A stretch of DNA of 38,278 bases from NCBI GenBank assembly GCA_007117465.1, contig SKGK01000211.1, positions 1 through 38,278 on the forward strand, read 5' to 3'. Shown one piece after another: positions 1 to 38,278 of the stretch (positions within the stretch are counted from its first letter, which is position 1; every line of letters begins with the position of its first letter). The stretch comes from Clostridia bacterium (GTDB lineage Bacteria; Bacillota; Clostridia; SK-Y3). The position numbers and the translations under genes are program-made. The notes under the pieces were generated by a model that saw only the letters and a program-made list of their open reading frames with translations, was not told where the DNA came from and did not search any database.

Positions 1-129
1 AAATTCCTTTAATCCAACATCTACGCCTACTTTTTTATTTATATTAGGTAATGTAAGATTTTCTGTATCTACTAAAATTGATATAAAATATTTTCCACTT
101 GGTACTTGTGAAATAGTACAAAATTTCAT
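1..129 (-). mobile_element. tnpB: Truncated TnpB-like (IS200/IS605 OrfB) coding fragment, continues past left edge
   Basis: Minus strand reads MKFCTISQVPSGKYFISILVDTENLTLPNINKKVGVDVGLKEF in frame to base 1; PSGKYFxSILV and VGVDVGLKEF (RuvC-I region) are typical of TnpB, but correspond to mid-protein; the N-terminal portion is absent upstream. Confidence 0.75.
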
Positions 130-130
130 C

Positions 131-148
131 CCCCACCTAAGAAGATGG
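131..148 (-). other. Short hairpin next to the tnpB fragment, IS200/IS605 end-like
   Basis: Minus strand CCCATCT-TCTT-AGGTGGG, 7-bp stem (one G-T wobble), 4-nt loop, directly beside the tnpB fragment. Confidence 0.4.
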
Positions 149-604
149 GAGAATTCCGCACAGGTTGGTTAAAAACGCCTTTGTTCTTATGTGCTGTGGG
201 TTGCTAAACAGTTCTTTCGGTTTGGCCTGTTCTACAATCAGTCCTTCATCCACAAATAGCACCCGACTTCCTACCTCTCTTGCAAATCCCATCTCATGGG
301 TTACTACTACCATTGTCATACCATCTTTAGCAAGCTGTTTCATAACATCTAGCACTTCACCCACCATTTCAGGATCGAGTGCAGATGTAGGCTCATCAAA
401 TAGCATGATATCTGGTGACATTGCAAGCGCTCTTGCAATCGCAATACGCTGTTTTTGTCCACCCGAGAGTTGATTTGGATAACTCTGTGCTTTTTCTACT
501 AATCCTACTTGCTTTAATAAGCGCATAGCAACCTCTCGGACTTGCTCCTCAGACATATTTTTCAACTTGCTCATTACGATACTCAAAAGGTGGAAATTCC
601 GCAT
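137..604 (-). pseudogene. C-terminal remnant of polar amino-acid ABC transporter ATPase (GlnQ/ArtP type)
   Basis: Signature [15 protein letters not shown], Walker [14 protein letters not shown] and H-loop [12 protein letters not shown] present; Walker A half missing. Confidence 0.85.
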
Positions 605-746
605 TAGTACCCATAATCACAACATCATTATCTTGTATTCTCTTCATGGTGTCAATTTTATTACATGCTGTAAAAGAAACTACTACCATCATAATCACGC
701 ACATTACTACTAACATTTTAACAAAAAATTTCTTATTCATTTGCAT
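549..746 (-). pseudogene. N-terminal remnant of amino-acid ABC transporter substrate-binding lipoprotein
   Basis: Signal peptide with lipobox (SFTAC) then [19 protein letters not shown], the SBP N-terminal motif; stops after ~65 aa where ATPase sequence begins in another frame. Confidence 0.85.
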
Positions 747-871
747 ACGCCCGCTGTTTTCAATAATTTTTTATTTTACTCCTTGTGTAATTATATATGA
801 TAATGAAATATATTTCAATATCTTTATGCTGACTTTTTTTGAAAAACATATTATTATCAGTTTTAATAAAG

Positions 872-992
872 TTATCCACATTATCCAATGCTGTTATCCA
901 CCAAACAATTGTTTTGTGGATATAATTTCTGTGGATAATGTGGATAAATTTGTGCATAACTTTATTTAGTCACTCTTTTAAGATGTGGACAA
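872..992. promoter_or_regulatory. Cluster of DnaA-box-like 9-mers
   Basis: Exact TTATNCACA at 872-880(+), 930-938(-), 939-947(-), 951-959(-); near matches at 881-889, 894-902(+), 915-923(-), 984-992(-). Confidence 0.8.
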
Positions 993-1081
993 CCTCTTGA
1001 TAACTAGTTACCCCTCCTGTGTTATGTTACTTCCCACAATATGGATGCTATTAGGCCTAAAGGCCGTGAAAAGATGCAAAC

Positions 1082-1110
1082 AAAAAAAACACCTTAGAAT
1101 ACTAAGGTGT
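1082..1110 (-). terminator. Intrinsic terminator of the zinc-ribbon gene
   Basis: ACACCTTAG-AATA-CTAAGGTGT perfect 9-bp stem at 1089-1110, followed on the minus strand by an 8-T run. Confidence 0.85.
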
Positions 1111-1193
1111 TCAAAAATCAAGCTGTTTCCCGTATGTAGTATCTTTAGATCGCCCAATTATTTCTCTCGTTATTAATCCTCGAAATGTGGGAA

Positions 1194-1463
1194 TTATGCG
1201 CGATTAGCAAAACAATCACTACAATAAATGGGTCTGTCATCGGTTGGCTGGAATGGTACTTTTGCTTCTTGTCCACATTCTGCACATACACCGCTATGCA
1301 TTTCTCTTGGTCTCCTTGCTGATTTTTTTCTTGAATCTCGGCAATCTTTACAGCGACCTGGCTCATTCTCAAAGCCTTTTTCTGCATAAAATTCCTGCTC
1401 TCCCGTTGTAAACACAAATTCTTGTTCGCACCCTTTGCACACTAATGTTTTGTCTTGATACAT
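1194..1463 (-). CDS. Zinc-ribbon (CxxC) domain protein, zf-trcl-like
   Basis: 89 aa with CKGC, CKDC, CAEC, CSDC paired cysteines. Confidence 0.75.
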   Translation of the reverse strand: MYQDKTLVCKGCEQEFVFTTGEQEFYAEKGFENEPGRCKDCRDSRKKSARRPREMHSGVCAECGQEAKVPFQPTDDRPIYCSDCFANRA

Positions 1464-1498
1464 AAAAATCCCCCCACTTTGATAAATGTCTATTTATT

Positions 1499-1565
1499 TG
1501 CCCTGGTTGGAATTGAACCAACACCTCTGCTATCGCAGCGCTCTTACACATGAGCTACACAGGCA
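1499..1565 (-). pseudogene. Degenerate tRNA / tRNA-like sequence
   Basis: D-arm TAGCTCA..GAGC and T-arm GTTGG-TTCAATT-CCAAC plus GGGCA end, but the anticodon arm is only CTGC-GATA-GCAG and the acceptor stem is imperfect. Confidence 0.65.
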
Positions 1566-1586
1566 TATAACCGCTTGTTAAAATGT

Positions 1587-2237
1587 CTATTCCTTTTGCT
1601 TTACTTCTTCTAGGTATTTTTCTAGCTTTCTTTTAACCCTTTGTAGTGCATTATCAATAGATTTTACATGTCTATCTAAATCCACCGCAATCTCTTGATA
1701 TGATTTTCCTTCTAGATAAGAAGAAAGAACTTCCCATTCTAGTTGACTTAAAATTTCCTCCATCTTTGTTTCAATACCAGTAAATTCTTCTCTATTTATA
1801 ATCATCTCTTCTGGATCGTAATTTTTTTCTTCAGAAATAACATCTAAAAGTGTCCGATCAGATTCTTCATCAAATATAGGCCTATTCAAAGAGACATATG
1901 AATTGAGTGGAATATGTTTCTGACGCGTAGCCGTTTTAATAGCAGTAATAATTTGTCTTGTAATACAAAGCTCTGCAAAAGCACGAAAAGAAGACAACTT
2001 GTCCTCTCTAAAGTCACGAATTGCTTTATAAAGACCAATCATCCCTTCTTGCACAATATCTTCTCTATCTGCACCAATTAAAAAATACGTCCTCGCTTTT
2101 GCACGCACAAAATTTTTATATTTATTAATAATATACTCAAGGGCAGTTACATCGCCTTTTCTAGCATCCTCAACAATTTGTTCATCTAGCATTTCACTAT
2201 AATGACCTGTATCACGTACCTTTATATTCGGATTCAC
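1587..2237 (-). CDS. sigH: RNA polymerase sigma factor SigH (sigma-30)
   Basis: 216 aa sigma-70 family with region 2 (VQEGMIGLYKAIRDFREDKLSSFRAFAELCITRQIITAIKTATRQKHIPLN) typical of SigH; adjacent to rlmB. Confidence 0.92.
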   Translation of the reverse strand: MNPNIKVRDTGHYSEMLDEQIVEDARKGDVTALEYIINKYKNFVRAKARTYFLIGADREDIVQEGMIGLYKAIRDFREDKLSSFRAFAELCITRQIITAIKTATRQKHIPLNSYVSLNRPIFDEESDRTLLDVISEEKNYDPEEMIINREEFTGIETKMEEILSQLEWEVLSSYLEGKSYQEIAVDLDRHVKSIDNALQRVKRKLEKYLEEVKQKE

Positions 2238-2287
2238 ACCAACGCCCCCTAGTAATAATTCGGTAATTTAAAAAATTACATAATACC

Positions 2288-2317
2288 ATTATAGTGTATA
2301 TATATATATCATGTCAA
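2288..2317 (-). promoter_or_regulatory. SigmaA-type promoter upstream of sigH
   Basis: Minus strand TTGACA - 18 bp (alternating TA) - TATAAT. Confidence 0.75.
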
Positions 2318-2495
2318 GTCAAAACTTCTGCTTGAGTAGTTTTTCCAATGCTTTTAAAGTATCTTCTTCCAATCTTGAACCAATTGGATAGTTTTCTATT
2401 ATTCTTTTGGGGTCTTAATGTCTCTTGCCTGATATCTTGTTCAATAATAGGCGTTGTCTGTTTTTCAGAAACAAAACCAATTTCTATGAGACACT

Positions 2496-3338
2496 TTATG
2501 CGTTTTTATGAATTTTTTTATCTTTTTGGCGCACAACCTCGTACATCATGACAGCAGCTGCAACTGAAGCATTTAATGATTCAATCTCACCTTTCATCGG
2601 AATGCGTACTAAAAAGTCACACTTTTCTTTTGTCAGGCGACTCATTCCTTTTCCTTCGCTTCCAATTACTAATCCTATCGCACCTGTTAAATTGGCTTCA
2701 TATATTTCTTGATTTGCATGTGCATCTGCACCTACTATCCATATCCCTTGCCCTTTTAGCGTATCGATAGTCTGTGCAATATTTGTAACCTTTGCTACTG
2801 GCACATACTCAATCGCACCTGCCGATGCTTTGGATACCACTGCTGTTAAACCTACCGCACGCCTTTTAGGAATAATGACACCATGTGCACCTACCGCGTT
2901 TGCCGTTCTTAAAATAGAGCCTAAGTTATGAGGGTCAGTAATTTCATTTGCTAGTATGACAAAAGGCGGCTCTCCCTTTTGCACTGCTTTGTCTAAAACA
3001 TCTTGCACCTCTACATACTCATGCATAGCTGCAAAAGCAATAACTCCCTGATGATTTTGCGTGGTGCTTATCATATCTAATTTTTGTTTGGCGACTTCTT
3101 GTACAACGATTTTGTGTGATTTGGCAAGCGATATAATCGGTACAATCGAGCCTTGCCTCTCCCCTTGTTGAACAAGAATTTTATCAATTTGCCTACCCGA
3201 TTTGAGTGCTTCCATCACGGGATTACGACCTTCTATTTTATCATTTTGCGCATCATCATATACATCCTCTGATGCTCTCGCTAATTCTTTTCTTTCATAC
3301 TGCTTATGGTTCTTTCTTTTATCTTGTGTTTTTCCCAT
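2496..3338 (-). CDS. rlmB: 23S rRNA (guanosine-2'-O)-methyltransferase RlmB / TrmH family
   Basis: EGRNPVMEAL N-terminus, NEITDPHNLGSILRTANAVGAHGVIIPKRRA, LVIGSEGKGMSRLTKEKCD SPOUT motifs. Confidence 0.92.
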   Translation of the reverse strand: MGKTQDKRKNHKQYERKELARASEDVYDDAQNDKIEGRNPVMEALKSGRQIDKILVQQGERQGSIVPIISLAKSHKIVVQEVAKQKLDMISTTQNHQGVIAFAAMHEYVEVQDVLDKAVQKGEPPFVILANEITDPHNLGSILRTANAVGAHGVIIPKRRAVGLTAVVSKASAGAIEYVPVAKVTNIAQTIDTLKGQGIWIVGADAHANQEIYEANLTGAIGLVIGSEGKGMSRLTKEKCDFLVRIPMKGEIESLNASVAAAVMMYEVVRQKDKKIHKNA

Positions 3339-3348
3339 GTTTATTCCC

Positions 3349-4620
3349 CTATTCTTTCATGACACGAATCACATTATAAATTGTGCTCACACAAGGCATA
3401 TTATTAATATCATTTAACACCTGCTGTAACTCTTTTTCCTGCTTCTCTGGTGTTATAAACGCAACTTCATCTTGCACACTCTCATCTTCAATACTAATAA
3501 AACTACAGCCTTTAAAGTTTTTATTCACTTGTTCAAATACTGCGCCTTTATCTTCTGTCTTAACACGTACAAAATAAGCTGTATTAGTCTGTGCAATATC
3601 TACTAGCACTTCTTCTTCACTGACATCCCACATTACACGATTATTTCTGTCAATGTTTCGTACAATATCAATGATATCTGCGACTACTGCGCTTGCTGTA
3701 GGCATTTTTCCAGCGCCTTGTCCGTAAAACATCACATCTCCAATCGCATTCCCTTTAACTAAAATGGCGTTAAATACATTCTCCACACCTGCAAGTGGAT
3801 GTTCTCTTGGAATAATAACAGGGCTTACTCTTGCAAATACTTTTTCGCCCACTTTTTTGCCAATGCCTAAGAGCTTAATAACGCTCCCTATCTCTTCTGC
3901 GTAAGCAACATCTTGCAGTGTAATTTTGGTAATGCCTTCGGTGTGTATCTTTTCTGCATCTACCTGAAATCCAAAGGATAATGAAGATAAAATAGCAATT
4001 TTACGACATGCATCATGTCCTTCTACATCTGCTTCTGGATTGCGTTCTGCATATCCCTTTTCCTGCGCATCTTTTAATGCATCTTCAAAGCGCTGTCCAT
4101 GTTTGATCATTTGCGTAAGAATATAATTGGTAGTACCATTTAAAATGCCATATATCTCTGATATTTCATTTGCAGCTAGACACTGATTAAGTGGTCTTAT
4201 GATCGGAATACCGCCACCTACACTTGCTTCAAAAAGATAGTTTACATTTTTTCCCTGAGCAATTGCCAATAATTCTGCGCCATGTGTTGCCACTAATTCT
4301 TTGTTAGATGTCACCACATGTTTACCTGATAACAAGGCTCTTTTGGTATAAGTATAAGCATATTCCTTACCACCCATTACTTCTACAACTATACTTACCT
4401 CTTTATCTTCTAATATATCGTCAATATTTTTTGTCAGCAAATGTTTATACGGACTATCTTCAAAATCTCGGATATCTAAGATGTATTTTACCACTATCTC
4501 TTCATTCACTCTTCTCCTTATACTCTTCTCATTTTGTTCAATGACATCTACTACACCAGAGCCTACTGTTCCAAATCCCAATACTGCAATGTTTACCATA
4601 AAAAACTCCCCCTTATTCAC
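3349..4620 (-). CDS. hom: Homoserine dehydrogenase with C-terminal ACT domain
   Basis: VAVLGFGTVGSGV-type Rossmann start, LFEASVGGGIPIIRPL, GILNGTTNYILTQM, GYAERNPEADVEGHDACRK. Confidence 0.95.
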   Translation of the reverse strand: MNKGEFFMVNIAVLGFGTVGSGVVDVIEQNEKSIRRRVNEEIVVKYILDIRDFEDSPYKHLLTKNIDDILEDKEVSIVVEVMGGKEYAYTYTKRALLSGKHVVTSNKELVATHGAELLAIAQGKNVNYLFEASVGGGIPIIRPLNQCLAANEISEIYGILNGTTNYILTQMIKHGQRFEDALKDAQEKGYAERNPEADVEGHDACRKIAILSSLSFGFQVDAEKIHTEGITKITLQDVAYAEEIGSVIKLLGIGKKVGEKVFARVSPVIIPREHPLAGVENVFNAILVKGNAIGDVMFYGQGAGKMPTASAVVADIIDIVRNIDRNNRVMWDVSEEEVLVDIAQTNTAYFVRVKTEDKGAVFEQVNKNFKGCSFISIEDESVQDEVAFITPEKQEKELQQVLNDINNMPCVSTIYNVIRVMKE

Positions 4621-5071
4621 TTGCTAATATTTCAATTTTTTGAATACCGGATATACGTTGTAATTTTTCAATTAAAAGCTGACCCGTTCCTTCCATCTCT
4701 CCTGTTCTTATAGAAATGGTAATGTTGGCTACCCCATTAATTGGGATATTCTGATTAATGGTCAAAATGTTTGCTTTATACCGTGCAATTACATTTAAAA
4801 TCTCTGATAAAATACCCGGTATATCTTCTAGCACAAAAAACAGTGTTATCATTTTGCCTTTTGCCATTTTAAAAAACGGAAATACATATTCTTTATACTT
4901 ATAATATGCACTTCGACTTAATCCTATCCGATCTACCGCTTCATGTACTGTTTTTACTTTACCTGTTTCTAATAATGCTTTGACTTGCACTACTTTTACG
5001 AATACTTCTGGCAGTACACTCGAATGTATTAAATAATATGTAGGCTGCTGACGCATGTTACACCTCCGCAC
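4613..5071 (-). CDS. ACT domain-containing protein (PheB-like)
   Basis: N-terminal HTH-like region, then ACT domain (ITLFFVLEDIPGILSEILNVIARYKANILTINQNIPINGVANITI); overlaps hom start. Confidence 0.85.
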   Translation of the reverse strand: MRRCNMRQQPTYYLIHSSVLPEVFVKVVQVKALLETGKVKTVHEAVDRIGLSRSAYYKYKEYVFPFFKMAKGKMITLFFVLEDIPGILSEILNVIARYKANILTINQNIPINGVANITISIRTGEMEGTGQLLIEKLQRISGIQKIEILASE

Positions 5072-5500
5072 TGTCCATGTATCATAAACATTTGTCTTTA
5101 GTATACGATATTAACATACTCAAGACAAGGATTCAATATGCATTATTGCATTTTAACACTGAATATCACTGTATATCTCTTAAATACACCTATTTATTTA
5201 AAAATACATGTTATATAACAAATTTTTTTTTAACCTTTTGCGCTTTTCCTATTGTTTCTAATTGGTCATTGATGTATAATGTTATGAGTATGTAAAAATA
5301 ATATTCTAAAATGAAAATTTATTTAAACCTTCCTTTCATTTTTACGTATTATTATACTAGAGTAAATTCGAAAAATTAAATGACTACAATTTTGATATCA
5401 CAGAATATGATATAAACTACAAGATTAGGATTATATCTATTGCAAAAAGATAGCTTCGTTTTTTCGAATATACTAACTAATAAATGTTGAGGTGATTGCA

Positions 5501-6784
5501 ATGATTGATTCTAGCAAATACAGCTTAGCTGATTTCTATGACATACCTGATATGGATATGATGGAGCGTGCTGAAATGTTTTATGAATATTTTGAGGATA
5601 TTTACAACAAACATCACTGTCATTTTCGTAGGGTATCGTTAAATGGTTCTAGCCCTGTTATGCAAGTATTAGATCCTTATTCGGGTCAAACGCGAGAAAT
5701 GATATACCTAGCATCAAATGACTACTTAAATTTAACCCGCCACCCCAAAACGATTGAGGCAGGCAAGAAGGCTTTAGAAAAATATGGGGTAGGTGCGGGC
5801 AGCGTTCCTTTGTTAGGCGGCACATTAGATTTGCATGTTGCACTTGAGAAAAAGGTAGCTGCCTTTAAAGGATGTGAATCGGCAATTGTATATACTAGCG
5901 GTTTTGGTTCTAATGCTGGCTCTATTGCTGCGCTGCTTCGTCAAAATGATGTAGCTATTTTGGACATACTAGATCATGCCAGTATTATTGACGGTTGTAA
6001 AGAAACATCTGTTGAGTACTTTAGACACAATAATATGCGCTCATTAGAAAAAGTTTTACAAAAGTGTAAGGATAAATACAGAACTAAATTAGTGATTGTA
6101 GATGGTGTGTATTCTATGGATGGAGATATTTCTAAATTAGATGAAATCGTTGCACTAGCTCATCACTACGGTGCCTACGTCATGGTGGATGAAGCGCATG
6201 CCACAGGTGTCATTGGCGAAAATGGTAGAGGTACACCAGAGCATTTTAACTTAGAAGGAAAAGTAGATATTGTCGCCGGTACATTTAGCAAAGCACTTGG
6301 CGTTGTAGGCGGTTTTGTAGCAGGCAAAAAAGAGATTATTGAGTATCTTCATTACTATGCCCGCTCTTACATGTTCTCTACCGCACAAACACCGCAAGCT
6401 GCAGCCTCCTTAATTGCAGGCATGGAAGTCATTGAAACGGAGCCTCACCTGCGTAGTAAACTCTGGGATAATATACACTACTTTAAAAAGCATTTATTAG
6501 CGTTAGGTTTTAATATTGGCAATAGCGAAACGGCTATTTTTCCAATTATTATAGGAGATGATTTTAAAGTGCGTGAGATGTGTCGCGAACTACATGAAGC
6601 TAATATTTATGTAAACGCCGTGCAATATCCTGCAGTTTCTAGAAAACTCTCACGTATTCGCATGAGTCTAATGTATAACCATACACGTGAGCAATTAGAT
6701 AGCGTATTAGAATTACTTGAACACCTAAGTAAAAAGTATGATATTCAGTGTGCTAAAAACAAGAACACTGCTGGAATAGCTTAG
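5501..6784 (+). CDS. PLP-dependent alpha-oxoamine synthase family (KBL/BioF/SPT-like)
   Basis: YLASNDYLNLTRHPKTIEAG, GVGAGSVPLLGGTLDLHVALE, VMVDEAHATGVIGENGRG, GTFSKALGVVGGF (PLP lysine). ATG at 5501 follows a GAGGTG SD. Confidence 0.88.
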   Translation: MIDSSKYSLADFYDIPDMDMMERAEMFYEYFEDIYNKHHCHFRRVSLNGSSPVMQVLDPYSGQTREMIYLASNDYLNLTRHPKTIEAGKKALEKYGVGAGSVPLLGGTLDLHVALEKKVAAFKGCESAIVYTSGFGSNAGSIAALLRQNDVAILDILDHASIIDGCKETSVEYFRHNNMRSLEKVLQKCKDKYRTKLVIVDGVYSMDGDISKLDEIVALAHHYGAYVMVDEAHATGVIGENGRGTPEHFNLEGKVDIVAGTFSKALGVVGGFVAGKKEIIEYLHYYARSYMFSTAQTPQAAASLIAGMEVIETEPHLRSKLWDNIHYFKKHLLALGFNIGNSETAIFPIIIGDDFKVREMCRELHEANIYVNAVQYPAVSRKLSRIRMSLMYNHTREQLDSVLELLEHLSKKYDIQCAKNKNTAGIA

Positions 6785-6876
6785 TTTAATAAGGGCCAGT
6801 TAAAACTGCCCCTTATTATGTGAAAAATATGAATAAGCGTAAAATATATATACAAAATAGAAAGGAAGAGTAAGAC

Positions 6877-8085
6877 ATGAAGTATGTTGTTATATTAGGT
6901 GATGGTATGGCAGATATGCCTGTTAAACAGCTTAATAACAAGACACCTTTGCAATGTGCCAATATCCCTACAATAAATGATTTAGCAACAAAAAGCGAAT
7001 TAGGACAAGTTAAAACTGTCCCCGATGGCATTGCTCCTGGCAGTGATGTTGCTAACCTTTCTGTGCTGGGCTACAATCCTTTTAAATACTACACAGGACG
7101 TTCTCCCCTCGAAGCAGTTAGTATGGGCATTGGTTTATTGGATACGGATATTACTTTTCGTTGCAATCTTGTTACCCTTTCAGAAGATGAACCCTATATT
7201 GAAAAAATAATGCTTGATCATAGTGCAGATGAAATTACTACTGAGGAGGCTACTCAATTAATACAGACTGTAAATACTAAGATGCGTACATCTGCTATTT
7301 CTTTTTATCCTGGCATTAGTTATCGTCATTTAATGGTATGGCAAAATGGACCTTCTGAGTTTACACTTACCCCTCCCCACGATATCTTAGAACAAAAAAT
7401 TATATCCCATATGCCACAAGGTCCTAATCATCTTGTAATTTTAGATATGATGCAAACAAGCTTTGAACTTTTAAAAAATCATCCTATAAATATTGCACGC
7501 ATGAAGCGAGGCCTTCGTCCTGCTAATGCAATTTGGATTTGGGGTGAAGGCAAAAAACCACAGCTTGGAAACTTTACAGAAAAGTTCGGTGTAAAAGGTG
7601 CTGTTATCTCTGCTGTTGACTTAATTAAAGGCATCGGCATTAATGCAGGACTCACATCTATCGATGTAGAAGGTGCCACGGGTAACATTAACACTAATTT
7701 TGTAGGAAAAGCAGAGGCTGCTATTGAGGCGCTAGAAAGCGGACATGACTTTGTGTATGTACACATAGAAGCGCCCGATGAATGTGGGCATCGGCAAGAA
7801 ATTGAAAATAAAGTGAAATCGATTGAACTCATTGACAAAAACGTCGTAAAAGTGATTAAAGATAAATTAGACGCTAAGGGAATGCCTTATAAAATGATGA
7901 TACTTCCCGATCATCCCACTCCTTTAGCACTTAGAACCCATACCTCAGATCCTGTACCTTTTCTTATTTATCAAAGTGATAAACCCAAAGATCTTCCTCA
8001 CCAAAAATACGATGAGTTTTCATCAAAAAAGACAGGATTATATGTTGATGAAGGTTATAAATTAATGAAGTATTTTATTCAGTAA
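6877..8085 (+). CDS. apgM: Cofactor-independent phosphoglycerate mutase family / proposed homoserine kinase (TIGR02535-like)
   Basis: MKYVVILGDGMADMPVKQLNNKTPLQCANIPTINDLA, YTGRSPLEAVSMGI, HIEAPDECGHRQEIENKVKSIELID, LPDHPTPLALRTHTSDPVPF. Confidence 0.9.
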   Translation: MKYVVILGDGMADMPVKQLNNKTPLQCANIPTINDLATKSELGQVKTVPDGIAPGSDVANLSVLGYNPFKYYTGRSPLEAVSMGIGLLDTDITFRCNLVTLSEDEPYIEKIMLDHSADEITTEEATQLIQTVNTKMRTSAISFYPGISYRHLMVWQNGPSEFTLTPPHDILEQKIISHMPQGPNHLVILDMMQTSFELLKNHPINIARMKRGLRPANAIWIWGEGKKPQLGNFTEKFGVKGAVISAVDLIKGIGINAGLTSIDVEGATGNINTNFVGKAEAAIEALESGHDFVYVHIEAPDECGHRQEIENKVKSIELIDKNVVKVIKDKLDAKGMPYKMMILPDHPTPLALRTHTSDPVPFLIYQSDKPKDLPHQKYDEFSSKKTGLYVDEGYKLMKYFIQ

Positions 8086-8096
8086 GTTAAAACTCT

Positions 8097-8126
8097 GGCG
8101 GGAATAAGGCTTATCCTTTTTCCGCC
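8097..8126. terminator. Bidirectional terminator-like hairpin between convergent apgM-like and prmC
   Basis: GGCGGGAATAAGG-CTTAT-CCTTTTTCCGCC, ~12 bp stem with one bulge; overlaps the last prmC codons. Confidence 0.55.
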
Positions 8127-8992
8127 GTTACTACCCGCCCTATCCCTGCTAAATCTTTATGCACGGTAACATTATGATACGCGCCGCTTTGCTCAATGAT
8201 ATCTTTGACAAGTATACTTTGGTCGTGTCCTACCTCTAGCGCTAATAGCCCTGCAGGCTTTAATTGTTTGATTGCTCTCTTTATAAGGATTGGATAAAAT
8301 AGCAAACCATCACTGCCACCATCTAGTGCATGATAAGGCTCATATGTTTTGACTTCTGTTTGGAGCGTTTTTATAGTCCTTGCTGGAATATATGGTGGAT
8401 TAGAAACTACTATATCAACATTTGTCGGTAGCATCTGATTTGCCTTTGGTTGCAAAATATCTTGCTTCACAAATCTTATCTTTTGCTGTACATTATTTTT
8501 TGTTGCATTTTTTTGCGCTACCGCTAATGCATCAGAAGATATATCTACACCCCATACGGTAATGCAATTTAAATAATAAGCAAGACTTACTGCAATACAC
8601 CCCGATCCAGTTCCAATATCGATTGCTGTTAACTGGTTATCGTACGCTTCCTGCTTATATTTTTCAATCACATACTCTACTAATATCTCTGTATCTGCTC
8701 TTGGGATAAGTACATCCTTTGTAACATAAAAAGGTAGCGACATAAATTCTTGTTTTCCTATAATATATTGTACAGGCATACCTTTTATCCTCTGCTTAAT
8801 CACCTGCTTATATTCAACAACTATTTGTGTATCTATCTTTTTATCTGCATACGTAATCAGATATAAACGATCACAATTCAAAATATGACATAACAAGAGT
8901 TGAGCGTCAAGAACACTGTTCTCGACGCTATTATTTTTTAATTCATTTATCCCTTGCCTTAATAACAACTCGATGGTGCTCTCCATTACCAT
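8111..8992 (-). CDS. prmC: Peptide chain release factor N5-glutamine methyltransferase
   Basis: IDIGTGSGCIAVSLAY, DIVVSNPPYIP (NPPY motif), PYHALDGGSDGL. Confidence 0.94.
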   Translation of the reverse strand: MVMESTIELLLRQGINELKNNSVENSVLDAQLLLCHILNCDRLYLITYADKKIDTQIVVEYKQVIKQRIKGMPVQYIIGKQEFMSLPFYVTKDVLIPRADTEILVEYVIEKYKQEAYDNQLTAIDIGTGSGCIAVSLAYYLNCITVWGVDISSDALAVAQKNATKNNVQQKIRFVKQDILQPKANQMLPTNVDIVVSNPPYIPARTIKTLQTEVKTYEPYHALDGGSDGLLFYPILIKRAIKQLKPAGLLALEVGHDQSILVKDIIEQSGAYHNVTVHKDLAGIGRVVTAEKG

Positions 8993-9930
8993 TTATCTTC
9001 CTCTCTATTTTCTGGCATAACATGTTTTAATGCTTCTATTGCTACCTCAATTTGATTATCATCGGGTTCTCGCGTTGTGAGGCGCTGCAAATACATGCCA
9101 GGTATGCTAATGATTTTTGCAAACACACTGCGACTTCTGCCCGAAAATTTAATTACTTCATAAGACAGACCTGCTACTAATGGTAGTAACAAAAGCCTCA
9201 AGCCTAATCTTGTCCATATATTATCCCAAGAAATAAAAGAAAATAATATAATACTAACCACCATCACAATAAGCAAAAAGCTTGTGCCGCATCTAGGATG
9301 TAAGCGGGCGTATTTTTTTACATTCTCTACCGTCAATTCTTCTCCACTTTCATAACAAAAGATGCTTTTATGTTCTGCACCATGATATTCAAATACTCTT
9401 TGGATATCTTTCATGCGAGATATCAGTACAATATACAGTACAAAAATACTAATACGTAGTATTCCTTCTATAATCGTTGCTAATATGCCATGCGCTATAA
9501 AGCGATTGACAAATCCCGCCAACACTGCTGGAAGCATAATAAACAAACCAACACCAAAGGCTACAGCAATAATAACCGAAAAATAAATAAGTGCTTCTTG
9601 TATCTTATCTCCAAAAATTTTATCAAGTAGACGTTCAAATTTTGAAGGTATTTCTTCTTCTGCTTCTAGATCAAAAAATTTAGCAGAAAACATAAGAGAT
9701 TTCACCCCTACTATCATCGATTCAAAAAAAGCAATAATTCCTCTTAATACTGGTATTTTTAAAATTTTATACCGCTTGGTTAAAGACTGTACAGGCTTTT
9801 TATCTATTTCTATTTCCCCACTAGGGGTACGCACCGCAATGGCAATTTTTTTTGGCCCTCGCATCATTACACCTTCAATGACCGCCTGCCCCCCTATACT
9901 CGTAGGGCATGTTTTTTTATTTTCACGCAT
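8986..9930 (-). CDS. DUF1385 membrane protein (YqhQ-like)
   Basis: SIGGQAVIEGVMMRGPKKIAIAVR, FEYHGAEHKSIFCYESGEELTVENVKKYARLHPRCGTSF. Confidence 0.9.
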   Translation of the reverse strand: MRENKKTCPTSIGGQAVIEGVMMRGPKKIAIAVRTPSGEIEIDKKPVQSLTKRYKILKIPVLRGIIAFFESMIVGVKSLMFSAKFFDLEAEEEIPSKFERLLDKIFGDKIQEALIYFSVIIAVAFGVGLFIMLPAVLAGFVNRFIAHGILATIIEGILRISIFVLYIVLISRMKDIQRVFEYHGAEHKSIFCYESGEELTVENVKKYARLHPRCGTSFLLIVMVVSIILFSFISWDNIWTRLGLRLLLLPLVAGLSYEVIKFSGRSRSVFAKIISIPGMYLQRLTTREPDDNQIEVAIEALKHVMPENREEDKW

Positions 9931-10021
9931 GATTATTTTCCCCTCTCTTATTAGCGCCTATAAAGACAGATTTTTTGTCTCCCCTTCTCCTATTATACGG
10001 TATTATTGCAAAGAGTACAAT

Positions 10022-10065
10022 AAAAAAATCAGTAAAATATCTCCAAATGGAAACATTTTACTGAT
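10022..10065 (-). terminator. Terminator downstream of rpmE
   Basis: ATCAGTAAAAT (10028-10038) / ATTTTACTGAT (10055-10065), with a T run on the minus strand. Confidence 0.7.
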
Positions 10066-10095
10066 ATTGCTTTTGTATAGTAACTATACGCCTCT

Positions 10096-10323
10096 TTACT
10101 GTGCTGCATCTTCTTTCAGTCCAAATTTCTTTCTAAATTTCTCTACACGTCCACCAGTATCAACAAATTTTTGCTTTCCTGTAAAGAAAGGATGACACTG
10201 CGAGCAGATTTCTACATGTAAACCCTCTTTTGTAGAACCTGTTTCAAAAGCAGAACCACATGCACATTTAATAACTGTTTTTTCATGATATTCAGGATGT
10301 ATACCTTGTTTCATCACTTTCAC
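10096..10323 (-). CDS. rpmE: 50S ribosomal protein L31
   Basis: [56 protein letters not shown]; Zn-type CxxC. Confidence 0.95.
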
Positions 10324-10440
10324 CTCTTTCCCAATACATACATATTAGATTGTTAAATATATTTTCTATTTAAATGTTATAACAACGGAAGTAATTGCTT
10401 AGCAACTGCAATACACCGTATATTTTTTGCAACAAATAAT

Positions 10441-10469
10441 ATTGTACCATAAAATTTTAGTTTTTGCAA
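10441..10469 (-). promoter_or_regulatory. SigmaA-type promoter for rpmE
   Basis: Minus strand TTGCAA - 17 bp - TACAAT with TGG extended -10, between rho and rpmE. Confidence 0.6.
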
Positions 10470-10480
10470 CTTATATTTTT

Positions 10481-12235
10481 TTAATTTCGTTCAAATGCTC
10501 TAATAATACCATTTACAAATTCATCGTTAGATTTAGTTGCCATCAAACGATTAATAAGGGTCTCTGCAACATCTGCATTTCCTTGATTGGTCATTGCTTT
10601 TCGAATGGTCCAAATTGCTTCTAAATCTTTTTGTGACAATAAGAGTTCTTCACGACGCGTACCCGATTTATTCATATCAATAGCAGGGAAAATACGTTTT
10701 TCAGAAAGGCGTCTGTCAAGATGTAATTCCATATTACCCGTTCCTTTAAACTCTTCGAAAATAACATCGTCCATTCTACTACCTGTTTCAATAAGCGCCG
10801 TAGCTAAAATCGTTAAGCTGCCACCATATTCAATATTTCTAGCCGCACCAAAGAACTTTTTAGGTCTATGCAGTGCCCCTGGGTCTAATCCACCCGATAG
10901 TGTTCTACCCGTAGGCGGAATGGTCAAATTATACGCTCTTGCAAGCCTTGTAATACTATCCAATAAAATAACAACGTTTTTTTGTTGCTCTACTAAGCGC
11001 TGCGCTCTTTCTAAGACCATTTCAGCTACTTTAATATGGTGTTCAGGCAATTCGTCAAAAGTAGAATATACAACTTCACCATTAATAGAACGTTGCATGT
11101 CTGTTACTTCTTCAGGACGTTCATCAATAAGTAATACAATAAGTTCTATATCTGGATAATTAACAGAAATACTGTTTGCAATTTTTTTAAGTAGAATCGT
11201 TTTCCCAGCCTTTGGAGGTGCTACGATAATCCCTCGCTGCCCTTTTCCGATAGGAGCAAGTAAGTCTATAAGCCTTACTGATAACTCACGTGGATTTGTT
11301 TCAAGTTTTATTTTTTCTTCTGGGAAAATAGGCGTAAGTGTATCAAAAGACGCTCTTTTAGAGGCTTTATCTGGTGTATCACCATTAACTGTTTGCACAT
11401 ATAAAAGGGCTTGAAACTTCTCATTTTCTTTCGAAATACGTCCTTTACCTATTATTTTATCTCCCGTTTTTAGATTAAACCTACGAATTTGAGAAGGAGA
11501 TACATAGATATCCTTAGGGCCTGATAAATAATTGTTGCTTCTTAAAAATCCGTATCCATCTGGTAGCACTTCTAGTATTCCGCCTACAGGATCATCACTT
11601 TCAATTTTTTCAAAAGCTGATGGATAACCATTTGACTGCCTTTGCTGCCTTTTATCATATTTCTCTTCCTGCTTTTCTTCTTGTTTGTCAGCCCGATTTT
11701 CTAGCTTGCTATCTGCTTTGCTTATTGATGTTTCTTCTGTAGATTTATCGTTATCTTCATCTTGTTTTTCAGATATGCGCTTTCCCTTACTTGCTACGGA
11801 TAGTTTTTCTTCCTCCACTTTCTTATCTACTGAAGTCTCTGTCTTCTGTGGGCTTTGCTCTTTTTCCGACTCTTCTTTTGGTTCCTTTTTTTCTTGTTCT
11901 TTTTGAGTCGAATTTATGTCAACTTTACCTTCTGATGTTTCTACTTTATTCTTTCTAGGTCTTCCTCTTTTTTTCTTTTGAGGTTTTCCCTCTTCTTTTT
12001 CATCCTCTTTTTCTGTGCCTTTATTTTTGGCTTTTTTCTGTTGATGTTGTTCTAATTCCACCGTTGGGTCAATAAAGGGATCCTCTTTGTGCTGATTTTC
12101 CAACTTATCAGCATGCGATAAAATAACCTCAATTAATTCTTCTTTCTTTAACGTAGAAATGCGCTTAAGATTCATCATTTTAGCAATATAACGCAAATCT
12201 TGTAGCTTCTTTTTCTTCAATGCGTATCTATCCAT
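10481..12235 (-). CDS. rho: Transcription termination factor Rho with long charged N-terminal insertion
   Basis: [22 protein letters not shown] (Walker A), [39 protein letters not shown]; ~150-aa K/E/S-rich insertion. Confidence 0.95.
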
Positions 12236-12391
12236 ACTTCACCACCTTAACTCTTATTTAATTTATATTTTTTTTCGTCTTCATTCTTTATTAAGGAAAT
12301 ATTGAGCAAGAAAAAATAAACAAAGCTTTCTAGACTTGAAATTGCATCGTCTTTGAGAAGGCCTAACAGGTATAATATCAACTTTATGCAG

Positions 12392-12420
12392 ATTATATCA
12401 CTAATTTTTTAACCTGTCAA
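12392..12420 (-). promoter_or_regulatory. Consensus sigmaA promoter for rho
   Basis: Minus strand TTGACA - 17 bp - TATAAT, TGA extended -10. Confidence 0.75.
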
Positions 12421-12477
12421 ATTTTTGCCCTATAATTATATGTTATCCATATTTTTAAAGTCTATTCATTAAAAAAA

Positions 12478-12524
12478 GTGCATTTTAGAATTTAAATTAA
12501 CAGAAAATTTTTATACGTTTCTAG
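12478..12524. repeat. 47-bp dispersed repeat, copy 1
   Basis: GTGCATTTTAGAATTTAAATTAACAGAAAATTTTTATACGTTTCTAG; matches 34189-34235 with 5 mismatches and no gaps. Confidence 0.85.
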
Positions 12525-12528
12525 CTCA

Positions 12529-12565
12529 TAAAAAATTCAGATAAAGCAATAAGCTTTATCTGAAT
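12529..12565 (-). terminator. Terminator of ilvB
   Basis: ATTCAGATAAAGC-AATAA-GCTTTATCTGAAT perfect 13-bp stem, T tract on the minus strand. Confidence 0.9.
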
Positions 12566-12572
12566 GCAGTTT

Positions 12573-14237
12573 TTACTCTTCAATAAGTTCATTAATCGGT
12601 GCGCCAGGGGGTACAATTGGAAACACCTTTTCATCTCGATCTATTTCACAATTAATTACAACAGGAACGTCACTTGCTAGCGCCTTTGCAATTGCCGTTT
12701 GCAACTGATCTTTTTGGGTTACATTAAATCCTTTTGCACCATAAGCTTCGGCTAATTTTACAAAATCCGTACTACGCTCGATTGTAGTAGAAGAAAATCG
12801 GCTATCATAGAACAAATCCTGCCACTGCCGAACCATTCCTAGTACATGGTTATTCAAAATAACAATAATAATCGGAAGTTTATATTCTACTGCGGTTGCC
12901 AGTTCATTACAGTTCATTCTAAAGCTGCCATCCCCTGCAATGTTAAATACTTTTTTATCAGGTTTGCCAATTTGTGCGCCAATACTAGCACCTAAACCGT
13001 ATCCCATCGTACCTAAACCCCCTGAAGATATATATGTTCTAGGATATCCATATTTATAATACTGTGCTGCCCACAATTGGTTTTGACCTACCTCCGTTGT
13101 AATTACGGCCTCTCCATTTGTCATTTCATAGATTGTTTCCATGATATGTTGTGGACGCAACACATTGTCTTGCTTATATTTTAGTGGATAGTCTGCTTTC
13201 CACTGCTTAATTTTTTGTATCCATTCACTACGCTGCTGCTGCTCTGCTTGCTTGCATAAATAAGATAAAATTTTCTTAACGTTTCCTACTAGTGGAAAAT
13301 GCACGTGAATATTTTTACCAATCTCTGCAGGATCAATATCGATGTGTATAATCCTAGCGTTTGGTGCAAAACGCTTTACATTACTCATTACCCTATCACT
13401 AAATCTTGCTCCGATTGCAATAAACAAATCACACTGCGAAACAGCCAAATTAGAGGTCTTTGCACCATGCATTCCTACAAGCCCTGTAAACAGAGGATGT
13501 GTCCCTGGAAAAACACCTAGACCCATCAACGTAGTCGTAACAGGAATACTGCTTCGCTCAGCTAATTTAACAAGCTCTTCACACGCCCCTGCAATGCCTA
13601 TTCCCCCTCCTGCAAGGATAATCGGGGTCTGTGCGCCATCAATTACTTTTAAAACTTCATCTAGCTCGTGTTTGTCTACACCTAATGGCACTTCCTGGAT
13701 TGGACTTGCCTGCTCAAAGGTATATTCCGTAACAGCAGCCGTTACATCTTTACAGATATCTACGAGTACAGGTCCTGGTCTGCCTTCTTGTGCAATACGA
13801 AAGGCTTCACGTATAATATGTGCAAAATCATTAACATCTTTTACAATATAGTTATGTTTGGTAATAGGCATCGTGATGCCTGTTATATCTACTTCTTGAA
13901 AAGAATCCTTTCCGAGTAAAGCAGTGGGTACTTGCCCTGTAAATGCTACCATTGGTACCGAATCCATATATGCTGTTGCGATACCTGTTACAAGATTGGT
14001 AGCCCCAGGTCCTGATGTTGCTAAACATACACCTACCTTGCCTGTTGCCCTAGCATATCCGTCTGCGGCATGTGATGCTCCCTGCTCATGCGATGTTAAA
14101 ATATGTGTGATTTCTTCTCGGTGCTTACTCAGTGCATCATATATATTCAGTACTGCACCACCTGGATATCCAAAAATGGTATCAACACCTTGCTCTTTTA
14201 AACATTGTACAAAAATCTCTGATCCTGTTAATTTCAA
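12573..14237 (-). CDS. ilvB: Acetolactate synthase large subunit
   Basis: MKLTGSEIFVQCLKEQGVDTIFGYPGGAVLNIYDAL, HEQGASHAADGYARATGKVGVCLATSGPGATNLVTGIATAYMDSVPMVAFTGQV; ThDP motif GDGSFRMNCNELATA. Confidence 0.96.
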   Translation of the reverse strand: MKLTGSEIFVQCLKEQGVDTIFGYPGGAVLNIYDALSKHREEITHILTSHEQGASHAADGYARATGKVGVCLATSGPGATNLVTGIATAYMDSVPMVAFTGQVPTALLGKDSFQEVDITGITMPITKHNYIVKDVNDFAHIIREAFRIAQEGRPGPVLVDICKDVTAAVTEYTFEQASPIQEVPLGVDKHELDEVLKVIDGAQTPIILAGGGIGIAGACEELVKLAERSSIPVTTTLMGLGVFPGTHPLFTGLVGMHGAKTSNLAVSQCDLFIAIGARFSDRVMSNVKRFAPNARIIHIDIDPAEIGKNIHVHFPLVGNVKKILSYLCKQAEQQQRSEWIQKIKQWKADYPLKYKQDNVLRPQHIMETIYEMTNGEAVITTEVGQNQLWAAQYYKYGYPRTYISSGGLGTMGYGLGASIGAQIGKPDKKVFNIAGDGSFRMNCNELATAVEYKLPIIIVILNNHVLGMVRQWQDLFYDSRFSSTTIERSTDFVKLAEAYGAKGFNVTQKDQLQTAIAKALASDVPVVINCEIDRDEKVFPIVPPGAPINELIEE

Positions 14238-14252
14238 CTGTTGTTCCCCCTA

Positions 14253-15917
14253 TCATTTTTCATTCAACACCGCTCCTGTCGAAGCAGATGTTACTAACTT
14301 TGCATACCTTGCTAAATAGCCTTTTTGTATTTTAGGCTGCGGTGGTTTCCAATGCGTTAGGCGCTTTGCAATCATTTCTTTAGAAAGTTTTACATCTAAT
14401 TTACCTTGTGTTATATCAATACAAAGGATATCTCCTTCTTCTAATATAGCAATTGGTCCCCCTTCCATTGCTTCAGGTGAAACATGCCCAATGGCGGCAC
14501 CTCTTGTAGCACCTGAAAAACGTCCATCTGTAATGAGCGCTACATCTTTATCTAATCCCATACCACAAATAGCGGATGTAGGTGATAGCATCTCTCGCAT
14601 ACCTGGTCCGCCTTTAGGTCCCTCATACCGAATAACCACCACATCTCCTTTGTGGATGTTGCCTGATATAATTGCTTCAATAGCCTTTTCTTCTGATTCA
14701 AAAATTCTTACTGGACCTTCATGTTGTAACATATCTTTTGCTACCGCTGAGCGCTTGACTACTGCACCATCTGGCGCAATATTCCCTCTTAAAACGGCAA
14801 TGCCTCCTGTATGACTATATGGATTGTCAATCGGACGAATAATATCGTGATTCTTTACCATAACAGTACTGATATTTTCACCCACTGTTTTGCCAGTTAC
14901 AGTTTCCAAATCTAAATGTAGTAAATCTTGTTTACTAAGTTCATTCATCACGGCTTGTACGCCACCTGCCATATATAAATCTTGAATGTGGTGCGGTCCT
15001 GCAGGTGCAAGTTTGCATAGGTTAGGCGTTTTGCTACTAATGGTATTGGCAATGTCTAAATCAATTTTAACACCTGCTTCATGTGCAATCGCTGGAAGAT
15101 GAAGCATAGAATTAGTAGAACAACCAAGTGCCATATCTACCGTAAGTGCATTTTCAAATGTCTTATCATTTAAAATATCACTTGGCTTTATATCCTTCTC
15201 TAATAGATCCATGATTTTCATACCTGCCGTCTTAGCGAGTCTAATCCTTTCAGCATAAACAGCTGGAATCGTACCGTTACCTGGAAGCGCTAATCCTAAT
15301 ACCTCACTTAAACAGTTCATGGAATTAGCAGTAAACATCCCTGAACATGATCCGCATCCTGGACACGCTTGATTTTCAACCTCAAGTAGCTGATCCTCTG
15401 TTATCTTACCTACCTGCACCTCTCCTACTGCTTCAAATACACTATTTAAATCTAAATCACGCCCATTATGATTAAGTGATAACATGGGTCCTCCACTTAT
15501 AACAATCGCTGGAATGTTTATCCTAGCTGCTGCCATAAGCATGCCCGGTACAATCTTGTCACAATTAGGAATTAGTACAAGGGCATCTAAGCCATGTGCA
15601 AGTGTCATCGCTTCAATAGAATCTGCAATGAGTTCACGAGATGCTAATGAATATTTCATTCCTACATGTCCCATTGCAATCCCATCACATACCCCTATAG
15701 CTGGAAATTCAAGCGGTGTTCCGCCTGCCATACGCACACCAGATTTTACTGCCTCCGCAATAGTATCAAGATGAATATGTCCTGGTACGACTTCATTTTT
15801 AGCATTAACCACACCTATAAGGGGTCTTGCAATTTCTTTCTCCGTTAGCCCCATTGCCTTAAACAATGAGCGATGTGGTGCTTTCTCTATCCCTTTTTTC
15901 ACACGATCACTTCTCAT
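14253..15917 (-). CDS. ilvD: Dihydroxy-acid dehydratase
   Basis: [74 protein letters not shown]. Confidence 0.96.
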
Positions 15918-16501
15918 CTTTGTTCAACTCCTTTATTATAGAAAACCACTTCATCAAAAGTTCTTTTGGGAACATGTAATATGCCCTGATTGTCTTTATA
16001 GTATTTTATATTCTCGTTTCTTTCTTCCATGACAGGCTGCTCTTTTGGATATCCTAGTGCTACCATTGATTCTACATGATACTGATTGGGAATATTTAAT
16101 ATTTCTTTTATCTTATTTCTATCAATTGCCCCGAGCCAACAAGTCCCAATTTCTTCTTGCATGGCTGCTAATATCAAATTTTCAATTGCTGCTCCTGCAT
16201 CAATCTCCCAGCCTGCCTTTTTAATGTTCAAGTCATTTAGTATAACAATATACGCTACAGGTCTTTCCTCCGCTTCAGGTGTAGCATGCGGATACAAATA
16301 TCCTGCCCACTTTGTTGTTTCAAAAATAGCTGGGAGTAATGTCTGCTCGTCTATAATGATATATTTAAGGGGTTGTAAATTTGCTCCCTGTGGTGCAACG
16401 CGCGCTGCATTGACTAATTTTTTCAGGATATCCCTATCAATGGTTTGCTGTGTAAATTTGCGAATCGTTCTTCTTTTTAAAATAGCTTCATACACATTCA
16501 T
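15914..16501 (-). CDS. Nitroreductase family protein
   Basis: [71 protein letters not shown]; overlaps ilvD start by 4 bp. Confidence 0.9.
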
Positions 16502-16541
16502 ACAACCTCTTCCTTTCTTTCGGCTAATAAATAATGCATAA

Positions 16542-16561
16542 CCGAACCTAAGTTGGTTCGG
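16542..16561. promoter_or_regulatory. Stable hairpin in the leader of the nitroreductase-ilvD-ilvB operon
   Basis: CCGAACC-TAAGTT-GGTTCGG, perfect 7-bp GC-rich stem, extendable to ~12 pairs with one mismatch. Confidence 0.5.
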
Positions 16562-16742
16562 CTATGTATATTTTGATTGCTCACTATTTTTTCCCTTATA
16601 GATAGTATCATTTTGATATTTTATACGTACTTCTATTTTACTGATTTTACATGGATATGTCCAGCATCTTGTTAAAATTCATATAAAAAAGCAATTTCAG
16701 CTACTCATATAAAGCAAAAAACATTCATATTTGCCTCTTCAC

Positions 16743-17513
16743 TTACAAAAACAATTCTAGTAAGATATTGCGATGATAAAAAATATTTGCACTTGCAGCT
16801 TCTTTTACATATATGATAAAGGGTTCAAACGCTTGCATAGGGGAAATTAGAGTTATAATCGAAAACACTATATAAATGAACAGCAAGCCGTTTACAAATC
16901 CAAATGCCCCACCAGCTAACTTGTTAATTTGTTGAAGAATGGGAAGTTTCATAAATTGGTCTAACGCTATTGCAACAAGCCAAAGTAATAGCTTTAAAAT
17001 AAAAAAAAGTATTATAATGCTTAAAATATTGATAATCAGCACCGCAACGTTCCCGCTTAGCTGCGCTATTATGCCCTCTATATCTAATAATGATTGCATA
17101 TCTACCGCAGTAGGTATTGCTAATGTGTCCTTTAAATTATTTGGAAGTGGCAATACGGATAGCAACCCTTCCATTTGCTCTTGCAAAAAACCCGCAGTGT
17201 TTTCTGTCTCAGGCTGTATGGTCTCATAAGCTGTAGCTGTTTGCATTTGCTGATTAGCTAATACAGGGACATATTCATTCATCAAATCGGCTATGTTATT
17301 TTCAATATTGTGGTATAATGGGGTTTTGATAATTAAACCTGAGAGTACAGGATAAAATAACGCTGCCCCTAATGCTGCTACAAAAAACGACACAACACTA
17401 AATAATGACATAACAAATCCTTTTATGGTTCCTCTAATTGTACAAAATGCTAACATACCTAACACAACCAAGTCTATCATATTCATAAATCCGCTCCCCT
17501 TTCTTTGATGCAT
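16743..17513 (-). CDS. CvpA family membrane protein
   Basis: NMIDLVVLGMLAFCTIRGTIKGFVMSLFSVVSFFVAALGAALFYPVL; GGAFGFVNGLLFIYIVFSII C-terminal signature. Confidence 0.85.
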   Translation of the reverse strand: MHQRKGSGFMNMIDLVVLGMLAFCTIRGTIKGFVMSLFSVVSFFVAALGAALFYPVLSGLIIKTPLYHNIENNIADLMNEYVPVLANQQMQTATAYETIQPETENTAGFLQEQMEGLLSVLPLPNNLKDTLAIPTAVDMQSLLDIEGIIAQLSGNVAVLIINILSIIILFFILKLLLWLVAIALDQFMKLPILQQINKLAGGAFGFVNGLLFIYIVFSIITLISPMQAFEPFIIYVKEAASANIFYHRNILLELFL

Positions 17514-17556
17514 TTATATAAGTAGTAAAATTTCCGCTTATTTATGTTTTATATTA

Positions 17557-18771
17557 CTATCTTATTGATATAATCTCCATGTCGGCACCTGATATCAGAA
17601 TGATGTGTCTTTTATTTGCAAATAACTTTATCAGCTTAATATCTTTGGTAACGGTATGCTTTGCTATCTTTTCCCCTCTTGGTGTGATAATATAAATATC
17701 TCTTTTCACATTAAAGACCACTACATTATCTTTGATATCTAAACTTTCTACATTGCCATCTATTTCAAAACTGCCTCTTTCTCTACCTGCAATATCATAT
17801 ATTACAATCTTATTTGACGTTTTAAATAACCCACCACTCTTCTTATCTTGTAGTGCTATTACGATATCATTATTGTCACTTACTGCATAAGACTGCAAAA
17901 TCATTCCTTCATATCCTTGTTGCCAGTTTGTAGATCCATCTGCCAATGTAAAGGAACGCATTTGATTATCTGCTACTGCTATAACTGTTTGCTCTCCTCT
18001 AATATAAATATTAGAAACAATCATATCTTCCAGCTCTTTTGCCGCGTACGGTACTTCCTCGTGCAGGTTAAAAAACATTACCCCTGCCGACAAGTGACCT
18101 TTACTCGTATCTAATACGCTAGCCACCATTTTTTTACCATCTAATGAAACGTCCACATCAATAATTACGTTGCGCATAGAATGCCAGATATAAAAAGGCG
18201 CTGCATCTGGAGTATATACCGTCACGCGTGCTTGGTAACCTCTCGCTTCAGTTACTATCGCCACATAACCGCTATCGTTCATTCTTGCCGTAATGATAGG
18301 ATTATCGGTTTTAATGAGCTCAATATGATTACGATTGGTTATCAAGTGCACCTCATGCCCACCTCGGTCTGCGACCATAATACCCCGAGAGGTAACTTGC
18401 ATAAAAGGCTGGGATAAATTCATCGCTACACTCCACGCATGTTGTCCGTTTCGGTCAATTACTTTAATGCCATCCCGACTACATTGAACCACATCATTAT
18501 GATAGGTATCAAAATGATAGTTTACTCCCGTCTGTACGGACACAGATGCTTGTGTACCTCCTATATTCTCCCGCAGCAAATGTCCTAACACCGCTTCATA
18601 ACCATTAATATAGATATATCCAGCTGCTATTATAATTATGACCGCTATGCACAAAAACATAACCGCATTTGCATATACATCGGTCTTTTTCTCTTTTTTA
18701 TCTGTATTCTTCTGTTGATATTGTTTTATCTTCCGCACTTTATGTGTATCCATCATATCCTCCGCAACCAT
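17557..18771 (-). CDS. DUF5711-like single-TM protein, predicted extracytoplasmic beta-propeller
   Basis: Basic N-terminus, one TM segment, then repetitive beta-rich domain (YHNDVVQCSRDGIKVIDRNGQHAWSVAMNLSQPFMQV). Confidence 0.65.
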   Translation of the reverse strand: MVAEDMMDTHKVRKIKQYQQKNTDKKEKKTDVYANAVMFLCIAVIIIIAAGYIYINGYEAVLGHLLRENIGGTQASVSVQTGVNYHFDTYHNDVVQCSRDGIKVIDRNGQHAWSVAMNLSQPFMQVTSRGIMVADRGGHEVHLITNRNHIELIKTDNPIITARMNDSGYVAIVTEARGYQARVTVYTPDAAPFYIWHSMRNVIIDVDVSLDGKKMVASVLDTSKGHLSAGVMFFNLHEEVPYAAKELEDMIVSNIYIRGEQTVIAVADNQMRSFTLADGSTNWQQGYEGMILQSYAVSDNNDIVIALQDKKSGGLFKTSNKIVIYDIAGRERGSFEIDGNVESLDIKDNVVVFNVKRDIYIITPRGEKIAKHTVTKDIKLIKLFANKRHIILISGADMEIISIR

Positions 18772-18807
18772 ACTTGCTACCCTCTGTTTTTCATCTTAAA
18801 ATACTCC

Positions 18808-19551
18808 TCACTCATCACCATATCTCACTTCCATCAAATACAGTCCTTGCGGGGGTGCCGTAATGCCCGCTTTTTTTCTATCTTTACATGCAATAATCTC
18901 TGAGATATCTGACACACCTATTTTACCTATTCCTACATATATTAGTGTGCCTGCGATAATTCGTACCATATTATATAAAAACCCATCTCCTGTTATATCG
19001 ATTCGTATTTCAGCGTTATTTTGAGTAATGCTTACCTCAAAAATGTTGCGCACCGTATCTTTTACCATACTCCCTGTAGCCATAAATGCCCTAAAATCGT
19101 GTTGTCCTTCTAGAAATTTTGTAGCCTTTATCATCTTATCTACATCTAAAGCGTATGGAAAATGGCAAGCATAATGCTTTTCAAATGGCGAAGGAAACGT
19201 GCGATTAATAATTCTATATCTATATTTTTTGCTTCGTGCGTGATACCTCGCATGAAAATCCTCCTGCATATGGTGACAAGAAAGGATAACAACATCGTCT
19301 GGAAGTACACTATTAAGTGCATATGGCACCCTGTCAGCGGGTATATTGGTATGCGTAAAAAAATTACACACAAATCCTCTAGCATGTACCCCTGCGTCAG
19401 TACGACTGCATCCTGTAACAGCAATATCTTCTTTCATAATGACTTGCAATGCTTTTTCTAATACTTCTTGCACAGTTACAGCGTTTTGCTGCCTCTGCCA
19501 ACCATGATAGCATGTACCGTCATATTCTACAATTAACATTAAATTCCGCAA
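18808..19551 (-). CDS. truA: tRNA pseudouridine(38-40) synthase TruA
   Basis: LMLIVEYDGTCYHGWQRQ, GCSRTDAGVHARGFVCNF, YRYRIINRTFPSPF, GDGFLYNMVRIIAGTLIYVG. TTG start at 19551 inferred from SD-like AAGTGGTG. Confidence 0.93.
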   Translation of the reverse strand: MRNLMLIVEYDGTCYHGWQRQQNAVTVQEVLEKALQVIMKEDIAVTGCSRTDAGVHARGFVCNFFTHTNIPADRVPYALNSVLPDDVVILSCHHMQEDFHARYHARSKKYRYRIINRTFPSPFEKHYACHFPYALDVDKMIKATKFLEGQHDFRAFMATGSMVKDTVRNIFEVSITQNNAEIRIDITGDGFLYNMVRIIAGTLIYVGIGKIGVSDISEIIACKDRKKAGITAPPQGLYLMEVRYGDE

Positions 19552-19648
19552 TTTGTTCACCACTTTAATAAGCATTTTAATAAGCATTTCAGAACACTTT
19601 TATTGTATTATGCAAAACATTAGATGTCAATATATTTATCTCATATGT

Positions 19649-20449
19649 TTACAGTAATCGCATCATTATAAGGGCCGCTATAAGTGCTATCATCACAACT
19701 ATCGCTATATAATCTCTCTTATCCGTTATAAGCTGTTTCATTCGTGTCCTCTGATCGCCACCACGATAGCATCTTGACTCCATCGCAGTCGCTAGCTCAT
19801 CAGCTCTTCGAAACGCACTGATAAATAGGGGTACTAATAAAGGCACAAGACCTTTAGCTCTTTTAAGTAAATTCCCACTTTCAAAATCCGCTCCCCTTGC
19901 CATCTGTGCTTTCATAATTTTATCCGTCTCTTCAAGAAGTGTTGGAATAAAGCGCAGTGCAATGGTCATCATCATTGCTAACTCATGCGCAGGTACCCCT
20001 ATTTTCTTAAAGGGATTAAGTAGTTTTTCAATGCCATCTGTTAATAAAATTGGTGAGGTCGTTAGCGTCAGTAGCGACGTACCCATAATCAAAAATAGTA
20101 ATCTTAAAACCATAAATATTGCCATCTCTACGCCTTTGTCCGTTGCCACAAGAGGCCCAATCCCATACAATATAACCCCTTCTTTGGTCATAAACATATT
20201 TATAAATGCCGTTAGTACAATAATAAAAAGAAGCGGTCTTAATCCCTTAAAGACAAATCTATGTGGTATGGTAGAGATAGAAATTATTATAAACGTAAAT
20301 AAACCAAATACAATATACCCCTTAAAATTCGTAACAATAAAAAGCGCGGTAATATATAATAGTGTTAAAATGATTTTAACTCTTGGATCTAACTTATGCA
20401 CCACTGAATTACCAGGAAAATATTGTCCTAATGTAATATCCTTAATCAT
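19649..20449 (-). CDS. ecfT: ECF transporter transmembrane subunit EcfT
   Basis: MIKDITLGQYFPGNSVVHKLDPRVKII, LTTSPILLTDGIEKLLNPF, ARGADFESGNLLKRAKGLVPLLVPLFISAFRRADELATAMESRCY; ATG overlaps ecfA2 stop. Confidence 0.94.
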   Translation of the reverse strand: MIKDITLGQYFPGNSVVHKLDPRVKIILTLLYITALFIVTNFKGYIVFGLFTFIIISISTIPHRFVFKGLRPLLFIIVLTAFINMFMTKEGVILYGIGPLVATDKGVEMAIFMVLRLLFLIMGTSLLTLTTSPILLTDGIEKLLNPFKKIGVPAHELAMMMTIALRFIPTLLEETDKIMKAQMARGADFESGNLLKRAKGLVPLLVPLFISAFRRADELATAMESRCYRGGDQRTRMKQLITDKRDYIAIVVMIALIAALIMMRLL

Positions 20450-21299
20450 TGTTTCCCTCCAATAATCTAAGCAACTCATTTTTTGCCTGCTGCACAGTAA
20501 AAATTTCATCTTTTACTGCCCAGCCTTTATCTTTTAATGCACGCATCACATATGTTACTTGTGGAGCTGACAAGCCCATCTGTTCAATCCTTTTGATCTG
20601 TTTAAATATTTGTCCCGGCGTTCCTGTCATCGCAATTTTCCCCTCATGCATTACCACAATTCTATCTACAATACGTGCAATATCTTCCATACTATGTGAT
20701 ACCAATATAACCGTCATATTGAGTTTTGTATGCATCGATTTAATTTGAAATAAAATTTCATCTCTCCCTGCTGGGTCAAGCCCTGCTGTGGGTTCATCTA
20801 GAACAAGAATTTCTGGTTTCATCGCAATCACCCCTGCAATGGCTGCCCTGCGTTTTTGCCCGCCAGATAATTCAAATGGTGATTTTTCCAAAACAGATTC
20901 CTCTAATCCCACAAATTTCAGTGCCTCTAACACCCGTTCATGCACGCACTCCTCTGAAACACCTGCATTTAAAGGGCCAAAGGCAATATCTTTATAGACT
21001 GTTTCTTCAAATAGTTGATGCTCAGGGTATTGAAACACTAGTCCGACTTTACTTCTGATTTCTCGAATATTAATTTCTTTATCTGTAATATCTTTTCCTA
21101 GAATATAGATCTTACCTTTTGTCGGTTTAATTAAACGGTTTAAATGTTGTATAAGTGTAGACTTGCCTGAGCCTGTATGTCCAATAAGTCCGATAAATTC
21201 CCCTTGGGCAATATCTAATGTAACATCATTAAGGGATTGCTTTTCAAATGGACTACCTTTCATATATGTATGATATAAATTCTCAATACGAATGATCAT
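20442..21299 (-). CDS. ecfA2: ECF transporter ATPase EcfA2
   Basis: Complete ABC ATPase: GHTGSGKSTLIQHLN, FELSGGQKRRAAIAGV, ILVLDEPTAGLDPAGR. Confidence 0.93.
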   Translation of the reverse strand: MIIRIENLYHTYMKGSPFEKQSLNDVTLDIAQGEFIGLIGHTGSGKSTLIQHLNRLIKPTKGKIYILGKDITDKEINIREIRSKVGLVFQYPEHQLFEETVYKDIAFGPLNAGVSEECVHERVLEALKFVGLEESVLEKSPFELSGGQKRRAAIAGVIAMKPEILVLDEPTAGLDPAGRDEILFQIKSMHTKLNMTVILVSHSMEDIARIVDRIVVMHEGKIAMTGTPGQIFKQIKRIEQMGLSAPQVTYVMRALKDKGWAVKDEIFTVQQAKNELLRLLEGNND

Positions 21300-21312
21300 G
21301 TTTTTATTCTCC

Positions 21313-22167
21313 TCACTTATTGCCTTTAAGTTTTTTGGCTACTGCTTCAATACATTCCTCAATCGTAAGTATGTCCTCTTGTATCTTGACACCTGCTTTT
21401 TGAAGTTCATAGGCAAGCTCTGTAACCTGTGGCACATCTAACCCTATCTCTTTTAAATACGCTACCTGACTAAAAACTTTTCTAGGCGCCCCTTCCATTA
21501 CAATCTGTCCTTGTTCCATTACTATTACCCTATCTGCTTGCACTGCTTCATCCATATAATGTGTAATCAACACAACCGTAATCCCTTCTTCACGATTTAA
21601 CTTTTGTATTGCCCGCATTACTTCTTTTCTGCCTTCTGGGTCTAACATCGCTGTAGGCTCATCTAATACAATACATGCTGGTTTCATGGCTAATATGCCC
21701 GCAATAGCAATTCGCTGTTTTTGCCCTCCTGATAATAAATGCGGTGCATGTCCTTTGTATGCGTACATATCAACTAATTTTAATGCCTCATTTACCCGCT
21801 CTCGAATTTGCGCAGGAGGCACCCCTAAATTCTCAGGACCAAAAGCGACATCTTCTTCCACAATTGTCGCTACAATCTGATTATCTGGATTTTGAAACAC
21901 CATCCCTACCTGTTGCCGAATTTCCCAAGTAACATGCTCGTCCTGTGTATCCATGTTGTCAACAAACACTACACCGCCTATTGGTAGTAAAAGCGCATTA
22001 AAGTGCTTGGCAAGTGTCGATTTACCAGAACCATTATGTCCTAGTACAGCTACAAATTCTCCCTTTTTCACATTAATATTTATGTTGCGTAGTACCATCG
22101 GTATATCTTGCTGTTGCGATTCATATGTATAATCTACCTTAATGGCATTAATCATTTCCTGCTTCAT
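21313..22167 (-). CDS. ecfA1: ECF transporter ATPase EcfA1
   Basis: [52 protein letters not shown]. Confidence 0.93.
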
Positions 22168-22322
22168 TAATCTTCACCTATTCCTCAAAAATTCATCTGC
22201 TATACGCAATCAATAAACCTCAAATTCTTACTAACTTAAGATTTTGTTCATTATGCTTTTTCTATTATACTTCATTTGGTGAAATATATAAAGGAGAAAA
22301 TCAAAAAAATTATACAATAACA

Positions 22323-22350
22323 AAGCAGCTATACGATTGTATAACTGCTT
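22323..22350 (-). terminator. Terminator-like hairpin downstream of murA
   Basis: AAGCAGCTATAC-GATT-GTATAACTGCTT, 12-position stem with one mismatch. Confidence 0.55.
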
Positions 22351-23625
22351 CTACTCTATTTCTTCATCATCAACATCTATTTTTCTTATTTTTGCGCCTA
22401 ACGCACATAATTTTTTTTCAAGTTCATAATAGCCTCTATCAATATGTTTCACATCTTTGATTTCGCTTTCTCCTTGCGCTGTTAATGCTGCTAATACTAA
22501 CGCTGCACCCGCTCTCAGATCAGTTGCTTTTACCTTTGCCCCTGTCATTTTTTTGACGCCTTCTACTACTGCGCTTCTACCTTCAATTTTAATATTAGCA
22601 CCCATACGTTTTAGCTCACTCACATGCATAAATCGATTTTCAAATATGGTTTCAATAATAATGCTCGTACCCTCTATAATACTCATTAGTGCCATGAATT
22701 GCGCTTGCATATCAGTTGGGAAGCCCGGAAAAGGTAGCGTCTTAATATCTATCGATTTAAACTTTTCTTTCGCATTTATAATAATTGCAGTCTCTTCTTC
22801 CATAATTTCAACACCAATTTCTCTCATCTTCGCGCTAATCGGTTTTAAATGATCGGTTACGACATTTTCAATACGTATATTTCCTTTTGTAATAGCAGCC
22901 GCAATCATAAATGTACCTGCTTCGATGCGGTCAGGGATAACAGTGTGAGTACATCCTTTTAATTTTTTTACCCCTTCAATCTTAATGGTGTCTGTTCCTG
23001 CTCCTTTTATATGTGCACCCATGTTCACTAAAAAATTAGCTAAGTCTACAATTTCAGGTTCAACTGCTGCATTTTCAATAATGGTTTGCCCTTCTGCTAG
23101 GCAAGCAGCCATCATAATATTTTCTGTTGCACCTACGCTAGGAAAATCTAAGTAAATCTTTGCACCTTTTAGTTTTTTCGCTTTTGCTTCTACGTATCCA
23201 TGCCCTTGGGTAATCTTAGCCCCCATTGCTGCAAAGCCCTTTAGATGCAAATCAATGGGCCTTGTACCAATTGCACATCCTCCGGGTAGTGAAACGCGTG
23301 TTTTCCCAACTCTTGACAGAAGCGGTCCCATCACTAAAAAAGAGGCGCGCATTTGGCTAGCAAGTTCGTACGGGACAAAGTGTTTTTTGATACGTGAGGA
23401 TTGAATGCTAATACACTCATTTTTCTCAATAGTCGTCTTAAAACCTAGCCATTTTAACAATTCACACATATTGATAACATCTTTTAGTAATGGTACATCT
23501 TCAATTCTACATTGCCCCTCTGAGAGTAATACTGCAGCTATTATAGGCAAGGCAGAATTTTTAGCACCGCTTATTCTTACCGTACCAGAAAGGCCTGGTG
23601 ATTGTTCTATAATAAATTTAGACAC
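22351..23625 (-). CDS. murA: UDP-N-acetylglucosamine 1-carboxyvinyltransferase MurA
   Basis: GLSGTVRISGAKNSALPIIAAVLLSEG, LPGGCAIGTRPIDLHLKGF, GFPTDMQAQFMAL. GTG start at 23625 follows AAAGGAAGAG SD; the longer ORF uses a TTG. Confidence 0.94.
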   Translation of the reverse strand: MSKFIIEQSPGLSGTVRISGAKNSALPIIAAVLLSEGQCRIEDVPLLKDVINMCELLKWLGFKTTIEKNECISIQSSRIKKHFVPYELASQMRASFLVMGPLLSRVGKTRVSLPGGCAIGTRPIDLHLKGFAAMGAKITQGHGYVEAKAKKLKGAKIYLDFPSVGATENIMMAACLAEGQTIIENAAVEPEIVDLANFLVNMGAHIKGAGTDTIKIEGVKKLKGCTHTVIPDRIEAGTFMIAAAITKGNIRIENVVTDHLKPISAKMREIGVEIMEEETAIIINAKEKFKSIDIKTLPFPGFPTDMQAQFMALMSIIEGTSIIIETIFENRFMHVSELKRMGANIKIEGRSAVVEGVKKMTGAKVKATDLRAGAALVLAALTAQGESEIKDVKHIDRGYYELEKKLCALGAKIRKIDVDDEEIE

Positions 23626-23685
23626 ATTATCTCTTCCTTTCAGCAAATCTATCCATCAAATCCAGGTCAAAATTCAATTCTCTAG

Positions 23686-24456
23686 TTACGGTATTGATTG
23701 TAACATAATATATGTTCTGTCTTCTTGATCATTATAATACATCAATATTGATAAATTCGCCTTTTGATTATTTACTTTGACATATTGCTTATAAAGTGGT
23801 GTGTATCCAAATACTGTTACAGTATCATCTTTCTCTGTATTCACAACACTTTTAGCTTGTGCTTCTTGTAAAATGCTTTGACTAACTTCATAGGCCTCTT
23901 GTGCTGTTAATTTCCCCTTATAAGTACCGATAACCGTTGTCATTGTCGTAATATTATCCACATATGGAATCAATGTATTTTGAAGCCTTTGCGCACCTTT
24001 ATATATATCATCATAACTCAAATCTTGCGTCAGCTCATATTTTATGTAGGTTTGACCTGTACCATTATCGTCTAATGATTCGTGCCACAACGTCAGTTTT
24101 ACGTAACGGTGCTGTGCTGTCTGAATACGTACACTATATTTAGTTACTGTATCACTTTTATCACTTCTTCGTTCAATCGGGATATACTTTGTCTCAAGTT
24201 CTCTTATAAGGTCTTCTCCTAATACTTCGATTTGCTCAATAGTCGGTTTATTGCCATTCCACACTTTTCCATCTATGACTCCTTGGCATAGAAGCGTAGA
24301 TTTTAATACCTTTGCATTCGATGCATTAAAAGCTGATATTACCAACTGTTGCTGCGTAATTTCATCTGTATCTTTTAGTCTCATACACCCCATCATGATT
24401 ATACACATTACTAATATGATTGCTACTATTCTTTTCAAAACTAGTCTCGCCTCCAA
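23686..24456 (-). CDS. YwmB-like (DUF1779/TATA-binding-like) secreted protein
   Basis: N-terminal membrane anchor; TVFGYTPLYKQYVKVNNQKANLSILMYYNDQEDRTYIML resembles the YwmB C-terminus; directly upstream of murA as in bacilli/clostridia. Confidence 0.6.
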   Translation of the reverse strand: MEARLVLKRIVAIILVMCIIMMGCMRLKDTDEITQQQLVISAFNASNAKVLKSTLLCQGVIDGKVWNGNKPTIEQIEVLGEDLIRELETKYIPIERRSDKSDTVTKYSVRIQTAQHRYVKLTLWHESLDDNGTGQTYIKYELTQDLSYDDIYKGAQRLQNTLIPYVDNITTMTTVIGTYKGKLTAQEAYEVSQSILQEAQAKSVVNTEKDDTVTVFGYTPLYKQYVKVNNQKANLSILMYYNDQEDRTYIMLQSIP

Positions 24457-24718
24457 GCATAAAATTTAAAAAATGTATAATTGTCCACATTAGCATTATT
24501 ACCGCTTGGAATGATGTGTATACATGCAATATTTTCTTCGCAATCATATCATGATAAATTATATCTAATTATCCTGCTATGCTTTAGCATAAAAATACGC
24601 ACTCAATACATCTTATGTCAACCATATGTTCATCGTGTTATTTTCTGATTTTTTATAAGGTAGTTGGCTGTTGACTTTAATCCTTTACTTTCCAGCTTTC
24701 CGCTGAGCAACTGTCTAA

Positions 24719-25600
24719 CTAATACACCATCGCTCTACTAATCATCATCGCACATTCAGCACGTGTAGCAGGACGGTCAATATCAAAATTATTATACGTA
24801 CTATCTTCTGTTTTTAGTATCCTCGCATCTAACATATTTTTTACACTTGCTTTTGCATAATGGTCTCGTACAGGAAGTTTTACATATACACCACCTTGGC
24901 CATGTGTATTAATTCGATACGCTCTATCTAACATAATTGCAACTTGTCCGATTGTAATCCTGTCTTCTGGTGCTATTGTTACATTATCATATCCTTGCAT
25001 AATACCATGATTGACCGCTGTCATCATTTCTCTCCTGGCCCAATGATTTTTAATATCCTCAAACTGCGTATCTCCCTCTTCTACCATTTCATATCCTAGT
25101 ACTCTTACTAGCATGGTAGCAAATTCTGCTCTTGAAATCGTGTTGCTTGGTCTGAAAGTGCCATCTGCATAGCCCTCGATAAATCCCGCATCATGAAGAT
25201 GGCGAATATACCTTTCGCTTTCTATTCTTTCAATATCATTAAAGGGTATGGCATTTTCCTGCTGTACATTATATAATATAATGCGTACAGGATGCTGCTC
25301 ATTCGGATTCGGAATTCCTCTTAGACTAATATCAATTTTATTGCGTTCGGGATGCGCTGTCTCTCTATAAAATATTCTCACCGTTTTATTGCCATGAGAA
25401 ATACTATAAGATGTAATTTCCAAATGATTGTCTACGCTTTCTTCTCTTAGGAATGCGCTTACACTAATTGTATATTTATCTGTTCTCTCCGTCGTATATA
25501 TTACACGCTCTCCTACTGCCAATACGGCATTACATAAAATCAGCATCATTATTAAAACCAAAACACTTACTCTTCTAAACAAAAAATCGACCCCTTCCAA
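24719..25600 (-). CDS. Secreted protein with three C-terminal SLH domains
   Basis: Signal peptide; HDAGFIEGYADGTFRPSNTISRAEFATMLVRVLGY, FEDIKNHWARREMMTAVNHGIMQGYDNVTIAPEDRITIGQVAIMLDRAY, FDIDRPATRAECAMMISRAMVY. Confidence 0.88.
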   Translation of the reverse strand: MEGVDFLFRRVSVLVLIMMLILCNAVLAVGERVIYTTERTDKYTISVSAFLREESVDNHLEITSYSISHGNKTVRIFYRETAHPERNKIDISLRGIPNPNEQHPVRIILYNVQQENAIPFNDIERIESERYIRHLHDAGFIEGYADGTFRPSNTISRAEFATMLVRVLGYEMVEEGDTQFEDIKNHWARREMMTAVNHGIMQGYDNVTIAPEDRITIGQVAIMLDRAYRINTHGQGGVYVKLPVRDHYAKASVKNMLDARILKTEDSTYNNFDIDRPATRAECAMMISRAMVY

Positions 25601-25607
25601 TTTTTCC

Positions 25608-28600
25608 CTAAATCTCCCCTATCGCTTCTAATGTCCGTCTTAGCATTGCAATTACTTCTGCACGCGTTACATTTTCTGAAGGTTCTAGCATGGTATCAGA
25701 TTTTCCAATAATAATGCCTTTATATGCTGCAAATTCAAGCGCTGTTCGATATCGCGAACTAATCCTTTCGGCATCTTCAAACTGTACAATCGGAATATTA
25801 ACATCCTCTACCTTTTCACCCATTTTAATCTCATATAATCTTACTAGCATTGAAATTGCTTCTTGCCTTGAAATATACTCTTGATGTGGCACTAGCTGTA
25901 ATAATCCTGCTTTTAGTGCTGTATCCATGTAAGTATTCTCACTATAATCTACTGCTAACACATCAAACACGATTTTAACACAATCTTCTACTGTAATTGC
26001 TCTTTCAGGGTAAAAACTTTTTTGCTGCGAGCCTATGCTTTTAATATCATACTTTGAAAAAATCAACCGTATGTCTGATGCCGCCCAGTGAGACGAAACA
26101 TCATTAAATCTCCATTGGGAGTTTGTAGCCGCAATCCCTATCCCACCTGTTGTATTACTTTCAAATGTCACGAGTGCATCTTGCTCGCCTACCCTAAAAC
26201 GGTAATCCCCTTCTAAGGTTGTCCACCTAGAAATGAAACCTAATTGCTTGGTAGTAAGCGGCTGAATCTCTACACCAAATTCAGTATAGAAACTACTATA
26301 TGTCTTCGTTATGGTAAGCGGTCTTTGCAATGTTTGTAATGCAATACTCGTGTTTCCTGCTTTTAACACCACCTCGACTTGCGTCATTCTAAGTGCGGTG
26401 GTATTTGCTACATTAAAGAAAGTTGTTGATGTCACGTCTGTAAAAATAAGATCGACTACTACTTCTTCGGCATTGCTAAAATATTTTGATATCTCAGGTA
26501 CATCTAATACGTCCGGTCGTATAACAAACCTAGCCCCTTCACCTATATCAATAATTAGATTTTCTTTTGCTTGCGAAAGTCCTGCAAAAACTTTGTACGC
26601 CACACTTATGCGTCTAGAACTTATGCGCCCAAAAGAAGAATGTGGTATACGCATATCAATTACATAATCTAAGTATCGATCCGTATACATGTCTTCTAAA
26701 AATCGATCAGCATTAATGCCAATAATCTCTTTATACCATTCGCCTGTCCTGCGATTATATCCATCTTCAATAATCGGTCCTGTTATCACCGTTTCTCTAT
26801 CAGTGTCAGTATCATAATCATCTTCACTCCGCAGCGTTCTTACCGATACCGTGTGTGTGGGATAAGATATTAGACCTGTTTCTTTATGTACGGCATAAAG
26901 CCTTGCATAATATCTTACGTTAGAGGACAACCCTCCTACTCTATACTCCCAATCATCACGGATATCAATGCGCCTCGCCCCTTCGTACTCCGAATTGGTT
27001 GCAATTTCAATCATATAACTTACTTCTTGCGTACTTTGATTCCACTCATACGTAATATAATCTTTTCCAATTGCATCAGCTGCATTTTTGATACCAAAAC
27101 CCGTTGGGGAATCTGGCGCTATATATACCGTTGTTTTAACAAGTCTAGAATCACTCCAATCAGAAGTTTTTACTTCGTCTCTGTCATTGGATACCTCAGC
27201 GCGAATCCAAAAATAATATGGTGTATCAGCCTCTAAATTCCTCACTAAATAGACATTGGTGGTGTCAAAATAACTTGCTGGAATCTCAACTTCTCCACCT
27301 GCCGTTTGGATATTATCTTGCGTAGACCACTTAAGGTAATACGTATACGTTAATCCATAGCGTTCTGCCGTTCTATCCCATGCTAGTTCAATACCTTCGT
27401 TGTTATCTCTTGCAACTGCTCTCGTCCAGCGAGGTACAGCAGGTTTTTCTAGGGGAACCGTATAATCTACATCCGTTGTGATAATAACTGGGTCAGAAGG
27501 CTCTGACATTTCATCTATATTGCGATACGCTCTTAACCAGATAATATACATCTTATTGGGCATTAAATCCTCAATGGTATATTCCATCAACTCATGACTA
27601 TCCCCATAAGGATTCTCTATACCCATAATCTGTAGCGGCTTTTCGCGAATTTCACTATAATCTGTCATATCCTCTTCAAATAACATATATCCAATAGCAA
27701 ATTGCACATCTGTATCATACTGTATTTCTCTATAGACATTATTTTGTACGCTTTGATCGTACGCTTCACTATATACCCACTCTCCTGTTTGCTCATCCTT
27801 AATTTCCATCCATCCTGTACGCCACTCTACCGTTGCCGAAGTCTTATCTACATATAAATTCCCTTGCAAATCCTCTTTAACCCGAAATGGTGGCTTAGAG
27901 GGCGATACAGGCACACTAATGTCACCTGAATCCGTCAATACCATCTCTACTGCTGGGTCAGAATAATAATAAGCATGCTGTATTTGTCCATCTATGTTAA
28001 TTATAAATCTTTTTTTAGCAACTGCTTTAATATAATATACAGTATTATGAGAAAGTCCTTCAAATTCGTACTGATAGGCAACAACATTTTGCGTAGAAGT
28101 TTCTCCTATCTTTTCATATACATAATGCTGCTGTTGTGGCTGAAAATCCGTAATGGTAGGCGGTATTTGAGGATTATAAAGTTCTGTTGGGTCAGTTGTA
28201 ATCCAAAAGTCATAGTAAATACTCTCATCTCTTGTTCCTTCAGCATCTTTGGGCGCATACCATAGCATTTTTATACGGTCATGCCCAATCTCCATCTGGA
28301 CATCATTATTTTCTGGGATACTATACCTAAAGTCAGGCACTGCCGGCGCATACGGTACTTGTGAAAGATACGCACCTAACTCATCTGATTCAATATACAA
28401 ACGATTACCATATTCATCGTATTCATCTTGTAACCACACCCGCACTCTATATTTAAATTTCTCTTCTTCACCATTATATACTTTGATATACCGTATAACA
28501 TCTTTTTGTCCACCTATACTTCTCCACAAATCCCCTTGCTCTTGTTGCATGATGATATATTCTGTTTCTTCTGTTCCACTTACACTAGAAGTAACGCGCT

Positions 28601-29447
28601 GCCATTCCATCTTCCAAATATCGTAATTGGCTCCTGCTGATACGCGTGTCATGGTAGCTGGAATATAAGTATATCCAATTGAGATCTTCGCCTGAGGTGC
28701 TACAACAACTCTACTATCATAAACTACTGGCTCTATCTTTACATAATAAACCGTACCTGGCCTTCTATTTCTAGAAACATACGATAACTTATTATTCCCT
28801 GTGGGTTTTACTGCTGCTGATGGTCCTATGTCTTGTGGGGAAACTTCGATAGGACTTGTGGTTGCAAAATCTCTACTTTGAGAAATATAAATGCGATATC
28901 CTATATGCTGATTATTGTACCTGACATCATCCCATACAATTTCAATCTCCTCAATTCCTGCCGGGTATACGTTAAGATCTACACCCGTTAAAAACATCAC
29001 TTCATCATCTGGCTGCCTTAAAGAAGTATGCGTTTGCCCTGGGTAGTCAGGATCATTATCCGGATGGATATGCCCCGCGTTGGCATACACATGATAAACC
29101 GTTCCCGAATCAAGCTGTGTAAGCCTTGTCTGCGTCGTACCTTCTGAAAGAGAAGGACCATATTTTTGGAATGTTTCACCATTTTTCTTGTAAAACACAT
29201 TATAGTGCCTACTGATACCATCAAATACAACCGGTTCCCAGTCCACATTTACATAATGTCCTCTAGTTTGTGGACTAGCATCATACCCTATTGATGGATT
29301 TCCATTAATCTCTCTTACGCTTATGTTTTTAGGATGTTCCTGCACTGTTGCAAACACTACCTGAGAAAGGGGAATGCTTTGTAGTAATATCATTAACATA
29401 ACAGCCCATACTATTTTCTTTTTCATCTGATTTCCCCCTTTACTCAA
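25608..29447 (-). CDS. Giant secreted protein, multiple FN3-like repeats with C-terminal SLH domains
   Basis: 1279 aa; signal peptide; recurring W..../Y..Y(I/V)...../L.....Y...(I/V)RA FN3 pattern; C-terminal FNDVSSHWAASDIRLIFSKYDI and NVTRAEVIAMLRRTLEAIG. Confidence 0.85.
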   Translation of the reverse strand: MSKGGNQMKKKIVWAVMLMILLQSIPLSQVVFATVQEHPKNISVREINGNPSIGYDASPQTRGHYVNVDWEPVVFDGISRHYNVFYKKNGETFQKYGPSLSEGTTQTRLTQLDSGTVYHVYANAGHIHPDNDPDYPGQTHTSLRQPDDEVMFLTGVDLNVYPAGIEEIEIVWDDVRYNNQHIGYRIYISQSRDFATTSPIEVSPQDIGPSAAVKPTGNNKLSYVSRNRRPGTVYYVKIEPVVYDSRVVVAPQAKISIGYTYIPATMTRVSAGANYDIWKMEWQRVTSSVSGTEETEYIIMQQEQGDLWRSIGGQKDVIRYIKVYNGEEEKFKYRVRVWLQDEYDEYGNRLYIESDELGAYLSQVPYAPAVPDFRYSIPENNDVQMEIGHDRIKMLWYAPKDAEGTRDESIYYDFWITTDPTELYNPQIPPTITDFQPQQQHYVYEKIGETSTQNVVAYQYEFEGLSHNTVYYIKAVAKKRFIINIDGQIQHAYYYSDPAVEMVLTDSGDISVPVSPSKPPFRVKEDLQGNLYVDKTSATVEWRTGWMEIKDEQTGEWVYSEAYDQSVQNNVYREIQYDTDVQFAIGYMLFEEDMTDYSEIREKPLQIMGIENPYGDSHELMEYTIEDLMPNKMYIIWLRAYRNIDEMSEPSDPVIITTDVDYTVPLEKPAVPRWTRAVARDNNEGIELAWDRTAERYGLTYTYYLKWSTQDNIQTAGGEVEIPASYFDTTNVYLVRNLEADTPYYFWIRAEVSNDRDEVKTSDWSDSRLVKTTVYIAPDSPTGFGIKNAADAIGKDYITYEWNQSTQEVSYMIEIATNSEYEGARRIDIRDDWEYRVGGLSSNVRYYARLYAVHKETGLISYPTHTVSVRTLRSEDDYDTDTDRETVITGPIIEDGYNRRTGEWYKEIIGINADRFLEDMYTDRYLDYVIDMRIPHSSFGRISSRRISVAYKVFAGLSQAKENLIIDIGEGARFVIRPDVLDVPEISKYFSNAEEVVVDLIFTDVTSTTFFNVANTTALRMTQVEVVLKAGNTSIALQTLQRPLTITKTYSSFYTEFGVEIQPLTTKQLGFISRWTTLEGDYRFRVGEQDALVTFESNTTGGIGIAATNSQWRFNDVSSHWAASDIRLIFSKYDIKSIGSQQKSFYPERAITVEDCVKIVFDVLAVDYSENTYMDTALKAGLLQLVPHQEYISRQEAISMLVRLYEIKMGEKVEDVNIPIVQFEDAERISSRYRTALEFAAYKGIIIGKSDTMLEPSENVTRAEVIAMLRRTLEAIGEI

Positions 29448-32400
29448 TCTCTAATTTATCTAATATTCGTTTTAACATAACAATATATGTTGCGCGTGTT
29501 ATCTCTTGCTTAGGTCTAAAACGCTGGTTTTCTGTCTTTAGTATTTGCATATCCACACTTAGCCTTACGGCTTTTAGTAAATGTGCTCTGATATGTTGTT
29601 CATCTGTTATAATAACATTTCTAGAAGGAATTAGGTCATCTATATTGGTATGTGTATATAAAGTATACAGCTGCATCCCCATAAACGCTGCCTGCTCTTT
29701 TATTAAGCTATCTTGCAAACGATTTAAATTCAACGCTTTATCTAAGCCATATGCTTTGGCACGAATGGCAATATTAGGATTATAAGACGGCTTTCGATAC
29801 TGCTCAGCTACTCTCTCAAAAATCAGTATTGCCTCTTGTATTGTAATCGCTTCATTAGGTCTAAAATAAGCACTAACTGCTAAAATTGCTGCTAAATCAT
29901 ATCGATTAATCATATATTGTAGTTCCTCTTGATACTCATGTCCTGGTAAATCAAAAAACATTGAGGTTGTTTTGATAGCCGCTAGTTTAATACCATCTAT
30001 TTGATTAATTTCGCAGCGACTGATTTGCTGTACTATATGATTTTGACCCAGTAGCTTCACCCAATTACGACCACTCCCTATTATTTTATGTGGTGCTATT
30101 GATGCATTGGTATCCATAGTATTGTGGCGGTAATTTAATTGTGCTAAAAGTGGGCGCGGAATATCTTTTAGGGTGCTTGCATACTTAATATAGTTTCTGC
30201 TTTCAATTATTTCTTTGATATATTGCCCTAACTCTCTTTCAATTTCATCAAGTAGCCTCTCCACTTCTTTTTCCGTCTCTGTAAGCTCTGGATTAATGCT
30301 TTCAAGTTCTCTTCTCTTTTCATAAATGAGTCCACTCGTACCTGCTGTGCCATCTTTTCCATATAACATATCATGGATACGCTGTTCAAATTCATCATCT
30401 GTAATACCAAAAGCTTTAGTAACACCTTTTAATGAAGTAATATCTGATACTAGTGCCCTCCCCTGCGCTGGGCGATAGGCTGAACTATCTTTCAAATCTT
30501 CTAACGTAATCGCTACATATACATCTTCTACCGATGATTGATTTTCCTTTCTTGCCATCATCTCAGTAATAGATGCTGTTCGATGCACATCTAATACCCC
30601 TGGCCTAAAAATAAAATCTCCATTTAATGTAGATAATACTAACGTTTTTCCTGTCTCATCTAATACTTCAATGAGCTTTACAGGTATATCTACTGTAAAT
30701 GCTGCTCTTTTGTGCGTTGCTTTTTCTTGTGCTTTAGTAAAATCAATGACAAACTCTGGCTGCCCATCATTGCGAAGATAGTGAATTGTCTTACTTGCTC
30801 TCATTTTTATACGATAGTATATACTATCTGAACGTTCTATATCTTCATATACCCAATATAATGTATCTCTATAACGATTAATGCTATCTAAGAAAACAGC
30901 ATCATTATCATGCTTACGTTCTTCTTCTTCATAATCTTCAGCACTAAATTCAGTACGTGCAGATATGGTGCCTGTATATTTAGATACAGTATCCCCTCCT
31001 ACATCTACTGTTCGTATTTTTATATAATATCTTGTATTAGAGCCTAGACCCGTAATATATGCACTATACCACTCGTAATTTGTACCAAGCAGATTGGTGG
31101 TTTGCCAACGCTCCATATTGCGAGTACTTATATCGCTATACTGAGTACCCGTTCTTATTTCTCTATAATCTTCTTCATCTTCTGCACGAATCGCAATTTC
31201 ATATTGATACTGCACCTGTCCTTCTTGATTAAGATGTTTTAGACCTCTCCACGTTATTTTAAGTTCATGATAGATGTTAAAATTACCATGCGTAAAATCA
31301 TCCTCCTCCGCTTCTAATACAGATAGTAATGTTGGTGGCTCTAATATCAATGTGGTTACGGGTACTGTTATCCACTCTGAATACAAAACCGTATCTTCTT
31401 CGCCCTCTTCTGGTAGTACCGTTCTCTTTGCACGAATACTAAAAAAGTATACCGTATTGGCTTGTAGCTCTGCTGCTTCAAATATAAAGTTTTTGTTCTG
31501 TACATTATAAGCATCTAATATATCAGCATGTTCAAAGACATACGGTTTGTACTGTGCCTCATCTAAGGTTGCAGGATCCCCATTCCAGTCTACTGCATTT
31601 TCAATTGAAACCTCTGTCCGAAGCAATTCATATTCTATTTGTGCATTTGGATAAATTGCCCCTAGTGGCGTATTGTTATCACGCCAAGTTAAAAATGCAC
31701 GATAACTCTCCACCATTAAGTTGCCATCTGCATCTTTTGCCACTGCAAAATCATCTGGTGCTAATGGATGTTTTTCACCATCACCAGGCCCTTCTATTCC
31801 TTTACGAAGCGTAGTAGCACTAAGTGTCTGGGAATACGCAGAGTATTTAGGTTCTTCACCGTCTACCTCTATCTTGGTACGCACAATCATATAATATGTA
31901 GTATTGGCCTCTAAAGGCTTTTGTAGATATTGTGGATCATCACCATTAATTCGGGCTTCTCTTTTTCTGCCTTGGTCATAAGTTGAAAATTCAATGAGTG
32001 GATTATCACTATCAATATCTACTTCTTCAATTGTCCCATCATGCGAACGGATTAACATTTTCCCATCACTAGTTACTTTATAAATCCATTCTTCAAAATC
32101 GCCATATTTCCCTGCACCATATTGCCCTAAATCCCCCGCTTCCACTTCTTCCCTATCTCTTTTTTTACTAACGGTTACTTCATAATGAACCGTCGGAAGC
32201 CCTTCTTCTTCGGGGAAATAATCTCCTGCTCGTATGTCTACTCGCCCCCATGCAAGTTTTGCATAATCTACACCTACTTCTTCCACATGTAAAAGCTGGG
32301 GAAGCGGCGGCTTATTTTCACGATACCGCGGCGTCGTAAATGCAATTGGCAGGGTATAGTTAGATGTCATGCTTGAATCTTGTTCTAATCGCTCTGTATA

Positions 32401-34065
32401 CATTTTCAAAAAGTATACTTTGTTTAGTAGCAATGTGTCGGGATAACCATTATTATCATCGCTCTCTTCAAATAATCCTTGTCCTCTAAATTCATACTCA
32501 ATTCTTTCTTTCCCAGTATATAGTTCTCCATCTCTTACTTGATTCGCATCAATCACTTTTAACCCTTCATTAGTAATCGAAACCCATTTTGCTTTTCTGT
32601 ATTTTATAGGATATTCTCCTAGCACTTCTCCTTTGTGGTTAGTAAGAATTTCTGTAATCGGTTGACCGATTTCATTATATAAGTCTTCAATTGCAGAATT
32701 AAGGAACAGATAATACCTATAATCTAGATTGTCACTTTGTTCTATCATCTGTTCATAATTGTCAGGTTTATCCCATCGTAGCGTAACAATAGGAACTTTA
32801 CTGTCTGCGTCTAATACGGTGCGAACTACTTCTAAATTTTCTGGCATTGGTGGCAACGTAGCTTCAACACCACTTAAGTTTACATGCAAAAGCTGTGACC
32901 TTAGTTCTATCGGAATCCCTTCTAACATCTCATCAGCTGTGGCCGTTACCATATAGTAGTTTAAAAAGTTTGCGGTATTCGCTAAAAAAGCTTCCACATA
33001 CTGCTCCGTAATGCCAGCAGAATCTTCTTCTCTTTCAAAATATGCACGTGTTAAATTATTTTGATCTGGCCCTACCCAAAATTCATATAAAAAATTTGGA
33101 AAAGCAACAAATGTACCATCATTTCTCACACGATATGCTGTCATCATGGCATTATTAGCACCATGTCTTTCTAATTTTACCTGCAAATAAGTAGTAATAA
33201 ATTCTTGCTGCAATTCACTTTCCACATATCGTGTATGCTCAAAATTTCCTTCACTAAAACGTGGATAGATTTGCATATAATAAATAGCACCTGCTCTTAG
33301 TGCACTTGGTTTTCCAATCCCACTATTATCATCTGCTTCTTTTGTCCACTCAAAGCGGATATTCTCATCCGTCACCTGAAGATTATAAAGACTAGAATCT
33401 ACTAACTCAAAACTATTGCCGCCCCAACGATTGAGCGTATAATTTCCATCTGCATACTCTATATAAAAGCGCTCTACTGTATCGGCAGTAGCTGATTTTG
33501 ATTTGCGCACATTAATTTCATAATCAACAGATTGAACGTATGACACAGGATCTGCCGCTTGTATTAGTCTATCCCATGAGACTCTAATCCCTGGATTCGT
33601 TCCGACTTCTGTCTGGTTTTCTGTAATGGTCTCATTGATGCGAAAAGCATTAAAGTTGGTAACGCGTGTGATTGCTTGTACCTTATATATATTACTATCT
33701 GTGGTTAATTCATCATCGGCTACATCATATGCCCTAAGTATAAATGTATATACATAGCCTGGCAACAAATTCGTAACTTCATATTGCATCAAACTAACAT
33801 CTTGTGCCTCTATACGTTCTAGCTCTATGAATTCACCTTGCGCATTATAATATGCGATTTGATATTCAGCAGCATTAATAATGCGACTCCATTCTAATGT
33901 CACAGCATTACTCTTAATAAGGTATTTTTGCTGCTGTCTTGCAACGCGTAGCACATTTTCTTCTTGCGCTTCTCCTTGTGGTACATACCAACCCAATGTA
34001 ATAACAAATACCATTAATACGCATAACGCCATTATCTTTCTATATTTATACATACATGCGTTCAC
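29440..34065 (-). CDS. Giant secreted protein, multiple FN3-like repeats with degenerate C-terminal SLH domains
   Basis: 1541 aa; signal peptide MYKYRKIMALCVLMVFVITLGWYVPQGEAQ; FN3 pattern; C-terminal AYFRPNEAITIQEAILIFERV and QRFRPKQEITRATYIVMLKRIL. Confidence 0.82.
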   Translation of the reverse strand: MNACMYKYRKIMALCVLMVFVITLGWYVPQGEAQEENVLRVARQQQKYLIKSNAVTLEWSRIINAAEYQIAYYNAQGEFIELERIEAQDVSLMQYEVTNLLPGYVYTFILRAYDVADDELTTDSNIYKVQAITRVTNFNAFRINETITENQTEVGTNPGIRVSWDRLIQAADPVSYVQSVDYEINVRKSKSATADTVERFYIEYADGNYTLNRWGGNSFELVDSSLYNLQVTDENIRFEWTKEADDNSGIGKPSALRAGAIYYMQIYPRFSEGNFEHTRYVESELQQEFITTYLQVKLERHGANNAMMTAYRVRNDGTFVAFPNFLYEFWVGPDQNNLTRAYFEREEDSAGITEQYVEAFLANTANFLNYYMVTATADEMLEGIPIELRSQLLHVNLSGVEATLPPMPENLEVVRTVLDADSKVPIVTLRWDKPDNYEQMIEQSDNLDYRYYLFLNSAIEDLYNEIGQPITEILTNHKGEVLGEYPIKYRKAKWVSITNEGLKVIDANQVRDGELYTGKERIEYEFRGQGLFEESDDNNGYPDTLLLNKVYFLKMYTERLEQDSSMTSNYTLPIAFTTPRYRENKPPLPQLLHVEEVGVDYAKLAWGRVDIRAGDYFPEEEGLPTVHYEVTVSKKRDREEVEAGDLGQYGAGKYGDFEEWIYKVTSDGKMLIRSHDGTIEEVDIDSDNPLIEFSTYDQGRKREARINGDDPQYLQKPLEANTTYYMIVRTKIEVDGEEPKYSAYSQTLSATTLRKGIEGPGDGEKHPLAPDDFAVAKDADGNLMVESYRAFLTWRDNNTPLGAIYPNAQIEYELLRTEVSIENAVDWNGDPATLDEAQYKPYVFEHADILDAYNVQNKNFIFEAAELQANTVYFFSIRAKRTVLPEEGEEDTVLYSEWITVPVTTLILEPPTLLSVLEAEEDDFTHGNFNIYHELKITWRGLKHLNQEGQVQYQYEIAIRAEDEEDYREIRTGTQYSDISTRNMERWQTTNLLGTNYEWYSAYITGLGSNTRYYIKIRTVDVGGDTVSKYTGTISARTEFSAEDYEEEERKHDNDAVFLDSINRYRDTLYWVYEDIERSDSIYYRIKMRASKTIHYLRNDGQPEFVIDFTKAQEKATHKRAAFTVDIPVKLIEVLDETGKTLVLSTLNGDFIFRPGVLDVHRTASITEMMARKENQSSVEDVYVAITLEDLKDSSAYRPAQGRALVSDITSLKGVTKAFGITDDEFEQRIHDMLYGKDGTAGTSGLIYEKRRELESINPELTETEKEVERLLDEIERELGQYIKEIIESRNYIKYASTLKDIPRPLLAQLNYRHNTMDTNASIAPHKIIGSGRNWVKLLGQNHIVQQISRCEINQIDGIKLAAIKTTSMFFDLPGHEYQEELQYMINRYDLAAILAVSAYFRPNEAITIQEAILIFERVAEQYRKPSYNPNIAIRAKAYGLDKALNLNRLQDSLIKEQAAFMGMQLYTLYTHTNIDDLIPSRNVIITDEQHIRAHLLKAVRLSVDMQILKTENQRFRPKQEITRATYIVMLKRILDKLEIE

Positions 34066-34094
34066 TCCTATCTATTTAAAGCTTCCCTTAAAAA

Positions 34095-34138
34095 GGCGCA
34101 TTCGCTCTTCGCTATGGGGAGTTGCTCGCCTGCACCCC
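34095..34138 (-). promoter_or_regulatory. GC-rich, potentially mutually exclusive hairpins in the FN3/SLH operon leader
   Basis: Minus strand GGGGTGCAGGCGAGCAACTCCCC overlaps GGCGAGCA...TGCGCC followed by TTTTT, ~30 nt upstream of the 34065 start. Confidence 0.4.
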
Positions 34139-34188
34139 TTCATTTCTTATTGCCTTTGTTCTCCGTAACGATGTATGTTGCTTTATAG

Positions 34189-34235
34189 GTGCGTTTTAGA
34201 ACTTAAATCAACAGAAAATTTTTATACTTTCCTAG
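34189..34235. repeat. 47-bp dispersed repeat, copy 2
   Basis: GTGCGTTTTAGAACTTAAATCAACAGAAAATTTTTATACTTTCCTAG; see 12478-12524. Confidence 0.85.
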
Positions 34236-34447
34236 GCAATTAAAAATGCGTATGACTATATTCATATTTATCGGTAATTTCATAAAAAAAATTAATATGC
34301 TTATGCATTGTTCAGCAAATTTTGAAAAGTTTAGCTTCTGCTTAATTTCATTACATCCAGATAATTGTATCACGAAACAGAGGGTAACCCACTGAATTTG
34401 CAAGATTATTTTTATGTGTCTAAAATTATGGTTTAGTGATACTGAAG

Positions 34448-37018
34448 CTAAACTTCTGCTTTGATAATCCAACAATATTTTTCACATGCCTGTACAATTT
34501 CAAGATCAAATTGTTTTCCAGCACAACTTTTCAATTCTTCAATCGCTTCTTGATGAGTAAAAGTCTTTTTATATGGTCTGTCTGCCGTCATTGCCTCATA
34601 AGCGTCCGCTACTGTTAATATTCTAGCAATTCGAGGAATATCTTCACCTGAAATACCTCTTGGATAGCCTTTTCCATCCCATCTTTCATGATGAGATAAC
34701 ACATACTCTGCCAATTTTGTGTAAACATCAGCAGATTTTAAAATATGATAACTTATTTCTGGATGTCTTTTGATTTCTTCATATTCAGCTTTTGTTAGTT
34801 TTCCTGGTTTGTTTAATATGTCGTTACTAATAGCAATCTTTCCTATATCATGCATTAATCCTACTATTTCTAGTTCGTTCAGTACTTCATCGTCCAATTT
34901 CATTGCTTTACCTATCTTGCGACAAATTTTACTCACTCTTTCAGAATGAATCTTCTCACGGGCGTTTGCTTCATGGAGTGTATGCATGATCACTTTTATA
35001 GTTTGATTTCGCATGCTTTGACTCTCTGTTATTTTTTTTCTGTACATAAAATCTTCTGCTTTAGAAAATATTTCTTTTATGTCCTGTTCAATGGTTTCCT
35101 TGGTTTCCCATCCAATAGAAACCGATACAATTATATTGTCTATTTTTTCTCGTCCAATTGCTTTATATATTCTCTTGACAATTAGCTCTGCCTCTTCGCG
35201 CCTTGTCTTAGGCAATAAAATTATAAATTCATCTCCACCAACACGAGAAATGATGTCATCGACCCTGCATTCATTTTTTAATACTTCAGATACTCTTTTA
35301 AGTAGCATATCTCCCGCCTTATGACCAAAAGCGTCATTTGTAAGCTTTAAGCCATTAACATCCAACATTGCAATAGTAAATGGTAAGTGTCTTTCAATAT
35401 CAAGCCTTTTTAATTCTTCTTGAAAAAAATGCCTATTGTAAAGGCCTGTTAGTTGATCATGATAACTAAGGTATTGGATTTTTTCTTGCTTCTCTTTCTT
35501 CTCTGTGCAATCTCTAAATACAACTACAACACCAATTATATTGCCCTTATCATCTCTTATTGGAGCTGCACTATCTTCTATTGGAACTTCTTCATGGTTC
35601 TTTTTAATTAGCACTGTATGATTTTCTAGCTCTATAATTTCTTCTGTCTCCAAAACTTTTTCAACAGGATTAAAACATTTTTTTCTTGTGTATTCATTGA
35701 CAATTTTGAAAATCTCTTGAAAGGGCAGACCCCTAGCATCAGTTAGACTCCATCCAGTAAGTTTCTCTGCAACACTATTCATAATATCTATATTTCCCTT
35801 AACATCTGTCGAAATAACTCCATCTCCAATCGAATGGAGAGTCGTCTTAAATAAATTTCTTTCTTCAAGAATGATCTTTTCTAACTCTTTTATTTTAGTT
35901 ATGTTAATATGACAACCAACCATTCTTAATGGCTTATCATCATTCCATTCAATCACACGACCAGAACAAATAACCCATACTGTCGATCCATTTTTATGAT
36001 GATATCTTGCCTCATTATAAAACGGAATTTCTCCCTTTGAAGAAATATGTTTTTCAAATTGCTCAAGTACTAAAGGAAAATCTTCTTTAAATATTATCCT
36101 TTGCCACGATTCTGGTGAGTTTTCAAGTTCATCATCACTATATCCAAACATCGACTTAAATGACGGACTGAGATACTCATAATTTTTTTCTAAATCCCAA
36201 TCCCAGTATCCAGAAAGGGTATCTTCTAGAATGGTTTCAAGAATTATCTTTTCTCTTTCAATTTGTTCTTGGGCTTTTTTTTCAATAGTCACATCTGTAA
36301 ATATTGTCACAAAATGATTTGGTAACGGACTATAAACATTTACATTAAAATACTTATCTAACTCTACAGAATAATTAGAAAAAGTCATATTTTTACCATT
36401 TATAGCAACATCACCGTAGGAATCAATCCAATACTTTTCTGTATTTGGAAATACTTCTTTTACAGTTTTATTCTTAATTTCATTAATTTTTAAACCCGTA
36501 ATCTTTTCAAATGCGAAGTTTGCCTCTAAAAAGCGATAATCTATAGGTAATCCGTTTTTGTCTAATATTATTTCATGAAGTGCAAAACCTTCATTCATAT
36601 TATCAAAAAGGCTTTTAAACTTACTTTTATTATACTGTTCATTCTTCTTAATCCTATTTGTAATACTTAAAAGTATAAAAAGACCGACAATAATTATTCC
36701 TAAAAAGCTAATCACCATGATTTTATTGTTTTTTACTTCCTTTTCTGTTTCTTTTTTTATTTCTTTTTCACCTAATATATTGATTTCACTAATTTTCATC
36801 CTGATAAGTTCATCTCTAGAATATCCATAGAACTCTCTTGCAGTTTTATTTGCATCTAAGATATCTCCATTTGAAGAATCAATAAGCAACATAACAGATT
36901 TATTGCTATCAAATATCTCATCTGAATTATAATTCATCTCTATATTTGCAAATGCAGAATTCATATTTAAAAATAAGATTGTTATGAGTATTAAAAATGT
37001 ATTATTGCGTCTTTTCAT
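34448..37018 (-). CDS. Membrane PAS-GGDEF-HD-GYP protein (c-di-GMP cyclase/phosphodiesterase architecture)
   Basis: Signal peptide, TM, several PAS domains, VGGDEFIILL and HDIGKIAISNDIL...HHERWDGKGYPRGISGEDIPRIARILTVADAYEAMTADRPYKK. ATG at 37018 follows GGGGAGA SD. Confidence 0.92.
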   Translation of the reverse strand: MKRRNNTFLILITILFLNMNSAFANIEMNYNSDEIFDSNKSVMLLIDSSNGDILDANKTAREFYGYSRDELIRMKISEINILGEKEIKKETEKEVKNNKIMVISFLGIIIVGLFILLSITNRIKKNEQYNKSKFKSLFDNMNEGFALHEIILDKNGLPIDYRFLEANFAFEKITGLKINEIKNKTVKEVFPNTEKYWIDSYGDVAINGKNMTFSNYSVELDKYFNVNVYSPLPNHFVTIFTDVTIEKKAQEQIEREKIILETILEDTLSGYWDWDLEKNYEYLSPSFKSMFGYSDDELENSPESWQRIIFKEDFPLVLEQFEKHISSKGEIPFYNEARYHHKNGSTVWVICSGRVIEWNDDKPLRMVGCHINITKIKELEKIILEERNLFKTTLHSIGDGVISTDVKGNIDIMNSVAEKLTGWSLTDARGLPFQEIFKIVNEYTRKKCFNPVEKVLETEEIIELENHTVLIKKNHEEVPIEDSAAPIRDDKGNIIGVVVVFRDCTEKKEKQEKIQYLSYHDQLTGLYNRHFFQEELKRLDIERHLPFTIAMLDVNGLKLTNDAFGHKAGDMLLKRVSEVLKNECRVDDIISRVGGDEFIILLPKTRREEAELIVKRIYKAIGREKIDNIIVSVSIGWETKETIEQDIKEIFSKAEDFMYRKKITESQSMRNQTIKVIMHTLHEANAREKIHSERVSKICRKIGKAMKLDDEVLNELEIVGLMHDIGKIAISNDILNKPGKLTKAEYEEIKRHPEISYHILKSADVYTKLAEYVLSHHERWDGKGYPRGISGEDIPRIARILTVADAYEAMTADRPYKKTFTHQEAIEELKSCAGKQFDLEIVQACEKYCWIIKAEV

Positions 37019-37254
37019 GTGCAATCTCCCCACTAACCTGATTATTAATATGTACCCAATTTTATTAATTTGCTGACTTTAAACCGGAAATCTAGATATG
37101 AAATGTTTTCACAGATTTTCTGTTTCATTACTATTTTATACCCAAAATCTGCGTTAGTAAATATCCAAAAACCTCAAACTATTGATAAATAAGGTTTACA
37201 AAGCATTCAACCTTTCAACTAATATGTCTTTTTCAGAAGTTTTGACCTTTCTTA

Positions 37255-37283
37255 ATTATACCCTACTTTCCATAACATTTCAA
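37255..37283 (-). promoter_or_regulatory. SigmaA-type promoter for the PAS-GGDEF-HD-GYP gene
   Basis: Minus strand TTGAAA - 17 bp - TATAAT. Confidence 0.6.
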
Positions 37284-37418
37284 CGATTATTTTCCGACAC
37301 CACTCGACAAATTTTCCGCAAAAAGTTATGACTTAGCTATCTAGTCGAGAAACTTCACCAAATTTGCGACACTTTTTTTGCGTATGCAATACACTTATAG
37401 AATATATAGTTTTAGGAT

Positions 37419-38278
37419 TTAAACGCTAACCTCATTGAATCCGCCTTTTCCATTTCTTTTAATTTCATACATTGTAGAATCTGCATTTTTTAATAATGTT
37501 TCACTATCTTTGCCGTTTTCAGGATATATTGCTACACCAATAGAAGAATTGACACTACACTCAATATTATCTATATGCATATCTTCCTGTAGCGCTTTAT
37601 GAATTTTCTTAACAAGATTATCTACACTTTTTTTATCTTCGATATTGCGAATAATAATCGTGAATTCATCTCCACCCATTCGTGCCACAGTATCTGATTT
37701 TCGAATGCACTGTAACAACCTATTACCAACTGTAATTAAGACTTCATCTCCAACTACATGTCCATATCTGTCATTAATATCCTTAAACCCGTCTAAATCG
37801 ATAAAAAGCAGTGCAAACTGGCTTTTACCTCTTTCTTTTTCTATTACCATTCTCTCTAATCTTTCAAAAAACAATCTTCTATTGGGTAGTCCAGTTAATT
37901 TATCGTAATTAGCATATTTTTCTAATTCTTTTTCTAGTTTTTTACGTTCCGTAATGTCTGTCGCTGAACCTACAATATGAGATATGCTGTCTCCTTCCAT
38001 AATAGGTGTTAATGTTGTTAACCATGTACGCTCTCCTCCAGGCAAACTAAGTTCTTCTTCATATGTAATGCTTTTTCTGCCACCAACGCATTTTTGATAA
38101 TTTCTTCCAACAAAATCCCCCATCTCTTTGCCTAGCAATTCTTGAGGAGTTTTATTAATTATTTGCTCAAGAAGTATACCTGTTTTGTTTTGATGAGCAA
38201 TATTATTTCGAACATAACGAAATTCGCCATTTTTAAAGACTTTTATTAGGAACATAGCATCCTGCGTACCATTAAATG
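37419..38278 (-). CDS. PAS-GGDEF diguanylate cyclase, 5' end beyond the right edge
   Basis: SHIVGSATDITERKKLEKEL...YDKLTGLPNRRLFFERLER...MGGDEFTIII; frame stays open upstream of the ORF-track ATG (FNGTQDAMFLIKV) to the window end. Confidence 0.9.
   Translation of the reverse strand, partial: FNGTQDAMFLIKVFKNGEFRYVRNNIAHQNKTGILLEQIINKTPQELLGKEMGDFVGRNYQKCVGGRKSITYEEELSLPGGERTWLTTLTPIMEGDSISHIVGSATDITERKKLEKELEKYANYDKLTGLPNRRLFFERLERMVIEKERGKSQFALLFIDLDGFKDINDRYGHVVGDEVLITVGNRLLQCIRKSDTVARMGGDEFTIIIRNIEDKKSVDNLVKKIHKALQEDMHIDNIECSVNSSIGVAIYPENGKDSETLLKNADSTMYEIKRNGKGGFNEVSV

Follow-up and report, generated by a model that had tools for sequence, protein, structure and literature searches.

A conserved DnaA-box cluster outside the replication origin in Clostridia, with a probable role in holding DnaA

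A dense cluster of DnaA boxes located beside sigH probably serves as an off-origin chromosomal site that binds DnaA and holds it away from oriC, and that has been retained in one family and in much of Clostridia. DnaA is the protein that starts DNA replication. The cluster occupies positions 872–992 of the window, the whole stretch of 38,278 nucleotides that was analysed, which is one entire contig of a MAG (1.77 Mb in 215 contigs, 61% complete). Its boxes are clustered non-randomly, the element is conserved in both sequence and place, and the hallmarks of an origin are missing from it; binding of DnaA, its titration, and binding of LexA at the element are what we infer. Off-origin DnaA clusters are already known in B. 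subtilis, E. coli and Streptomyces. In the literature searched, whose coverage was incomplete, on DnaA clusters near hpf or in Clostridia and on LexA together with DnaA boxes in Clostridia, this site was undescribed, and no off-origin DnaA cluster conserved in sequence and place across Clostridia was found. The element occurs in diverse, partly culturable genera, which makes the old titration question testable by a small deletion.

The box scan of 872–992 against TTATNCACA, allowing one mismatch, found seven DnaA boxes, of which four were exact (872(+), 930(-), 939(-) and 951(-)) and three had one mismatch (894(+), 915(-) and 984(-)). The initial annotation had counted eight boxes in these 121 bp; seven of them reach this threshold and the eighth, probably TTATCCAAT at 881–889 with two mismatches, does not. 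Its four exact boxes were all recovered, as were the gapless adjacency of 930–938 and 939–947, the third box 3 bp further on, and the orientation of the boxes at 872 and 894, which is opposite to that of the core boxes. The exact box TTATCCACA (872–880, +) forms the left edge of the block conserved in the alignment. It is followed by a LexA/SOS-box-like palindrome, AAACAATTGTTT (RAAC-N4-GTTY; 903–914), located 27 bp 5' of the core, with the DnaA-box-like sequences TTATCCACC (894–902, +) and ATATCCACA (915–923, -) as its left and right arms. The core consists of three exact minus-strand boxes seen in both the box scan and the alignment, namely TTATCCACA at 930–938, a second TTATCCACA abutting it at 939–947, and TTATGCACA at 951–959, the last being followed by a conserved CTT and also recovered by the pattern search. 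The core pattern used for searching, TGTGGANAATGTGNATAANNNTGTGNANAACTT, corresponds to 930–962 and has about 26 fixed bases. Further right, the DnaA-box-like TTGTCCACA (984–992, -) was present in all six family members, and the alignment showed a conserved tail, AGTTACCCCTCCTGTGTTATG (1006–1026, +), which reads GGTTACCCCTACAAAGTTATG in most family members.

Single DnaA boxes occurred at chance level across the whole window (64 observed versus 64.1 expected), and therefore only their clustering was out of the ordinary. Across 300 dinucleotide shuffles of the 38 kb, the count per 121 bp never exceeded four boxes with at most one mismatch or two exact boxes, versus seven and four in the real sequence, so that the density described earlier as origin-like was indeed beyond chance.

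Comparative analysis showed that the element is kept in all six family genomes compared. Exactly one core copy was found in each of six genomes from six genera, always beside the treble-clef zinc-finger gene zf_Tbcl and sigH, and the reversed pattern used as a control had no core match in these genomes. The box pair was located 0.5–0.95 kb downstream of sigH in all five of the other family genomes. In the six-genus alignment, the majority identity was about 0.90 over 905–965 and about 0.5 outside the element. The initial annotation had stressed the very AT-rich left flank; positions 745–870 are 79% AT versus 64% for the window, but this flank is not conserved and lies outside the conserved element, and in G001 another gene's stop codon lies only a few bases before the leftmost box.

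In the window, the conserved right-hand neighbours are zf_Tbcl (1194–1463, -; Pfam PF13451) and, identified by annotation and family comparison, the sigH-type sigma factor gene (1587–2237, -), followed by an rRNA methyltransferase gene and a homoserine dehydrogenase gene. To the left lies a 5' remnant of 63 codons (549–740, -) of a gene for an amino-acid ABC transporter substrate-binding protein (SBP), where the family genomes G003–G005 have both an SBP and a permease gene. The transporter operon is broken at 137–740 of the window, where the 63 SBP codons meet the 3' part of the ATPase gene and the permease gene is missing; either a deletion or an assembly join could account for this.

Between sigH and the zinc-finger gene, a weak tRNA-like match was observed at 1499–1564 (-), and ARAGORN found no tRNA in the window. 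Similar elements were located in relatives (L086 5320–5384, L087 6226–6299, L089 8496–8566 and L090 11142–11216). In the family genomes their D- and T-arm sequences are kept and the anticodon arm varies in length and sequence, with Rfam scores of 29–43 bits, and the element looks unable to decode normally.

The core was also widespread beyond the family. Among 147 Clostridia genomes, sampled as an even draw, a search allowing at most three mismatches found 51 core sites spread over 48 genomes and none for the reversed control. A lack of conservation in related genomes had been named in advance as evidence against the cluster, and what was found is the core in six of six family genomes and in these 48. 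It was located within 4 kb of hpf in 22 of the 48 carriers, beside sigH, zf_Tbcl or SBP in 12, and elsewhere in 14; half of 20 hpf-linked loci that were fetched also carried zf_Tbcl on the right. We infer that 34 of the 48 carriers sit at one ancestral locus with the order hpf, glnQ-permease-SBP, cluster, zf_Tbcl, (tRNA), sigH and rlmB. About two thirds of the 147 sampled genomes had no core match at up to three mismatches, and the site is therefore either dispensable there or diverged past detection. A scan of 84,980 species genomes gave at least 118 near-exact matches versus about 1e-4 expected in random sequence (from about 26 fixed bases, composition ignored), and among the matches listed nearly all were from Bacillota. 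The core was also found in Thermoanaerobacter, Paenibacillus and Thermoactinomycetaceae, the Lihuaxuella and Paenactinomyces copies being near SBP and those of Paenibacillus near hpf and secA; the evidence for Bacilli comprises the pattern scan and ten genomes reached through the loci.

The left neighbours of the element varied by lineage while the element itself persisted, and included SBP, an M20-type peptidase gene, hpf and V-ATPase genes. Among 50 loci with classifiable neighbours, the two flanking genes both ran on the strand opposite the motif (as written) in 31 and were convergent in five. Four of these five had a Blautia-type V-ATPase/NlpC arrangement, in which the element lies between two convergent 3' ends. 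The changing left neighbours and the convergent Blautia-type loci together indicated that no single flanking promoter accounts for the element.

Two other types of DnaA-box cluster were observed. A second recurrent element of the family, AACAACATATCCACAGAGTTATCCACA, which on the other strand reads as boxes followed by GTTGTTAAC-type repeats, is dispersed at several places per genome (L015 260–290 and 466–530, L016 963–1010, L091 around 11542, L092 around 4063 and L093 around 5420). A third type, TGTGGATAACTCTGTGGATAYTGTGGATTAYT, was located 10–17 kb from hpf in four family genomes (L094 4624–4815, L098 4593–4754, L100 4101–4238 and L101 4212–4367), where the core element had stayed with sigH.

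The initial annotation had offered a second or relocated origin as one option. As it reported, the genes on both sides of the cluster are mainly on the minus strand, and dnaA, dnaN and recF were not found among the annotated window genes. GC skew is negative on both sides. No dnaA was recovered anywhere in the 61% complete MAG, so that its absence from the window says little alone, and relatives were therefore used to place the cluster relative to the origin. In Petroclostridium sp. X23 (NZ_CP124862.1; G004), a complete genome of the same family that has this cluster too, the positions are 3.284 Mb for dnaA and 2.580 Mb for the cluster. GC skew samples near the cluster gave -0.16, -0.23 and -0.11, and the sign flips around dnaA (-0.20 at 3.13 Mb, +0.21 at 3.40 Mb); this check, suggested in the initial annotation, thus placed both dnaA and the skew change 0.70 Mb from the cluster. 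In the window, the skew is mostly negative and no switch was found at the cluster. In other complete genomes, the cluster was 0.61 Mb (T. wiegelii), 0.56 Mb (Pseudobacteroides), 0.24 Mb (Anaerotignum) and 0.12–0.13 Mb (two Paenibacillus) from dnaA.

The DnaA-trio is required for origin unwinding. In Petroclostridium, the dnaA-dnaN spacer contains boxes and then the run ACTTATTACTAATACTACTA, which is a DnaA-trio read on the other strand. We scored the trio as TA[AGT] units, since strict WAR scoring breaks runs at TAT units. Across 162 loci, six such units lay beside the core in all four dnaA-dnaN loci and no more than two in any of the 158 others, and the trio search beside the boxes that had been proposed earlier came out negative in the window, with a TA[AGT] run of 1 only. 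The four positive loci are the dnaA-dnaN spacers of four Clostridia MAGs (L110, L133, L192 and L221), which contain the same tandem-box core; in those genomes the core itself can therefore be origin DNA, and this is what speaks for an origin. The off-origin cores look like the box set of these four spacers minus the trio. No dnaA or dnaN adjoining the cluster was found in the window annotation or in the neighbour comparison of the family and hpf-linked loci. All these led us to reject the cluster as an origin: the trio needed for unwinding, a skew switch and adjoining dnaA or dnaN are missing, and Petroclostridium dnaA has its own box clusters and trio 0.70 Mb off. A second or relocated origin is thus very improbable, and densely packed DnaA boxes in a draft genome do not have to mark oriC.

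Another option of the initial annotation, that an integrated replicon (here considered as plasmid or phage) has left a remnant, is also not borne out, and we consider it extremely improbable. BLAST against plasmids and phages gave partial matches only, a few of them in phage or viral contigs, which is the evidence in its favour. Against this, the element is ancestral at a housekeeping locus, and its neighbourhood recurs across six genera and in distant members of Clostridia; rep, integrase and phage genes are absent from the annotated window genes; and the sole 'plasmid' match is partial, has no annotation beneath it and no marker genes nearby, and lies on a 2.6-Mb replicon. That replicon, NZ_CP154629.1 (L337), is a 2.63-Mb sequence of Acetoanaerobium noterae filed as a plasmid with four annotated features, and by its size it may be a misfiled chromosome.

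The element instead fits an off-origin DnaA-box cluster in the testable features, and it fails the tested origin features. The DnaA-titration or DnaA-binding cluster that the initial annotation listed among its options is the one that the results support, the element being off-origin, intergenic, positionally conserved and present as one core copy per family genome. DnaA would bind cooperatively to the three co-oriented core boxes, of which two abut and the third lies 3 bp away, as well as to the flanking boxes, and the bound DnaA would be kept away from oriC. Passage of the fork would duplicate the locus and double its copy number, free DnaA would drop after initiation, and re-initiation would be delayed. 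A weaker step is that the LexA-like operator, whose spacing from the core is fixed, may link how fully the site is occupied to the SOS response. Six DnaA-box clusters are described outside oriC in B. subtilis, and their joint removal led to early initiation (PMC5295017, PMC13220808). By analogy with these clusters, sequestration of DnaA that delays initiation, possibly tuned by LexA, is the most likely function. Further off-origin box clusters in Petroclostridium were located at about 2.14, 3.51, 3.65, 3.81, 4.37 and 4.70 Mb, roughly in the origin-proximal half, although some may be chance matches since the two-box pattern used had two matches in that genome with the reversed control. Several observations count against sequestration. 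In B. subtilis, the best-studied Bacillus, no main DnaA-binding region is at hpf or sigH (PMC4447404); about two thirds of the sampled Clostridia had no core match at up to three mismatches; and at some loci the cluster lies a few hundred bp upstream of hpf, where it may regulate locally.

DnaA-box clusters in B. subtilis double as transcriptional control sites (PMC4447404), and the two functions may be inseparable. DnaA might act here mainly as a transcription factor, with the element as an operator linking a neighbour gene (ancestrally hpf or the SBP operon, or possibly a small RNA gene that is unannotated) to replication status. In B. subtilis, most of the clusters are sites of gene repression or activation by DnaA (PMC4447404), uvrB, recN and dinJ of E. 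coli are jointly repressed by DnaA and LexA (PMC6015884), and at many loci SBP or hpf lies downstream of the cluster. Nevertheless, we find an operator rather unlikely, as the flanking gene varies by lineage while the element persists, the flanking genes are convergent at the four Blautia-type loci, and only a remnant of the SBP gene is left in the window beside an intact cluster. In addition, the best promoter-like site (TTGAAA-17-TATAAT, 11/12; 790–818, -), upstream of the SBP remnant, is outside the cluster, and an intrinsic-terminator-like hairpin (1087–1112, -) between the zinc-finger gene and the cluster would end transcription of that gene before it reaches the cluster, thereby shielding the other side. 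An element that alters the nucleotide state of DnaA, by datA-like ATP hydrolysis or DARS-like ADP release, in place of passive titration, seems improbable. Its boxes are ordered with conserved spacing and opposed flanking boxes, in E. coli the uvrB promoter has a LexA box that overlaps DARS1 (PMC6015884), and datA is located downstream of a tRNA-Gly operon (PMC10950094), as is the cluster in G002–G005; however, the resemblances to datA and DARS1 may each be coincidence. B. subtilis is without IHF and datA/DARS-type control is undescribed there (PMC13220808, PMC5295017), and the core boxes are co-oriented, whereas box I of DARS opposes boxes II and III (PMC5742627).

The palindrome was an unexpected lead: a single stretch of DNA may be the meeting point of the DNA-damage response and replication initiation. 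RAAC-N4-GTTY, a pattern picked after inspecting the first set of 118 listed loci, was found 5' of the core in 35 of these 118 where 3.4 would be expected, and nearly every site was at -27 or between -53 and -55. Out of 2304 four-base palindromes, AAAC-N4-GTTT ranked first in enrichment, with 24 loci versus 1.3 expected (nominal p 3e-22, an optimistic value since the 135 loci of this test, thinned for similarity, are still related). Among the 20 hpf-linked loci, which were fetched later, five had the site at -26 or -27 (nominal p 2e-13; two from one family). Control palindromes (CAAA-N4-TTTG, TTTG-N4-CAAA, GTTT-N4-AAAC and others) stayed near background, and AT-only palindromes showed a mild, diffuse enrichment, as expected for AT-rich spacers. 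The palindrome is kept in five of six family members and missing from G002.

The palindrome resembles a LexA (SOS) box. The LexA box of Clostridia is GAAC-N4-GTTY (PMC4234289), and the window palindrome, AAAC-N4-GTTT, departs from this consensus by an outer A on both halves. In 13 genomes checked, every recA box had GAAC in one half or both, GAAC-type boxes occur in the recA promoters and in most of the lexA promoters of the same or related genomes, and a minority of the 35 palindrome sites retain one consensus half (GAAC or GTTC). The lexA gene was found in G001–G005 and others. In T. wiegelii there was no LexA_DNA_bind match and the cluster has no palindrome; Anaerotignum has lexA and its cluster is also without the palindrome. 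We tentatively consider it possible that DnaA and LexA share the element as a composite chromosomal control site that is ancestral in Clostridia. LexA, bound at its fixed spacing from the core, would then modulate the DnaA load, and SOS induction would directly alter the capacity of the cell to initiate.

Among known systems, the DnaA-box clusters of B. subtilis are similar in having dense intergenic TTATNCACA boxes off oriC, several clusters per chromosome and a Bacillota host (PMC4447404; Okumura 2012 as cited in PMC5295017 and PMC13220808). The B. subtilis clusters are at sda, ywlC, ywcI, gcp, trmE and yydA, whereas the element here has a fixed three-box core that is deeply conserved in position, with a LexA-like palindrome at a set distance. 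The basal unwinding system of oriC shares the tandem-box core, through the four MAG spacers, but the off-origin core lacks a DnaA-trio, is 0.1–0.7 Mb from dnaA and has no skew switch. E. coli datA is likewise a non-coding intergenic DnaA-box locus downstream of tRNA-Gly genes (here in G002–G005), with a different box order. DARS1 in the uvrB promoter is also a small DnaA-box group with an adjacent or overlapping LexA box, matched here by the LexA-like palindrome; however, this element is not a uvrB promoter, and its boxes at 930, 939 and 951 share one orientation, in contrast to the opposition of DARS box I to boxes II and III (PMC5742627); opposed boxes do occur at 894 and 915. A cluster outside oriC in S. 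coelicolor, reported to repress untimely initiation (cited in PMC5742627), is similar by description only and is actinobacterial.

Far from the cluster, three successive minus-strand genes for surface-type proteins with S-layer homology and fibronectin type III domains were located at 24719–34065 of the window, and two of these proteins are very large (1279 and 1541 aa).
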